Assembly (NCBI GenBank): GCA_945875585.1
Contig: CAMCLK010000021.1
Location: forward strand, 1-64,000
DNA from: Candidatus Kuenenia stuttgartensis
GTDB taxonomy: Bacteria; Planctomycetota; Planctomycetia; Gemmatales; Gemmataceae
Direction: 5' to 3'
DNA length: 64,000 nt
Both the position numbers and the translations under genes were made by a program. The notes below the pieces were generated by a model that did not search any database, was not told the origin of the DNA, and saw only the letters and a program-made list of their open reading frames with translations. Shown piece by piece: positions 1 to 64,000 of this stretch; position 1 is the first letter of the stretch, and each line of letters opens with the position of its first letter.

Positions 1-2
1 GT

Positions 3-302
3 GTCATCGACTCATTTGGATTGGTTCTTTTAGAAGCATGGTCGGCTGGTGTACCGTGCGTGGTATTCGGTGCTGGCGGACCGGGCAGTATTGTGCGCCA
101 CGGCGTGGATGGTTTGATCATTCCAGAATCCGATTCCCACTATCTGGAATCAGCTCTCGCTGAACTCTGCCGGAGCGCTGAAACCCGCAAGACCATGGGC
201 AACGCCGGAAATCTTCGTGTTTTGACCGAATTCACAGAAGAAAAACGGTACAGCCATTTAGCGCGCCTGATTGAAAGCACTCTGCACAACAGCAAATACT
301 GA
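3..302 (+). CDS. Glycosyltransferase family 4 (C-terminal end, 5' truncated)
   Basis: The reading frame is already open at the left edge, so only the last ~99 residues are present. They begin IDSFGLVLLEAWSAG, the donor-nucleotide-binding signature of GT4/group 1 glycosyltransferases (E/D-x-FGL-x-x-LEA), followed by PCV, a Gly-rich turn and VRHGVDGLII, the usual second Rossmann-domain features. Family members transfer a sugar from a nucleotide-sugar to an acceptor in cell-envelope glycan synthesis. The acceptor and sugar cannot be told from this end. A 49-aa ORF starts 11 bases after the stop. Confidence 0.85.
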   Translation, partial: VIDSFGLVLLEAWSAGVPCVVFGAGGPGSIVRHGVDGLIIPESDSHYLESALAELCRSAETRKTMGNAGNLRVLTEFTEEKRYSHLARLIESTLHNSKY

Positions 303-312
303 CTAAAAAAGA

Positions 313-462
313 ATGTGTTCAGCCAATCCAAGTCAATATTGGCATTCAATCATCACAGATTTAACTGAAGCAATCGATGCAAACAAACTCTTAAGGGCGA
401 CTAAAATCGGTTCGAAACTACTAGGCTTAAGCCATGACGATATTGGAAAGCTGATCAATTAA
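313..462 (+). CDS. Small 49-aa hypothetical protein
   Basis: ATG at 313 opens a 49-codon frame ending in TAA at 460-462. The product starts MCSANPSQYWHSIITDL and continues with a Leu/Ile/Lys-rich, apparently helical part ending LSHDDIGKLIN. The composition looks protein-like rather than random. It lies 11 bases behind the glycosyltransferase stop, so it could be co-translated, but no clear Shine-Dalgarno site is visible (only AAAAAAGA). I do not recognise a family. It may be a real small protein or a chance ORF in the 220-base gap before purK. Confidence 0.4.
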   Translation: MCSANPSQYWHSIITDLTEAIDANKLLRATKIGSKLLGLSHDDIGKLIN

Positions 463-522
463 ATACCTTGGCACCATGAATTTGAATTCGGTAAGCTCTG
501 GCCGCAACAAAAACAATGACCA

Positions 523-1671
523 TCACCATGCCGCGATCGATGGCCGCAATACTGCATCTCGGGAATCAGTCGGCAAATAATCGGCCACGGCCTCTATGCT
601 GGCTCGTAACCCACTGGGCGAATCCGCTAGAAGGTTCAGGTGCCCTACTTTGCGATCAGGTCGGGATTCTTTGTCGTAATCGTGAACTCTTACACCCGGA
701 ATTTGCAATAATTCACTTAATGGCGGCATTGCTCCAATTAAATTGATCATGGCTACTGGACGGACTGTGGCAGGATTGCCCAATGGCAAACCCACTACGG
801 CTCGAACATGATTCTCGAATTGGCTCACCCCTCCACCATCTATCGACCAATGCCCGGAATTATGAACCCGCGGCGCCATTTCATTGACAATCAAATCTGT
901 TCCAACAACAAAAAACTCAATGCACAAAACACCCACATGGTCGAGTTCCACAAGCAGTCGTTCCATTGCCTGGCGCGCCTGCACAACCAACGATGTGTTC
1001 ATGCCTTCCGCGAGCGGTATCGAACGGCGCAATATGCCGGCGGCATGAACGTTTTCGGAAAGCGGGTAATGAACAATGGCACCATCGATGCCTCGACATG
1101 AAATCTGCGACACTTCGTACTGAAACGGCACAAATCCTTCCAAAACCAATTCAGCTTTGGCAGCACAACCAGCAACGGCGCTCCATGCATGATCAGCATC
1201 GATTTCTTGGCGTATCAGCGATTGCCCTTTGCCATCGTAACCAAAGCGCCTTGTTTTCAGAATTGCAGGGCATCCCAACACTGAAATTGAAGTTTTAAGG
1301 TCCGCCAATGTTTCAACCGCGCGGTAAGGAGCGGTAGGCAGCCCCAACGAAGCGAACATCTGTTTTTCGTTGATCCGGTCCTGCGATATCATTAGCGAGC
1401 GAGTTTCTGGTCTTACCGTGACAATGCGCGCCAACCCTTCCAACGCTTGGGCAGACAGGTTCTCGAATTCGTAAGTAACAACATCACTAGCATCGGCAAG
1501 CTTGGCCAACGCTACTGTATCGTCAAATGCGGCCACGATGGGGCGCGCCACACAAGCAGCCGGCGCATTCACCGCTGGGTCGAGTGCCAGAAAATCGAGT
1601 CCAAGGGGTCTGCCGGCCAAGGCTAGCATGCGAGCCAGTTGACCGCCCCCCACGATGCCGATGCGTTTCAT
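523..1671 (-). CDS. purK: N5-carboxyaminoimidazole ribonucleotide synthase PurK
   Basis: PurK is an ATP-grasp enzyme that uses ATP and bicarbonate to convert AIR to N5-CAIR in de novo purine synthesis. The 382-aa product opens with [16 protein letters not shown], the typical N-terminal dinucleotide-like fold of PurK, and contains ATP-grasp elements such as [13 protein letters not shown] and [16 protein letters not shown]. Length fits the family. The frame is open 33 codons further upstream, but the ATG at 1671 gives the canonical N-terminus and overlaps the purE stop by four bases (ATGA), indicating translational coupling with purE, the next enzyme in the pathway. Confidence 0.96.
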
Positions 1672-2180
1672 ATCTTTTCCGGATCGGGATGATCGAGTAA
1701 GTCCTGTTTGCGCTGGTCGCGCCATACTTTCAAACGCCCGGCCAATTCCGCATCGGTGCCAGCCAAACATGCAGATGCCAGAAGGGCCGCATTGATGGCA
1801 CCCGCGCGCCCGATAGCCAATGTACCCACAGGCACTCCCGCGGGCATCTGTACAATGGAAAGCAATGAGTCGAGGCCAGATAAGGCCTGCGATTGCACGG
1901 GAACTCCAAAAACGGGAACCCAGGTTTTGCTGGCCAACATTCCTGGCAGGTGCGCAGCGCCGCCCGCACCTGCAATGATGATGCGAATTCCGCGACCCGC
2001 GGCACCTTCCGCGTATTGAAACAGCAGATCAGGCGTTCGGTGTGCAGAAACCACGCGAGCCTCCACGGGCACCCTAAGCTCGCGCAACGTTTCAACAGCA
2101 TGGCGCATGGTTTCCCAGTCGGAACGGGAACCCATAACCACACCAACCACTGGAGACGCGCCGTTTGCCGTGTTGCTCAT
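1668..2180 (-). CDS. purE: 5-(carboxyamino)imidazole ribonucleotide mutase PurE
   Basis: PurE (class I, 170 aa) converts N5-CAIR to CAIR. The N-terminal [10 protein letters not shown] and SAHRTPD motifs form the active site of the family. [11 protein letters not shown] and [20 protein letters not shown] follow in the expected order. A good ribosome-binding site (GGGAGG) lies five bases before the ATG. The 3' end overlaps purK by four bases. The DUF4139 gene upstream ends 21 bases before this start, so the three are probably one minus-strand operon. Confidence 0.97.
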
Positions 2181-2201
2181 TCCGCCTCCCGCGGCATACC
2201 A

Positions 2202-4106
2202 CTAGCGGGTTGAAAAAGTACCGATGGTCATCTGCTTGTCGAGTTCAATCCGGAAATCATAGCTGATGGTCATCGCTTTTTCGCCATTGGCATCTGGATT
2301 AACTTCCAAGTCCCATCGGAGGAGGTTGCGCGGCCGTTCTTCTCGTACATAAAACGGGTCTTGGCTGAGTTCCGGCACAATCTTTCCGGGCGTAACACCA
2401 ACAGCTTCGCCTTCGGTCATTGGAAGGCGATCCCAAACCTGAAGCTTGACCTTATCGCTCCTGTAGCTGCTCACCAAAATCCGGTACTCGTACTTGAGAA
2501 CCTGATTTCCGCCCTGCATAGCCTTGGTTTTGTCGACCAATTTTCGGGCAACTTGCAGCTGTGGTTCCGCACCAAGCCCAACCGTAAACTGTTCGCCCAT
2601 CGCGACAAGAGGCAGATTATGTTTGCCGACAAAATCCCCGCCAAAGTACATCGAGGCTTCACCGGGCAGAAGCACCATCCGCGTCTTGTTCACAAATCTG
2701 GCCTGGCGGTAAACATGCGGAGTCAGCACAGGAACCGCTTTGAAGAACAACTCTCCGGGCAGTTCCAAACGGGCAATCTCGAGAACCTGCTCGTCGGAAC
2801 GACTGGTAAGACTGAATGCGCCCTTAAGCGGATAAGTCAGGCTGGGGCCCTCCACCTCGCGGGGAGCAACCGTGATGGGTTCCCCTGCGCGCCGTTTGAA
2901 TTCATCTGCCAAAACCAGTTCGTCGGCCTGCTCCAATGCGCCTGCATAATTGAAAATCTCGCTACTGTCTTTGGTCGAGCGGCTGTTCATTTCCTTTTGT
3001 GCTTGGAACCTTAATTGGCGGGCCGCTCCATTGATCTCCATGGAATTGGTCAAACCAGCCGGGTTTGGCAACGCGTTGTAACCGGACCCGGGCATGGCAA
3101 AATTAAACGCTTGCGCTCCCTGTTGGCCGGGAACCCTTGGTGGAGGAAGTGGGGCACCCGTGGCAGTTCTTGGCACAATCGACAGTGCCAATGCCTTCAG
3201 TTCTGGTGGCGAAGCGTTCAACATGGGTTGGGCATTGGAGAGGGTGAGTTGGATCGATCCCCAATCCTCCCCCGTTTGCTGATTCACCGACGCGAGGTAC
3301 TCGAGCTGCGAAGGTTCAAGCGCCTTTGTTCCCACGCGTAACCGGTACTGCGGACGCCAACCCGCCTGCCCCACCAAGTAGCTCAACCTGACCTTCGCCG
3401 GGCCATCTTTAAGCTTCTCCACCACCATGACTGCGTCACGTTCGATGCGCACGGTATTTGAACCAGCTTCATCAAGCCGCCTTTGAAGAAATCCAAGTTG
3501 GTCCGTGTTGTCTTGGATCTTTTCCTGCAAAGTCGTTATTTCCAAGGCCTTGGTCGCCCTGCCATCCATAACAAATTTGCCCAAAGTGATGACCTGTTCA
3601 CTGTCGAGTTTCCCTTTTTCGGTTGCACCGGTCACGTTGGCCGTGGCAAACCCTTCCAATTTGGCAAGAAAGGCAACATTGCCTTCTAGCGCTTTCAATT
3701 CGGACGCAAACCTTGAACCCGTTGCCTTCAATTTTTTTCGCTGTTCCTCGATCTCGCGTACTTCCTTGCGGACGTCCGCCTCTGATTGCCTCGTGCGGAA
3801 TCGAGTCGCTAAAACCCGCACCGCCTCGCCAGATTCCGAATAAAGCGAAGCCCCAACCACCTGAGCAGGCAGCGCCCCCACTTCCAGTTCCATCAGCCCC
3901 TTGTTAGCCGGAACATCAACTTCTCGGGTTATCAGGGCCGTGTCGGAATAAACCGTAACAGCAACGATTCGGCTCGAGACGGGAACGGCTTTGATGTTCA
4001 CTCGGCCGGGATCCACCTTTGGGCTCGCTGGAGCCTGCCCCATCGCCCTCAACTGGGCCAAAGCAATCAAGGTGACTGTCAGGAACCAAAGTCTGGCAAC
4101 GATCAT
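2202..4106 (-). CDS. DUF4139 (MuiA-family) secreted protein
   Basis: A 634-aa protein of the DUF4139 (mucoidy inhibitor A) family. Start ATG 4106 is chosen because it follows AAGGGG and gives a signal peptide (MIVARLWFLTVTLIALAQL). An N-terminal DUF4140-like beta domain (VTVYSDTALITREV, about residues 50-110) precedes a coiled coil (about 115-235). Then comes the DUF4139 beta-rich region with the characteristic SYLVGQAGWRPQYRLRV and NQQTGEDW segments. An insert rich in Pro, Gly and Asn interrupts the C-terminal half. The biochemical role of the family is unsettled. The protein should be exported to the periplasm or membrane. Its place in front of purE-purK looks like operon sharing rather than a shared pathway. 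Confidence 0.85.
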   Translation of the reverse strand: MIVARLWFLTVTLIALAQLRAMGQAPASPKVDPGRVNIKAVPVSSRIVAVTVYSDTALITREVDVPANKGLMELEVGALPAQVVGASLYSESGEAVRVLATRFRTRQSEADVRKEVREIEEQRKKLKATGSRFASELKALEGNVAFLAKLEGFATANVTGATEKGKLDSEQVITLGKFVMDGRATKALEITTLQEKIQDNTDQLGFLQRRLDEAGSNTVRIERDAVMVVEKLKDGPAKVRLSYLVGQAGWRPQYRLRVGTKALEPSQLEYLASVNQQTGEDWGSIQLTLSNAQPMLNASPPELKALALSIVPRTATGAPLPPPRVPGQQGAQAFNFAMPGSGYNALPNPAGLTNSMEINGAARQLRFQAQKEMNSRSTKDSSEIFNYAGALEQADELVLADEFKRRAGEPITVAPREVEGPSLTYPLKGAFSLTSRSDEQVLEIARLELPGELFFKAVPVLTPHVYRQARFVNKTRMVLLPGEASMYFGGDFVGKHNLPLVAMGEQFTVGLGAEPQLQVARKLVDKTKAMQGGNQVLKYEYRILVSSYRSDKVKLQVWDRLPMTEGEAVGVTPGKIVPELSQDPFYVREERPRNLLRWDLEVNPDANGEKAMTISYDFRIELDKQMTIGTFSTR

Positions 4107-4469
4107 TGTTGTGACCCCTTTTACATCTGTGCCGCCTGTCGGGCTGAACTTCCAATGACTAAGACGAGGTAGGCTCTCTGACATGCTTTACCCAATCTAC
4201 CAAATTCGCGTTGAACTACCACGAATTGGCGCCCCTGCGGCACGATTCTGGACACAAAGGCTGGGGCTTGGCTCACCTGCAAAAATTTAACGATTTTTAC
4301 TTCAGCAGCGGACCTAGCATTTCTGACGGCTTCTCGCCAAGATTATTTCAAGGATGTTCTTGGGGCGGGCCCCTTGGCGCCGGCTTTTGAGGACATAGCT
4401 ATTTGCACGGGGGATGTGTTGTGTTGAGGCCCCAAGAGTTGTGTCTCAGTGGTCCGAAGAGGGAAACCC
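4107..4469. other. Intergenic region with GC-rich inverted repeats
   Basis: This 363-base gap separates the divergent DUF4139 gene and the acidic ORF. It should carry promoters for both, but I cannot name a convincing -35/-10 pair. It contains a GC-rich palindromic patch at about 4362-4373 (GGGGCGGGCCCC). An 8-base inverted repeat CTTGGGGC (4359-4366) pairs with GCCCCAAG (4429-4436), so the leader of the downstream ORF could fold in two competing ways. A 35-codon ORF at 4183 lacks a ribosome-binding site. Confidence 0.35.
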
Positions 4470-4790
4470 ATGCTTGGTAGAAATTGGCTGTCTGACTTCG
4501 ACGTTGTTTCGTTTCAATCCTGCACTTTCAATTCGCCTTCCAGCGTAGGCCTTCTCATGGACAGGCCTGTACTTGCCAGCAGCGCGGATGAAGATGAAGA
4601 CGAGGATGAAGACGAAGACGACGATGATGATGACGATGATGATGATGATTTCGACGACGACGAAGATTTCGATGACGACTTCGACGATGATCTAGAAGAT
4701 GACGATCTCGACGACGATCTCGATGACGATGATGACGACGATGACGATGATGATCTCGACGAAGACGATGACGACGCACCTGATGCCTGA
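4470..4790 (+). CDS. Extremely acidic (poly-Asp) hypothetical protein
   Basis: ATG 4470 has a good site (GAGGG six bases upstream) and gives a 106-aa protein. The first ~39 residues are ordinary (MLGRNWLSDFDVVSFQS...). Of the last 67 residues, 57 are Asp or Glu, interrupted at intervals of about four to six by single Phe or Leu. Asp codons mix GAT and GAC freely and the first two codon positions stay fixed, as expected if the protein sequence rather than the DNA repeat is maintained. The reverse strand would give a Ser/Arg homopolymer, which is less plausible. No family is recognised. Ca2+ or cation binding is only a guess. Confidence 0.55.
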   Translation: MLGRNWLSDFDVVSFQSCTFNSPSSVGLLMDRPVLASSADEDEDEDEDEDDDDDDDDDDDFDDDEDFDDDFDDDLEDDDLDDDLDDDDDDDDDDDLDEDDDDAPDA

Positions 4791-4803
4791 AATGACAACC
4801 GAC

Positions 4804-4839
4804 CCCGGGACTAGTTATTGTTGACGAATCCCGGGTTTT
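4804..4839 (+). terminator. Likely Rho-independent terminator after the acidic ORF
   Basis: CCCGGGA (4804-4810) and TCCCGGG (4829-4835) form a 7-bp GC-rich stem with an 18-base loop, followed at once by TTTT. It lies 13 bases after the stop of the acidic ORF and before the TPR gene. Confidence 0.55.
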
Positions 4840-4878
4840 GCGGAGCGGGTACGCCTTTCACCTCACGAGGATTTGCCG

Positions 4879-5301
4879 ATGGCCCTTGGTGGAAAGCCCT
4901 TAAAGCCTTCCGGTGGCGCTTCTGCGTCCTCTCAGGCAGTTTCGTCTCCGCAGGTTGATTTCGAGCTGGAATTCTTCGTTCAGGTCCTGCATCACATGCC
5001 GGACTATGTTGATGTTCTTCGGGTAGTTGGCAACCTCCTCACCCTCAAGGGCAGATTTGCCGAGGGTTTGGTGGTTGATAAACGTCTGGTCCAACTCAGA
5101 CGCCACGATCCCTTGTCTCACTACAATTTGGCATGCAGTTATGCATTGCTTAATCGCCGCGATCAATCGATCGAGTGTCTTCGCAAGGCGCTGGAGATCG
5201 GATACCGCGATTTCCGTTACATTCGTGAAGACCACGATTTGGAAAATCTGCGTTTGGACCCCCGTTTTGAAACGTTGCTTCTGGAATATGAACCCGCTTG
5301 A
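4879..5301 (+). CDS. TPR-repeat protein (140 aa)
   Basis: ATG 4879 follows CGAGG at eight bases. After a ~25-residue Ser/Gly/Ala-rich, probably disordered leader the protein is helical, with tetratricopeptide-like units. YVDVLRVVGNLLTLKGRFAE and DPLSHYNLACSYALLNRRDQ match the TPR pattern, and the tail (DHDLENLRLDPRFETLL) is the TPR 'end-of-group' type often seen at the end of planctomycete TPR proteins. The likely role is a protein-protein adaptor in the cytoplasm; no partner is indicated. It converges with cdd, 18 bases away. Confidence 0.8.
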   Translation: MALGGKPLKPSGGASASSQAVSSPQVDFELEFFVQVLHHMPDYVDVLRVVGNLLTLKGRFAEGLVVDKRLVQLRRHDPLSHYNLACSYALLNRRDQSIECLRKALEIGYRDFRYIREDHDLENLRLDPRFETLLLEYEPA

Positions 5302-5319
5302 GTGTGCGTAAAAACGTTA

Positions 5320-5742
5320 TTACGGCCCGTTATTTGGTGTGAATTTGAATGCGTGGGGCAGTAGATCCGCTAATCGGTGAAACTGTTTCACGCCACTGCC
5401 ACCCAAAAGCCAGATATTCATGTTCGCGCCAAATTCAAACAGCACTTGCCTGCACGCTCCACAAGGCGGCGCGGGATCCAACTTGTCGGTCACCACAACA
5501 GCATCTGTCAACGCATGGTGGCCATTGGCTACGGCCGCGCAGACCGCGCACCTCTCAGCACATTGAGTCAATCCATAACTTGCATTTTCAACATTACAAC
5601 CGGCAATGATACTGCCGTCGCTAGTCAGCAAGGCGCAACCAACCTTGAAGCCTGAATAAGGCGCCCAGGCATTCGCTCGGGCTCGCCATGCCGCTTCAGC
5701 CATAAGGTCGTGCACACCAGCCCATTTTGGATTCTGATTCAC
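5320..5742 (-). CDS. cdd: Cytidine deaminase
   Basis: A 140-aa homotetrameric-type cytidine deaminase that converts (deoxy)cytidine to (deoxy)uridine in pyrimidine salvage. Substrate-binding GCNVENASYG is followed by CAER (zinc Cys and catalytic Glu) and by PPCGACRQ, which supplies the other two zinc Cys. PYSGFKVGCAL is also typical. It is the last gene of a minus-strand operon, 24 bases behind the nucleoside transporter, which fits uptake followed by deamination. Confidence 0.95.
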   Translation of the reverse strand: MNQNPKWAGVHDLMAEAAWRARANAWAPYSGFKVGCALLTSDGSIIAGCNVENASYGLTQCAERCAVCAAVANGHHALTDAVVVTDKLDPAPPCGACRQVLFEFGANMNIWLLGGSGVKQFHRLADLLPHAFKFTPNNGP

Positions 5743-5766
5743 CCAATTGCCTCCCCAAAAAATGTT

Positions 5767-7122
5767 CTAGGCCCGAAACAAAGCCATAAGGTTGGTACTG
5801 ATAAGGGTCGCGGCAAATCCCGCCAGCAAGGCGCGCGGCGCAATGCTGGCTATCAATGCGCGCCGCTGGGGCACTAAGGCCCCAATACATCCAATTTGAA
5901 TGCCCATCGATCCTAAATTGGCGAAGCCGCTGATGGCACATGCTGCCAGACTTTGGAATCGGTCTCCAGAATTTTGAAACATAGGGTCGGATGTCAAGTC
6001 GCCATAGGCTATGAACTCATTCGTGAGGAATTTCTTTCCCAACAATCGACCTGCCAAAAGCGCATCTTCTCCTGAAAACCCAGCCAGTAACGCCACTGGA
6101 CGAAATAACCACGCCAGACCGTCATCGAGGCTCGCGCCTGGCAAACAGGCTTGCAGCAAGTACCTCAGCAAAGCAATCAGCGCAAGAAATGCAATCAACA
6201 TGGCGGCCACATGAAGTGCCAACATCATTCCTTCTGAAGCACCGGCTGTCAGGGCATCGAGTATCCCATGATGCATTTTTTCGACCTTCCACTCGGATGG
6301 GGCTGCACGGGAAGAATTAGCTTCCTCGGGAAACAGCATTTTTGACAAGTAAAGACTGCAGGGAGCTGCCATAACGCTTGCCGCCAATACCCCAACAGGA
6401 TCCGCTCCCATCCCAATGTAAACGGCCATCATGGCGCCAGACATGGCCGCCATTCCCCCCGCCATCAACGCCAGCAACTCCGACCGTGTCATGGTGGCCA
6501 GGAATGGCTTAACCACCAAAGGAGCTTCGGTCTGCCCGATAAACACCGTGGCACAGCAACCAAATGTTTCCGGTCCGGAAGTACCCAGCAGTCGCCTGAT
6601 CACAGTCCCCAACACACCCACAACGAGTTGCAACACACCAACCTGATAAAGCACCGCCGATAACGACGAAATAAATACCAAAGTCGGCAAGGCAGTGAAC
6701 GCAAATATCATTCCATTACCTTTGCCGACGCTGGCCTGAAGCTTTTCAGGATCGGCAAGGATACCGAAAACCATGCGTCCACCTTCGGCGGAAAACCCAA
6801 GCAAACCCTCGATCCCATGCCCAATAGCCTGGAAGAACTCCATGCCCGGCCGCCTGTCTCCCACACGCAACCCCACAACCAGCCATGCGAGAATGGCCTG
6901 CAAAAGCAATCCCATGGAAATGCAACGCCACGGGAGCCGATCGGGGGCAGCGCTCAGCAATACAAAGATCGCCAAAATCCCGGTGAGCCCAGTGATCGAT
7001 CTGGCCACACCTGGTAATGCTTCGTCCGCCACAATCAGAATGCCAAGGCATAATGACAAAATCAGAAATGCCATGGAGCGTATGATATTTTGGCGACGCG
7101 AAACATCTTTTTCCACAATCAT
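5767..7122 (-). CDS. Concentrative nucleoside transporter (CNT/NupC family)
   Basis: A 451-aa integral membrane protein with about ten or more hydrophobic segments. The GQTEAPLVVKPFL segment is the conserved nucleoside-binding motif of CNT transporters, and the segment ending TNEFIAYGDL matches the second one. CNT proteins import nucleosides using an ion gradient across the inner membrane. It sits between the beta-RFAP synthase gene (25-base gap) and cdd (24-base gap), so it very likely supplies cytidine or uridine to the salvage enzyme. Family assignment is firm; substrate range is inferred. Confidence 0.92.
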   Translation of the reverse strand: MIVEKDVSRRQNIIRSMAFLILSLCLGILIVADEALPGVARSITGLTGILAIFVLLSAAPDRLPWRCISMGLLLQAILAWLVVGLRVGDRRPGMEFFQAIGHGIEGLLGFSAEGGRMVFGILADPEKLQASVGKGNGMIFAFTALPTLVFISSLSAVLYQVGVLQLVVGVLGTVIRRLLGTSGPETFGCCATVFIGQTEAPLVVKPFLATMTRSELLALMAGGMAAMSGAMMAVYIGMGADPVGVLAASVMAAPCSLYLSKMLFPEEANSSRAAPSEWKVEKMHHGILDALTAGASEGMMLALHVAAMLIAFLALIALLRYLLQACLPGASLDDGLAWLFRPVALLAGFSGEDALLAGRLLGKKFLTNEFIAYGDLTSDPMFQNSGDRFQSLAACAISGFANLGSMGIQIGCIGALVPQRRALIASIAPRALLAGFAATLISTNLMALFRA

Positions 7123-7147
7123 GATCAGTTTCCCGGCTCAGGATATT

Positions 7148-8098
7148 TCAGGAGTCTTCAACACATATTTGAACTTTCGCCCCGGCATGGGAAGGGGTGG
7201 CGATCCATAGGCCATAGTGCCCGAATCTCCCATAAAGACCAGCGAGCCATTCCGCCTGTCGAGAGTCTTCGCACAGGGCAAAAACAGCCGGCCCCCAACT
7301 GCTCTGTCCCACACCATCGATGCCGTTAGAGCGGGCAAATTCAACAGCTTCGGCAATGGCAGGAGAGGCGAATACCCCGCCCTGAACCGGGGCGAAAGCT
7401 TCACCGGCCAGCCTGTTGAATTCATGCACAAGCGGCCCAAGACGTGCCAAATCACCAGTACGGGCCGCGGGCAACAATTCCGTCGCGGCCAGATGCCTCA
7501 ATCGTTCCGCCAAAACATCGCAACCAGGTAATCTGCGAAACGCATCAACTTCCCGCCGGCCGTGCCACTGCCCCGGTTCCTCCGGAAGCACCACCACAAT
7601 CCGTAACTGTTCAGGCAGGTCTATCCTGTCAGTCAAAGGGGCTACGTGGGACTCTCCTTGGTTTTTCCCCGCGTCCACAAGTAGGCCGCCCCGAAAAAAA
7701 CCATGACAACCAATTCCAGATCGCAATCCCCTGCCACTGGCTCGAATCAATTCATCTGGATCTTCGGAAAGCCCCCAAATCTTGCTCACAGCCAATGCCG
7801 TTGCCAACGCCAGCTGCGTTCCACTTCCAAAACCAGCGTGCACGGGAGGAGTTGCGACCCTTTTGATCTGCAAGGAGTCACAAGCACGCCCGCCCTGCAG
7901 TCTGGAAAGAATGGGGATCAGACGCTCGGGCCAAGGCAACGGCAAGGCGCAAGGCCCAGCGGTCACTTCGATTTCCACCCCGGGAGTGCTCACCATGAGC
8001 CCAATACCGCCAAAAACGGTGGTTCCTGGGTCCCCGGCGGGTCGAAACAGGCCCCAGTGCAAGCGAGCTGGAGTTTGCACAACAACGCTTCGAATCAT
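7148..8098 (-). CDS. Beta-ribofuranosylaminobenzene 5'-phosphate synthase-like protein (MptG)
   Basis: A 316-aa GHMP-kinase-fold protein of the beta-RFAP synthase family. In methanogens and methylotrophs this enzyme condenses a benzoate precursor with PRPP as the first committed step of tetrahydromethanopterin synthesis. Supporting features are the N-terminal TPARLHWGLFRPAGD, the GHMP loop PVHAGFGSGTQLALATALA, GLRSGIGCHGFFRGGLLVD, and the C-terminal GVGQSSWGPAVFAL. The ATG at 8098 gives the family N-terminus and overlaps the DUF447 stop by four bases. The pairing with DUF447, also an H4MPT-linked family, supports the assignment. Confidence 0.88.
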   Translation of the reverse strand: MIRSVVVQTPARLHWGLFRPAGDPGTTVFGGIGLMVSTPGVEIEVTAGPCALPLPWPERLIPILSRLQGGRACDSLQIKRVATPPVHAGFGSGTQLALATALAVSKIWGLSEDPDELIRASGRGLRSGIGCHGFFRGGLLVDAGKNQGESHVAPLTDRIDLPEQLRIVVVLPEEPGQWHGRREVDAFRRLPGCDVLAERLRHLAATELLPAARTGDLARLGPLVHEFNRLAGEAFAPVQGGVFASPAIAEAVEFARSNGIDGVGQSSWGPAVFALCEDSRQAEWLAGLYGRFGHYGLWIATPSHAGAKVQICVEDS

Positions 8099-8661
8099 GC
8101 TGTTGGCGCCACCTGACAACGGTTTTCAATCAGGGCGAATGCCTCGCGGTGCCGTGCCCCACCTGTTTTTACGATGAGTGGCCGCAATCGATCTAATTCG
8201 AGTTTTATTTCCTCCACAGGAATCATGTGCAACCGCGTGGCCAGAATGGCTGCTTCAACCACCGCATGACTGGCACGATTGAAACCAAAAAATGGCTTTC
8301 CATGGCTGTCGTTGACGACTCGGGCGAGCATCTTTCCCCGTGGGCCCTCCACCGAAGATTCCACAATTTCAAACTCTAGAAACCTGCAGGCATCGGCTAA
8401 TCGCCACCCCTGAACCTGAGTGGCTGGCACCCAAGGCCCAACTGGCTCTCCCAGTGCGGCACGCGCCAATATAAGCGGGTCGTCTATCACATGAAGTACA
8501 CCCGCTGGCACCAGGTTCAGATTGGCCCAGGTCGAGGAACTGGTAAATGGTCGCAGCAAAAAACTGGTCCATGGAGAATCTTCGGGCATCAGTGGCCCCA
8601 TCGGTGCAGCGTGGGGCGCACCTTTATGGCTGATAGTGCTTACGATCCCTTCAAGGATCAT
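8095..8661 (-). CDS. DUF447 family protein (H4MPT-linked)
   Basis: A 188-aa protein starting MILEGIVSTISHKGAPHAAPMGP, the hallmark of DUF447, a flavin-reductase-like split-barrel family found in archaea, methylotrophs and planctomycetes that carry H4MPT. HGKPFFGFNRASHAVVEAAI and the C-terminal helical RLHMIPVEEIKLELDRLRPL are also typical. Its biochemical step is not established; a role in methanopterin synthesis is inferred from co-occurrence. It is the first gene of the four-gene operon and translationally coupled to the beta-RFAP synthase gene. Confidence 0.87.
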   Translation of the reverse strand: MILEGIVSTISHKGAPHAAPMGPLMPEDSPWTSFLLRPFTSSSTWANLNLVPAGVLHVIDDPLILARAALGEPVGPWVPATQVQGWRLADACRFLEFEIVESSVEGPRGKMLARVVNDSHGKPFFGFNRASHAVVEAAILATRLHMIPVEEIKLELDRLRPLIVKTGGARHREAFALIENRCQVAPTA

Positions 8662-8710
8662 GCCACGATTCCTTCCAAATCCATGGTGAGACCGACTCCA
8701 ACCCTTTATA

Positions 8711-9601
8711 GTGCCCGTTCACGTTGACCCTGTAAGCGGAACAGTGAGCAAACATGTGGGCATGGTTGATAACGCACCCGTATTGGCACTCGAGCACGCC
8801 GGCCTGACCATTGAAGGCTATTCCCGCGCGGCCGTCCAAACTTATTGGCGAATCCCCGAATTAAAGCTCGGATTCGACCTAGGAGGCCAGCCATGGGAAT
8901 TCATGGGTACGCCTACTTGGTTCCTGAGCCACGTCCACATCGATCACATGGTATCGCTACCGCAGTACGTTGCGCGACGCCGCATGATGAAGATGGAACC
9001 ACCGGTTGTTTATGCACCCGCCTATGCCATCGATGACCTGCGCCGCCTTCTGCTTGTGGTCCAGCGTTTGGACCGTTGCCGGATGGTATGCGACCTGCGC
9101 GGGATGGAAGCTGGTCAGGAAATCACGCTCTCACGCGATCACGTGATAACCACGCTTGAAACAACCCACACGCTGCCTTCCCTTGGCTTTGTGGTTTGGG
9201 AAAAGAAAATGAAGCTCAAGGAAGAATTCTTGGGGCTTCCCGGCCCGCAAATCCGTGATCTGAAGTTCCAAGGTGTTGAAATCACGCGCGAAATTCGGAC
9301 TCCACTTGTAGCGTACACGGGCGACACCAATCCCGAGGGCCTCGACAAAAACCCCGATTTTTTTAAAGCCAAGATTCTTATCGCTGAGATGAGTTTTGTC
9401 CGCCCCAACCACAAACGTAGCAAAGTACATAAGTTCGGGCACATGCATTTGGACGACTTCGTGGAACGCGCCGACCGTTTCGAAAATGAACTGATTATTT
9501 GCGGCCACGCAAGCACTAGGTACCATCCAGACGAAATCCGCCGTGTCGTTGATGCCAAACTGCCCTCCCCATTACGCGAACGGCTTCGACTCTGGCTTTG
9601 A
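8711..9601 (+). CDS. MBL-fold metallohydrolase, RNase Z-like
   Basis: A metallo-beta-lactamase-fold protein close to tRNase Z. The metal motif is LSHVHIDHM (HxHxDH). It is followed by HTLPSLGF, AYTGDTNPEGL (Asp ligand), AEMSF, KFGHMHLDDF and HASTRYHPDEI (last His), the same order as in RNase Z enzymes that process tRNA 3' ends or related substrates. It lacks the long flexible arm of canonical RNase Z, so the substrate is uncertain. GTG at 8711 gives 296 aa. An ATG at 8762 (279 aa) is an alternative, as neither has a strong ribosome-binding site. It is divergent from DUF447, with only 49 bases between them. Confidence 0.85.
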   Translation: MPVHVDPVSGTVSKHVGMVDNAPVLALEHAGLTIEGYSRAAVQTYWRIPELKLGFDLGGQPWEFMGTPTWFLSHVHIDHMVSLPQYVARRRMMKMEPPVVYAPAYAIDDLRRLLLVVQRLDRCRMVCDLRGMEAGQEITLSRDHVITTLETTHTLPSLGFVVWEKKMKLKEEFLGLPGPQIRDLKFQGVEITREIRTPLVAYTGDTNPEGLDKNPDFFKAKILIAEMSFVRPNHKRSKVHKFGHMHLDDFVERADRFENELIICGHASTRYHPDEIRRVVDAKLPSPLRERLRLWL

Positions 9602-9669
9602 TTGCAACAATTGATCTTGATTCACAGCTGGTAAATGCCAATAGGTCCACGGTCTGAAGGAGACCGTCT

Positions 9670-10617
9670 GTGGGCCATTGCCGACGCCATTTTATTCTGG
9701 ATGTAGCACGGCTGAACAAGCCGCTCACTTGGCTTATTCTGGCAGTATTGCCGGGTTGCATTCCCATGGCCATGGTTGGAAGCGAACCAACACAACCCGC
9801 TCGGGAAGTAAAATCAGCCTCTCCCACAGAAACCAAGCCCATTGCTTTGACTGTTTCGAAACCTCCCGTTCTGGATCCAGCGCCTGCGGCACTGCCCGTG
9901 GCCAACCAACTGTTCATTCGGGAAAGCAAGCCAGTAGTTCCGTCCACCAATTTCCCGATCTTGACACCTGCGGAAGCACGAATTGTTCCGGAAACGAAGA
10001 CCAACCAAACTGCCCCGTCAGAATTGAACACACTATTGCAGCAAATAGAATCCAGAAACTTTGAAAATCTCACCCCAGATGCATCCAAGGCTGCCGCCAA
10101 TCGCTTGCGTGAAGTCGCCAGACGTCTGGAACAACGCCAGCCACTTGCCATCGCACGCGTGACGTTGGCGCGTTCGGTGGATGCAAACGGCAGATGTTAT
10201 CCGTGGCCCGCCGGGCACATATTTCGCCCCGGCAGGGGCGATGAACCCGGCGATCGCTTGCTCACCTACCTAGAAATCGACCAACTGAAACACCATGCCA
10301 AAGAAGGGCGCGAAGAATGCACCTTTACCGTCCGCATGGAGCTTCGGGATCGCACCACGGTAAGGCAGTCGATGAGCTTCCCGGCTCGTGTTTTACGTCA
10401 ACGTGCCGATTCTGATAGCCACTGGCTGACTCTGTGCTTTCATTTGCCTGGAAAGCTCAACCCAGGTCCTCATAGTCTCATGGTCGAAGTTGAACAAAAA
10501 GATGAGCCTGCCCCCAGACTGGCCCGAAAGTCATTGGATTTTCTGGTAGGTCTTGGGTCGGATCCAGAACAGAACGCCCCGGCCAGACCAAACCAGTCAC
10601 TGACAGGAGGACCATGA
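9670..10617 (+). CDS. Putative lipoprotein of unknown function (315 aa)
   Basis: GTG 9670 is chosen because AAGGAG lies seven bases upstream. The N-terminus has basic residues, a hydrophobic stretch (LTWLILAVLPGC) and a lipobox with Cys30, so the protein is probably a lipoprotein. Residues ~35-110 are Pro/Ala/Thr-rich and probably disordered. A helical segment rich in Arg and Glu follows, then a beta-rich C-terminal domain (YLEIDQLKH..., FTVRMELRDRTTVRQSMSF, GPHSLMVEVEQKDEP). I do not recognise a family. It overlaps the start region of the next secreted protein, and the two probably act together in the envelope. Confidence 0.75.
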   Translation: MGHCRRHFILDVARLNKPLTWLILAVLPGCIPMAMVGSEPTQPAREVKSASPTETKPIALTVSKPPVLDPAPAALPVANQLFIRESKPVVPSTNFPILTPAEARIVPETKTNQTAPSELNTLLQQIESRNFENLTPDASKAAANRLREVARRLEQRQPLAIARVTLARSVDANGRCYPWPAGHIFRPGRGDEPGDRLLTYLEIDQLKHHAKEGREECTFTVRMELRDRTTVRQSMSFPARVLRQRADSDSHWLTLCFHLPGKLNPGPHSLMVEVEQKDEPAPRLARKSLDFLVGLGSDPEQNAPARPNQSLTGGP

Positions 10618-10619
10618 TC

Positions 10620-12203
10620 ATGAAAAACAAATCGGGTCGCGCCATACGCATATTGTGGCGCTTGTTCATTGGCGGTGGTTTGCTCTCAACAAGCTGCATC
10701 ATGACTACTGCCGCAGAGCCACCACGTCTTTTTTCGGCATTCGGAAATCGCAAGGCAGAAAAACCGGCGGAAGAATCTTCGCGTGAGGGCCGCCGTTTCA
10801 GCAAAAACCGTGAATTCATCCTTCCGTTTCATTTGACAGAAACCGAAAAACAGCAGGTGGCCCAAGTACACCTCTATGTGCGCGGTCCAGCCGAAGCATG
10901 GAGACGCCACGATTCCCAAGAACCGCTTGCCGGCAAATTCCGCTTCATGGTGCCTGTCGATGGCGAATACTGGTTCAATATCGTAACGAGTGATAAACAA
11001 GGCAGGCTCAGCCCGCCCAATGTCAACACGATGGCACCGGCCTTGCGCGTCATGGTTGACACGCTGGCGCCTGTCGTTCAACTGACTCCCCAAAACCACG
11101 AAAATGCGATCTGCGCCTTACTGGCTTGCGACGATCGGCATCTGGATCCGGCTCTAGTGAAAGTGGAATATCAAATCGAGGGCAAACCTTGGATCGAAAT
11201 AAAGCCCGCTTCCGGCCAAACCCGCCTCTATCCCTTACCCAGTGGTGGCGCGGTACCTTGCAAGGTACGCGCCATGGCCACGGATATGGCAGGGAATGTC
11301 GGTATGGCGGAGCTGGCCATCGGCATGCCGCCCGGCAGCACATCCACCGCGACAAAACCAACCACTTCCGATAATGAACTGACGCCTGTCGCGCTAATGC
11401 CCAACGCTCCGACAACAGAATCAGGCAACTCGCCACGGCTCGTTGCCAATCCACGAACCACAATCGACTACAAAATTGAAGGCGTGGGCCCCAGCGGTAT
11501 CAGCAAAATAGAGATCTGGCTCACCAACGATGGTGGAAAAACCTGGGCCCGCAAAGGTGAAGATTCCGATCTCCAAAGCCCCGCCACTGTGGACCTGCCG
11601 GCTGAAGGTGTCTTTGGCGTGGTTATACACGCCGTCAATGGCAGTGGTGGAGGCGACCCGCCCCCCGGCCCTAATCACCCTGCAGATGCCTGGATCGAAT
11701 TGGATTCAACACGGCCGCAAGCCCGAATCATCAATGTCAAACCCGCCAACAACGAAAGCGGAGCTGGACTCGATATCGCTTATACTGTTTCAGACAAGAA
11801 CCTGTCCCGACAAGCGGTAACCCTTTTGGTGTCTAACCGTAAGGGAGGCCCTTGGACGCCTTTGGTGCAACGCGCCGCCAACGATGGCATGTACCACTGG
11901 CAAATTCCCCGCCATGCTGGTTTTGAATTTTACTTCCGGCTTGAAGCCACAGACCTCGCGGGAAATGTCGGGGTTTCCGAAACTGAGCAACCAACACGCT
12001 TCGACACTTCACGGCCCAAGGGGCGTGTCATTCAGGTACGTTCAGAATCAGATGGGACCCGGATTCCAACTGAGAACGTTCCGGTTGTTGTGCCCGCTGC
12101 GGTCAGCGTCCCCACGCCGATCACAGCTCCAATAACACCACCCAAAATGATCGACCTTCTTGGCTTTCCGCCTCCTATGGCTCCGGGACAAACTCCCCGC
12201 TGA
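10620..12203 (+). CDS. Secreted protein with repeated Ig-like domains
   Basis: AGGAGG stands nine bases before ATG 10620, so this start is preferred to ATG 10614, which overlaps the upstream stop. The N-terminus is a signal sequence (ILWRLFIGGGLLSTSCIM) with a possible lipobox-like STSC. After a charged linker come at least three Ig/Big-like beta-sandwich units opening with D-T/S-x-x-P (VDTLAPVVQL, LDSTRPQARI, FDTSRPKGRV) and carrying repeated ATDxAGNVG turns. The C-terminus is Pro-rich. Such domains usually mediate adhesion or scaffold interactions on the cell surface. The exact role is unknown. Confidence 0.78.
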   Translation: MKNKSGRAIRILWRLFIGGGLLSTSCIMTTAAEPPRLFSAFGNRKAEKPAEESSREGRRFSKNREFILPFHLTETEKQQVAQVHLYVRGPAEAWRRHDSQEPLAGKFRFMVPVDGEYWFNIVTSDKQGRLSPPNVNTMAPALRVMVDTLAPVVQLTPQNHENAICALLACDDRHLDPALVKVEYQIEGKPWIEIKPASGQTRLYPLPSGGAVPCKVRAMATDMAGNVGMAELAIGMPPGSTSTATKPTTSDNELTPVALMPNAPTTESGNSPRLVANPRTTIDYKIEGVGPSGISKIEIWLTNDGGKTWARKGEDSDLQSPATVDLPAEGVFGVVIHAVNGSGGGDPPPGPNHPADAWIELDSTRPQARIINVKPANNESGAGLDIAYTVSDKNLSRQAVTLLVSNRKGGPWTPLVQRAANDGMYHWQIPRHAGFEFYFRLEATDLAGNVGVSETEQPTRFDTSRPKGRVIQVRSESDGTRIPTENVPVVVPAAVSVPTPITAPITPPKMIDLLGFPPPMAPGQTPR

Positions 12204-12678
12204 AGTAGGTGACAAGTCTGGAATTTAGCAAACCTGCTGTTGCAGCTGAATCTCTGCAGCGGGTGGGAGCCTTCACCGGCCCTCCATCAAGGCATTAATA
12301 TCTAGAGAAATGGCTGATTTCAAAGCTTTTGATCCCACATTCCGCAGGTATCCGAACGACCTGAAGCCATGGAAATCGTTTCTAAGCAACCCTACCCACA
12401 CACGTCCCCCCCCCATTTACCCCAAACCCACTTGCCCCATCCAATCGTTGCAGGTGGATCGAGAACTTCCGGTTTTTATCATTTTCGCTCAAGTCGCAAC
12501 CTCCACTGCGTTGACACCTGCCACTCCCGCAACTTAAACTCCCATCGTTAGATAGTTGTGTGACTTGAGGAGATCCGCGGAGCATTGGTGAAATCGGCAA
12601 GCGGGGCACCCGCACAACCGGATTATCCAGCAAACTCATCGCGGCATGCTCAAACTAATTGGCGGGAGTACGATCAAC
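12204..12678. other. 475-base gap without a convincing gene
   Basis: A 75-codon ORF (12310-12537, starting MADFKAFDPTFRRY) has no good ribosome-binding site and a Pro-rich, low-quality middle that includes a C10 run, so I do not call it. No tRNA fold or strong terminator was found. The region probably holds the promoter of the hydrolase gene. Confidence 0.4.
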
Positions 12679-13401
12679 ATGGCTCAGATTGGCGTGAGTG
12701 ATCTGGCAGTAAGACCCGCAGAAGGCTTCTACGACTTTGATGTCCGGTTACCCAGACCATTGCCCATGCGCACTTTCCTGCCCATGGGTTACGAACCCAA
12801 TTACCCGTACCCACTTGTTGTTTTCCTTCACGGGCACGGCAGTACGGAAGAACGCGCCCTGCGATTGGCACCACGCCTAAGCCGCCGCAACTTCATCTCG
12901 ATTGCCCTGCGCGGTTCGGAACTGGCAGACCCCAAGTCAGACGGTTCTCCAACATACTCCTGGAGCAACGACGGCCAGTCCGATCATATGGTGGAAGACT
13001 ATGTCTTCCGCGCCATTGAACAGACTCGCAAACAGTTCCATGTTCATTCCGAACGCATTTATCTTGCCGGAATTTGCGAAGGTGCTTCACAAGCTTACAG
13101 ACTTGCACTCAGCCACGGGTCATGCTTTGGCGGGTTGATCGCACTCAATGGCTCCATGCCACGTTTCAATCGCCCTTTACTACGCCCCCAATCCCTCCGC
13201 CACCTGCGGGTTTTCATTGGCCATGGGCTTGCAAATTCCGTTGTTCCATTGAGCATGGCACGTGAAGACCATCGTCTTCTCTACTCTGCCGGCCTCAATG
13301 TCAGCATGCAAACCTACGCCTGCAATCACAAGCTGCATCAAGATATGCTCAACGACGTTAATCGCTGGATCATCGAAAACATTCAGCGCGAAGACGCCTG
13401 A
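12679..13401 (+). CDS. Alpha/beta hydrolase (esterase/phospholipase-like) with atypical triad
   Basis: Start ATG 12679 (240 aa) follows GGGAG at ten bases; an upstream ATG at 12646 lacks a site. The fold is that of small esterases: VVFLHGHGS (oxyanion region), a nucleophile elbow LAGICEGASQA, the strand before the acid residue VFIGHGLANSVVP, and a C-terminal His (NHKLHQDM). The nucleophile elbow has Cys133 where Ser is usual, as in dienelactone hydrolases. The acid position (HGxxD in relatives) is Asn186. The His is H217 or H220. It may be a thiol hydrolase or an altered-activity member. The substrate is unknown. Confidence 0.82.
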   Translation: MAQIGVSDLAVRPAEGFYDFDVRLPRPLPMRTFLPMGYEPNYPYPLVVFLHGHGSTEERALRLAPRLSRRNFISIALRGSELADPKSDGSPTYSWSNDGQSDHMVEDYVFRAIEQTRKQFHVHSERIYLAGICEGASQAYRLALSHGSCFGGLIALNGSMPRFNRPLLRPQSLRHLRVFIGHGLANSVVPLSMAREDHRLLYSAGLNVSMQTYACNHKLHQDMLNDVNRWIIENIQREDA

Positions 13402-13484
13402 TTCCGCTTCCCATGCATGCGCTATGATCGTTGGATCGGATCACTGTCACACCGACACTGATCCGGACGACGGATACGACCCTC

Positions 13485-13958
13485 ATGACCACTATCTGCC
13501 CATTCTGCATTCAGATCAAAGCGATCCCTTCGTCCATTCCGGACCTTGTTTGGGAATTCCCCAATAGCGTTGCTGTTCTTGGCCGTTGGCAGTTTTATCA
13601 GGGTTACTGCGTGCTGATATCACGGGAGCACGCTCATGAACCGATCGATCTGCCTGCATTGTCACGCGACGGCATGATGTCTGAGGTTTGGTGGTTGTCC
13701 AAAGCCATTGCTTTAGCATTCAAACCCCGCAAGCTGAACTACGAACTGCTGGGGAATCAGGTGGAACATCCACACTGGCATCTATTCCCGAGGCAGATAT
13801 CTGATAATGAGCATTTAAAACCTGCTTGGGTACGTATCGACCGCGAGGAAAATAACGCGCCCCTGCGTTCAATCCTCGAGGGCAAGCCCAGTGAACGGGC
13901 CTCCACCATCGCATCAATTGTCACCATTCTTCAAGAACTGGGAGCTCCCAAGGCATGA
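13485..13958 (+). CDS. HIT-family protein (histidine triad)
   Basis: A 157-aa protein with the histidine-triad signature near the C-terminal half (EHPHWHLFPR, HxHxH), preceded by NYELLGNQ, as in HIT nucleotide hydrolases/transferases. The N-terminal CPFC resembles the zinc-binding start of many bacterial HIT proteins. ATG 13485 is preferred to an upstream in-frame GTG/ATG because it gives this N-terminus. The stop overlaps the hemC start by four bases (ATGA), so the two are translationally coupled. HIT proteins hydrolyse nucleotide phosphoramidates or dinucleotides; the specific substrate is not evident. Confidence 0.82.
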   Translation: MTTICPFCIQIKAIPSSIPDLVWEFPNSVAVLGRWQFYQGYCVLISREHAHEPIDLPALSRDGMMSEVWWLSKAIALAFKPRKLNYELLGNQVEHPHWHLFPRQISDNEHLKPAWVRIDREENNAPLRSILEGKPSERASTIASIVTILQELGAPKA

Positions 13959-14914
13959 GCCCCAATTCACTTCGTTTGGCAACGCGTACCAGTCCATTAG
14001 CCCTGTGGCAGGCCCACCACGTGCGAGACCTGTTACAAGCGGTGGGCCACGGCGCCGAATTGGTAATGGTGACCACCCGGGGAGACCGGGTCATTGACCG
14101 ACCACTTCATGAACTAGGTGGAGATGGACTTTTCACCCGCGAAGTTCAGGAAGTTGTTCTTGCAGGCGAAGCAGATGTAGCCATCCACAGTCTTAAGGAC
14201 CTGCCGACAGCAGCGGTCCCGGGTTTGACTCTTGCAGGCATTCCCGCCCGAGGCCCGCAGGGAGATGCGTGGGTCAGCCGCATTTACCCCCATTTGGCCG
14301 ATGTCCCACTTGGTTCACGAGTTGCTACGGGCAGCATGCGACGCCGAGCCCAATTACTCAACCGCCGTCCCGACCTTCAAGTTGAGGATCTTCGAGGAAA
14401 CATAGGCACCCGGCTGAGCCGGTTGGCCGATGAAGGATTATCCGGCATTATTTTGGCGGAAGCGGGCCTTCGTCGCCTTGGGCTTGATGCTGAAATCCGT
14501 GAAATTCTCGACCCCATATGGATGCTTCCGGCCGTGGGCCAAGGAGCCCTTGGCCTTGAATGCCGCGCCGACGATCAAACCACTCAGGACCTACTGAAAC
14601 TTCTAACCGAGCCCACAGCGTGGGCCACGTCGCTGGCGGAACGTGCCATGCTGCGCGCCTTGGGGGGTGGTTGCCTTGTGCCGGTTGGGGTCTTCAGCAC
14701 CACAGAAGGAACTACGGGTCGCTTAGTGGCAGTGGTTCTGGATGAAACCGGAGCAAGGCGACTGGAAGTTACCCATGAGGGGCCACTGGCAGATCCTCAA
14801 GAATTAGGAGAATCTGTGGCGCGCGCTCTCATCGATGCAGGGGCTGATTCCATTCTGTCAACCGTTGAAAAACGATACTTGGGCCAGCCGACCAATCGCC
14901 CTCGGGGGGCCTGA
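13955..14914 (+). CDS. hemC: Hydroxymethylbilane synthase (porphobilinogen deaminase)
   Basis: HemC polymerises four porphobilinogen units to hydroxymethylbilane in heme/siroheme synthesis. The 319-aa product starts LRLATRTSPLALWQA and has DVAIHSLKDLPT (substrate Asp and Lys), ATGSMRRRAQL and LRGNIGTRLSRL. GGGCLVPVG carries Cys240, which anchors the dipyrromethane cofactor. Domain order and length match the family. It is coupled to the HIT gene by a four-base overlap and is three bases from the next gene. No other heme gene is adjacent. Confidence 0.96.
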   Translation: MSPNSLRLATRTSPLALWQAHHVRDLLQAVGHGAELVMVTTRGDRVIDRPLHELGGDGLFTREVQEVVLAGEADVAIHSLKDLPTAAVPGLTLAGIPARGPQGDAWVSRIYPHLADVPLGSRVATGSMRRRAQLLNRRPDLQVEDLRGNIGTRLSRLADEGLSGIILAEAGLRRLGLDAEIREILDPIWMLPAVGQGALGLECRADDQTTQDLLKLLTEPTAWATSLAERAMLRALGGGCLVPVGVFSTTEGTTGRLVAVVLDETGARRLEVTHEGPLADPQELGESVARALIDAGADSILSTVEKRYLGQPTNRPRGA

Positions 14915-14917
14915 ACC

Positions 14918-17410
14918 ATGGCTGGAAATCGTCCTGAAGTATTGGCGCCTGCTGGTGATTTCGATTCCATGCGCGCCGCTGTTGCCGCGGGCGCTGACGC
15001 GGTTTATTTCGGCCTCGACCGCTTCAACGCGCGCCACCGCGCGACCAATTTTGAAATCGATCGCCTGCCCGAGATTATGCGGTACCTGCACCGGCACCGG
15101 GTGAAAGGATATGTGGCCTTCAACACGCTGGTTTTCAGCGATGAGCTTCCGTCTGCGGAAGCATGCCTTGAGGCGATTGCGCGCGCCGGTGTCGATGCGG
15201 TGATTGTGCAGGATATTGGAAATGTACGTCTCTGCCGTGAAGTGGCACCCGGGCTTGATATTCATGCCAGCACACAAATGACACTCACCGAGGGCGGTGG
15301 TATGCATCTTGCAACCAGCCTCGGAATCAGCCGGATTGTTGCTGCGCGTGAGATGTCGCTAGCCGATCTCCGACGCATCCGCACATCATGCGATATTCCC
15401 TTGGAGGTGTTCATTCACGGGGCTCTGTGCGTTGCCTACTCGGGCCAATGCTTAACCAGCGAAGCCCTGGGTGGACGAAGCGCCAATCGTGGACAGTGCG
15501 CGCAAGCCTGCCGACAACCATACGAATTGTGGGTGGACGGCCAGCGTCGCGATACAGGCGACAAATCCTATCACTTGAGCCCGCAAGACCTGGCAGCTCC
15601 GGAAGCGGTAAGGGAACTCATTGAACTGGGAGTGGTCAGTTTCAAAATCGAAGGCCGCCTCAAGGGGCCATCGTATGTCACAACGGCCGTTACCACGTAC
15701 CGAAAGGCCATCGATGCCGCGCTGAATGGCACCGTTCACTCCCCCGGTGCGGGAGAGTGGCGCGATCTTCAACAAGGCTTTTCACGCGGATTCACTACCG
15801 GTTTTCTGCGCGGAATCGACCATCAAAAGCTGGTGCGCGGCAGGTCCCCACGAGCACGAGGCGTCCGAATAGGGGAAGTGCTGCGACGCGACCGCAACAG
15901 TGTGTTGGTGGCCTTGGATGAACCAAATACCCTTTTGGCAGAAATCCTGAAACCCGGCGATGGCGTTGTACTCGACGAAGCCCGCCCGGAACACAACGAA
16001 GCTGGCGGCAGGGTTTTCAGTGTGCGTTCAGGACGCGAAAAAGCCACCGTATGGGTAGACATTGGTCCGGGAGACCTTCCCAGCGACCGAGGCGGAGCTG
16101 GCGCATGGTTATGGAAAACTGATGATCCGGAATTTAATGCCCGCTGCAAACGGCAATGGACAGATCCAGATCTTCCCGGCAGACACGTGCTGAACTTTCG
16201 ACTCACAGGCCAACCGGGATCCGCGCTTAAGCTCACTGGCACGCTTGAAAATGGTGCTACAGCAGTTGTGTTATGGGATGGCCCGCTGGTTGCAGCACGG
16301 CATGAAGCGCCACCGGGAACCCTTACCAAATGTCTTGGACGATTGGGAGGCACCCCGTTTTGCCTGGGAAGCGTTGAATGCGAGATGCCTGAACCGGTAC
16401 TCCTCCCTGCCAGCGTTCTCAACACATTGCGTAGGGACCTTGTGGTTGCCTTGGAATCTGCACTGGCACCATCGGCCCCCGCTACACGGCCGGGTGCACT
16501 GGATCGCCTGCGTGCAGCCAGACAAACACACACGCCCGCCGATAGCCAATCTCCCCGGCTGATTTTGTTAGCGCGAACGCTCGAGCAGATTCAAGCCGCT
16601 TGCACATGGCAGCACGAATCGGGGCTTGCGCCTTTGGCCATGGTTTGGGTCGATGTTGAAGATCCACGCCAATGGGAAGAATCTATCGCCATTTGCCGTG
16701 GCGCTTCCATTGATGTTGGCCTCGCCCCCCTTCGCATTGTGAAACCCGGTGAAGAAGGGCTGATTACCCGCGCCGCCCGGCTTAAGCCCGATGCCGTTCT
16801 TGTGCGCAACCTTGCAACGCTAGAACTATTGCGCAGCAGTGGAATTCCCTTGGTGGGTGACCATTCGTTGAACATTGTCAACGACTTAACTGCAGCATGG
16901 TTCTTTGCTCAAGGGCTCAAAAGATTGACTCCCGGCCACGACTTGAACTGGCAGCAGCTTCAAGCTTGGCTGGCACATGATCGTCCAGATGCCATCGAAT
17001 GCATCGCGCACGTTGCCATGCCTATGTTCCACACCGAACACTGTGTTTATGCGGCCCACCTTTCGACGGGAAAAGACCACACCGATTGCGGTAGGCCCTG
17101 CGAGCAACACCGCATCCGGCTGGTAGACCCAACCGGTGCCCATTTCCCCGTGATGGTAGATGCGGGTTGCCGCAATACTGTGTTCAATGCCCATGTGCAG
17201 TCGGCATCCGAATACATCCCCCGATTAATTGGAATGGGGGTAAGAAACTTCAGGATCGAACTTTTGGGCGAAACCCCATCTGAAATCCACAACCTGCTTA
17301 CTCTTTACAATCGCGTCCTAGGTGGACGGGATGATGGCCACGGTTTATGGCGCAGCCTACGAGCCAGTAGCCGCGTGGGCCTTACACGCGGAACACTCAA
17401 CCTGGCTTAA
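14918..17410 (+). CDS. U32 family peptidase / RlhA-like protein with DUF3656
   Basis: An 830-aa protein with the full PROSITE-type U32 signature (EVFIHGALCVAYSGQCLTS, about residue 164), followed by RGQCAQACR, whose Cys are thought to bind an Fe-S cluster. N-terminal EVLAPAGDFDSMRAAVAAGA is the family opening. The length with a long middle/C-terminal extension is that of the U32-DUF3656 subgroup. E. coli RlhA of this group hydroxylates a cytidine in 23S rRNA; others are annotated as collagenase-like proteases. An rRNA-modifying role is the better guess. A second Cys-rich segment (HCVYAAHLSTG...CGRPCEQHR) lies near the C-terminus. Confidence 0.9.
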   Translation: MAGNRPEVLAPAGDFDSMRAAVAAGADAVYFGLDRFNARHRATNFEIDRLPEIMRYLHRHRVKGYVAFNTLVFSDELPSAEACLEAIARAGVDAVIVQDIGNVRLCREVAPGLDIHASTQMTLTEGGGMHLATSLGISRIVAAREMSLADLRRIRTSCDIPLEVFIHGALCVAYSGQCLTSEALGGRSANRGQCAQACRQPYELWVDGQRRDTGDKSYHLSPQDLAAPEAVRELIELGVVSFKIEGRLKGPSYVTTAVTTYRKAIDAALNGTVHSPGAGEWRDLQQGFSRGFTTGFLRGIDHQKLVRGRSPRARGVRIGEVLRRDRNSVLVALDEPNTLLAEILKPGDGVVLDEARPEHNEAGGRVFSVRSGREKATVWVDIGPGDLPSDRGGAGAWLWKTDDPEFNARCKRQWTDPDLPGRHVLNFRLTGQPGSALKLTGTLENGATAVVLWDGPLVAARHEAPPGTLTKCLGRLGGTPFCLGSVECEMPEPVLLPASVLNTLRRDLVVALESALAPSAPATRPGALDRLRAARQTHTPADSQSPRLILLARTLEQIQAACTWQHESGLAPLAMVWVDVEDPRQWEESIAICRGASIDVGLAPLRIVKPGEEGLITRAARLKPDAVLVRNLATLELLRSSGIPLVGDHSLNIVNDLTAAWFFAQGLKRLTPGHDLNWQQLQAWLAHDRPDAIECIAHVAMPMFHTEHCVYAAHLSTGKDHTDCGRPCEQHRIRLVDPTGAHFPVMVDAGCRNTVFNAHVQSASEYIPRLIGMGVRNFRIELLGETPSEIHNLLTLYNRVLGGRDDGHGLWRSLRASSRVGLTRGTLNLA

Positions 17411-17468
17411 CGCTTTACCTGACCAGATTTAGTTTGCCTCATGTGTGAAACATAGTTTAGAGTTCGAT

Positions 17469-17990
17469 ATGAACATGTCCTTGCTGCGATCGAAAGCGAG
17501 TCGGATGCGAGTTCAACTTGTGCCGCTTGATGGCGGCCGCCCTCTCGACCTTGTAAAGGACCTCACTCTTGTGGGGCGTCAGGACGATTGCGACCTTCAA
17601 CTAGACCATAAAAGTGTTTCGAAAATGCACTGCGTGCTCGTCAAAGCCGATGGCATGCTCTTTTTGCGCGATCTCGGCAGCACCAACGGAACGCGTGTCA
17701 ACGGCCAACGCGTACGCAGAGCTGCCCTGATGTCGGAAGACCAGATCACGATTGCTGGTTATGGCTACCGTGTGGTTGTGGAAAAAAATGGCACCCCGCC
17801 TCGCGCCCAAGCCGCCGCGTTTGATTGCACCATCAATGTGAACGCCAAGGAAGCCCCGCGCCCGCCTCAGGCCGCCGCAAAGCCCATACCTCATGCCGCT
17901 CAACGCGGCAACGATGACGATTCCGTTGTTCTTGGCGATGCCATTCTAAACAATGCACTTCCGGATATTTATCCAGAAGATCGGCGTTGA
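17469..17990 (+). CDS. FHA-domain protein
   Basis: A 173-aa cytoplasmic protein with one forkhead-associated domain (about residues 15-105). LTLVGRQDDCDLQL, SVSKMHCVL and LGSTNGTRVNG give the conserved Gly-Arg, Ser-x-x-His and Asn-Gly positions that bind phosphothreonine peptides. The C-terminal 60 residues are Ala/Pro-rich and probably disordered. It sits upstream of the MoxR/VWA pair with an 88-base gap, so it may be a phospho-signalling input, although no kinase is adjacent. ATG 17469 is used; ATG 17475 or an upstream GTG at 17445 are alternatives. Confidence 0.85.
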   Translation: MNMSLLRSKASRMRVQLVPLDGGRPLDLVKDLTLVGRQDDCDLQLDHKSVSKMHCVLVKADGMLFLRDLGSTNGTRVNGQRVRRAALMSEDQITIAGYGYRVVVEKNGTPPRAQAAAFDCTINVNAKEAPRPPQAAAKPIPHAAQRGNDDDSVVLGDAILNNALPDIYPEDRR

Positions 17991-18078
17991 TGGGCGCAAT
18001 GTATCACGCCGCATTCACTTTGTGCCTATGATGATTTAGGGTTTCCCGAAATCAGCAGGCCAGCGGCAGGATCATCCC

Positions 18079-19491
18079 GTGACAGATCGACCACGCACTC
18101 TTCAGCAACTTCGCGAATCCGGTTGGACTGCCCGCAGTGTTAAAGACGAAGTCCGAGCTAACTTCCTCAAGGCAATCAAGGCAAACGCGCCTCTGTTTCC
18201 CGGTATTGTTGGATACGACAGCACCGTTCTTCCGGAAATCAGCCTCGCGCTTCTCGCAGGACATGACATCCTGTTCCTCGGAGAAAAAGGGCAGGCTAAA
18301 AGCCGGTTGATGCGATCGCTGGTTCGCTTTTTGGATGAAGAAATCCCCTACCTCGAATACCCCGGCCTGCAAGTTCACGAAAACCCATACCAGCCCATCA
18401 CCAGCCCCGGAAAACGTCTCGTTGCGGAAACTCCTGCTTCCGAAGTCCCCATCGGTTGGTGGCGCCGTGAAGACCGCTACGCTGAACGCTTGGCACCAGG
18501 TACCAAGTTTGCCGACGTTTTGGGTGAAATTGACCCATCCAAGCTTGTGGCCGGGGTGAGCCTGTCTGCTGAGGAAGCAATCAGCTTCGGCCTCATTCCC
18601 AGAATGCACCGTGGCATTTTTGCTATGAATGAAATCCCTGAACTAGACGAATTGGTGCAAGTGGGCCTTTTCAATATCCTCGAAGAACGCGATGTGCAGA
18701 TCCGCGGATATCCGATCAAATTCGACCTCGACGTTCTGCTGCTTTTTTCAGCCAATCCCTCCACCTACAACCGGTCGGGGAAAGTTATTCCACAACTCAA
18801 AGATCGAATTGGAAGCCTGATTCAAACCCATTACCCTCTCGATCGGGCTCTTGGCATCGACATCATGGAGCAGCAATCCAATGTCGATCTTGGTGGCGAA
18901 TACCCCGTGCTGGTACCACCGTTCATGAAGGAAATCATTGAACAGATCAGTCTTTGCGCCCGAAAATCGAGGTTGGTTGATCAGCAGTCCGGTGTCAGCG
19001 CGCGTTTTTCCATGGCAAACTACCGCACCATGGTAGCCAGTGCCAGGCATCGTGGCGTGCGGCTGGATGAAAAACCTGCAGTCCCCCGCATTTCCGATCT
19101 CGCTCATCTTCCAACATCATCTCTGGGAAAGCTTGAGCTCGATATGATGGGCAGCCAGCAGATGACAGAAAAACAGGTTCTGGAAGCGATCATTGCCGAA
19201 GCTATTGGCATAGTATTCAACGAGTATGTTGAAAAATCCGGGCTTGAAGCAATTGTTAGCGTCTTCAACAAGGGTGTGCGCGTGGAGGTGGGCGACATGC
19301 TGCCCTCGGAGCATTACGCCGAACGGCTTAAACGAGCCCCGGCAGCTTGGGCCAAGGCGTTCGAGGTGAATCCAGATGAGAATCTGGCTGTGCGCGCTTC
19401 GTGTCTGGAATTTGTTCTGGCTGGCCTGTACGCCACAGACCGTATCAGCCGTAGCCAGAAACATGGCCGCATGACCTACGAAATCCGCTGA
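18079..19491 (+). CDS. MoxR/ChlI-like AAA+ ATPase
   Basis: A 470-aa AAA+ protein related to magnesium-chelatase subunit I and MoxR. GTG 18079 follows AGGA at nine bases. The P-loop is [10 protein letters not shown]. The Walker B position reads [11 protein letters not shown], with Asn in place of the usual Asp. Sensor regions are [12 protein letters not shown] and LKDRIGSL. Such ATPases act as chaperones or metal-insertion motors with a VWA-domain partner. That partner is the next gene, 22 bases downstream, so the two probably form a complex. No bacteriochlorophyll genes are present, so a chelatase role in chlorophyll synthesis is unlikely. Confidence 0.88.
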
Positions 19492-19513
19492 TCACCCCGC
19501 ACAGGATTGAACC

Positions 19514-21238
19514 ATGGAAGAGCTGCGGGACATTGCCGAAGAAAGAAACACGCCACCGGGCGTGATTCACGTGTATCAAAAATACGATCCCAGGTTGGTG
19601 CCGCCTCCTAGCCAACCGCCTCCGGATATGGTTTCGCCAGCATTCGAACACATGCTGCGCCACGGAACCAATCGGCGATTCACGGAAGAGGAACTTGCCA
19701 ACGCCATCAAGCTCGACCCTTCCCAGATCCGCAATTTAGGTCCAAGTATTGAACACCTCCGCGAGATCCTCACCAAACGCAAGGAAAAGATCCTTGACAC
19801 ATATTCTACTGACGAAGTCCTCAAAGAGGCCGATCAGGCGGTAACTTCTCAGGCCAGGGCTTCCAAGCCTCCGGGGCCTCTTACCAAAGAATTCAATAAA
19901 GCAGTACGCGAACGCCAGCTTGGCGATCTCGAATCGCTGTGGTATCGGATTGGCGACGAACGCTCTCCCTTTGCCACTCAGGTACTGAACCTGATGGAAC
20001 GCATGGGAGAACTCTACCAGATCGACGAACTGGCGGCGAAATACCCATTCCGCGGCATCACACCAATGACGGTGCCTCAGGCTCTTGAAATCAAGGAAAT
20101 CCTCGAGGCTATCGACAAATTACTGGCCCAGCTTGAAGAAGCCGAAAAAACTGCGCAGCTCGGCATCATCGACCTCGATGAACTGTCGCGATTCACCGAA
20201 CCGGAAGACGTTGAAAGCCTCGGCCAGCTCCAAAAAGACATTCAAAATCTCTTGAAACACCTCGCGGAGCAACAGGGACTGGTCGAAGGTGAAGGCGGGG
20301 CACTGAACCTGAGCCCACAAGCCTATCGCCTCTTCCAACGCAAACTGTTATCACAAATTTTCGACAAACTTCGCGATTCACGTACCGGCAGGCACCCGGT
20401 TCATGTCGAAGGAGATGGGGTTACAGAATCTGCAGCAACACGTTCGTTCGAACATGGCGATTCACCTGCTCATCTCGATTTACCCAGTTCATTCATCAAT
20501 GCCATGCTCCGACAGGGAACCAGTTCTCCCCTGCGCCTGCAGCACCGCGATCTGATGGTGCACCGAACGCACAAAACACCCAGATGTGCCACGGTCGTTC
20601 TTCTCGATATGTCTGGTTCGATGCGATACGACGGCCTTTACATGAACGTCAAACGCATGGGACTGGCGCTTGACGGACTTATTCGATCTGAATTTCCTGG
20701 AGATTATCTTCAATTCATCGAGATGTCGTCGCTTGCCAAGCCCCGACATTCCTCGGAAATCGTTTCACTGATGCCCAAACACGTAACACTGTTCGACCCG
20801 GTGGTACGCCTGCGTGCCGACCTCTCCCGTCCAGACCTTGATGAATCGAGCATTCCAGCGCATTTCACCAATATCCAACACGGATTGAACCTGGCGCGCA
20901 AATTTTTGGCCGGTCAGGATACGCCCAACCGTCAGGTTATTCTTATTACAGATGGATTGCCCACAGCCCATCTTGAAAAGCAATTCCTCTATCTACTCTA
21001 TCCGCCAGATCCCCGAACGGAGGAAGCGACACTTCGCGAAGCAGGATTGTGCGCGCGTGAAGGCGTTACCATCAATATTTTCCTGCTGCAAAGCTGGAAT
21101 CAAACTTCCGAGGACGTGCAGTTCGCTTACCGTCTCGCAAAATCCACCAATGGTAGGGTGTTCTTCCCCTCGGGTCGAGACCTCGACCGTTTCGTGGTTT
21201 GGGATTATTTGAGCCATCGTCGGACTATCATCAGTTGA
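19514..21238 (+). CDS. VWA-domain protein, partner of the MoxR-like ATPase
   Basis: A 574-aa cytoplasmic protein. The N-terminal ~330 residues are helical and charged, with a likely coiled coil around LEAIDKLLAQLEEAEKTAQL. The C-terminal von Willebrand A domain starts RCATVVLLDMSGSMRYDG (MIDAS D-x-S-x-S) and includes TNIQHGLNLA and ILITDGLPTAH, the usual second and third metal-site loops. It follows the ATPase gene after 22 bases. MoxR-VWA pairs assemble or remodel enzyme complexes or respond to stress; the client here is unknown. A clear terminator follows the stop. Confidence 0.88.
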   Translation: MEELRDIAEERNTPPGVIHVYQKYDPRLVPPPSQPPPDMVSPAFEHMLRHGTNRRFTEEELANAIKLDPSQIRNLGPSIEHLREILTKRKEKILDTYSTDEVLKEADQAVTSQARASKPPGPLTKEFNKAVRERQLGDLESLWYRIGDERSPFATQVLNLMERMGELYQIDELAAKYPFRGITPMTVPQALEIKEILEAIDKLLAQLEEAEKTAQLGIIDLDELSRFTEPEDVESLGQLQKDIQNLLKHLAEQQGLVEGEGGALNLSPQAYRLFQRKLLSQIFDKLRDSRTGRHPVHVEGDGVTESAATRSFEHGDSPAHLDLPSSFINAMLRQGTSSPLRLQHRDLMVHRTHKTPRCATVVLLDMSGSMRYDGLYMNVKRMGLALDGLIRSEFPGDYLQFIEMSSLAKPRHSSEIVSLMPKHVTLFDPVVRLRADLSRPDLDESSIPAHFTNIQHGLNLARKFLAGQDTPNRQVILITDGLPTAHLEKQFLYLLYPPDPRTEEATLREAGLCAREGVTINIFLLQSWNQTSEDVQFAYRLAKSTNGRVFFPSGRDLDRFVVWDYLSHRRTIIS

Positions 21239-21239
21239 C

Positions 21240-21276
21240 CACTTTGGCCCCAATCAAGGCTTGGGGCAAAGTGTTT
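21240..21276 (+). terminator. Rho-independent terminator after the VWA gene
   Basis: CACTTTGGCCCCA (21240-21252) pairs with TGGGGCAAAGTG (21262-21273) with one bulged base and a 9-base loop, followed by TTT. It starts one base after the VWA stop codon. Confidence 0.75.
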
Positions 21277-21344
21277 AGATTGGCTCTGCAGCGACTCGGC
21301 GAACTGGTGCTGATGTAATTCCAGTTTTTCCTCACGATAAAGGC

Positions 21345-21374
21345 TCGACCAACTTCCACCGAATCCGGTATAAT
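21345..21374 (+). promoter_or_regulatory. Sigma-70-type promoter of ilvB
   Basis: TCGACC (21345-21350, 4/6 match to TTGACA) is followed, after an 18-base spacer, by a perfect TATAAT (21369-21374). The inferred start lies about 30 bases before the ilvB ATG. It sits just after the upstream terminator, as expected for a new transcription unit. Confidence 0.65.
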
Positions 21375-21410
21375 GTTTTACTAGTTGTCACTGACCAGAG
21401 GTACATTTTC

Positions 21411-23165
21411 ATGCCCGAACCACTCGCCAACGGTCCCCAATCCGGTGCCGATATCCTCGTGCAATGCCTCATCAACCATGGTGTTGACTCGATATTCGCT
21501 TATCCGGGCGGTGCCAGCATGCCCTTGCACCAAGCCCTGACACGGGTAAGCGATCGTCTCCGCACCATCCTGCCGCGCCACGAACAAGGCGGCGCCTTTG
21601 CTGCTCAAGGGTACACTCGCAGCACTGGTAAGGTGAGCGTTTGCATGTCCACGAGCGGCCCCGGTGCCACGAACTTTGTGACATCGCTTGCCGACGCCAA
21701 GATGGATTCGATTCCAATTATTGCCATCACTGGTCAGGTGAGCACACCGGTTATTGGTACAGACGCTTTCCAAGAAACACCCATTGTCGAAGTTTGCCGC
21801 GCTGTAACCAAGCACCACTATTTGGTCACGCGGACTGAAGACATTCCGCGCGTGATGAAGGAAGCGTTCCATCTGGCGGTCACAGGTCGCCCTGGTCCGA
21901 TCCTTATCGACGTGCCAAAAGACGTCCAGACCCGGGTGATCACTCCTGATTACGATCCGCCCATGAACCTGCCCGGCTATAAGCCAGATCGCCGCGCCAC
22001 GCGTTGGGAGCTCGATCAGGTTCTGCAGATGATGAAGGCTTCCAGCAAGCCCATCATTTACGCAGGCGGTGGTATCATTCACTCGGGTGCGGCAGAAGCT
22101 CTTCGGGCCTTTGCCGAAAAGACAGGCATCCCTGTGGCCATGACTCTTCACGGTCTGGGTGGTTTTCCACACGACCACTACCTGAGTCTTGGCATGCTTG
22201 GCATGCACGGCACTGTCTATTCCAATTACGCCATCAACGAAGCCGACTTGCTGCTTTCGTTTGGCGTGCGCTTTGACGACCGTGTAACCGGTAAGCTGAG
22301 CGAATTTGCCAAGCATGGCAAGATTGTGCATATCGACATCGACCCGTCGGAGCTCAACAAAAACAAAAAGGCAGACTTGGGAATCCATGGCGACGTTGGC
22401 CAAGCCCTTCAGGATTTGGTTCGCATCATCGACCAACGCCCATCGTCAGCCGGTCCGCTTACTCAGGATCTGCGCGAATGGGACAGGCAGATCACGCATT
22501 GGCGGGAAACCGAACCAATGAAATACCGGGATGTGGAAAATGCCATTCTCCCGCAGCATGCGATCAAGCGTATGTGGGAAATTCTTCGCGATCGCGGCCA
22601 ACTCGATGACACCATCGTTTCAACGGGCGTAGGTCAGCACCAAATGTTTGCGGCACAGTACTTTGGTTTCTCCAAGCCACGCACTTGGCTTACAAGTGGC
22701 GGTCTGGGAACCATGGGATTCGGTTTGCCGGCAGCCATGGGTGCGCAAGTTGCCCATCCGCTGAAGACATGCATCAATATCGATGGCGACGGCAGCTTCC
22801 TGATGAACATTCAGGAACTGGCAGCCTGCCATACCGAGAAACTTCCGGTGAAGATTCTCCTTTTGAACAATCAGCACCTTGGAATGGTTGTTCAATGGGA
22901 AGACCGGTTCTTTGAAAGCAATCGTGGCCACACTTACCTTGGTGCGGGCCTGAACGAAGAGCCTTTCCCGGACTTTGTAACCGTCGCCAAAGGTTTCAAG
23001 TGCCAGGCTAGGCGGATCAGCGCCAAGGGCGATCTGGATTCTGCTATCCACGAAATGCTCGATAGCAAAACGGCATATATCCTCGACGTGATGGTACCGC
23101 ATGCCGAGCACGTGTTGCCCATGATTCCTAGCGGCATGACCGTTCGGGACATGATCAAGGCCTGA
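21411..23165 (+). CDS. ilvB: Acetolactate synthase, large (catalytic) subunit
   Basis: A 584-aa thiamine-diphosphate enzyme that forms acetolactate or acetohydroxybutyrate in valine/leucine/isoleucine synthesis. The catalytic Glu lies in [20 protein letters not shown]/central-domain signatures follow ([11 protein letters not shown]), and the ThDP-Mg site is [32 protein letters not shown] is the typical preceding motif. The length matches biosynthetic AHAS. No regulatory subunit (ilvN) or ilvC gene follows. Instead there is a strong terminator, so the small subunit must be elsewhere. The promoter at 21345 supports single-gene transcription. Confidence 0.96.
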
Positions 23166-23228
23166 TTCAAACTAAGGCAAACAGGTGACTGGCAGCCCAA
23201 ACCATGCCACAGCCTGATTGATATTTCA

Positions 23229-23264
23229 AGTACCCGCTACCATCTGGTGGCGGGTACTTTTTTT
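23229..23264 (+). terminator. Strong Rho-independent terminator after ilvB
   Basis: AGTACCCGCTACCA (23229-23242) pairs with TGGTGGCGGGTACT (23245-23258) in a 14-bp stem with a two-base nominal loop and one G-T pair, running into a T7 tract. It ends the ilvB transcript. Confidence 0.9.
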
Positions 23265-23340
23265 GAGTAATCCTGCGCAACACGACCGAATGGATCATCT
23301 TCTGGCTTCATAGCCACAGCTTGGAATGGCGAGGCGCACG

Positions 23341-25551
23341 ATGACCAACCAAAACGAAGAACTTACCATCCTGCTCAAGCAGGTATTTGGGCATAACGAT
23401 TTCCGTCCGCTCCAAAAAGATATCATGGTGTCCACCCTGAACGGGCAGGACACCGTGGCCATTCTCCCAACAGGAGCAGGTAAAAGTCTGTGCTACCAGC
23501 TTCCGGCACTGCTTCGGAATGGCTTGACCGTGGTGATATCGCCACTCATCGCCCTTATGAAAGATCAGGTGGATCAACTGCTTGCCGCGGGCGTTGCAGC
23601 AACTTTCCTGAATTCATCGCTCGATGCCAACACTCAGCACCAACGCAGCAAGGAATTGGGAGAAGGCAGGTACAAGTTACTCTATATCGCGCCAGAACGT
23701 GTGATGGCAGGCAATTTTCTGACACAACTGGGCCAGTGGAGCATCGCGGCGCTTGTTGTGGATGAAGCACACTGTATCAGCGAATGGGGGCACGATTTCC
23801 GACCCGATTACCGCACCCTGTGTGAACTGCGTCGCGCCTATCCGAAGGTGCCGATCCTTGCGCTGACAGCAACCGCCACTCCTCAGGTCCGCGATGATAT
23901 TATCGGGCAGCTCAAACTGCGAAACCCATCGATACACCTGTCGAGTTTCAATAGGCCTAATTTAAACTATCGTGTCATCGCAAGGGAAAAGGCCGCCCGG
24001 CAAGTGTGGGAATATGCCGCTTCCAGACCTATGGACTCTGGTATTATCTATTGTCAGTCCCGAAAGGCCACCGAAAGCCTGACCGCCGTGCTCTGCGAGG
24101 CAGGTCTACCCGCCATAGCCTACCATGCGGGTATGACACCGGAGGATCGGACAAAAAATCAGGAGGCATTTATTCGCGACGAAGCGCGAATCGTATGTGC
24201 CACTGTCGCCTTTGGCATGGGTATCAACAAACCCAATGTGCGTTATGTTATTCACGCTGAACTGCCCAAAAATGTCGAGGGTTATTATCAACAGACAGGA
24301 CGCGCCGGGCGTGACGGCCTCGCGGCAGACTGCCTGATGCTGTTTTCACGCGGCGACTTGATAAAAAATCTGGCATTTCTCGATGAAATCACCAATCCGC
24401 AGGCCCAGCAGGTAGCACGCCAACAACTGGACCAGATGGTTTTCTATGCTGAAGATTCGGGGTGCAGACGGTCGTACCTGCTTCGTTATTTCGGTGAAAA
24501 TTGGCCTGAAGCCAACTGCGGCAACTGCGATAATTGTCTGGAACCCCGCGAATCGTGGGACGCCACCATCGATTCACAAAAATTGCTGAGTTGTATCTGC
24601 CGGATTGCGCAAAAAAGCTCGTTTGCTGTGGGTTGGCAGCATCTTGCCGATGTGTTGGTTGGTGCTCAGACCGAGCGGATGCGCTCGTGGGGGCATGACA
24701 CCCTATCCACTTACGGAATCGGCAAAGATAAGCCCAAGCAGGATTGGATTGCACTTGGAAGGCAATTGGCCCTTTTGGGTTTCGCGGAAGTAGGCAAAGA
24801 CAAATATCCAACCGTCACCATCACCACCAAAGGAATGGCTGCCCTGCGTGACAGAATTGCCGTGCACCTGAGTCGCCCTCTCGCTGCCAGTGTGAATACC
24901 GTTGCTATTAAAGCCCCGATTGCCAAGGCAGGCGAGATTCCTTGCGATGACGGGCTATTTCAGCAACTGCGCGTCATTCGCAAAAGTCTGGCAGATTCAC
25001 GCAACGTTCCAGCCTATGTCATTTTTTCAGATGTCACATTGCGGCACATTGCGCGCGCTTACCCATGCACCGAATCGGAATTTCTGGCGTTGCCCGGAGT
25101 GGGAGAACGGAAACTCACAGAATTTGGAGGCCCATTTATCAAAGCGGTGGGTGATTGGTTAAAAGACAATCCACGCCAATCATTTCCCGACCTCAAGCCA
25201 TCGCCCAGTGCCCCTAGGAATGCTCCGCCAATTCCGGCAGCCCTTGGCGCCACGGTTCTTGAAACACTCCGACGGTTTCGTGCCGGAGATTCGATGGAAA
25301 CAATTGCGGAAGCGCGGCGTTTTACTCTTTCAACCATTGAGGGGCATTTGGCCCAGGCCATTGAATTTGGGGAAAATCTGGAACCAATTGCGTTTTACAC
25401 ACCTGAAGAGTCGGATCGAATGCGCGCTGCTTTCCTAGGCCAGGAGGCAACAGGCCTTTCTCCGATCTTTGAAAAGCTGGGGGGCGCAATCAGTTACGGC
25501 AAGCTAAAAATGTACCGAGCTTTTACAGCTCGAAAACAAAATGAAGCCTAA
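23341..25551 (+). CDS. recQ: ATP-dependent DNA helicase RecQ
   Basis: A 736-aa 3'-5' superfamily 2 helicase for recombination and fork repair. ATG 23341 follows GAGG at six bases and is preferred to ATG 23326. Helicase motifs are LPTGAGKSLCYQLP (I), VVDEAHCISEWGHDFRPDYR (II and aromatic loop), TATATP (III) and QQTGRAGRDG (VI). Then come the RecQ zinc cluster (CRRSYLLRYF...CGNCDNC), winged-helix RQC, an HRDC-like domain (about 540-610, LRVIRKSLADSRNVPAYVIF) and a C-terminal HTH-like domain (about 640-700). The last domain is an extension absent from E. coli RecQ but common in other bacteria. It converges on the WD40 gene with a 25-base gap. Confidence 0.96.
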   Translation: MTNQNEELTILLKQVFGHNDFRPLQKDIMVSTLNGQDTVAILPTGAGKSLCYQLPALLRNGLTVVISPLIALMKDQVDQLLAAGVAATFLNSSLDANTQHQRSKELGEGRYKLLYIAPERVMAGNFLTQLGQWSIAALVVDEAHCISEWGHDFRPDYRTLCELRRAYPKVPILALTATATPQVRDDIIGQLKLRNPSIHLSSFNRPNLNYRVIAREKAARQVWEYAASRPMDSGIIYCQSRKATESLTAVLCEAGLPAIAYHAGMTPEDRTKNQEAFIRDEARIVCATVAFGMGINKPNVRYVIHAELPKNVEGYYQQTGRAGRDGLAADCLMLFSRGDLIKNLAFLDEITNPQAQQVARQQLDQMVFYAEDSGCRRSYLLRYFGENWPEANCGNCDNCLEPRESWDATIDSQKLLSCICRIAQKSSFAVGWQHLADVLVGAQTERMRSWGHDTLSTYGIGKDKPKQDWIALGRQLALLGFAEVGKDKYPTVTITTKGMAALRDRIAVHLSRPLAASVNTVAIKAPIAKAGEIPCDDGLFQQLRVIRKSLADSRNVPAYVIFSDVTLRHIARAYPCTESEFLALPGVGERKLTEFGGPFIKAVGDWLKDNPRQSFPDLKPSPSAPRNAPPIPAALGATVLETLRRFRAGDSMETIAEARRFTLSTIEGHLAQAIEFGENLEPIAFYTPEESDRMRAAFLGQEATGLSPIFEKLGGAISYGKLKMYRAFTARKQNEA

Positions 25552-25576
25552 CAAAATCCTCAGCACTGGCTCATGG

Positions 25577-28420
25577 TTACGGCAAAGGGGCAATCCAACT
25601 TCGGTTGATCTCGATCGATTTAGTATCGTTAGCGCCCGTTCCAAACGCTAACCGCTGGCTTACTGGATCGAGTGTTAGGGAATACCAAGGCCCGGCAGGC
25701 AGCGAAATTACTTTGGACGGATTGGTTGCCCCTGCGGGCCATCGCGCCACTGTGGCACCTTGCCTCGGTGACAAGCCCAAGCTCACGAGGCTGCCATCTT
25801 TGCCGTAAGCAACAGCCGTCACCCATCCACCATGGGCAGCCAAGGGCAGAGGTGGTTGGCCGACAATAGAAGGAAACGGCGCGACCTTGGGATCCGCCAA
25901 TTCCCGTGCTAAAGCTCCATCGCCCGAATTCCAGATCTTGATAGACCTGTCTGCCGAACCCGAGGCCAATTGGGCACCATCGACACTGAAAGCCAGTGAG
26001 AACACCGCGTCGTGATGTCCCTTAGGAGCGTCTTTTTCGTTAAATCCTTTGATTTCTCGCGCTAATTGGCCATTGGCCACAGTCCAAAGCTTTATTGAAC
26101 GGTCTTCTGAGGCGCTTGCCAAAATAGTGCCGTTGGGATGAAACGCCACAGCATAAATCTGTGGAGCACGTGTGTTGGGCGGAACCGGCACATGTGCTGC
26201 AATTTCACGAACAACCGTTCCCTTTTCTGAATCCCATATCCGGACCTTGCCATCGTGGCAGCCTGTGGCCACCAATTTACCATCGGGAGAAAATGACACA
26301 CACGCCACAATTGCTGGGTGCGCCAACGTTTTGCGCGGCGTTTCGGCAGCCATCCGCCAGACATCGATTCCAGCCTTGGGACCTAGTACAACAAAATCTC
26401 CTTCGGTTCCAATCCATGCTACAGCAACAGGAATCGTCACCAGCGGTAACGTTTGAAGCAATTTGCCAAATGGTTCTGCATTAGGTTGCATAGGCACAGG
26501 CGCGATAGATCGGATCTGCGTTCCCGCTGCGGTGAACAGCGCCACTATGGGAAGGCTTGGGTGAGGAACTGCGGCACGCAATCCAGATAACGGAATGGCA
26601 CCCACTAACTTGCCATCGGGAGCTGTTACTGTCAGGCCAGTAGCATTGGCAACCAGGATCTGCCCCGATTTGGCGACAACAACATCCAAAATTGGGGCGG
26701 TTTGTGGCCATGCTTTTTCCGGCATCGGCCGGCCAGCAGGAATACTTTCCAATGGTCCACGCGCCACGAGCCATGCCCCGTTCGGACTCGACCGAAGCAA
26801 CGGTGTTTTGCCTTCTTTGAACAACATGGCAATGGCAGGAACAGGAATCAATTCTGGCGGTTTCGCCTTGGTCGCTACAACCATGGTGGTTCCCTGTCCG
26901 GGCACAGCCACGGCAGTCGCGCCAACCAGACGCTTGCGGCCTACCATATCGCCTGAAGTCAGGTCCACAATTCTCACTTGATCGTCTTTACCAAGAACAA
27001 ACAACCGCTTGCCATCAGCACTTAAAGCTGCCGAAGCACTTTCTGTGATCACTGGTGAATATTTGACAATCTTGGCCTCATAAGGCTGTATGGCCGCGAT
27101 TGACTTCCCGGTAATCAGAACGCCAACCTGCCCATCGCGGGTGAAGGCAGCAGAAGTAACAGGTCCACCCGGAGCAGCAGCAGCAGGTCCGGGCTGGCCC
27201 AGAGTGTTCCACGTTTTCAGACCATCGGCTCCAACCGAAACAAGCCGATCCCTAATAGAGGCTACCGCAAGAACGGCACCTGCATGAGCCTGTGCCGGTA
27301 CTGCGTTCGGAACGTTTTTCCAAGGCATATTGGCAGCAGGTGGAGCCTCCCATGCCGCTAGCTTGCCATCGGCCAAGCCAAGCACGAGGCGATTTTGATG
27401 CCATGTTATGGATGTTACCGAAGCACCCGGCTTGAATTTACCTATAACAGCTCCCGTTGGCTGTAGAATGCTGACTTCGTCTCCCTGCGTAACAGTCCAT
27501 CCGTTACCAGGCCCGCCTTGAATCACTAGGGTTGGGGGTGCTCCTGCCACAGGAACTTCCCGCGTTGTTTCACCCTGCCCATTCAGCACGGCAAATCCTG
27601 CCAAACCACCGCCCCAAGCCACAAACCCACCATCGGGAGTAGACTCCACACGGGCCACAGCAGACTTCCCTAAGGCTTTGTTGGGAGTTGTTGGCGGGGT
27701 AACCGTACGCACCATGCCGTCAGTACCCAAGATTCCAATACCAGAAGACTGCCATACCAAGTCCTGTGCCGGACCTTCCGTTGCCGCCCATGCCGCAATT
27801 TCCTTGCCATCGGCAGCTATCAGCCAGTGGATATGGCCATCGGAATCGAGGTGCGCAATCGTTTTGGCATCTGGACTCCAGGCCAAGGCAGTGGTTTTGT
27901 CAGCCAGTGGGGATTTCAACAGTTGCTTGGTACCGCCCGGTGCCATGGCATCGAGTTGAAAGATCACCAGTCCGTCTTTGCCACCAATCGCAGCAACGGT
28001 TTTGCCATCAGCGGCAACAGAAAACGCTGGCACAGATTGGTCGGCAAGCCAAGTCTTACTTGGGACAAAACGGGGCATATCCCAGATACGAGCAGTGTTA
28101 TCGGCTCCTGCCGAAGCCAGAAGCGCACCGCTGGGAGCCACCGCAACCGATAAAACCGAGTCGGTATGCCCCTGAGGTCCGCCAAGCTGATGAAGCAAAC
28201 GGCCCGTGGATGAATCCCAAACACCTATCGTTTTGTCAAAGCTGGCTGTGGCCAGTGTTGTTCCATCTGGTGAAAATGCCACACCGTATACGGCATCTTT
28301 GTGCCCAACCAATGGCACGGCACCCGGAAGGGCTGTGGCAGGGTCTTGCCAAGCGATGACAACGCATGCCAAGGCTGGAAGCAAGGCCATGGTCAGGCAG
28401 AAGCGCGATTGGATGATCAT
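25577..28420 (-). CDS. Exported WD40-repeat protein
   Basis: A 947-aa protein with an N-terminal signal/anchor (MIIQSRFCLTMALLPALACV) followed by WD40 repeats. GHKDAVYGVAFSPDG and GHTDSVLSVAVAPSG lie near the N-terminus. A degenerate beta-propeller region occupies the centre. Clear repeats return near the C-terminus (ACVSFSPDG, IYAVAFHPNG, GHHDAVFSLAFSVDG, each followed by a W-D/W-N ending). This implies two or more propellers. Large exported WD40 proteins are a planctomycete feature; they are interaction scaffolds, partner unknown. ATG 28420 gives the signal peptide; GTG 28447 is an alternative. Confidence 0.83.
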   Translation of the reverse strand: MIIQSRFCLTMALLPALACVVIAWQDPATALPGAVPLVGHKDAVYGVAFSPDGTTLATASFDKTIGVWDSSTGRLLHQLGGPQGHTDSVLSVAVAPSGALLASAGADNTARIWDMPRFVPSKTWLADQSVPAFSVAADGKTVAAIGGKDGLVIFQLDAMAPGGTKQLLKSPLADKTTALAWSPDAKTIAHLDSDGHIHWLIAADGKEIAAWAATEGPAQDLVWQSSGIGILGTDGMVRTVTPPTTPNKALGKSAVARVESTPDGGFVAWGGGLAGFAVLNGQGETTREVPVAGAPPTLVIQGGPGNGWTVTQGDEVSILQPTGAVIGKFKPGASVTSITWHQNRLVLGLADGKLAAWEAPPAANMPWKNVPNAVPAQAHAGAVLAVASIRDRLVSVGADGLKTWNTLGQPGPAAAAPGGPVTSAAFTRDGQVGVLITGKSIAAIQPYEAKIVKYSPVITESASAALSADGKRLFVLGKDDQVRIVDLTSGDMVGRKRLVGATAVAVPGQGTTMVVATKAKPPELIPVPAIAMLFKEGKTPLLRSSPNGAWLVARGPLESIPAGRPMPEKAWPQTAPILDVVVAKSGQILVANATGLTVTAPDGKLVGAIPLSGLRAAVPHPSLPIVALFTAAGTQIRSIAPVPMQPNAEPFGKLLQTLPLVTIPVAVAWIGTEGDFVVLGPKAGIDVWRMAAETPRKTLAHPAIVACVSFSPDGKLVATGCHDGKVRIWDSEKGTVVREIAAHVPVPPNTRAPQIYAVAFHPNGTILASASEDRSIKLWTVANGQLAREIKGFNEKDAPKGHHDAVFSLAFSVDGAQLASGSADRSIKIWNSGDGALARELADPKVAPFPSIVGQPPLPLAAHGGWVTAVAYGKDGSLVSLGLSPRQGATVARWPAGATNPSKVISLPAGPWYSLTLDPVSQRLAFGTGANDTKSIEINRSWIAPLP

Positions 28421-28513
28421 GGTTTGGTATGTCCCGAGGGCAAGCACTTTCTAGAGCCCTGAGGTTACACTGCCTGCAAAGAGATGCAATCCCCCGCTTC
28501 CTTGGGCATAAAC

Positions 28514-28554
28514 GAAATAAGACCGGGCCGGCTCCCCTCGAAGCCGGCCCGGTC
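28514..28554 (-). terminator. Rho-independent terminator of the secretin gene
   Basis: GACCGGGCCGGCT (28521-28533) and AGCCGGCCCGGTC (28542-28554) form a perfect 13-bp stem with an 8-base loop. On the minus strand it is followed by TTATTT, so it serves the secretin gene, which ends 27 bases away. Confidence 0.85.
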
Positions 28555-28580
28555 AGGTACCTCAGGTAATGACCCTAATA

Positions 28581-31500
28581 TTAGGGAGCTACCTGGGGAG
28601 CCGGACGGAAGTTCGTCTGAATCTGCTCTTCTTCTTCCTGAATGATGATTCTCGGAGTAATCATCATCAGCAGGCTGGTGGCCTCACGGCCGTAACCGGT
28701 GTTGCGGAAGAGCCTGTTCAGGTAAGGAATCTTGCTGAGGATCGGTGGGCCGTATTCGTTACGCGCCTCGCTGAGCCGCTTAAGTCCACCCATCAGAACC
28801 GTACCGCCATCGGGTACCGCCACCGTGGTCTGCACCGTAACCGACTGGATGATCGGCTGTTGGATGAGCTGGGTGAAGGTAATGGGGTCAGAAGGATTGG
28901 GCTGGTTGAAACCGGGTTGCGGGAAGATCGGCACAACCACAGGGAAGAGATTAACTGGACCGGGCGCCAAGTTCTGCATGCTGATGTTGGGAGACAAGCG
29001 CACAGTACGGCGATCGGCGGAGATGATGGCCTGGATAGTGAGCTGGATACCGTTGAAGTACCCTTGAACCACCGGGCTGAAGGAAACGTTACCGTTGGCA
29101 AGTGTTTGCAAGCTCACGTCGATGACGAAGAACTGGGTATCGCCAACGTTGAGTGTTGCAGTCTGGCCGTTGAACAAGGTCAACTTAGGAGCCTGCATCA
29201 CGTTGGTGCGGTTATCACCCTGTGCAGCTTCAAGGAACAAGAAGACTTGGATGTCACTCAAGAACGCCAGCCCCATGCTCAATCCACCACCCGGCGCACC
29301 GAAGTAGTTGCCAAAGGCAGGATTGGTCATGTTGAAGCTGTTCTGCTTGATGGGGATGTCCAGGTCGCTGGTGAACGATCCGGCTGGCGTGATGCCACCC
29401 ACCATGTTCTTGAAGTATGGGTCGTTGATGTATCCAGCCGGTTTGTACTGGTTGGAAGTAATCATCGGCTCAAACTTAGCAGTATTGCGATCGGTCTTGA
29501 TGTTCAGATTGAAGTCCAGACCGATACGCTCATAAAAGTCTTCCGCGATGCTGATCAGGCGGATTTCCAAGGCAACTTCCTGGTCGAGCAGGCGACGCAA
29601 GTTGTTCAGCAAGTCGGCAACCTGCTCTTGGATGTTGGGTGTCTGGTTGACAACCAAGGACATGGTCAATGGATGGTACTCAATCGTACCTGAACCACCC
29701 ACCGTGCTCCACGACTGCGGTTCGATGGTGCTGGTGATGATGCGAATCAAAGCGTCTTCGGTGGTGGTCCCGATACGTTTGTTCCACTTGCCCGAGTCAC
29801 TGACAGACTGATTGCCACTGCCAGTCGACGATCCAACGGCAGTGCCACCATTGAGGCCCATGGGGGTACCGATCGGCGTGGGAGTGTTACCACCGCCACC
29901 ACCAGTGCCGCGTGTGAGAAGCGGATTGAAACTAGTCCCGCTATCCCGGCCATGGTTTTCGACAGGCAACACCAAGTCGGTAACCTGGTAGGTGACCGTG
30001 GCCAGCTTGCCACGGGCCTGAGATTCCGTGGTGATCTGAAGCACTTCATCCTTCACCACCCAGGTGAGATGAACGTTGCGCAGCATCAGATTGAGCGCGC
30101 TCTTGAGAGAAATCTGCTCGAGCTTCAAAGTAATGGGACGATCAAGGCTGATACCTTCAGCTTCGAGTGCTGCCACATCGGGGACGATGTTGATCTGGTA
30201 CATCGCCCGGATGTCTTCGAGCACATCCTTGAGTGGCTGGTTGTTGAAGGAAAGGTTGACAGGCTGATTGAGCCGGCCTTCGATTTCACGTTCAGCCACG
30301 CTCTTGCGCTGTGGGCTGGTCAGGGTGCTCAGCGAGGTGCGCTTATTGCGCCGATCGGTCATGCTTTCGCCGACATCGAGCGGTTTGTCGATGGTCAGGG
30401 CCTGACCAAACTTGTCGGTATCGTTCAAACCATCGAGGAAGAATTTCTCTTTCTCGGATTTGTTACCACGAACCGAAACAAGAGCCCTTTGGGTTTTGGC
30501 CATATTCACGGCTGCGGCAGCCATGGCGTTGTCTGGGTCCAGTTCCTGGGCCCGCATGGCATAGCTTTCAGCTTCCAGATACTTGCCTTCCTTGAAGGAG
30601 GTATTGAACAGCTTCATTTGGTCGGCAACCTTCTTGTTGCGATTTTCTTCGGCCAGCATCTTTTGGCCGATCGCATTCTTTTTGCCGTCCTTGGCCGTGC
30701 TGTCTTTGTCGAGGAATTCCTTCTGCGCTTTCAGCAACTTGAAGTGCTGCAGCCGCGATTCCACAGGTCGGCGCAACTGTGCCACCTTGTTCGCTTCCAG
30801 GCCCGCGCCTTCGAGCGCCTGAACATAATCCGAAAGGATATCGAGAGCCGCATCAGCCTGACCAGCACGGAACTTCTCGGCAGCTTCTCGCTGCGCGTCG
30901 AGACCCTGCTGCTGCATCTTGTCAAATTTGACTTTCTGCATGGCCTGAGCTTGGCTCAGGGAATCAGGCTTAGGTTCCGCACTTAGCGTTGATGGAATGC
31001 CTGGAGGAAGAACGGCCACACTACCGGGTGCCGATGGCAACGACGGCATGGTCAAACCCGGGGCGCCACCACGGACAGGAGCACTTCCAGCTTGAGCCAC
31101 TGGAGCACCTGGCAGCATGCTCGGCGTGGACAGGATTTCCTTCAGCCTCGACTGACGCTCCTTGTCCAAAAGCTTGTCGTTAACGGCCGCAAGCAGGTTC
31201 TTCGCCTGTTCGTATTCCTTGCGGTTGTAAGCGCTCACCATAGCATCGAAGGTGCGGCGGCTTTCCAAAGACTTCTGGTTGAGATCTTCCACATCAATGG
31301 TGCGGAGAACGGCTGCAGCCTCTTCCTTCACACCATAAGGACCTTGGAACGCTTCTTCAGCAAGGCGGCGAGCATTTGTGGACTGCCCGGACCGAAGCTC
31401 CATGCGTGCCTTCTCAAGAAGCGTTTTGCCCTGGCCAGCAGGCGCTTCTGCCATTGGACTGCCGGGAAAATCTGGCGTTCCTGAAGGGCCGGTCAAAGCT

Positions 31501-33620
31501 GGCGGCACTCCAATCGGACCAGAAGGACCGGTCAAAACTGGCGGCACACCGATCGGCGCACCAGAGACCACAACCGCACTAGCCCCCTTCTTCAGCCCCT
31601 TGAGCCACTCTTTTTTGGCTACAACGGCTTGCTCATCCAGACCAAAGCCACGAGCAAGGGCCATCGCCTGATCAAGCTCGCGATCTGCCTGCTCCAACCG
31701 GCCAGGAGCGTTGTCCTTACCTGCGGTCACACCAGACTGAGCAACCAACGAATCGACAGTGGCTCGCGCCTGTCGGCTTAACTGCTGCAAAACAACATCG
31801 GGCGTATCTTCACCCGGCTGAGTGACCCCACCGATTTTCTGAGCAGCCAAAGCCTTGGCGCGGGCTTCAACCAATCGGCCCTGCTTCTGCATTAAGCGCG
31901 CTTCGACCAGAAGACCGGAAGCGGTGCCTGCAGGTGGCGTCAATTGCGAAGGAATCATGGCTGCTGCCGGGGCATTACCCCCTACACGGCTGGCCACCAC
32001 AACTTCCAAATCTTTGCGGAGAATTGAGGGAGAATCTTCACCCGGGCGATCGAACGTCACCCGCATCGACTCAACCTGCTCCAGCAACTTACGACTGGCT
32101 GCGACATTACCAGACTTGAGCGCCTGACGCGCCTCAGCCAATTGGGCACGAGCTTGCTTGCTCAGTGGATCGCCAGCGCCAACAACCTTCATTTGCGCTG
32201 CCTGAATTTCGGCGATCAGCTTTTCTGGACGCTCGCCTGAATCCCACATATTTGTGGAACCACGCAATTGACGTGCTTTGTAAGCCAGCTTGGCGGCCTG
32301 GTCCAAATCGCCAGATTGCTGAAACTTGCGCGCTTCCGCCATCAGGCGAACCACTTCGGCCTGATCCTTGCGTGCGCGGGCACGTTCCACATCCGCCTTC
32401 AAACGATCGGGACTATCTTCAAACAACCCGTACCGCGCACCTGGTGCTGCCTTGGCCTTGAGGGCGAGTTGCAATGCCTCGTCTACCTTGCCTTCAGTCA
32501 ATGCACGGCGACCAGCCACCAGCATTTCGCGAGGCGACTGCTTGTTGGTAAGCGAAAGATCTGGCTTGGCGGAAGCAGTAGCATCCGTTTTGGGAGCCGC
32601 AACGGATTCCGCGGGCTTTTCCATCACAGGCTTGGCGGCCAATTCCACTGCTGGCGGCTTAGCTGCGGGCTTGTTGGTGAAAGTGGGCGTGCCCAGTGCG
32701 CGCGCTGTCTGAATCTGCTTCAGCACCTTGGCAGGGCTATCGGGCGTGAACATGAATGTGGTTGCGCCGGCCAAACGATCAGCCTGCTTGGCCAAAGCCT
32801 CAGCGCGGTCAAAATCGTTAGCTCGCAAAGCCTGATGCGATGCCGCCAGCAAGAATTGAGGATCGCGCTGGTATTTAGCAAGATCCGCTCGGAGCTTTTG
32901 CGGGCTGTCTTCGTTGGGAGCAAAGGCAATGCCTTTGGCGTCCACCTGAGCCGCCAAGGCCGTGGCTTCGTCAAACTTGCCAATCAGCATCAAATTGCGA
33001 GCCACAACAAGCATCGAACGTGGATCGCCTTTGCCCGCGCCAGAATTGCTTGGTTGAACAGGCAGATTGTCAAGTACAGGCATCGCCATTGGCGAAACAG
33101 CAACAGGAGCTTTAGGAGTTGGTGCAGCGACAGGCGTAGGGGATGATTGGCCCTGCAGGCGCGCCAATCGGTCCTGATCTGCGGCGCTGAGGAACTGTTC
33201 GTTCACCGCCAAACGCTTCAGCATATCTGTGGCGGTTGTTTTCTGGCCGGCAGCGAAAAGCCGTTCAATGGCGTCCAACTGAGAGGAGCCCTTTTTGCGG
33301 GCTTCCAGCGCAGCCTTATTGGCTTCCACCAGGGTCGCCAATTCAGTGACTTCAACAGGACTCAGGTCTGATTGACGAGCCTGAGCATCGCCAATGGCCT
33401 TGCGCGCTCCTTCGTAGTCGCCACGGCGCTGACACTCAATCGCAGCGTTCAAGGCCTGATGACCACGCGACGGTGCTGTTGCAGACCAGTGCAAACCCGC
33501 ATCAATCCCGCGATGCGCAGGCACCCCGGCATGGACCGCTTGCCCCATCAGGCTCGCAACAAGAGCACAGCTCAGCCAACGCCGGCCACGCCACCGAATA
33601 TCTCTCTTGAATACAGCCAC
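28581..33620 (-). CDS. Very large secretin (type II/III secretion or pilus type) with N-terminal repeats
   Basis: A 1679-aa outer-membrane channel protein, about twice the length of ordinary secretins. GTG 33620 follows AAAGGAGG at six bases and gives a signal peptide (LSCALVASLMGQAVHAG). Residues ~200-620 hold six copies of a ~50-residue helical unit (L-x-x-AR...G-x-x-x-x-A...LA), most ending in an EDSP-x-x-L motif. A Pro/Ala linker and further TPR-like helices follow. An N0/STN-like domain (LNQPVNLSFNNQPLKDVLED, ~1110-1200) and the secretin core come last (VPDGGTVLMGGLKR, PPILSKIPYLNRLFRNTGYG, LLMMITPRII). It probably forms the outer-membrane gate of a secretion or pilus system. The other machine genes are not adjacent. 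Confidence 0.9.
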   Translation of the reverse strand: MAVFKRDIRWRGRRWLSCALVASLMGQAVHAGVPAHRGIDAGLHWSATAPSRGHQALNAAIECQRRGDYEGARKAIGDAQARQSDLSPVEVTELATLVEANKAALEARKKGSSQLDAIERLFAAGQKTTATDMLKRLAVNEQFLSAADQDRLARLQGQSSPTPVAAPTPKAPVAVSPMAMPVLDNLPVQPSNSGAGKGDPRSMLVVARNLMLIGKFDEATALAAQVDAKGIAFAPNEDSPQKLRADLAKYQRDPQFLLAASHQALRANDFDRAEALAKQADRLAGATTFMFTPDSPAKVLKQIQTARALGTPTFTNKPAAKPPAVELAAKPVMEKPAESVAAPKTDATASAKPDLSLTNKQSPREMLVAGRRALTEGKVDEALQLALKAKAAPGARYGLFEDSPDRLKADVERARARKDQAEVVRLMAEARKFQQSGDLDQAAKLAYKARQLRGSTNMWDSGERPEKLIAEIQAAQMKVVGAGDPLSKQARAQLAEARQALKSGNVAASRKLLEQVESMRVTFDRPGEDSPSILRKDLEVVVASRVGGNAPAAAMIPSQLTPPAGTASGLLVEARLMQKQGRLVEARAKALAAQKIGGVTQPGEDTPDVVLQQLSRQARATVDSLVAQSGVTAGKDNAPGRLEQADRELDQAMALARGFGLDEQAVVAKKEWLKGLKKGASAVVVSGAPIGVPPVLTGPSGPIGVPPALTGPSGTPDFPGSPMAEAPAGQGKTLLEKARMELRSGQSTNARRLAEEAFQGPYGVKEEAAAVLRTIDVEDLNQKSLESRRTFDAMVSAYNRKEYEQAKNLLAAVNDKLLDKERQSRLKEILSTPSMLPGAPVAQAGSAPVRGGAPGLTMPSLPSAPGSVAVLPPGIPSTLSAEPKPDSLSQAQAMQKVKFDKMQQQGLDAQREAAEKFRAGQADAALDILSDYVQALEGAGLEANKVAQLRRPVESRLQHFKLLKAQKEFLDKDSTAKDGKKNAIGQKMLAEENRNKKVADQMKLFNTSFKEGKYLEAESYAMRAQELDPDNAMAAAAVNMAKTQRALVSVRGNKSEKEKFFLDGLNDTDKFGQALTIDKPLDVGESMTDRRNKRTSLSTLTSPQRKSVAEREIEGRLNQPVNLSFNNQPLKDVLEDIRAMYQINIVPDVAALEAEGISLDRPITLKLEQISLKSALNLMLRNVHLTWVVKDEVLQITTESQARGKLATVTYQVTDLVLPVENHGRDSGTSFNPLLTRGTGGGGGNTPTPIGTPMGLNGGTAVGSSTGSGNQSVSDSGKWNKRIGTTTEDALIRIITSTIEPQSWSTVGGSGTIEYHPLTMSLVVNQTPNIQEQVADLLNNLRRLLDQEVALEIRLISIAEDFYERIGLDFNLNIKTDRNTAKFEPMITSNQYKPAGYINDPYFKNMVGGITPAGSFTSDLDIPIKQNSFNMTNPAFGNYFGAPGGGLSMGLAFLSDIQVFLFLEAAQGDNRTNVMQAPKLTLFNGQTATLNVGDTQFFVIDVSLQTLANGNVSFSPVVQGYFNGIQLTIQAIISADRRTVRLSPNISMQNLAPGPVNLFPVVVPIFPQPGFNQPNPSDPITFTQLIQQPIIQSVTVQTTVAVPDGGTVLMGGLKRLSEARNEYGPPILSKIPYLNRLFRNTGYGREATSLLMMITPRIIIQEEEEQIQTNFRPAPQVAP

Positions 33621-33676
33621 CCGTGGCCTCCTTTCCGACCCGAATCAACCGTCATGTAAGACGGCATGTATCGCGC

Positions 33677-33705
33677 CCTATAAGTTTGATCTCCGGCAAG
33701 ATCAA
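33677..33705 (-). promoter_or_regulatory. Candidate promoter of the secretin gene
   Basis: On the minus strand TTGATC (33705-33700, 4/6) is followed, after 17 bases, by TATAGG (33682-33677, 4/6). The inferred 5' leader is about 50 bases. The match is modest. Confidence 0.4.
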
Positions 33706-33779
33706 TAGGAATTCTTGCCTCTTTAAAAAAAGATTGCAGCACACCGGACATGCGACATTCCGGTAGAAAAGGAACACTC

Positions 33780-34043
33780 ATGCGCACCCTGACATTGATG
33801 GCAGTATTTGCAGCAGGCATGGCTACATCGCAGCTTTTGCCCCAGTCCCAAGCCTGGCAAGAAACCAAACCCAAGGCACCAGAATGGAAGGCAAGCTCGG
33901 TGGTGGCGGTACGCAAGGCGGGCGAAAATGAAGTGGGGGCACAAACCAAGCGCGTTGGAATTGAAGTATTCAAAGACGAGGCCACGAATGTTTGGCTGTT
34001 CGTTTCGGAAACGGGCGATATTGCTGTGGCCCCTGCGCGCTGA
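33780..34043 (+). CDS. Small secreted protein (87 aa)
   Basis: ATG 33780 follows AAGGA at six to seven bases and gives a signal peptide (MRTLTLMAVFAAGMATSQLL). The mature part is about 60 residues and beta-rich (VVAVRKAGENEVGAQTKRVG, ATNVWLFVSETGDIAVAP). I recognise no family. It is divergent from the secretin gene and ends six bases before the stop of the convergent M1-barrel gene. A small periplasmic protein is the likely product. Confidence 0.65.
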   Translation: MRTLTLMAVFAAGMATSQLLPQSQAWQETKPKAPEWKASSVVAVRKAGENEVGAQTKRVGIEVFKDEATNVWLFVSETGDIAVAPAR

Positions 34044-34049
34044 GCCGCG

Positions 34050-37000
34050 TCAAAATGGTTGATTGATGCCAAACCAGAATTGGGGCCTTGTCTCCTGCCC
34101 CAATGTCTGGGCAAAGTCGAATCGGAATGTGGCGCGTTCGACAAAACTCAACAGCACAGCATCAAAGCGCACGCCCGCGCCTAGGGCATGCGCTACCGGG
34201 CCCGCGGAATGCCCAGCTGCCAGCGCATCACCCACATCATAGAACAATGCCATTTGGATTGTCCTTAAGCCCGCAAGGTGATCAAAAAAATCTGTTTCTA
34301 GATGCCTAACCAACGGTATACGCCACTCGACAGACCCCACCCAAACGGTGCTGCCCTGTCGCTGGGCCAAATCAAATCCACGGAACGATTCACCACCCCC
34401 TAGCGGGAAGAAGGCTCCCCTGCCGGGGAGGGCTGTGCCCCCATAGGCTCGCATGGCTACCTTGGTTTCAGCCAAAGCCAAGGCCAATGGGCGAACCGCT
34501 TCGCGCACACGCCCCTCGGGCAGAATTTCAGAAAGATCGGGCAGATGCTTGACAAGCACACCCTGTGCCCATGTGCGGAACATGCCGGAGTAAACATCGA
34601 GGTCGGCTCCACCACCTTCCATCACCGCATCGAATTGCCAGCCCATACTGGGGTCCCAATATGGCGTTTGGCGGTTGCGTCTGATGTGCCAGCCTGCCGT
34701 GGTGGTGTTGGAATATCGGACCGCACCTTGTGGTAGTTGGCTGCTATAAGGCAGAAAGTTACCCGAATAGGTGGTGTACAATTCTGTAAAATCAAAAGGA
34801 AGCTGATAAATACTGGTGTTCGCAAATGTGATATTGCGGGTAAACAGAGTGGCACGGACCGGGGAAGACTGTCCTGCCTCGAACTCATAGACCCTTTGCT
34901 CGGCATTGAATCCAGTTTGCCAGGCGCTGTCAGGCCAATGCTCGAAGGTCCCATCGAACCCAATAACAACATCGCGATAGTCGGTTCGGTAGGCACCGTA
35001 AATACCGCCCTGAAACTCCTGAGAGCGGTACGCTCCTGCCCTTGCACCCAACATTGTGGTGCGTGTGTACCACGGATTGCTGTAAGTGGCACCGTAAAGC
35101 CAAGGCCCAACAATCACGTTCCAGCGATCGTTCGCAGTTGTCAGGTCGTTTTCATCTGCCGTTGTGTAAAGAAACGTAGGGCGAAAATTCGGAGCCACGT
35201 CTGTGTGGTTGTTATGCAGCCTCGGATCAGGCAAAACCATATCCGGATCCACCATCACAGATTCGGGTTCCACAGGCAGGGTTACCATCACCTGAACCTT
35301 GCCATCCGGCAGAGGCGTCACTTCGGCAGGCGGATTATCACCGTGCCACTCAAGGCCAGTGGCAACGGGTATCCGAATTGGATAGCCCATTTGTCCGGGA
35401 AGCCTTATACCCAGACTGGTAGCTTCGTCGGTTGGCCCCGTTCGGGAAATCACCACCCGAATTCGGGTTTGCTCCTGCCGCCTCCGACTCCATGCAAGGC
35501 TTCTGGGCCCTTTACCATCGATGGTTTCAACACGGTCTAGGGCCCAATCGCATTGGCCCGGTCCGCGCCACCACCTGTCGAAGAATCCTGTCCAGTCCTG
35601 ACCGGTAAATTTGGCAAGTTCACGCTCAAAGTCGGCTGCCCGCAAGATGCGGTAACGGTAATCACGCTGAACCGATCTTAAAAACTCCAGAAATGCAGCT
35701 TCTCCCATGCGCTCTGCCAGAATGTCGAACACTTTGCTCGATTTGTCGTATGCCGTGCCGAACAGTAACGCCAGATTCCCATGTTCCTGCATGCCACGTT
35801 GAACAGGGCTGTCAAACCCCGCATGGGCCAACCCGGACCAACCACGATTGCGATAACTGTCTCGCGGAATGTTAGGAAGCCAGCCAAGCCCGGTGGGAAA
35901 ATTCAGCATGGCATGATTTCTGCCACGGCGCTTGTCTAGCAGACGGTGGCTGAGTGCCGTGGCCAACCCTTCATCCATAAACGGCTCGCGGTACCCGTCG
36001 GTACCCACGGCGTTGTACCACCATTGATGGCACGTTTCATGAATAATGAGATATTCAATAAATCCATCGGCAAGCGCCGGCAGTGTAAAAACCCGCTCAT
36101 CGATCATGATGATCGAGCCGCCTTCGTTGCCATTCCAGCCAAAATACGTTTCGGCAATGGTCAATTCCGGCCACGGATAAGCCCCCATCCAAGAGCTGTA
36201 AGTGGTGATGGCATCAGCAGCAAGCGCTGCGATTTTTTCGGCATGTTGTTTATGGTGTTCAAGTGCCAAAACCCGCACCACAACCGGATCGCGCCCGGCA
36301 ACAGGGGCCTTGGCGGTTGCGACGATATATTTGCTGCTGACCGCGAGGGAAAAATCACGGACACCCCAAGCTTCGAGGCTGATTTCACGCCAACCGGGGC
36401 CAGCCGGCACTTCTGCGACTTTGGCTCCCGATGAAGCCAACTCCCATCCATCCGGAATTTCGATGGCGGCGCGGTAATGCCCCGCCTCATTGAGAAATGG
36501 CTGGTGCCATGGAAGAAAGGGAGAAGGCTGCCAGCCTGTTTCAGCACCATAATAGGCAGGTATTGGCAACCATTGCATCAGGTTTACCACACCATTCCAA
36601 AGGCCCCAGCGCCCCTGTTTTTCATCGAGCCGCACCTGGAATACCAACCGAATCGTCACTTTCCCGCCCGGGCCAACCGGATTGGGAAGTGAAACCTCCA
36701 GATCGGTCCCTGTTGGGCCCCCTAACCGCGCTGGCTGCTCTACGGTGCGATCACCGTCAACCAACGCCACAGTCTGAAATTCCAGAGCAGGGCGCTTAAC
36801 GCCCAAAGCATCGCGCGGGTCAAGCCGTAGCATTTCCAATGTTTTTGCCATCCCGCCCTCCTCTGAAGGCGGAAGCACAAATGCCGCATGGGCCTGAATG
36901 ATTACCCGATCAACAGCAGGCCCACCGGGGTGGGTCCAAATGATGTTCTCGCTGACTTCAACTAAACGTTTGCCCGGGTCGATGCGGGCCCGAACGTCGA

Positions 37001-37109
37001 ATACCGGCAAGTGTGGCGGATATATCGGACGCGCCGCGGGCAATACCGTAGGCGGAGCGGGGTCACCACCCAACGTCATTCCCAGCAGAAACACGATCCC
37101 CAAAACCAT
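34050..37109 (-). CDS. M1-family metallopeptidase fused to a C-terminal Omp85-like beta-barrel
   Basis: A single 1019-aa frame. ATG 37109 follows GAGG at seven bases and starts a hydrophobic signal sequence (MVLGIVFLLGMTLGG). Residues ~30-620 are an M1 aminopeptidase: the GNEGG substrate region (~327), HETCHQWW with zinc His357/His361 and catalytic Glu358, and third ligand Glu380 exactly 18 residues on. Residues ~640-1019 are beta-rich and match Omp85/BamA-type barrels: FPLGGGESFRGFD (~901), VEWRIPL, ALFYDVGDA and a C-terminal ...GINQPF ending in Phe. The barrel would place the peptidase at the outer membrane. It is four to five times larger than ordinary barrel-only relatives of this length class. 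Substrate unknown. Confidence 0.88.
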   Translation of the reverse strand: MVLGIVFLLGMTLGGDPAPPTVLPAARPIYPPHLPVFDVRARIDPGKRLVEVSENIIWTHPGGPAVDRVIIQAHAAFVLPPSEEGGMAKTLEMLRLDPRDALGVKRPALEFQTVALVDGDRTVEQPARLGGPTGTDLEVSLPNPVGPGGKVTIRLVFQVRLDEKQGRWGLWNGVVNLMQWLPIPAYYGAETGWQPSPFLPWHQPFLNEAGHYRAAIEIPDGWELASSGAKVAEVPAGPGWREISLEAWGVRDFSLAVSSKYIVATAKAPVAGRDPVVVRVLALEHHKQHAEKIAALAADAITTYSSWMGAYPWPELTIAETYFGWNGNEGGSIIMIDERVFTLPALADGFIEYLIIHETCHQWWYNAVGTDGYREPFMDEGLATALSHRLLDKRRGRNHAMLNFPTGLGWLPNIPRDSYRNRGWSGLAHAGFDSPVQRGMQEHGNLALLFGTAYDKSSKVFDILAERMGEAAFLEFLRSVQRDYRYRILRAADFERELAKFTGQDWTGFFDRWWRGPGQCDWALDRVETIDGKGPRSLAWSRRRQEQTRIRVVISRTGPTDEATSLGIRLPGQMGYPIRIPVATGLEWHGDNPPAEVTPLPDGKVQVMVTLPVEPESVMVDPDMVLPDPRLHNNHTDVAPNFRPTFLYTTADENDLTTANDRWNVIVGPWLYGATYSNPWYTRTTMLGARAGAYRSQEFQGGIYGAYRTDYRDVVIGFDGTFEHWPDSAWQTGFNAEQRVYEFEAGQSSPVRATLFTRNITFANTSIYQLPFDFTELYTTYSGNFLPYSSQLPQGAVRYSNTTTAGWHIRRNRQTPYWDPSMGWQFDAVMEGGGADLDVYSGMFRTWAQGVLVKHLPDLSEILPEGRVREAVRPLALALAETKVAMRAYGGTALPGRGAFFPLGGGESFRGFDLAQRQGSTVWVGSVEWRIPLVRHLETDFFDHLAGLRTIQMALFYDVGDALAAGHSAGPVAHALGAGVRFDAVLLSFVERATFRFDFAQTLGQETRPQFWFGINQPF

Positions 37110-37191
37110 GCCAGTACCTCATTCCCTCTCAAGTCGGACACCCATAGACCATTTGGTCGAAACCTGTCAACCAATCCTCAACTGGCATAAG

Positions 37192-38307
37192 ATGAGTTCC
37201 ATGCGATGCAACTTGATAACACTCCTGATCCTGTTGGCTGGAACGTCTGCCCATGCAGGGGTTTACGGCCGTCTCGAAAAGCTTCCACCGATACCTGACA
37301 CCCACCGGAGCATACGCCTTCTTTTGGGTGAACTGCGCGACGCCGAAACGCACGACTCGGTGCGCCCCGTGGTATCTGGGTCACTGCGCGCAGAATTTTT
37401 GGCCCTGCGCGAGCGACTGAAGACCACGCCTCCCAGCGGCCCAACTTCCGAGTTGATGGATCTGGGTGTTTGCGAACTTCGTTTGGGCCAGCCAGAGAAA
37501 GCCCGGGAGATTCTGGAAGCTCTGCTTTCTAGGGTTCCACCCGAAGCACCCGAACGGTTCCAAATTCTTGCGAATTTAGCGACCACCTACCTAGCACTGG
37601 GTTCACGCGGTCTAGGCCGCGATTTTCTTGAACGCGCCTACCTCATTCAAATCCAAGCCATCAAAGCATGGCCCGATAACGTGGCTAAGGCCCCGGCAGG
37701 TTGGACGTTACCCACGTGGCGCTTCCTACTTCATGCAGAAAGACTGCAACTCAAACTCATGCGGGGTCGGTTGCTGGAAGCCACTTCAAGCGCTCCGGGC
37801 ACCGACCTGAATCAGGCAGGGCCAGATTCGGTTTTTGAAGGTCCACTGTTTGCAGATGGCGATGCGTACCGAGCGGGGCCTGCCGGGCGCGCCATTTGGG
37901 AAATACTGCCCGAAGATGCAACCGATCTGATACGCCAGTTGGTTGTGTGGATGCCTCTCGACAACCGCGTTTATTGGCTCTTGGGTGAGGTCAACAACGC
38001 ATCTGGTGAAACAGATGAGGCACGTCGCATTCTGGAGGAGCTGGCAAATGCGCGGCAAATGCGACATGTGCGGCTTTTGGGGCGCCATCTGGAAGTTCTG
38101 AAGAATACTCCCCCTCAAACCGTAGCCACGGACAATGGTGGGTCTACCACAGCAGACCAAAGCCCAACGGGCGATCCGCCTCCACAACCCGAATTGACTG
38201 TCAACCTTGGATCCTTTTGGCGAATTTTCCTCGTTGGCATAGCAACAGGTGCCATGGGGTCCGTTCTGATACGATGGCAATTAGCAAGCTTAAGATCCCG
38301 ACGATAA
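37192..38307 (+). CDS. TPR-like protein with signal peptide and C-terminal membrane helix
   Basis: The frame is open 98 codons further upstream, but that part is antisense to the M1-barrel gene. ATG 37192 (or 37201) gives a signal peptide (ITLLILLAGTSAHAG) and 371 aa. Helical repeats resemble TPR (ELMDLGVCELRLGQPEKARE, NLATTYLALGSRGLGRDFLE, YWLLGEVNNASGETDEAR). The C-terminus has a Pro/Gly-rich linker and a transmembrane segment (FWRIFLVGIATGAMGSVLIRW). It is probably a periplasmic repeat domain held in the inner membrane. It is 26 bases upstream of the kinase gene, so probably co-transcribed. Confidence 0.8.
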   Translation: MSSMRCNLITLLILLAGTSAHAGVYGRLEKLPPIPDTHRSIRLLLGELRDAETHDSVRPVVSGSLRAEFLALRERLKTTPPSGPTSELMDLGVCELRLGQPEKAREILEALLSRVPPEAPERFQILANLATTYLALGSRGLGRDFLERAYLIQIQAIKAWPDNVAKAPAGWTLPTWRFLLHAERLQLKLMRGRLLEATSSAPGTDLNQAGPDSVFEGPLFADGDAYRAGPAGRAIWEILPEDATDLIRQLVVWMPLDNRVYWLLGEVNNASGETDEARRILEELANARQMRHVRLLGRHLEVLKNTPPQTVATDNGGSTTADQSPTGDPPPQPELTVNLGSFWRIFLVGIATGAMGSVLIRWQLASLRSRR

Positions 38308-38333
38308 CACATTTTTTCGATGGGAGATTGCCA

Positions 38334-41006
38334 GTGAGCGCGGACAACACCATCAATCATGTGCCGAATGAACCGGAAAACACGAACCCGAGCCAAGCCA
38401 ACCAATCCCCAGCAGGTGCACTTGGATGGTGTCCAGACGGTTACGAGATCTATAACAGGCTTGGTGCTGGTGGTAATGGCGAGGTTTTCAAGGCTAGGCA
38501 CATAGGCCTCGAGCGGATTGTTGCCCTGAAACGACTGCTGAATGCCGCCGCCAACCGCGAGGAACGAGACCGTTTTTTGGCGGAAGCCCGTGCTGTAGCC
38601 CGATTGGACCATCCCAATATCATCCGCATTCACGATTTCGGCGTCCATGGCGCGGTGGAATGGTACAGCTTGGAATTCTGCCCGAAGGGGAGCCTTGCAG
38701 ACCGACTGCGAGACGGCCCACTCCCTTTGGAAGAAGCATGCAAGACGCTTATCACGATCTCCCACGCGGTGGGTCATGCCCACGCGGCAGGCATCATTCA
38801 CCGTGATATCAAGCCGGGAAACGTACTTATAGCGAGCGGGAATATTTTGAAATTGGCGGACTTTGGTCTGGCCAAATCTACCGACGCCCGCACTTCGCAT
38901 GACAATGCCATTGCCGGCACACCTGCCTACATGGCGCCCGAACAAATCAACGCTCCGGACCACATTGGGCCTGCCACCGATGTTTGGGCTTTGGGCGTGA
39001 TGCTCTACGAATGCCTGACAGGACGTGTTCCATTTACGGGCGTTACTGTCCTGCAAGTGATGCAGCGAATCCAACAGGCTGAACCAATCCCTCCTCGCAC
39101 GATCAACGAAGCCATCCCTACCGACCTCAACACCATCTGCCTGCATGCCCTAAAAAAAGATCCAGATAAAAGGTACAGAACACCAGCCGATTTCGCGGCC
39201 GATCTTGCCGCTTGGCTCGATGGCCGCCCCATTGGCGTTCGCGCCATCACCCGACTGGAACGCGGACTGAAATGGACTCGCCGCAATCCATCGCTGGCAG
39301 GATTACTCACGGCGCTTGCAGGCACCATTGTCGCAGGCACCGCTCTTTCCCTGACCTTTGGCCTGATGGCGCTCGATGAAGCCCGACAGCTTAAGGCTGA
39401 ACAATCTATTTCAAAAAAAGCACTGAATGAGGCACGCCGGCAAGCGCGCCTCACCCGTATGGCCGCTGCTCAAGGGGCATGGGATCGGTTTCAATGGACG
39501 CGGTTTCTAGGCCTGATTAGCCCTGTTGATGACGACACCGAATCAATCTTCGAAGAGCGTTTGTGGAGATCAAGAGCCCAAGAAGGCCGTTCAGTCCTTC
39601 ACGTTTCGTCGCATATTGGCGTTTCAACCATCGACCACAAGAACAGCAAGTGGCCCATTCTGATATCAAATTCTGAAGGCAAAGCACTGTTCCTTGCTGA
39701 AAATGGCACGTCCACCAAGCTCGACCATGAGGGAATTGCCAGCGTACTGAAAACAGACTCTTCTGGTCGCGCTTGGGTACTGAACGATGCTGGTGGTATA
39801 TTTGTTTTTGATGCCAGTGGACAGTGCTTGCACCAAACTCCCGCTGGCCCATGGCAGGGGATGGCGGTAAACGCCAATGGCACATATTTGGCGCGCTGGA
39901 ACGACAAGGCACTTGAAGTTCTCGACGAATCACTCAAGGCTATTGCCACAATTACCGGTAATGCCCCCGCGGCACGTTGGGCCGAAGCCCGCAAATCTCC
40001 ACTGTTGGCCATTGTCTGGAACGCCGAAAAGCGTCTCGACATCTGGCAACCCGGTCGCGCGCTGGTAAGCATCGCAGGAGCAACCACTCCATTTGCTCCA
40101 AGCCCGGAAGGCCTAACGGTAGTTGCCGCCTCAAGAGATAAAATTTACAGGTGGAACACCTCCACTGGGCAACGCGACACCGCGTTCGAACCGCGGTTGG
40201 GGCCTTGCCAGCATTTGGAGTTTTCAAGCGATGGCAGCATACTGGCTAGCGCGGGAGGCACCGAACTTAGGATGCTCGATGGTGTCAAAGGGCGAGGCCT
40301 TCAATTCTGGATGACACCCGGCACTTCTATCGAAGGTTTGAATTTGGCTCCCGACGGAAAACAGTGTCTCACTTGGGGCGATGGGATTGCTCAATTCTGG
40401 AATTGCAACAGTGGTGCCAACCGGCTGATGCGGGGTGTGCAGGGGCCAGCTCATGCCATGTGGCAATCGGACTCGGTCATTCACTTGAGTGCTTCCACAA
40501 ATCAATGGGAACGCCAGTCTACAACAATTTTATCTTTGCCTATTCGATATCAACTGAATGGTTGGATAATTAAAGATATGACTCGAAGTAATGGCCAATG
40601 GCACGTCAAAGGTTTTCGCGGAGATATCGCCACTTCGGGAATTATTCTTGCCGATGGATCTGTTTCTGTATCGACCTGGCCAAATCTTTCAAAACAACAA
40701 CCCGATGGATACAGGTTAACGGAACAAAAACTGGAAAAGTACACCGATGGAATGTGGCAAACTGTGGTTCAACGTACTCAGCCCATTCGCGCCTGGGCCG
40801 TGGATATCAAGAACGGCATCGTAGGAATAGCACTCGACGACGGCCGTATAGAGCGCGTTGACGCAACCACCGGTTCGCCCATTTGGGACGAACCGGGGCC
40901 ACGCCATCCAGTTGCAATGGCCATGTCACCCGATGGGATTGGGGTTGCCACGGCCGATGGATCTGTATGGGTGTGGAATGTTGTCGCACCGCCGACTACT
41001 CGCTAA
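38334..41006 (+). CDS. Membrane Ser/Thr protein kinase with C-terminal WD40-like domain
   Basis: GTG 38334 follows GGGAG at seven bases and gives 890 aa; ATG 38274 would overlap the upstream gene. The Hanks-type kinase domain (~40-305) has the Gly-loop LGAGGNGEVF, the Lys in VALKRL, HRDIKPGN (catalytic loop), ADFGLAK and AYMAPEQ, so it looks active. A transmembrane helix (~320-345, LAGLLTALAGTIVAGTALS) separates it from a long coiled/WD40-like C-terminal region (~430-885) with blades such as PCQHLEFSSDGSILASAG and AMAMSPDGIGVATADG. The beta-propeller probably senses outside the membrane. It converges with, and overlaps by 11 bases, the DUF1559 gene. Confidence 0.93.
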   Translation: MSADNTINHVPNEPENTNPSQANQSPAGALGWCPDGYEIYNRLGAGGNGEVFKARHIGLERIVALKRLLNAAANREERDRFLAEARAVARLDHPNIIRIHDFGVHGAVEWYSLEFCPKGSLADRLRDGPLPLEEACKTLITISHAVGHAHAAGIIHRDIKPGNVLIASGNILKLADFGLAKSTDARTSHDNAIAGTPAYMAPEQINAPDHIGPATDVWALGVMLYECLTGRVPFTGVTVLQVMQRIQQAEPIPPRTINEAIPTDLNTICLHALKKDPDKRYRTPADFAADLAAWLDGRPIGVRAITRLERGLKWTRRNPSLAGLLTALAGTIVAGTALSLTFGLMALDEARQLKAEQSISKKALNEARRQARLTRMAAAQGAWDRFQWTRFLGLISPVDDDTESIFEERLWRSRAQEGRSVLHVSSHIGVSTIDHKNSKWPILISNSEGKALFLAENGTSTKLDHEGIASVLKTDSSGRAWVLNDAGGIFVFDASGQCLHQTPAGPWQGMAVNANGTYLARWNDKALEVLDESLKAIATITGNAPAARWAEARKSPLLAIVWNAEKRLDIWQPGRALVSIAGATTPFAPSPEGLTVVAASRDKIYRWNTSTGQRDTAFEPRLGPCQHLEFSSDGSILASAGGTELRMLDGVKGRGLQFWMTPGTSIEGLNLAPDGKQCLTWGDGIAQFWNCNSGANRLMRGVQGPAHAMWQSDSVIHLSASTNQWERQSTTILSLPIRYQLNGWIIKDMTRSNGQWHVKGFRGDIATSGIILADGSVSVSTWPNLSKQQPDGYRLTEQKLEKYTDGMWQTVVQRTQPIRAWAVDIKNGIVGIALDDGRIERVDATTGSPIWDEPGPRHPVAMAMSPDGIGVATADGSVWVWNVVAPPTTR

Positions 41007-41886
41007 CCACCTCGCCACCACGCGCGGAACCGTATGCCAACCACGCAGTGGGGTTGATGCTGTTGGTAAAAAACCGGGTGGAACCATCTGCCAAAGCCCC
41101 GTTCACACCACCAGAATGCCTGCTGCGCGCATAAAAGTTGGTGGGGTTGGCAGCAGTGGAAACATCACATGGCGGATTTCTTGGAAATGCCGCGCTATTG
41201 CAGTAAGACGCCGTGTAGATACGGTCAGGTGTTGTGGTATTGGGCGGGGCAAATGTGGTGAATCCAGAAGCATCTCCCCACCAGCCAAAGCCGCGCAAAT
41301 CGGAGCCGATTCCCTGAATCACCTCGGCAGCAAACAACGTATTGGACGTGCCGTCAGTAATATCCGTAATGCGGGTACCCTTTCTCTGAGTGTTTCCATT
41401 ACTAAAAATCTTGCCGTTGCTGGCTGCATAAATATTGACTTCTCCATAATTCAGAGCGTAATTATGATTGGTCAATGTACCGATAGGTGTGTTGGGTGTA
41501 TCCGATGGACACGTCAACGTTTTGATCCGCGCAGAAGACACTGCATTATTGGGGGCAGCACCGTACCTGGCACCAGTGGAGTCGTCGCCTCCCCAGTTGA
41601 CATAAATTTTGAATAGTGCTTCCTGCTCGATATAAGGCAACACTAAAACCTGCCATGTTCCCCAACAGCAACTGGCATAGCCAGGAGGCAATTGGCCGTT
41701 GGCGCTTTCATAACTGTGAAGGGCCATTGCCAGTTGCTTCAGATTATTGGTGCAGCTCATGCGGTTGGCCGCTTCGCGCACCTTCTGCACGGCTGGCACC
41801 AAAAGCCCAATGAGCACAGCAATAATAGCAATAACAACAAGTAACTCGATTAACGTGAATGCGTTCCGTGATGCTCGATAAAACAT
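40996..41886 (-). CDS. DUF1559 protein with prepilin-type N-terminus
   Basis: A 296-aa protein with the type IV pilin-like cleavage and methylation motif [20 protein letters not shown], then the DUF1559 domain. Start ATG 41886 (AAGGAGGG nine bases upstream) is chosen over an upstream in-frame ATG. Late motifs SRHSGGVNGALADGSTRFF and TDGTSNTLFAAE are family features. DUF1559 proteins are abundant in planctomycetes and may be pseudopilin-like or surface proteins; function is unproven. A TTG-started lipoprotein is 40 bases upstream, a pairing repeated at 60-61 kb. Confidence 0.93.
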   Translation of the reverse strand: MFYRASRNAFTLIELLVVIAIIAVLIGLLVPAVQKVREAANRMSCTNNLKQLAMALHSYESANGQLPPGYASCCWGTWQVLVLPYIEQEALFKIYVNWGGDDSTGARYGAAPNNAVSSARIKTLTCPSDTPNTPIGTLTNHNYALNYGEVNIYAASNGKIFSNGNTQRKGTRITDITDGTSNTLFAAEVIQGIGSDLRGFGWWGDASGFTTFAPPNTTTPDRIYTASYCNSAAFPRNPPCDVSTAANPTNFYARSRHSGGVNGALADGSTRFFTNSINPTAWLAYGSARGGEVVSE

Positions 41887-41926
41887 GGGAATAATCCCTC
41901 CTTGAATTGGGAATAAGAAATATGAG

Positions 41927-42337
41927 TCATTCAAGTATGATGGACAGGGGATTACCAGGAGCCACCTCGAATTGCAGCTTGGTTTCCGAAGTGGAGGAAT
42001 ACTTGGCAGGCAGATCTTTGAATTGAGGTTTCATGCCACCCGGGCCAGGCATTCCCTGATCTTCAGGCCCTGCAGGCCCAATGGCCGATGAAACTGTCAC
42101 TTTGTACTTACCAGGCAACAACCCAGTGCCTGCTTCAAATTTGAATTTCCCCGCGACAATTGGAGCCGATCCTTCGGAAGCAGGACCGCCAGGACCTGGA
42201 AAAAAGCGGATCGATCCTTTGGCTAGCGGAGTTCCTTTGGGAAATTCGACAACGCCTTCGGCTTGGATTCGGCCATCACCGCCGCATCCCGCCGCACCAA
42301 TGAACGCCAAAAAAATCAATAGAAATGACAAACGCAA
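41927..42337 (-). CDS. Small transthyretin-like lipoprotein paired with DUF1559
   Basis: A 136-aa protein from a TTG start with GGGGGAG seven bases upstream. The signal peptide ends in the lipobox AAGC. The mature part is a carboxypeptidase-regulatory/transthyretin-like beta-sandwich (VVEFPKGTPLAKGSIRFFPG, LLPGKYKVTV) with a Gly/Pro insert (EDQGMPGPGGMKPQFKDLPA) and a C-terminal strand. Such lipoproteins commonly neighbour DUF1559 genes in planctomycetes. Its partner follows in the same operon. Function unknown. Confidence 0.85.
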   Translation of the reverse strand: MRLSFLLIFLAFIGAAGCGGDGRIQAEGVVEFPKGTPLAKGSIRFFPGPGGPASEGSAPIVAGKFKFEAGTGLLPGKYKVTVSSAIGPAGPEDQGMPGPGGMKPQFKDLPAKYSSTSETKLQFEVAPGNPLSIILE

Positions 42338-42622
42338 TGAATAACTCCCCCGTGCAAAGCACGATTAGTACGATGTGAACTAACAATTCGGGAGGGCTAT
42401 TAGACTTTCACCAAAACCGCCGACAAATACAAGTAAAAAATATGAAGGTCTTGCGATTTTCATTTCTCGTTCATGCGACACTGCTCACGCCGCAATCGTC
42501 CACGGTCTATCGCGCGACTCATTAAAATCTTTCGGATTGGGCTGCAATCAACCTAAATTGCAGGCTTTCCGGTGAGCGAAGGCCCCGCTAGATTAGAGTC
42601 CATTGCCAATCCAATCAATCAC

Positions 42623-43552
42623 ATGCGAGTTATCCAACCCATGCTTCTGGGAATCGAAATCGGCGGGACCAAACTTCAAGCCTGCTTGGCTGATAGCCAT
42701 GGCACCATTCATCAGGTTTGGCGCACCACCGTCGATCCGCAATTGCAAGCCGATGGTATTCGCGCAGCCATGCGGTCTGGCCTTCCTGAACTTGCGTCAC
42801 GGTTGCCAGCAGGCCAGAAGATCCGAGGCATAGGCGTTGGCTTTGGCGGCCCGGTTGATGCCCGTACAGGAACCACCATTATTTCCCATCAAATCCATGG
42901 ATGGGAGCAATTCCCCTTGGCAGAATGGCTCCACAATTTGCTGGGAGTAGATGCCATCGTAGGTAACGATGCCGACGTTGCCGGCTTGGGTGAAGCCACC
43001 CGAGGCGCCGGGGTCGGTTACGATCCTGTCTTTTACATCACCGTCGGATCAGGGATTGGTGGTGGGTTGATTTTAAAAGGAAACATTTACTCTGGCTGCG
43101 GCTTGGGGGCCGCCGAAATTGGCCACCTTATGGTCGATCGGCAAGGAACTATCCTCGAGCATGTATCCTCTGGCTGGGGAATCCAGAAGCGATTTGCAGC
43201 CGCTTTGAAGGCGCACCAACCCAACAAGCACCATGCGCAAGTCAACGTGCAGGAAATTGCCAACGCCGCGCGGTCGGGCGACCCACTGGCAAAGGAAGTG
43301 CTTGCCGAGGCCACCGATGCACTAGCGTGGGGCATCTGCCAAGTGGCCGCTCTTATCTGCCCGCGCCGATTTGTCATCGGTGGCGGCGTATCACTGATGG
43401 GCGACGATTTGTTTTTCACACCCGTGCGTGAAGCTGTTAGCCAGCGGGTCTTTCAACCATTTGCTGGCCTTTTCGATATTGTACCCGCCGCACTGGGTGA
43501 GGAAGTCGTTCTTTACGGCGCACTGGCGCTGGCCGCCCAGTCTGCCAAATAA
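42623..43552 (+). CDS. ROK-family sugar kinase/regulator
   Basis: A 309-aa ROK protein. MLLGIEIGGTKLQACLAD is the phosphate-1 loop, GIGVGFGGPVDARTG the family signature, GNDADVAGLGEATRG holds the catalytic Asp, and TVGSGIGGGLILKGNIYSG closes the ATP site. There is no N-terminal HTH, so it is more likely a kinase (for example glucokinase) than a repressor. The zinc-binding cysteines that usually follow the conserved GH (C-x-C-G-x-x-G-C) are absent here (GHLMVDRQGTILEHVSSGWG). Start ATG 42623 is a choice; ATG 42641 is equally possible. It converges with pepT, two bases apart. Confidence 0.88.
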   Translation: MRVIQPMLLGIEIGGTKLQACLADSHGTIHQVWRTTVDPQLQADGIRAAMRSGLPELASRLPAGQKIRGIGVGFGGPVDARTGTTIISHQIHGWEQFPLAEWLHNLLGVDAIVGNDADVAGLGEATRGAGVGYDPVFYITVGSGIGGGLILKGNIYSGCGLGAAEIGHLMVDRQGTILEHVSSGWGIQKRFAAALKAHQPNKHHAQVNVQEIANAARSGDPLAKEVLAEATDALAWGICQVAALICPRRFVIGGGVSLMGDDLFFTPVREAVSQRVFQPFAGLFDIVPAALGEEVVLYGALALAAQSAK

Positions 43553-43554
43553 TG

Positions 43555-44790
43555 TTATCCCCGTACATCGGCCCAGCATGCCGCAAGTTCTAACAACACA
43601 CGGCAGGCAGCGTCCATCTCCTCCAAGCATGTCCATTCGAGCGGAGAATGCGGGTTGTGTTCTCCACACGAAAGGTTGGGGCAAGGCAAGCCTTTCTCGG
43701 TAAACCTGCTGCCATCGGTGCCCCCTCGCACACGGGTTACCCGTGGGGCAACACCGGCCCGGCGCGTGGCCATTTCCGCAAGTGAAACAGCGCGGGGCTC
43801 ACACATAAGGCCATCAGCCATGTTCCGGTATTGGGCGCGGGTTTCCACATCGATGTGAGCGCCGGGAAACTCCAATTCCAGATGCCGCGCCACTTCACGC
43901 AAGAATCGCGCCTGTTCCGCCAAAGCTTCGGTGCGAAAATCGCGCAAGAGAATCTGGATACGCGTTTCCTCTACCCCACCATCAATCCGATAAGGGTGAA
44001 GAAAACCTTGATCTTCGGATGTTGTTTCAGGAGACAACAGTTGCCTTGGAAGGCGATCAATAAAAATACCCGCCAAACGCACCGCGTTCACCATGCGCCC
44101 CTTGGCTATAGACGGGTGAATGTTGATTCCGCGCACTTTAACAATCGCCAAATCAGCAGAAAATGTCGCTGAATCGATCTCCCCTGTACCGCCACCATCG
44201 AGCGTGTATCCAACGCGCGCGCCAAGTTTGGCCAAATCGACATGGTCGGTGCCACGGCCAATTTCTTCATCGCACGTGAAGCAGATACGGATGGTGGGTC
44301 GAGGCAACGTTGGATTCTCAAGCAATCGGCGGGCAGCCTCCATAATGACCGCCACACCGGCTTTGTCGTCGGCACCCAGCAGAGTGGTTCCATCGGAAGT
44401 AATAATGGTTGACCCACGCAACCGGGCCAGCTCAGGATCTTTTGAAGCCCGCAAAACCAAACCGGGCACAGCCGGATAAAATATATCGTCTCCACTGTAA
44501 AGCGCATGCACCACCGGATGCACGCCGTGGCCCGATGTTTCCGGTGACGTATCCACGTGAGCAATCCACGCGATTACCGGAGAAACAGCCCCTTCAGAAG
44601 CCGGTATAGTGGCAAATACAATTCCCTCAGGTGTCTGCTCAACCGACTGGGCCCCCATCGCCTGCAATTCATCGGCAAGCATGCGTCCCAGCACCAGTTG
44701 GCCGGGGCTGCTCGGGTAGGTGGTACTTCCCTCCACCGCCATGGTGTCTACCCGCACATACTTGCAAAACGATTCAAGAAGGCGATTCAT
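43555..44790 (-). CDS. pepT: Tripeptidase T
   Basis: PepT (M20 family, 411 aa) removes the N-terminal residue of tripeptides, with two zinc ions. Family motifs include WIAHVDTSPETSG (first zinc His and catalytic Asp), LLGADDKAGVAV (bridging Asp), FTCDEEIGRGTDHVDL (catalytic Glu pair) and VRGGTDGSRFTEKGLPCPN. ATG 44790 is used because it gives the family N-terminus (MNRLLESFCKYVRVDT) and overlaps the nth stop by four bases. The enzyme is cytoplasmic. Length is normal for the family. Confidence 0.94.
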   Translation of the reverse strand: MNRLLESFCKYVRVDTMAVEGSTTYPSSPGQLVLGRMLADELQAMGAQSVEQTPEGIVFATIPASEGAVSPVIAWIAHVDTSPETSGHGVHPVVHALYSGDDIFYPAVPGLVLRASKDPELARLRGSTIITSDGTTLLGADDKAGVAVIMEAARRLLENPTLPRPTIRICFTCDEEIGRGTDHVDLAKLGARVGYTLDGGGTGEIDSATFSADLAIVKVRGINIHPSIAKGRMVNAVRLAGIFIDRLPRQLLSPETTSEDQGFLHPYRIDGGVEETRIQILLRDFRTEALAEQARFLREVARHLELEFPGAHIDVETRAQYRNMADGLMCEPRAVSLAEMATRRAGVAPRVTRVRGGTDGSRFTEKGLPCPNLSCGEHNPHSPLEWTCLEEMDAACRVLLELAACWADVRG

Positions 44791-45512
44791 GTTTCCCCGT
44801 CCTTTCTGGAACTGGACTTGCGCGACCTGGCAGGCTTGGGAGTCGTCTGTTTCTCTTCCGAAACATTGGCCACACCCACTCGCGGACACATATCGGACAA
44901 AGTGCATCGGGTACACGCAGGCTTGCGCGCATCGCATACGGCGCGACCGTGGTCGATCAGCCTCAGGCTGGTTACAGTCCACACCTCAGCGGGCCACTGC
45001 TGCATCAATTCGTGCTCGACCTTGACCGGATCTTCCTGCTCTGTCAGGCCCAACCTGCGGCTCAACCGCCCCACATGCGTGTCCACTGTAATGCCTGGAA
45101 TACCAAAGCAGTGGCCAAGCACAACATTGGCTGTTTTGCGCCCGACTCCCGGCAGCAGCACAAGGGCCTCCAAGTTGGAAGGCACTTCTCCGCCATGTTG
45201 GTTCACCAGCATCTGGCAACACCCGATAATATTGGTGGCCTTGTTGCGAAAAAAGCCGGTCGATTGAATCAGACTCTCAAGGTCGGCTTGGCTTGCCATC
45301 GCAAATGTCTGTGCATCTGGAAAACGAGCGAAAAGGGCAGGCGTGACCATGTTCACGCGCACATCGGTGCACTGGGCCGAAAGAATGGTGGCTACCAGCA
45401 ATTGCAGCGGAGACTCATAATTCAGCGCGCAACGGCTGTCTGGGTAAAGAACCGCCAGCCGGGTTATGAGTTCGCTAGCCCCAGAGGGCGCTCTTTTATT
45501 GGATTTCTTCAT
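44787..45512 (-). CDS. nth: Endonuclease III (DNA glycosylase/AP lyase)
   Basis: A 241-aa HhH-GPD DNA glycosylase of the Nth family that excises oxidised pyrimidines and cleaves the AP site. The helix-hairpin-helix LPGVGRKTANVVLG carries the catalytic Lys, and VDTHVGRLSRRLGL the catalytic Asp. The C-terminal Fe-S cluster Cys (C-x6-C-x2-C-x5-C) are in CDARKPACTRCTLSDMC. A Lys/Ser/Arg-rich tail of ~30 residues is extra. It is coupled to pepT by ATGA overlap and divergent from the rhomboid gene. Confidence 0.95.
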   Translation of the reverse strand: MKKSNKRAPSGASELITRLAVLYPDSRCALNYESPLQLLVATILSAQCTDVRVNMVTPALFARFPDAQTFAMASQADLESLIQSTGFFRNKATNIIGCCQMLVNQHGGEVPSNLEALVLLPGVGRKTANVVLGHCFGIPGITVDTHVGRLSRRLGLTEQEDPVKVEHELMQQWPAEVWTVTSLRLIDHGRAVCDARKPACTRCTLSDMCPRVGVANVSEEKQTTPKPARSRKSSSRKDGET

Positions 45513-45612
45513 ATCTGGATCGTAGTTTCAGCCAAGCGGGGTTCAAGTCCGGGCGTTGTTGCCTAGCATTGATAGTACGCGTGGCAGGTTGAACGCGTCC
45601 GGAGAACGCCGC

Positions 45613-46524
45613 ATGAGGCAGATTGGTCCGCCATTACCAGCATCCCAAGCATCTACCCTGGCCGATGTTCTATTGGCTGAAGGGATCAAGACCCACCTTG
45701 GTGGTACCCCCAACGGGATGGAAGTCTGGGTTATCGACGAAGATCGCCTGAACCGGGCCAGAGAACTCCTTGCCACGTTTCTGGCAGATCCAGAGGCCTC
45801 GCGCCATGCGGAAGCTCGAAACAAAGCAAAGCAAGTGCGCACGGAAGAAAACAAAACCGAACGCGAATACGAACGATTGCAGCACCGCATCGAAAAGCGA
45901 ATGACTCGAACAGCCCGAGACCAAGTCACCCTCTTTCTGGTGGTGGTATCGGTAGCTGTATCCCTTTTTTCCATTTCCTTGGTCAACCGTCAGGATTCAA
46001 ATCTCGACGCGGGTGCTCCAGAACAGGTCGTGAGGTGGTTGAGTTTCGCAAACCCAACGGCTCACATCGGGAAACCTGAGGCTCAGATTCCTTGGATGGA
46101 ACCTTGGCGCATGGTCACACCCATTTTCCTGCACTTTGGTGTTATGCATCTGGTGTTCAACATGCTGATGCTCATCTCCATGGGGTCGCGGGTGGAGCGA
46201 GCTATTGGCCCCTACCGCTACGCTGCCCTAGTTCTGGCTCTGGCCATATTTTCCAATTTGGCTCAGGGTTTGATGGTGCCCCATCACAATTTTGGTGGCA
46301 TGTCTGGCGTGGTTTACGGCATCTTTGGATTCATATGGGTGCAAATGTCCCGGGCCCCCAGCCGGGGACTCGCTGTTGATGGCCTGACTTCGTTCATTAT
46401 GATGGCTTGGTTTTTTGCCGGATTTTCAAGCCAATTCAATATGGGTGGGGCGGCTGTTGCCAACCATGCCCACGCCGGAGGCCTGCTGATGGGGCTTCTC
46501 ATTGGAGCCGTGTGGACAGACTGA
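45613..46524 (+). CDS. Rhomboid-family intramembrane serine protease
   Basis: A 303-aa protein. ATG 45613 follows GGAGA at seven bases. The N-terminal ~90 residues are a soluble, partly coiled domain reminiscent of the GlpG cytoplasmic domain. About six transmembrane helices follow. Active-site serine is in NFGGMSGVVYGIFG and the catalytic His is in NHAHAGGLLMGLL. The arrangement MTPIFLHFGVMHLVFNM matches the oxyanion/H-x-x-x-N region. Rhomboids cleave membrane proteins; the substrate is unknown. Confidence 0.92.
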   Translation: MRQIGPPLPASQASTLADVLLAEGIKTHLGGTPNGMEVWVIDEDRLNRARELLATFLADPEASRHAEARNKAKQVRTEENKTEREYERLQHRIEKRMTRTARDQVTLFLVVVSVAVSLFSISLVNRQDSNLDAGAPEQVVRWLSFANPTAHIGKPEAQIPWMEPWRMVTPIFLHFGVMHLVFNMLMLISMGSRVERAIGPYRYAALVLALAIFSNLAQGLMVPHHNFGGMSGVVYGIFGFIWVQMSRAPSRGLAVDGLTSFIMMAWFFAGFSSQFNMGGAAVANHAHAGGLLMGLLIGAVWTD

Positions 46525-46629
46525 TCTGGTTTCGGACTTGTTTTTCCTGAATCCCCTGATTATTAGCGCCGCATTCGGCTGGCCCTCGTGCCATCCGCTC
46601 AGGCCAATAGATTCGCAAGGGGGTGTCGC

Positions 46630-47163
46630 ATGGGTATTAAGCCCTGGCTCGCAGGTTTGTCTCTGTTACCGGCTCTCCTGTCTGGTTGTTCGGGAAGTTC
46701 GTGTTTCCTTTGCAAAGATGGTTCAAGCCAAAAGAAGCCTGCCGCGCCACTTCCAGCATGGCAAACTGCGCCTGCGAAAGCGCCCATGCCGCCTCCTGGT
46801 GCAATGCCAGCAAACACGGGAACGTACAGCCCTATTGCAGCACCCAAGTCTGTGACACCCAATCCATTGAGCATGGCTCCACCGGTTTTGTCACCTGCTC
46901 CCAAGGCAGCATTGGCTCCGGCACCAATCCAACCGGTTGGCCTTCCAGAAATTCCCAGCGCGCCAGGCATTCCAGCCACCAGCCTCAATGCGCCGCCACC
47001 GCCATCGCTCACACTGCCTGAACCAACGGCGCCCTACCCTGCGGATCCGGGTCCAGCGTTGCCGCCCATTTCTGCCGGCGCTCCCAACATGCTGCCACCG
47101 CCTCCGGGCGCGCCATCGCTCGACCCAGCACCGCTATCGATCCCAGCGCCACCCGTTCGCTAA
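46630..47163 (+). CDS. Pro/Ala-rich lipoprotein
   Basis: ATG 46630 follows GGGGG at six bases and gives a 177-aa product. The signal peptide ends in a lipobox (LLSGC). The mature part is mainly Pro, Ala and Ser with only a short Cys/Lys segment at its start (SGSSCFLCKDGSSQKK), so it is probably unstructured. It looks like a periplasmic or outer-membrane tether. I recognise no family. A terminator follows within 30 bases. Confidence 0.6.
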   Translation: MGIKPWLAGLSLLPALLSGCSGSSCFLCKDGSSQKKPAAPLPAWQTAPAKAPMPPPGAMPANTGTYSPIAAPKSVTPNPLSMAPPVLSPAPKAALAPAPIQPVGLPEIPSAPGIPATSLNAPPPPSLTLPEPTAPYPADPGPALPPISAGAPNMLPPPPGAPSLDPAPLSIPAPPVR

Positions 47164-47188
47164 CAAAGCAATGAATTGAAAGTATCCA

Positions 47189-47218
47189 AAGCCGCGCACT
47201 GAACGTGCGCGGCTTTTC
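47189..47218. terminator. Bidirectional hairpin terminator
   Basis: AAGCCGCGCAC (47189-47199) and GTGCGCGGCTT (47205-47215) form an 11-bp stem with a 5-base loop, followed by TTCT on the plus strand. It lies between the Pro-rich lipoprotein and the end of the HisA-like gene and could end both transcripts. Confidence 0.75.
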
Positions 47219-47220
47219 TG

Positions 47221-47943
47221 TTATGCCAGCGTGTCGCGATGCAGTGCCGTGGCCAGCAGCGCCCCGCTGAAGCCGGCGTCTGCCAATGTTTTAACATCAG
47301 AGGCATCCCGCACGCCGCCGCCGGCAAACAGGTTGCCAAACGATCCTGAACGCCGCCAAGCAGAAACCAGTCCTGTTGCCCACGGGCCCGATTCTGTCCC
47401 CACTCGCACAAGGTCGATGGCCAAGCAGCGGCTAATCTCTGCCTCTGCCACCAGCCGAAACAGATCCTCTGGTTCAGTTGTGCCCCATGAACCCGCCATG
47501 CGCGGCACGCCATTGTCTAAATCCAAAGAAAAGACCATACGCTCTGGAGCAAGCCTGCTTGTCGCCGCCAAAGCCTCGTGCCCGGAAATGGTTTCCAAAC
47601 CCAGCACAAGGCTCAATGACTCGAATGCCTCGAGCCAAGGCATCGCATCGTTGGGGCCCGCTATTCCCGCATCCAGCCAAACATCGAGGCCATGCCCCAC
47701 CAAGTCGGTCACCACATCCAGGTGCCCGGGCAATCCTCCAATGGCATCCAGATCTGCCACATAAATTCTGCGGGTGCCGCATCGTCTGGTCATGGCCATC
47801 GCCAACGCCACCGGGTCTGCACCGCGGCCCAAAACGCCATCCACCTCGCGGTATTCATGCCTACGGCCAGCAATCGCATGAACTGCCACGCCCCCCATGA
47901 GGTCAAGCACGGGAATGATCTGAAAAGTTGATGGAAATTTCAT
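47221..47943 (-). CDS. HisA/HisF-related TIM-barrel protein
   Basis: A 240-aa TIM-barrel protein resembling HisA (ProFAR isomerase): IIPVLDLMGGVAVHAI opens the fold with the conserved Asp, IYVADLDAIGG holds the second strand, and LFAGGGVRDASDVKTL is the phosphate loop. The HisA-like family found in H4MPT-containing archaea and methylotrophs has this form, so a role in methanopterin synthesis is possible. True histidine biosynthesis is less likely, as no his genes are near. ATG 47943 overlaps the RluA stop by four bases. Function is inferred only. Confidence 0.78.
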   Translation of the reverse strand: MKFPSTFQIIPVLDLMGGVAVHAIAGRRHEYREVDGVLGRGADPVALAMAMTRRCGTRRIYVADLDAIGGLPGHLDVVTDLVGHGLDVWLDAGIAGPNDAMPWLEAFESLSLVLGLETISGHEALAATSRLAPERMVFSLDLDNGVPRMAGSWGTTEPEDLFRLVAEAEISRCLAIDLVRVGTESGPWATGLVSAWRRSGSFGNLFAGGGVRDASDVKTLADAGFSGALLATALHRDTLA

Positions 47944-48650
47944 TGGGGAGTGGGCCAATACTCTGGAAGCGGTGCCACGACCTCGACAGGCTCATAACGA
48001 ATTGGATGAAGAAACCTCAAACAACGCGCGTGCAGGGCAATCACACGGTCGTGCGATGAGGTTGATTCAGGCCCAAAAGCCCGCGTGGCCCCATATTGCA
48101 AATCACCAACAATCGGCATGCCCCGGCTGGCTGACTGCAAACGCAACTGATGCATGCGCCCGGTGCGCGGTCGCATTTCCACCAACATACCCAAAGGCGA
48201 CGCGCCCAAACATTCAATTTCAAGTTCTGCAAGGCGAGCGCCTTCGGCACCAGCGTCCACCAGTTCCGAGCGGGCTTCGTCTGCTATTTTGCACATGTGA
48301 TCCGACCATTGTGCCGTACCTGCCCAAGCCCTGGCAGAGTATTCAGCTTGCAAGATGGCCCAGTATGTTTTCTGCACCACCCGGTCGCGGAACTGTTCCG
48401 CCAACCGGGCTGCCGCTTTCGAGCTTTTGGCAAACATAACCACGCCCGAAACTGGGCGGTCCAGTCGATGGGGAATTCCCAAATAGATGCGGCCTTTTTT
48501 ATCATATGTGGTGCGCAAATAGTCTCGGGCAGCCTCTTCCAGAGAAGGTGCTGCCCCTGTCACGCCCTGTGTCAACAAACCGGCCGGCTTACAGAGAACC
48601 AAACAATGGTTGTCCTCAAATAATACCTGCGCCGGCGCTATGCCACTCAT
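47940..48650 (-). CDS. RluA-family pseudouridine synthase
   Basis: A 236-aa cytoplasmic enzyme that isomerises uridine to pseudouridine in rRNA or tRNA. The catalytic Asp is in GIPHRLDRPVSGVVMFAK, and EDNHCLVLCKPAGLLTQG is the typical N-terminal segment. MRPRTGRMHQLRLQ is the RNA-binding motif. There is no S4 domain, so it is the shorter (RluA/TruC-like) type; the target site is unknown. Its stop overlaps the HisA-like start and its start overlaps the S41 protease stop, each by four bases. Confidence 0.92.
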   Translation of the reverse strand: MSGIAPAQVLFEDNHCLVLCKPAGLLTQGVTGAAPSLEEAARDYLRTTYDKKGRIYLGIPHRLDRPVSGVVMFAKSSKAAARLAEQFRDRVVQKTYWAILQAEYSARAWAGTAQWSDHMCKIADEARSELVDAGAEGARLAELEIECLGASPLGMLVEMRPRTGRMHQLRLQSASRGMPIVGDLQYGATRAFGPESTSSHDRVIALHARCLRFLHPIRYEPVEVVAPLPEYWPTPQ

Positions 48651-49990
48651 TGCGGCGGGTTAGCCGGCATAGCGGCTCGGAGCGTCTGGAGCGCTTTTTC
48701 CAGAACACGATCCTTGAAGTCTGGCAACAACGGTGTGTGAGGTTTACCAACTTCACGCACGACATCGCGGTCGCCACGCCAGCGCTGGTAATCCACACGT
48801 TCCTTGTCCTCAAGCTTGACTTCCATTTCGGGATTGGGCTTCACGCCCCATTCGTCGGTTTCCTTGCTGTCGGGGAAACGGTGAATGTTTTTGCCGCTGG
48901 GCCGCCAGTAACTCGCCGTGGTCAATTTCAACGCGCTCGACTGACTCTCCATAGGAATCACATTCTGAACGCTGCCTTTTCCATAGGAACGCTCGCCAAT
49001 GATCACGGCCCGGCCATGATCCTGCAATGCGGCAGCAAGAATTTCACTGGCACTCGCCGAGTAGCGATTCACCAGAATCGCAATGGGGAATTCCTTGGCT
49101 GGCAAAAACATTGTGCCTTCACGGTGAGCCGAATAAACGAGGTCCTGCTGATTGCGGCCACGCGTGCTGACAATCACCCCGTCGTCGAGAAACAAGTCGC
49201 AGATCTCAACAGCGGCTGCCAATAAACCGCCCGGGTTGTAACGGACATCAATCACCAATCCACGCGCACCAGCAGCCTGAATGGCAGCAAGCGCTGTCCT
49301 CAACTCACCTACCGTTGTTTCGGAGAACGTTGCAATGCGCAAATACGCAATCTTGTCTGGGTTATTGAGCATGAATTCTGGCGTACCGTCAGGTTTACGG
49401 GTATCGCCAATCACACTTTGCACACGAATGATATCGCGTTTAAGGGTATAATCGACCGGTTTCTTTTCCCCCTCATGCATGACTGTCAGGGTGACTTCTG
49501 AACCCGGATCGCCCTGGATCAGGTCGATCGCCTCGCTGATCCCCAGATTTTCGGTGACCTTGCCGTTGATCTTGGTAATGATGTCGCCAGCCAGAATTCC
49601 AGCCGCATATGCCGGCGTTCCCACAATGGGGCTGAGCACCGTGAGGCGCCCACCTTTTTGCATATCCACACCAAGGCTGATACCAACACCGCCGAATGTA
49701 CCTTTGCTGACACGGGAAAACTGCTTGAAATCCTGCGGATTAATGTAGTTGGAATGCGGATCTAAGCGCTCGAGCCCACCGTTGATCATGGCCTCGACAA
49801 ATTGCCGTTGCTCTTCCGGCTTGAGCTCGCGCACATAGCGCTGGCGCACTTCTTGCAACACGTCCACAACCAGACGCGCCATTTCGTAGTCGTTATCACG
49901 GGCAGCGCTGGGTGCCGACTGGCTGATAGCCAGCCCAAACACACCCGCCATCACTACCCCGAAAAGCCAGCCCAGATTCCGTCCCGACAT
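48647..49990 (-). CDS. S41 carboxy-terminal processing protease
   Basis: A 447-aa periplasmic protease with an N-terminal signal/anchor (LFGVVMAGVFGLAIS). A PDZ domain (~95-185, GVGISLGVDMQKGG...GTPAYAAGILAGDIITKING) is followed by the S41 catalytic core. Serine is in NRYSASASEILAAALQ and lysine in GERSYGKGSVQ, both as in CtpA/Prc. The N-terminal helical domain of the family (ELKPEEQRQFVEAMINGGL) is present. CTP proteases cleave C-termini of envelope proteins. Its coupling to RluA and HisA-like genes looks incidental. Confidence 0.94.
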   Translation of the reverse strand: MSGRNLGWLFGVVMAGVFGLAISQSAPSAARDNDYEMARLVVDVLQEVRQRYVRELKPEEQRQFVEAMINGGLERLDPHSNYINPQDFKQFSRVSKGTFGGVGISLGVDMQKGGRLTVLSPIVGTPAYAAGILAGDIITKINGKVTENLGISEAIDLIQGDPGSEVTLTVMHEGEKKPVDYTLKRDIIRVQSVIGDTRKPDGTPEFMLNNPDKIAYLRIATFSETTVGELRTALAAIQAAGARGLVIDVRYNPGGLLAAAVEICDLFLDDGVIVSTRGRNQQDLVYSAHREGTMFLPAKEFPIAILVNRYSASASEILAAALQDHGRAVIIGERSYGKGSVQNVIPMESQSSALKLTTASYWRPSGKNIHRFPDSKETDEWGVKPNPEMEVKLEDKERVDYQRWRGDRDVVREVGKPHTPLLPDFKDRVLEKALQTLRAAMPANPPQ

Positions 49991-50083
49991 GGCAAGTCCC
50001 CCCGTTAATCTTGATTCATGCTAACCGCAGTTTTCTATCGTTGCGATACCGATGCCCCCAAGAAGGCTCAGGCTTGATCCCGT

Positions 50084-50740
50084 GTGCGAATAAAGGTTGA
50101 AATATGGATTCAACCGGAGGCTCGCCGCGTGCAACCGCTTACCCTCGACCTGATTGTTCCACCCGAAGAGTTCCTCGCCCGCAAGGCGGAGTTTCTGGCG
50201 GACCATATGCGCTATGTGGAGCGTTATCGCAAAACGCGTCTGGGTCCCCGGGTGACGCTGATCTTTGAAAACAGGCAAACCCTCTGGTTCCGCGTTCAAG
50301 ATCTGATTGCCACCGCGCGCATTACCGACCCACGCGCGCAGGAACGGGAACTTCAGTTCCACAACCGTTTGCTGCCCTCCGCTGGTGGCTTGCAAGCCGC
50401 TCTACTGCTAGATACTCCAGCCAGTTCCAGTGCCGATCCGGAAACATGGACTTCCTTGCGGGGTGAAGGGATTTCCATGCATCTTGGACCGCATCGAGTT
50501 CTACGGGCCAACATGCTTTCAGCCGACCCGGCAGATCGATGCTGGGGCACGGCCCATTGGATCCAGTTTCTGCCAGATACCACCGATCTTGAACTTCTGG
50601 CAGAACCAAGCATTCAAGTGTGGTGCGCCATTCAATCTGGAACGTACAGCCAAGCAGGAAATCCCCTTTCGGCGGACATGAGGCGCAGTCTTATCGAAGA
50701 CATTGCGACCAACGACGCACACAAGCACCAGTCCCGCTAG
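50084..50740 (+). CDS. DUF3501-like protein
   Basis: A 218-aa protein resembling DUF3501. GPRVTLIFENRQTLWFRVQD and the following ERELQFHNRLLPSAGGLQAAL match the family pattern (a FEN/tryptophan-type strand and an N-x-L-L-P turn). DUF3501 genes often sit next to rubrerythrin or ferredoxin-type genes, but none is here. The start is uncertain: GTG 50084 has no strong ribosome-binding site. Function unknown. It is divergent from the S41 gene and 52 bases before priA. Confidence 0.7.
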   Translation: MRIKVEIWIQPEARRVQPLTLDLIVPPEEFLARKAEFLADHMRYVERYRKTRLGPRVTLIFENRQTLWFRVQDLIATARITDPRAQERELQFHNRLLPSAGGLQAALLLDTPASSSADPETWTSLRGEGISMHLGPHRVLRANMLSADPADRCWGTAHWIQFLPDTTDLELLAEPSIQVWCAIQSGTYSQAGNPLSADMRRSLIEDIATNDAHKHQSR

Positions 50741-50792
50741 AATCGATGCAGCCTCTGGCAATGGTGCCAGTTTCCGGTTGAGTCGTGGACGC

Positions 50793-53066
50793 ATGACAGA
50801 AACCCGTTCGCTCTTTGGCGACGCTCCCGATCCCACGCCGGCCCCCCAAGCCGCTGCGCTCTACGTGGATCTCGTTTTCGACCGGCCCCTTGAAACCCCA
50901 TACACCTATGCCGTTCCAGATGAATTGGTTTCTGAAGTAGCCATCGGTAAGCGCATCTTGGCTCCGCTTGGATCTAAACCAGACCGAGGTTGGTGCGTGG
51001 CCATGCGCCCCGAAGCACCTTCCCGCCCTTGCAAAGCAATCCTGAGGGTTCTCGACCCGGAACCTCTTGTCAATTCCCACTTACTGGAACTGACCCGCTG
51101 GATGGCTCATTACTACTTGTGCGGCTGGGGACAGGTCCTGCAGGCCATTGTCCCGGCAGGGGTGCGGCGTCGGGCAGAAGCTCCACCTCGCCGGGCTTCT
51201 TGGCTGGTCCCCACCCCCATTGCCGATCTGCCTGCCATTCCCCCAAAACTAACAGCCCGGCAGCAGGAAGCCCTTGATCATCTTCGTACCATCCCCACCG
51301 GCTTGGAAACCTCTCAACTGCTGAAGGACGTAGGCTGTTCCAGCAGCGTTGTCGATGCGCTTGTTGAACGGGGTTTTGCTTCGAAAACCAGCAAGCCGGA
51401 AGGCGACCTTCCGGATCTGGCGCATGCAGTCGGTGCGCCCAATTTGACACCCGAGCAAACAACCGTTCTTAACCTTCTGGAACCCGCACTCACGGGAAAC
51501 GCGTTCGCCCCGTTCTTGCTGCTGGGGGTCACTGGAAGCGGTAAGACGGAAGTTTACATGAGCGCCATCGAAAAGGTGGTCGCCCGCGGCAGACAGGCCT
51601 TGGTGCTTGTTCCGGAAATCAGCCTGACCCCCCAAACCGAGGCCCGCTTTGCCGCGCGCTTCAAAAGCGTTTCAGTCCTGCATAGTCACTTGGGCGAGAG
51701 CGAGCGCCAGAATCGTTGGCGGCGGGTTGCCGCTGGGCGCGCGCAGGTAATTATCGGTGCCCGTTCGGCTGTCTTTGCCCCGGCCCCCAATCTTGGGCTC
51801 ATCGTGGTGGATGAAGAGCACGAACCGAGCTTCAAGCAAGAATCGACACCGCGGTACCACGGCCGCGATGTTGCAGTGATGCGCGCCAGCCTGCTTGGAA
51901 TACCGGTCGTACTCGGTTCCGCCACGCCATCGCTTGAAACATGGTTCAACGCGTCGCGAGGCATCTACACGCGCCTCGACCTCACCAAACGCGTTGAAAA
52001 CAGGCCACTGCCCAAAGTGGAAGTCCTCGACATGCGGCACCCACCCGCGCGGGTCCCCCCCGGCAGGGCACTGAGCGACCCATTGATAGCCGCGCTGCGC
52101 CACACGATACGAAATGAGGGACAGGCCATCCTGTTTCTCAACAGGCGCGGATACTCACCGTTTATCGTCTGTCCTTCATGTGGGGAAACCGCCAAGTGCC
52201 GTTTCTGTGATCTTGCGCTTACTTTCCACCGCACCCGCGAGGTACTGCTCTGTCACCACTGTGGTTTCCAGACACCCCCGCTCGAGGAATGCCCATCGTG
52301 TCGCAAAGCAACGGTCCGCTATCAGGGCCTTGGCACCGAAAAAGTGCATGAGGAACTGGAACGCCACCTTCCCGGAGCGGTGATTAGGCGTATGGACAGC
52401 GACACCATGAGCAAGCCGGGCAGCCACGCCCTTACTCTGGAAGCATTCCGTAATCGCATGGTTCAGGTACTGCTGGGTACGCAGATGGTGGCCAAGGGCC
52501 TCGATTTCCCAGGGGTTACCCTAGTTGGTGTTATTCAGGCAGATGCCGGTTTGCATATGCCCGATTTCCGGGCCGCCGAGCGGACCTTTCAACTACTCAC
52601 TCAGGTCGCGGGCCGATGTGGACGCGGCGACAAGCCCGGGCGTGTGATTGTGCAGACGCTCAATCCCGAGCACGAAGCCGTGGCATTGGCGGCACACCAC
52701 AACTATTTAGCCTTTACAAAAGGCGAAATGGAGCAACGAGAAGTCCTTGGTTACCCTCCTTATCAGAGGATCATCCGCATCATCATCCGGGCCCACGACG
52801 AAAAAGCAGCAGACGATTACGCCGCAAGGTTTGCTGGGGCCTGCCGTCTGGCACATGAATCAACCACACCCAAGAAGCCATTGCGGCTATTGGGCCCCGC
52901 CGTAGCGCCGGTGAGTCGACTCAACGACTACCACCGCCGCCACATTTTAATTCTGTCAGCCGACTCACGCCACCTGCATGCCGTGGCACGCGCGGCACTG
53001 GCTTCATGCCGGCCCGATGGCGGTGCCGAGATCGCCATCGATGTCGACCCCGGCAGCATGATGTGA
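50793..53066 (+). CDS. priA: Primosomal protein N' (replication restart helicase PriA)
   Basis: PriA (757 aa here) reloads the replisome at stalled forks. It has the N-terminal 3'BD region (LYVDLVFDRPLETPYTYAVP), the helicase motifs LLGVTGSGKTEVYM (I), VVDEEHEPSFKQ (II), LGSATPSLET (III) and VAGRCGRGDKPG (VI), and the inserted eight-Cys zinc region CPSCGETAKCRFC...CHHCGFQTPP...CPSC. ATG 50793 is preferred to an upstream in-frame start because it keeps the gene clear of the DUF3501 stop. All catalytic motifs are intact. Confidence 0.95.
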   Translation: MTETRSLFGDAPDPTPAPQAAALYVDLVFDRPLETPYTYAVPDELVSEVAIGKRILAPLGSKPDRGWCVAMRPEAPSRPCKAILRVLDPEPLVNSHLLELTRWMAHYYLCGWGQVLQAIVPAGVRRRAEAPPRRASWLVPTPIADLPAIPPKLTARQQEALDHLRTIPTGLETSQLLKDVGCSSSVVDALVERGFASKTSKPEGDLPDLAHAVGAPNLTPEQTTVLNLLEPALTGNAFAPFLLLGVTGSGKTEVYMSAIEKVVARGRQALVLVPEISLTPQTEARFAARFKSVSVLHSHLGESERQNRWRRVAAGRAQVIIGARSAVFAPAPNLGLIVVDEEHEPSFKQESTPRYHGRDVAVMRASLLGIPVVLGSATPSLETWFNASRGIYTRLDLTKRVENRPLPKVEVLDMRHPPARVPPGRALSDPLIAALRHTIRNEGQAILFLNRRGYSPFIVCPSCGETAKCRFCDLALTFHRTREVLLCHHCGFQTPPLEECPSCRKATVRYQGLGTEKVHEELERHLPGAVIRRMDSDTMSKPGSHALTLEAFRNRMVQVLLGTQMVAKGLDFPGVTLVGVIQADAGLHMPDFRAAERTFQLLTQVAGRCGRGDKPGRVIVQTLNPEHEAVALAAHHNYLAFTKGEMEQREVLGYPPYQRIIRIIIRAHDEKAADDYAARFAGACRLAHESTTPKKPLRLLGPAVAPVSRLNDYHRRHILILSADSRHLHAVARAALASCRPDGGAEIAIDVDPGSMM

Positions 53067-53100
53067 GGCCGATGCAATTTATATCAACCTCCACTAACTA

Positions 53101-53378
53101 CTTGTGAAGGTGGAACCGGCGTCCCGCCGGTCTTATACCACTTCTACTGCCGCTGTAATCTAAAAAAGACAGGCGGGACGCCTGTCCCACCTTCTTAGTT
53201 CGCAAGCAGAGCCATACGAAATCAAATGCGCACTAAAATCTTGTGATGGTGGAACCGGCGTCCCGCCGGTTTTATTCCACTTCCACTGCCGCTGTAATCC
53301 AAAAAAGACAGGCGGGACGCCTGTCCCACCTTCTTAGTTCGCAGGCAGAGCCATACGCAATCAGATGCGCGCCAAGTT
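53101..53378. repeat. Two tandem 139-bp units with nested palindromes
   Basis: Unit 1 (53101-53239) and unit 2 (53240-53378) are directly repeated and differ at only about ten or so positions. Each contains two 17-base palindromes with 7-bp stems (53115-53131 and 53169-53185 in unit 1; 53254-53270 and 53308-53324 in unit 2). The second palindrome is the reverse complement of the first apart from two changes that keep the base pair. AAGGTGG (53107-53113) and CCACCTT (53187-53193) flank them as an outer inverted repeat, so each unit could fold into a large cruciform. It lies in the 372-base gap between convergent priA and carA. No gene is visible in it. Confidence 0.85.
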
Positions 53379-53438
53379 GCAGATTACAATCAAATACTTG
53401 ATGCTAAACAATTGAATTTGCGCTAATTACTGAAAACA

Positions 53439-54554
53439 CTAACTAGCAATGCCCAGAAGCTTGGCAAATTCAAGGAACAAATAACTCGAATCGTGCGGCC
53501 CCGCGGATGCTTCGGGGTGATACTGGACGGAAAAGACCGGCAATGTCTTGTGGCGGAGCCCTTCCAATGTGCCATCGTTCAAATTCTGATGGCTCGGTTC
53601 CACATCGGCGGGAAGCGTTGCCGGATCGACTGCAAATCCATGGTTTTGGCTGGTGATCTCGACTTTTCCCGTGCGTATGTTGCGAACCGGATGATTGCCG
53701 CCCCGATGGCCAAATTTCAGTTTGAACGTTTTGGCACCCAAGGCCAACGCCAGCAACTGATGCCCCAAGCAGATCCCGAATATCGGCTTCTTACCAATCA
53801 ATCCCTTGATCGTATCGATGGCGTATGTCACAGCTGCTGGATCACCCGGACCATTCGACAAAAAGACACCATCGGGATCCAACGCCAAAACCTGCTCTGC
53901 TGTAGCATTGCCCGGCAGAACAGTCACAGCGCAGCCAATCTGCGTCAAACACCTCAAAATATTGCGCTTCATGCCGTAGTCGATTGCTACCACGGAGCGA
54001 ACAGGAGCGTGCGCTGGAAGATAGGTCACCAGCGGATTGGTGAAGCCGTCCACCCATTGGTAACGAGCCTTGGGAGTCACCAACCGCACGAGATCGCTAC
54101 CAGCCATCGAGGGACTGCTGCGCGCCATGGCCACCAAATCAACGTCCGATTCCTGCCCGCTTGAAAGGACTCCACGCATGGCGCCACCTGTTCGCAGCAG
54201 ACGAACCAAGGCCCGCGTATCGATCCCTTCAATACCAAACACACCTGCCCGTTCGAGATACTTGGCAAGGTCGGTCTGGGAACGGTAATTGCTAACAACC
54301 GGCGATAGTTCCCGAACCACAAAACCACGAACCTGCACAGATCCCGATTCCAGGTCGTCGTCGTTGACACCTGTGTTGCCAATGTGCGGGCACGTCATCG
54401 TGACAATCTGGCCACAGTAAGACGGGTCTGTCAAAATTTCCTGATAACCGGTCATGCTGGTGTTGAATACCACCTCACCAACACTCTTCCCCGTGGCACC
54501 AAAAGCCCTGCCCGTGAAAATTGTTCCGTCTTCCAGCGCCAGCCTGCCGACCAT
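53439..54554 (-). CDS. carA: Carbamoyl-phosphate synthase, small (glutaminase) subunit
   Basis: CarA hydrolyses glutamine and channels ammonia to CarB for carbamoyl phosphate, the entry to pyrimidine and arginine synthesis. ATG 54554 follows AGGGGG and gives 371 aa. The N-terminal CPS domain (LALEDGTIFTGRAFGATG, FNTSMTGYQEILTDPSY) is followed by a class I glutaminase: GICLGHQLLALALG holds the catalytic Cys, and SVQYHPEASAGP the His-Glu pair. No carB is next to it; the gene stands alone between the repeat region and the SIS gene. Confidence 0.96.
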   Translation of the reverse strand: MVGRLALEDGTIFTGRAFGATGKSVGEVVFNTSMTGYQEILTDPSYCGQIVTMTCPHIGNTGVNDDDLESGSVQVRGFVVRELSPVVSNYRSQTDLAKYLERAGVFGIEGIDTRALVRLLRTGGAMRGVLSSGQESDVDLVAMARSSPSMAGSDLVRLVTPKARYQWVDGFTNPLVTYLPAHAPVRSVVAIDYGMKRNILRCLTQIGCAVTVLPGNATAEQVLALDPDGVFLSNGPGDPAAVTYAIDTIKGLIGKKPIFGICLGHQLLALALGAKTFKLKFGHRGGNHPVRNIRTGKVEITSQNHGFAVDPATLPADVEPSHQNLNDGTLEGLRHKTLPVFSVQYHPEASAGPHDSSYLFLEFAKLLGIAS

Positions 54555-54629
54555 TCCGGACCCCCTGTCACAAGAGACTTCAACCCATTCCAAACCATGA
54601 TACGAAATGGGCAACAGACTGACCCAAAC

Positions 54630-55268
54630 TCATACCCCCAGTCGCGCATCAACCACTACTTCAGACTGTGGGACATCGCGTAAGCCAATACGTCGATGCA
54701 TATCATCTACCACCCAGTGAAATGCGATCAGGTGCAACGATTCCACAACGCCCATGTCCCATGAATCGACGTGCAAACCGCCTCCCGCCATTCCTTTGAG
54801 TTTTCCTCCGTCGTAGCCGGTAATTCCAAAGGTTTTAACGCCCCGACTGTTCGACCACTCCACTGCCCGAAGAATATTGGGGCTGTTCCCGGAACCGCTG
54901 ATGGCAATCAGCAAATCCCCCGGTCGCGCCAGATTTTTGAGCTGTTCCAAAAAGATGCGGTCGTAACCTTCGTCGTTGCCCCAAGCAAGGATGGCGGGCG
55001 TGCAATCTGTGAGTGAAATCACCCGCAAGCGACGAACCGTTGGATCATCGAAATCCGCGCGCCTCAACGACCCCTTGGCCAGATCTTCAGCCAAGTGAGA
55101 TGCATTCGAGCCACTGCCTCCATTGCCAATGATGAACACCGTGGCATCGCGGGAATAGCACTCAGCTACAGCATTTCCAAGCGCCTGAACCTGGGCCGCG
55201 TCAAGCTTTCGGGTCAGATCTGCAACGTGCTGCAAAAACGCTGCTGGATTCAGTTTTACACCAATCAT
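54630..55268 (-). CDS. SIS-domain sugar isomerase (GmhA-like)
   Basis: A 212-aa SIS-domain protein, close to phosphoheptose isomerases (GmhA) or D-sedoheptulose-7-phosphate isomerases. Conserved features are IIGNGGSGSNASHLAEDLAK, ISLTDCTPAILAWGNDEGYD, and AISGSGNSPNILRAV, as in the family. Start ATG 55268 follows GGAGG at eight bases. GmhA makes a precursor of ADP-heptose for lipopolysaccharide. Whether this homologue has that specificity cannot be told. It is 75 bases upstream of carA in the same direction, so co-transcription is possible. Confidence 0.88.
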   Translation of the reverse strand: MIGVKLNPAAFLQHVADLTRKLDAAQVQALGNAVAECYSRDATVFIIGNGGSGSNASHLAEDLAKGSLRRADFDDPTVRRLRVISLTDCTPAILAWGNDEGYDRIFLEQLKNLARPGDLLIAISGSGNSPNILRAVEWSNSRGVKTFGITGYDGGKLKGMAGGGLHVDSWDMGVVESLHLIAFHWVVDDMHRRIGLRDVPQSEVVVDARLGV

Positions 55269-55474
55269 TGCAACAACCTCCATTCCTGCACTGCGTCCAT
55301 CAACTCTTCCCAGCGTATTCACAAACGGCCCAGAAATCGACAGAAGGATCTACAGTTCAAACAATCAAGAATTCTACCAAAGACGCCGCATCCGGGATTC
55401 CCCTCATGGACGCCTCCCATTCATTGACTCACAATGGCAACAATCAAGGTCGCGGTATCAGCAAGGAGTCATCA

Positions 55475-56485
55475 ATGAACATGCCACGGTTGGCACATTT
55501 CGCAGCATGGATCATGCTTGGTCTTTTCACATGCAACGGCGTGCGCGCCGAATCGGCAAAGGTTCCTTCCCTGCCCATTGGGGTATCTAGCATTGGTGCC
55601 ATCGAATGCGATGGGTACGCCTACATTTACGGCGGTCACGTTGGAAAAACCCACGCCTACTCTTCCCGTGAGGTCATCGGCACCTTCCACCGTTTCAAAC
55701 TGGATGGCGGAACCGCATGGGAACCACTCCAAGGAGGCCCCATCCTTCAGGGACTCAATTTGGCAACCCATCTAGGCAAGATTTACCGTGTCGGCGGCAT
55801 GAGACCGCGAAACGCACCAGGATCACCAACCGACAATGTTTCCGTGGTGGACGCGGCACGGTTCGATCCAAAATCAGGCCGTTGGGAAGCACTGCCACCG
55901 ATGCCGGCCGCGCGCTCTTCGCACGAGGTCGTTGTTGTCGGCGACACCTTGGTAGTAACCGCTGGCTGGCAGATGCGCGGCAAGGGAACCAAGCCCTACT
56001 GGCACGACACCACGCTGCTCATGGATCTATCCGCCAAAGAACCAGATTGGCGGCACGTACCGCAACCGTTTCTACGCCGCGCGCTTACTGCCGCAACGAT
56101 CGGAACAAAAGTCTATGTTATTGGCGGAATGGATGATGAGGGCGAGATTCTGCAGCGAGTGGACATCTTCGATTTGGCAACTGAAAAATGGACTGTTGGC
56201 CCGCCACTTCCTGGCCAGAAAATCGGGTTCAGCCCAGCAGCCGCCACCGCTAGTGGAAAACTGCTACTCAGCACATCCGACGGTCTCCTACACCGTCTTT
56301 CTGCAGACGGCCAGTCTTGGGATAAAGCAGGAACAACTATTTCAAAGCGTATTGTCCATCGAATTATCCCTCATGGCGATTCGATCTTGATGCTTGGAGG
56401 CACCGTTGTAGGCCAAGGCCCCAACTTTGCGGATGTCGAGCGCGCACCAGTCGCCAAACCACAGGGAAGCCCAGCAGGGCGGTAA
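55475..56485 (+). CDS. Secreted Kelch-repeat protein
   Basis: ATG 55475 follows AAGGAG at six bases and gives 336 aa with a signal peptide (HFAAWIMLGLFTCNGVRAES). Kelch-type repeats make a beta-propeller: ECDGYAYIYGGHVG, LGKIYRVGGMRP, VGDTLVVTAGWQMR, IGTKVYVIGGMDD (Gly-Gly strand ends, with Trp positions such as RWEAL and KWTVG). About five blades are visible. Kelch domains bind proteins or sugars; the partner is unknown. The upstream open frame to 55268 overlaps the divergent SIS gene and is not used. Confidence 0.85.
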   Translation: MNMPRLAHFAAWIMLGLFTCNGVRAESAKVPSLPIGVSSIGAIECDGYAYIYGGHVGKTHAYSSREVIGTFHRFKLDGGTAWEPLQGGPILQGLNLATHLGKIYRVGGMRPRNAPGSPTDNVSVVDAARFDPKSGRWEALPPMPAARSSHEVVVVGDTLVVTAGWQMRGKGTKPYWHDTTLLMDLSAKEPDWRHVPQPFLRRALTAATIGTKVYVIGGMDDEGEILQRVDIFDLATEKWTVGPPLPGQKIGFSPAAATASGKLLLSTSDGLLHRLSADGQSWDKAGTTISKRIVHRIIPHGDSILMLGGTVVGQGPNFADVERAPVAKPQGSPAGR

Positions 56486-56558
56486 ACTTGGATGGGTATG
56501 GCGGATTGATTTCATGGACAGCGTCCCCTTTGATGAGGGAATCCAGTACAATCCTCGC

Positions 56559-58489
56559 ATGAACCATGGAAGCACCCGGTCGCTCATTTTGGGCACTGCC
56601 GGACATATCGATCATGGCAAGACATCGCTGGTGCGGGCTCTCACCGGCATCGATTGCGACCGCTTGCCAGAAGAAAAAGCCCGTGGCATCACGATTGACA
56701 TCGGCTTCGCGCAACTCGACCTCCCGGGGTTCAAACTCGGTGTGGTCGATGTGCCCGGCCATGAACGCTTCATCCGCAACATGTTGGCCGGTGCTACCGG
56801 ATTCGACCTCGCCCTGCTGGTAGTCGCGGCAGACGACTCGATCATGCCCCAAACCCGTGAACACCTTGAAATCTTGCGATTGCTAGGTTTGCGGCACGGC
56901 GTAATTGCGCTCACCAAGTGCGATATGGTGGACTCCACCACCCGTGAAGTGGTGGAAATGGAAGTCCGTGACCTGGTTCAGGGCACCTTTCTTCACGACG
57001 CACCCATCATCCATACTGCCGCCACCACCGGGATGGGCCTACCGGAACTGCGCGAGGCCCTGACTTCGATCTGCCACCAGCGGATTCTGCAACCACATGC
57101 CACCGATCCCGGGTGGTTCCGCATGGCCATCGACCGTTCGTTTGTGGTGCAAGGTCATGGCACCGTGGTTACCGGAACAGTACAGTCGGGGACCCTCCGC
57201 ATCGGCGACGAAGTTGCCTGGCTTCCAACAGGGCAGAGCGTTCGCATCCGAGCGATTCACCGGCACGACAAACCCGCGGAAGAAGTATCAGCGGGCATGC
57301 GCGCAGCCCTGAACCTGCCCGGTGTTCGCCACGACGAAATTGCCCGCGGTCAGGAGCTTGCCACTCCAGATATGCTGGTTCCTGCACGGGTTCTGTCATT
57401 GCGCGTTCGAGCGCTAGCCAATGCCCCCCGCGCCCTGCGCCATCGCCAACAATTGCGGGTCCACTTGGGAACCCTCGAATGTCTGGCAACCCTTTCACTA
57501 CTCGACTGCGACCGCGTGGCACCGGGCGAAGAAGGTCTGGCCCAACTGTTTCTCGAAACCCCTGCCACAGCCACATGGGGTCAGGCAGTGGTACTGCGCG
57601 ATGCTTCAGGACGCACAACACTGGGCGGCGGCAAGATCATTCAGCCAGCAGCCCGAAAAATACGCCGTCGGCATATTGAAGACCTCGAACATCTCGAAAA
57701 GCAGGCGGGAGACGATTCAGAAACCCGCTGCCGTATGGCATGCTGGTTCGCCGGATTTGCCGGCGTCTCCGCTGGCGCCCTAGTCCGCGACACAGGACTT
57801 CAAGCAGACGCGGCAGCAGCATGGATTGCTTCGGGTCGTCTTTCCGGCCATTTGGTAGAAATGTCGGCTGGTGGCACTCGGCGCGTTGTTCTTGAGGCTG
57901 AAAGAGTCACAGAACTCGAAGAAAGGCTATTGGCCACAGCCGACAAACTGCATAACAAATTTCCATTGCTGGGCCACCACGAACGGCAAAAAGTCGAATC
58001 AGGACTGGATTACCTGAATGACCAACCTCTTGTTGCTTCTGTGCTCGACCGGTTGATCGCCCGAAAGGCACTGGTAGGGCCCATGGGGCGCGTAGGCCTG
58101 CCAGACTTCAAACCACGCCTCACCGCCGCCCAGCGCCGACTCAAGGAACAGATTGTTCAACGGTACAAAGAGTCGGCATTTCAACCACCTGAACCTGAAG
58201 TGCTGCGCGCTGTGGCTGGAACCAATGCGAATCATCTCAAAGAAATTCTCAACGTGTGCGAGGCTGAAGGCTGGATTGTGCCTTTCTCGGATGAGCAGTG
58301 GCTCCATGCGGCAAGGGAATCCGAAATGAGGGCTCTGGTCGTCAAGAACCTGACAGAACGCGCGCTCAAAGGTACCGGCATGACAGTGGCCGACATTCGA
58401 GATCTGTTGGGCACAACACGCAAATTTGCCGTGCCGCTGTGCGAATATCTGGACCGCATTGGCATAACACGCCGCGAAGGAGACCTCCG

Positions 58490-58517
<28 letters not shown>
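56559..58517 (+). CDS. selB: Selenocysteine-specific elongation factor SelB
   Basis: SelB (652 aa) carries selenocysteinyl-tRNA to the ribosome at UGA codons next to a SECIS hairpin. The GTPase domain starts LILGTAGHIDHGKTSLVRAL (G1), followed by DVPGHERFIRNM (G3) and TKCDM (G4). The C-terminal half has winged-helix domains (IVQRYKESAFQPPEPEVLRA and LLGTTRKFAVPLCEYLDRIG) that bind the SECIS RNA. ATG 56559 is the first start giving this N-terminus, although no good ribosome-binding site precedes it. The 3' end overlaps selA by 28 bases. Confidence 0.95.
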
Positions 58518-59911
<1,394 letters not shown>

Positions 59912-60084
59912 CCGCTAAGATTTTCCGACCTATATCTTTCACAGGTTATTCATTGATCGTTCATTGAATTTTCAAGATTAGTCGAGCCAAAACGGCTTTG
60001 CATCGCGGAAATACTTTGGCCTTTATTGATTAATCTCAATTCGAGCACGTCTTTTCTTAATTTTTATTAAAGGCATGGTGTCAC

Positions 60085-60906
60085 ATGTTTTCGAATCCCT
60101 CTCCTAGGGGCCGACAAGGCTTTACCCTCATTGAGTTACTGGTGGTCATCGCCATTATCGCAGTACTCATCGGTCTGCTGGTTCCAGCTGTGCAGAAAGT
60201 GCGCGAAGCTGCCAATCGCATGAGCAGTGCCAACAACCTCAAACAACTCGGTATTGCCGTTCAATCACACAATGACGGTGTAGGCTACATTCCAGGTTCA
60301 TGGGAAGGTCGAGGCACTATTCTTGGTGCATCACAGCACTTCTGGCTGCTGCCTTACATTGAACAGGAAAGCATTTACAAAATCGGACTCGCCGACACTT
60401 CGTTTTATCCACACAACACAGTCGCTGTACGGTCCGCTGTCATCAAGCCGTTTCTCGCCCCCTCAGATACGACCACTAATAACGGTATTGCTACTGGCGA
60501 CTGGGCTGCCTCCAACTATGGTGGCAACTACTTGGTCTTCGGTGACGCCACTGCTGGATGGAACCCCAAGCGCCGCATTGCGAACATTCAGGACGGCACT
60601 TCCAACACAATTATCTTTGCCGAAAAATACGGCGCCTGCGCTGGCAACGGTAGCCTTTGGAGCCATGGCAACTGGAATGTGCCGTGGATGTCCGCCTATA
60701 ACGTTATCACGAATGCCAACCCACCACAGGCGGCACCTACCAAAGCAGCGTGCGATCCGACCAGAACCCAAGCTTTTGGTTCCAGCGGTTGCCAGATCGG
60801 CTTGGCTGACGGCAGCGTTCGCAACGTCAGTTCGAGTATAACCTCCGCCACTTGGGTCAACGCCAACAACCCCAGCGATGGCGCTGTTCTTGGAACAGAT
60901 TGGTAA
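60085..60906 (+). CDS. DUF1559 protein, copy 1 of a near-tandem pair
   Basis: A 273-aa protein with the prepilin-type N-terminus ([19 protein letters not shown]) and DUF1559 domain ([53 protein letters not shown]). The paralogue 0.9 kb downstream has the same length and most of the same residues. It is the first gene of a DUF1559-lipoprotein-DUF1559 array. These proteins resemble pseudopilins in N-terminus and may assemble at the surface; function unproven. Confidence 0.93.
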
Positions 60907-60934
60907 ATTTGATAAATAACATTTGGAGTTATCC

Positions 60935-60959
60935 GGGCTGAGGATTAAAACCTCAGCCC
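60935..60959 (+). promoter_or_regulatory. Intergenic hairpin between DUF1559 and lipoprotein genes
   Basis: GGGCTGAGG (60935-60943) and CCTCAGCCC (60951-60959) form a perfect 9-bp stem with a 7-base loop. No T-run follows (AAAAGG instead), so it looks like an mRNA processing or stability element, or a partial terminator, inside the operon. Confidence 0.6.
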
Positions 60960-60994
60960 AAAAGGATTTGATTCAATTACTCTGGGAGTTCTTT

Positions 60995-61438
60995 ATGGCG
61001 TCTTTGTTTCCCCGCGTTACAGGTATTTCTGTCCTGTTCTCATGCTTGTTTATTCTTGCTGGTTGCGGTGGCGACTCCGCTGGCCCTAAAGTGGGCACAA
61101 TGACCGGCAAAATCACCTACAAAGGTGCACCGCTGACCAATGGTACCGTTCAGGTGCATGGTGCCGATGGGCGAGGCGGTTCAGGCCCAATCACCGCTGA
61201 TGGCACTTATACTGTTGGCGACGCACCCTTGGGCGATGTCACGATCACTGTCAAGGTTTTGGCATCAGCTATGTCTGGCATGAAGCCAGTAGCGCGGCCA
61301 CCAGGCACTCCTGCCATGCCCGGTGAATCGGACAAGGCCCCCGTTACTATTCCTGCAAATTATGGCGACAAGGCTAAATCTGGTCTGACATTTACCATCA
61401 AATCAGGCACACAGACAAACAACATTGACCTGAAATAA
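60995..61438 (+). CDS. Transthyretin-like lipoprotein between the DUF1559 genes
   Basis: ATG 60995 follows GGGAG at six bases; 147 aa. The signal peptide ends in a lipobox (LAGCGGD). The mature part is a carboxypeptidase-regulatory-like sandwich (GKITYKGAPLTNGTVQVHG, APLGDVTITVKV) with a Pro/Met-rich insert (RPPGTPAMPGESDKAPVTIP) and a terminal strand (GLTFTIKSGTQTNNIDL). It is the counterpart of the lipoprotein at 42 kb. A terminator follows. Confidence 0.87.
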   Translation: MASLFPRVTGISVLFSCLFILAGCGGDSAGPKVGTMTGKITYKGAPLTNGTVQVHGADGRGGSGPITADGTYTVGDAPLGDVTITVKVLASAMSGMKPVARPPGTPAMPGESDKAPVTIPANYGDKAKSGLTFTIKSGTQTNNIDLK

Positions 61439-61770
61439 CTCTATGTGTTGGTGTTTTTGAACTAAATCGGCCCGGTGCTTGACAATGAGCACCGGGCTCA
61501 TTTTGTTCTATAACCAGAATGAAACACCAAAAATTGTCGAGAATCCCTTCAGCCTCCTTAGTTTATTGACAGATTAGAACCACGCAAGGAAACCAACTGA
61601 TTCCGAACAAGCTTCTGCTTGACCCATCGTCTTTTAGGTATTAGGTTGCCAGATGAACTCATCAAGTAATTTTAATTGTCTGGGGCCAGCTTAAATGCTT
61701 GCACCCGATTTTTTGGATGAGGTTCATTTATTTTTATTGGTAAGTCATTTCTTCCAAGGCAAGGTGTATC
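61439..61770. other. 332-base gap holding a terminator and the second DUF1559 leader
   Basis: Besides the terminator at 61470-61508 the stretch is AT-richer than its neighbours and probably carries the promoter of the second DUF1559 gene, but I cannot pick a clear -35/-10 pair. No gene is visible. Confidence 0.4.
61470..61508 (+). terminator. Rho-independent terminator after the lipoprotein
   Basis: GCCCGGTGCT (61470-61479) pairs with AGCACCGGGC (61488-61497) with an 8-base loop, then TCATTTTGTTC, a T-rich tail. It ends the DUF1559-lipoprotein unit. Confidence 0.8.
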
Positions 61771-62592
61771 ATGTTGTCAAATCTCAATCCCAGAACCCGT
61801 TCGGGGTTCACTCTCATCGAATTACTGGTGGTTATCGCCATCATAGCGGTCCTTATTGGACTCTTGGTTCCCGCTGTGCAAAAGGTGCGCGAAGCTGCCA
61901 ACCGCATGAGCAGCGCCAATAACCTCAAGCAACTAGGTATTGCTGTCCAATCCCACAACGATGGCGTTGGATACATTCCAGGGCAGTGGGAAGGCCGTGG
62001 AACAATTATTGGTGCATCACAGCACTTCTGGCTGCTGCCATACATCGAGCAGGAAGCCATTTACAAACTTGGACTCGCTGACACTTCGTTCTATCCGCAC
62101 AACACGGTTGCTGTACGATCCGCAATTATCAAACCGTTTCTGGCCCCATCGGACACCACGACAAACAACGGTATTGCCACAGGCGACTGGGCTGCTTCAA
62201 ACTACGCTGCAAACCACGGTGTGTTTGGTGAACCCAATGTGCAATGGAACCCCAAGCGCCGCATCGCCAATATCCAAGACGGCACATCTAACACCATCCT
62301 TTTTGCCGAAAAATATGGGGCCTGTGGTGGCAACGGCAGTTTATGGAGCCATGGCACATGGACGTGGCAATGGATGTCCACATACGCCATCAACGTCAAC
62401 AACAACCCGCCACAAGCGGCTCCTACCAAGGCTGCGTGCGATCCCACCCGACCACAAGCCTTTGGTTCCAGCGGATGTCAGGTTGGCTTATGTGATGGCA
62501 GCGTCCGCAACATTAATACCAGCATCACTGTTGCCACATGGCTGAGCGCCAACTACCCCAACGACAATGGCGTTTTAGGCAGCGACTGGTAA
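61771..62592 (+). CDS. DUF1559 protein, copy 2 of a near-tandem pair
   Basis: A 273-aa paralogue of the 60085 gene, same length with no visible indels. It shares the N-terminus [26 protein letters not shown] and QAFGSSGCQ segments. It differs mainly in the loop SNYAANHGVFGEPNVQ and the C-terminal NYPNDNGVLGSDW. It has its own leader and terminator, so it is probably a separate transcription unit that arose by duplication. Confidence 0.93.
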   Translation: MLSNLNPRTRSGFTLIELLVVIAIIAVLIGLLVPAVQKVREAANRMSSANNLKQLGIAVQSHNDGVGYIPGQWEGRGTIIGASQHFWLLPYIEQEAIYKLGLADTSFYPHNTVAVRSAIIKPFLAPSDTTTNNGIATGDWAASNYAANHGVFGEPNVQWNPKRRIANIQDGTSNTILFAEKYGACGGNGSLWSHGTWTWQWMSTYAINVNNNPPQAAPTKAACDPTRPQAFGSSGCQVGLCDGSVRNINTSITVATWLSANYPNDNGVLGSDW

Positions 62593-62615
62593 ACGACTGC
62601 TTAAAAAATTAGAGA

Positions 62616-62649
62616 GGCGGGGACGGATGATTTCTTCCCCGCCTTTTTT
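62616..62649 (+). terminator. Rho-independent terminator after DUF1559 copy 2
   Basis: GGCGGGGA (62616-62623) pairs with TCCCCGCC (62636-62643) with a 12-base loop, followed by T6. Strong. Confidence 0.88.
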
Positions 62650-62766
62650 GTTGTAGTCACTTCCGGAATTGGCTTTGACAACTTTTGAAAGAAACACACC
62701 ACGTAATCGACTCTCACTGGAGCCGAGTGATCCGCAGATAGCAACTTGAAATTATTTAAGGGAAAT

Positions 62767-62789
62767 AGCCTCGAATAATATTCGAGGCT
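62767..62789 (-). terminator. Likely terminator of the tRNA gene
   Basis: AGCCTCGAAT (62767-62776) and ATTCGAGGCT (62780-62789) form a perfect 10-bp stem with a 3-base loop. Reading the minus strand, it lies 35 bases past the tRNA end and is followed by ATTTCCCTT. Confidence 0.6.
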
Positions 62790-62823
62790 GCGACCATCTT
62801 GATTAATGGTCATTTGATCCGAC

Positions 62824-62897
62824 TGCACCCGGAGGGATTCGAACCCCCAACCGTTGGTTCCGAAGACCAATGCTCTATCCAGTTGAGCTACGGATGC
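62824..62897 (-). tRNA. tRNA-Arg (anticodon TCG)
   Basis: On the minus strand the 74-nt sequence folds into a clover-leaf: acceptor GCATCCG/CGGGTGC with one G-T pair, D-arm GCTC/GAGC, anticodon arm TTGGT/ACCAA with loop CTTCGGA (anticodon TCG, reading CGA), and a T-arm with loop TTCGAAT. The 3' CCA is not encoded (discriminator A). Confidence 0.93.
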
Positions 62898-62906
62898 CTT
62901 AAACTT

Positions 62907-62935
62907 AATATAGAATGAATCCGCCTAAAGGCCAA
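62907..62935 (-). promoter_or_regulatory. Promoter of the tRNA-Arg gene
   Basis: On the minus strand TTGGCC (62935-62930, 4/6) is followed, after exactly 17 bases, by TATATT (62912-62907, 5/6). The start would be about seven bases before the mature tRNA end. Confidence 0.6.
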
Positions 62936-63030
62936 GTGCGAAGAGGGTTGAATCCGCATAAGAGCCTACGTACCATTCCATTGGGATCCGATGTTGGTTC
63001 CGATCAGGTAATCTTTAAGGAGTGTCATCG

Positions 63031-63345
63031 ATGTCCGAAGGACAGCAAGACGGCCAAGTCGAGATGCAGGTCAATGAAAATGAGGCGCACGCCGCCTATG
63101 CCAACTTCGCTCGGGTGACTGCCACCCCCGAAGAAGTCATCGTCGATTTCGCCCTTAACCCAAATCCATTCGCCACTGGCAAGCAAGAAATTTCTGTCAA
63201 CCATCGGTTGATTATGAACTTTTATACCGCCAAGAGGCTTCTCAGCGCGCTCGCCATGACCATTCAACGTCACGAGCAGAACTTCGGCAACATCGAACTC
63301 GATGTTCGCAAGCGCGTCACCGTGCCGATTCCTCCGGCCCGCTAA
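63031..63345 (+). CDS. DUF3467 family protein
   Basis: A 104-aa protein with the DUF3467 pattern: YANFARVTATPEEVIVDFAL, VNHRLIMNFYTAKRLLSAL and AMTIQRHEQNFGNIELD. ATG 63031 follows AAGGAG at eight bases and gives the usual N-terminus (MSEGQQDGQVEMQVNE). DUF3467 proteins are small, widespread in bacteria and archaea, and of unproven function. The operon seems to be this gene alone, as a terminator follows within 25 bases. Confidence 0.88.
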   Translation: MSEGQQDGQVEMQVNENEAHAAYANFARVTATPEEVIVDFALNPNPFATGKQEISVNHRLIMNFYTAKRLLSALAMTIQRHEQNFGNIELDVRKRVTVPIPPAR

Positions 63346-63367
63346 TATTGCCCTATCCGGCCCACAT

Positions 63368-63406
63368 ACACGGCCTTCTGCTTTGCAGTAGGCCGTGTTT
63401 ATTTTT
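63368..63406 (+). terminator. Rho-independent terminator after the DUF3467 gene
   Basis: ACACGGCCTTCTGC (63368-63381) pairs with GCAGTAGGCCGTGT (63385-63398) with one T-T mismatch and a 3-base loop, followed by TTATTTTT. Strong. Confidence 0.85.
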
Positions 63407-63514
63407 AAACACTGCAACTGTTGCTTTACCTAAACTTCTCAGGCAGAATAGAATTACTTGCTTCACATTGTTGATGCACCTCGCCCCGCTTCGAGGTCGA
63501 ACGGAGAACGCGCT

Positions 63515-64000
63515 ATGAACCTCCGCCTGTTGGCACTGTGGACGATGGTGTCCGCACAAGTATTTGCTGCGGAACCAGCCAAGCAAGTAGTTCCTGCTGC
63601 TCCCGCGGCTCTACCACGAGCAGAAGAGATCGCGCACCTCGCGGTTTACCCTCCCTCTGTCAAATTGCGCGGGCTCGACGATGCTGTGCAAATGATTGTT
63701 ACCGCCGTTCTGAAAGATGGCGCCGAAGTCGATGTCACTGGTGACAGCCAGATTTCAAGCACGCTCGGGGCAGGCCTCAAATTTTCCACAACCGGTCGAG
63801 TAGCACCTCTCGCCAATGGCAACGGCCAAATCACGGTTGCCTTTGCTGGAGCCAAGGCGCAAATTCCCGTGGAAGCAGCATCATGCGACACCGTGCTTCC
63901 CATCAACTTCCCCAACCAAATCGTTCCAATCTTCACCAAGCTCAGTTGCAACAGTGGCGGATGCCATGGCAAGGCAAGCGGACAAAATGGTTTCAAACTC
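63515..64000 (+). CDS. Secreted PSD1/DUF1549-type cytochrome-like protein (3' truncated)
   Basis: ATG 63515 follows GGAGA at seven bases. The frame runs to the right edge, so 162 residues are seen. A signal peptide (LLALWTMVSAQVFAAE) precedes a Big-like beta domain (YPPSVKLRGLDDAVQMIVTA, ~50-130). Then comes CNSGGCHGKASGQNGF, the C-x4-CH heme-c-like motif with the GKASG-x-x-GF loop that opens planctomycete PSCyt/DUF1549-DUF1553 proteins. These are large secreted proteins in planctomycetes whose function is unsettled; the rest is outside the window. Confidence 0.85.
   Translation, partial: MNLRLLALWTMVSAQVFAAEPAKQVVPAAPAALPRAEEIAHLAVYPPSVKLRGLDDAVQMIVTAVLKDGAEVDVTGDSQISSTLGAGLKFSTTGRVAPLANGNGQITVAFAGAKAQIPVEAASCDTVLPINFPNQIVPIFTKLSCNSGGCHGKASGQNGFKL

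Follow-up and report, generated by a model that had tools for sequence, protein, structure and literature searches.

A planctomycete protein joining an M1 peptidase to an Omp85-type β-barrel in one reading frame

Introduction

Members of the Omp85 superfamily are best known for the assembly or movement of proteins, and PlpD showed that an enzyme, too, can make use of the barrel. The 2014 census of the superfamily distinguished ten subfamilies, including the patatin, WD40, no-N-terminus and 'Metallo' classes, none of them described with an M1 peptidase, and it accepted subfamilies that have no POTRA domain (PMC4104836). Heinz and Lithgow, the authors of the census, call the 'Metallo' class a metalloprotease, citing PF00149 (PMC4104836), and the label has been repeated in later work (PMC11116518); PF00149 is, however, Metallophos, a model of metallophosphoesterases and not of peptidases. 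In PlpD, the patatin–Omp85 protein, the enzyme domain has been shown experimentally to be periplasmic, although it was earlier taken to be secreted (PMC11116518).

Here we describe a protein in which an M1 peptidase precedes an Omp85-type barrel. We found no description of such a combination in the literature that we searched (the main texts of open-licence papers), and the passages retrieved by term from papers on planctomycete outer membranes and proteomes did not mention it. The earlier note on this DNA did not recognize the combination as a described family, which holds against both the main Omp85 census (PMC4104836) and the open-licence literature. Very probably, public databases already contain proteins of this family that have drawn no comment.

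Results

The window (the whole stretch of DNA analysed, 64,000 nucleotides) contains an M1–Omp85 fusion gene at 34050..37109 on the minus strand. The uninterrupted frame of 1019 amino acids reported in the earlier note, which gave no strand, is there: it begins with ATG, has no internal stop, and is kept as a single frame in relatives. Reading the same interval on the plus strand gave 15 stops and was rejected as the wrong strand. Alignment with the closest relative supports the same start codon. Residues 1–20 (37050..37109, minus strand) form a putative export signal, a short hydrophobic stretch without basic residues; many homologs carry clearer Sec-type signal peptides than the fusion does. 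Just upstream of the start lies a weak candidate promoter, TTGACA-18 nt-TATGGG (37141..37170, minus strand), which was not called by a consensus promoter scan. Both the element and the sequence around it show strong conservation with the closest relative, and the element may be a promoter with a short leader. No RNA elements were found.

We analysed the peptidase part by sequence profile and by structure. Residues 30–625 (35235..37022, minus strand) correspond to domains I–III of M1 peptidases and make up an M1 gluzincin with all zinc ligands, the catalytic Glu and the catalytic Tyr. The Pfam model Peptidase_M1 (PF01433) matches residues 310–513 with an E-value of 1.2e-12 (48.4 bits against a cut-off of 27.7), and the same model was found in 41 out of 41 homologs. 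In a Foldseek comparison with solved structures, the peptidase part of the AlphaFold2 model falls with IRAP, ERAP1 and ERAP2 (E about 1e-22 to 1e-19 over ~630 columns), the best value being 1.7e-22 over ~630 columns (IRAP/ERAP1). As had been proposed from the sequence, the active site is complete. The stretch HETCHQWW occupies residues 357–364; its zinc motif HETCH (residues 357–361; 36027..36041, minus strand) has H357 and E358 in 79 of the 82 homologs and an invariant H361 (82/82). The third zinc ligand, E380 (35970..35972, minus strand; 82/82), is separated from the motif by 18 intervening residues, and the catalytic Tyr, Y454 (35748..35750, minus strand), is likewise present in all 82; it lies in YDKSSK, which aligns with YEKGAE of E. 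coli PepN. In the profile alignment with PepN, H357/E358/H361 fall on HEXXH, E380 on the third ligand, Y454 on the catalytic Tyr and E329 on the Glu of GAMEN.

Two features set this peptidase apart. The exopeptidase motif GxMEN is replaced by NGNE (residues 326–329; 36123..36134, minus strand), while barrel-less cousins have GGMEY; the Glu itself, E329, is kept (80/82 homologs). In addition, the helical domain IV usual in M1 peptidases is absent. Given NGNE in place of GxMEN, the specificity of the peptidase may differ from that of classical aminopeptidases.

Some homologs have lost part of the zinc site. In three loci, L031, L094 and L123, HETCH is replaced by QATCH; these three group in a single, fully supported clade. 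L090 and L092 have QATCH as well. When loci were matched by contig accession, four genomes proved to carry both a QATCH copy and an intact one (L092, on the contig of L031, with L058; L090 with L057; L094 with L056; L123 with L061). E380, Y454 and the barrel are retained in the QATCH copies. The change from HExxH to QAxxH suggests that these second copies are probably pseudoenzymes, and copies without a zinc site offer a natural control for the role of the barrel.

The structure of the whole protein was predicted by AlphaFold2 with an alignment of 82 homologous sequences (mean pLDDT 92.3, pTM 0.90); a prediction from the single sequence (pLDDT 33) was discarded. In the model, M1 domains I–III extend to about residue 625 and are followed by a structured junction and then by 16 long strands at residues 664–1016. 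The check for a barrel after residue 640 suggested in the earlier note was thus run, and the model has both the 16 strands and the intact M1 site. The model was built without a membrane and is silent on the side at which the peptidase ends.

The barrel, residues 664–1019 (34053..35120, minus strand), belongs to the Omp85 superfamily. NCBIfam Omp85_fam (NF047779) matches residues 898–1019 with an E-value of 3.5e-5 (23.4 bits, the curated cut-off being 200), and Pfam Omp85 (PF01103) matches with 2.5e-4 (21.7 bits, below the curated cut-off of 24); the latter model was found in 23 of 41 homologs (E up to 0.01), at best with 4.9e-11. A profile of the barrel alone found one solved POTRA-barrel protein, 9ccg (E 5e-5), and aligned by hhalign with the BamA of this genome (E 2.5e-5). 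All of the 50 best Foldseek matches were M1 structures, with no solved structure among them matched by the barrel fold, so the barrel is identified by its sequence profiles, strand count and motif. The motif, the loop-6 RGF (residues 910–912; 34374..34382, minus strand), lies between strands 11 and 12, within LGGGESFRGFD (residues 903–913), and has R910 in 82/82 and G911 in 72/82 homologs. The last strand and C-terminal signal (34053..34082, minus strand) end in Phe; F1019 is present in 81/82 homologs and replaced by Tyr in the remaining one. The sequence does contain all the barrel signatures named in the earlier note (LGGGESFRGFD, VEWRIPL, YDVGDA and the terminal Phe).

No POTRA domain was found in the fusion; profile matches to POTRA in this genome fall only in BamA (contig C26, locus L139), which has five of them and is also the sole other match to PF01103 in the genome. 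Omp85 proteins are commonly said to have one POTRA or more, but since subfamilies without POTRA were accepted in the 2014 census (PMC4104836), its absence does not bar membership of Omp85. No other M1 protein was matched in the genome, the assembly of which is 94% complete, so that absences are uncertain.

Between the two parts lies a junction, residues 621–663 (35121..35249, minus strand), which is structured and not a long flexible linker (pLDDT about 90–95 across the AlphaFold2 blocks). It is also conserved: with a mean identity of 48%, residues 626–663 are the most conserved stretch after the catalytic domain. The closest barrel-less cousin stops at this junction. This cousin, G092, the best found outside the class, aligns along the whole peptidase to just past an NNxW motif near residue 636, and ends ~23 residues after the end of the alignment.

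The same domain order, for which the earlier note had proposed a search in planctomycetes, proved to be widespread and conserved across many members of one class. Matches were found in 54 of 59 related genomes, most of them near full length and in one stop-free frame of ~1000–1120 codons; identity to the fusion protein was 31–76% among the first 41 matches. When 84,980 species were scanned, 480 relatives emerged; of the best 80 of these 480, nearly all carry a planctomycete label, and in most of them the M1 part and the barrel share a single frame. Beyond these 80, the fusion could also occur in more distant phyla. Three records among the best 80 are labelled 'Bacteroidales', 'bacterium' and 'uncultured bacterium'; all three are metagenome bins, and two of them (L075 with G022, L104 with G042) appear to be contigs placed in the window's own family or order. 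Within the class, 54 of 149 genomes gave a match to the barrel profile, in frames that also contain the M1 part, and no barrel copies without the peptidase were found there except for short frames in fragmented assemblies or at the ends of contigs. Across 392 genomes of the phylum, the full-length matches listed are confined to the class, and beyond it the M1 part alone was matched. Plasmid records gave M1 matches only, the best of which covers about half of the protein.

M1 and barrel distances among homologs are correlated (r 0.89), and the tree mainly follows family and class codes; the two parts were already joined in the ancestor of the members sampled. This is most simply explained if a barrel was added once to a planctomycete M1 peptidase of this type and the resulting gene then passed down mostly vertically, with losses. 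Other classes of planctomycetes have M1 cousins without the barrel (L128, 1119–3527; L129, 2928–5441; L137, 1030–3531); these have the GGMEY motif and a short amphipathic-looking tail, and the gene after each of them encodes a hydrophobic, probably multi-pass protein.

The neighbourhood of the gene is not conserved: no neighbour family occurs at more than 8 of 80 loci, and no linked envelope-assembly genes are kept nearby at these 80 loci. Downstream of the fusion in the window, a gene at 28581–33620 (minus strand) encodes a secretin of 1679 amino acids, the N-terminal part of which is long and rich in repeats; it also has an STN-like stretch. An operon with this secretin was considered and rejected, the adjacency being found in just 7 of 80 loci, in nearer relatives only. 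Downstream of the secretin, at 25577–28447 (minus strand), is a gene for a 956-amino-acid protein with two runs of WD40 repeats.

Discussion

We consider it fairly probable that the fusion protein as a whole is an outer-membrane-anchored periplasmic aminopeptidase. It would be exported by Sec, and the ordinary BamA of the genome would insert its C-terminal Omp85-type barrel in the outer membrane. The N-terminal M1 zinc aminopeptidase would then stay packed on the periplasmic face of the barrel, and at the outer membrane it would trim peptides or unfolded ends of proteins from their N-termini, with incoming nutrient peptides or debris of envelope proteins as candidate substrates. The barrel, which would take the place of the C-terminal tail found in the barrel-less M1 cousins, may serve mainly as an anchor, and perhaps in addition as a gate through which peptides enter.

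In Omp85 barrels, strand 1 begins at the periplasmic face, so a domain that precedes it would be periplasmic unless carried through. The structured, conserved junction suits a peptidase fixed on the inner face of the barrel better than a threaded passenger, and both points, together with the precedent of PlpD, favour the anchored periplasmic enzyme. Against this reading count the short, uncharged signal peptide, the NGNE motif and the missing helical domain IV. The earlier note proposed that the peptidase is tied to the outer membrane or surface and placed it in the periplasm or outside; the fusion to a barrel stands, and the evidence favours the periplasmic over the external placement without settling it.

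It seems unlikely, though it would agree with the order of enzyme and then Omp85 barrel, that the peptidase reaches the cell surface by way of the barrel, as once proposed for type Vd secretion, and digests external proteins or peptides there. PlpD was long described in this way (PMC4104836; PMC11116518), and a surface peptidase might suit polymer-degrading planctomycetes. However, a folded domain of ~600 residues would need to be threaded, the junction is structured and conserved with no long flexible linker that could span the pore, and the prototype itself, PlpD, retains its enzyme in the periplasm (PMC11116518).

We are more doubtful still that the barrel functions as an Omp85 insertase or translocase whose peptidase trims or clears clients in outer-membrane protein quality control. 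The loop-6 RGF motif and Omp85 membership would allow this, and the QATCH copies, which keep the barrel after loss of the zinc site, point to some non-catalytic role in those lineages. But the fusion lacks POTRA, the usual client-handling domain, the genome has a separate BamA, and there are no conserved envelope-assembly genes nearby. A speculative variant, to which we give slightly less credence again, is a one-protein device for uptake and processing, in which the POTRA-less barrel would admit peptides through a gate, the aminopeptidase fused to it would trim them on the inner face as they enter, and the pseudoenzyme copies would keep only the barrel or a binding role. Finally, a join of two genes by sequencing or assembly error, as the earlier note had allowed for, can be dismissed and the frame taken as genuine, because the same single frame is conserved in dozens of separate assemblies, complete genomes included.

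The fusion adds to the Omp85 superfamily a peptidase that lacks POTRA and is conserved across a large bacterial class with a poorly understood envelope, and it offers a way to test whether these barrels have been put to new use simply as anchors for enzymes or as gates.

We compared the fusion with the known systems nearest to it. Like the PlpD-type patatin–Omp85 proteins (type Vd; PMC11116518), it has an N-terminal enzyme and then a 16-strand Omp85 barrel in one chain; in contrast to them, its enzyme is a zinc peptidase and not a patatin lipase (there is no patatin match), it has no POTRA between enzyme and barrel where the PlpD type has one, and it is found in planctomycetes. With the 'Metallo' Omp85 subfamily (PMC4104836) it shares a metal-dependent enzyme domain N-terminal to an Omp85 barrel, but it is a true M1 protein (PF01433) with no match to PF00149. 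The BamA of its own genome also has an Omp85 barrel with the loop-6 RGF motif; that protein, however, has five POTRA matches and no enzyme domain, and the two barrels are only remotely similar in sequence. With the M1 aminopeptidases (APN, IRAP, ERAP1 and E. coli PepN) the fusion has in common domains I–III, HEXXH-X18-E and the catalytic Tyr, and it differs from them in having NGNE instead of GxMEN, no helical domain IV, and predicted attachment to the membrane by a β-barrel.
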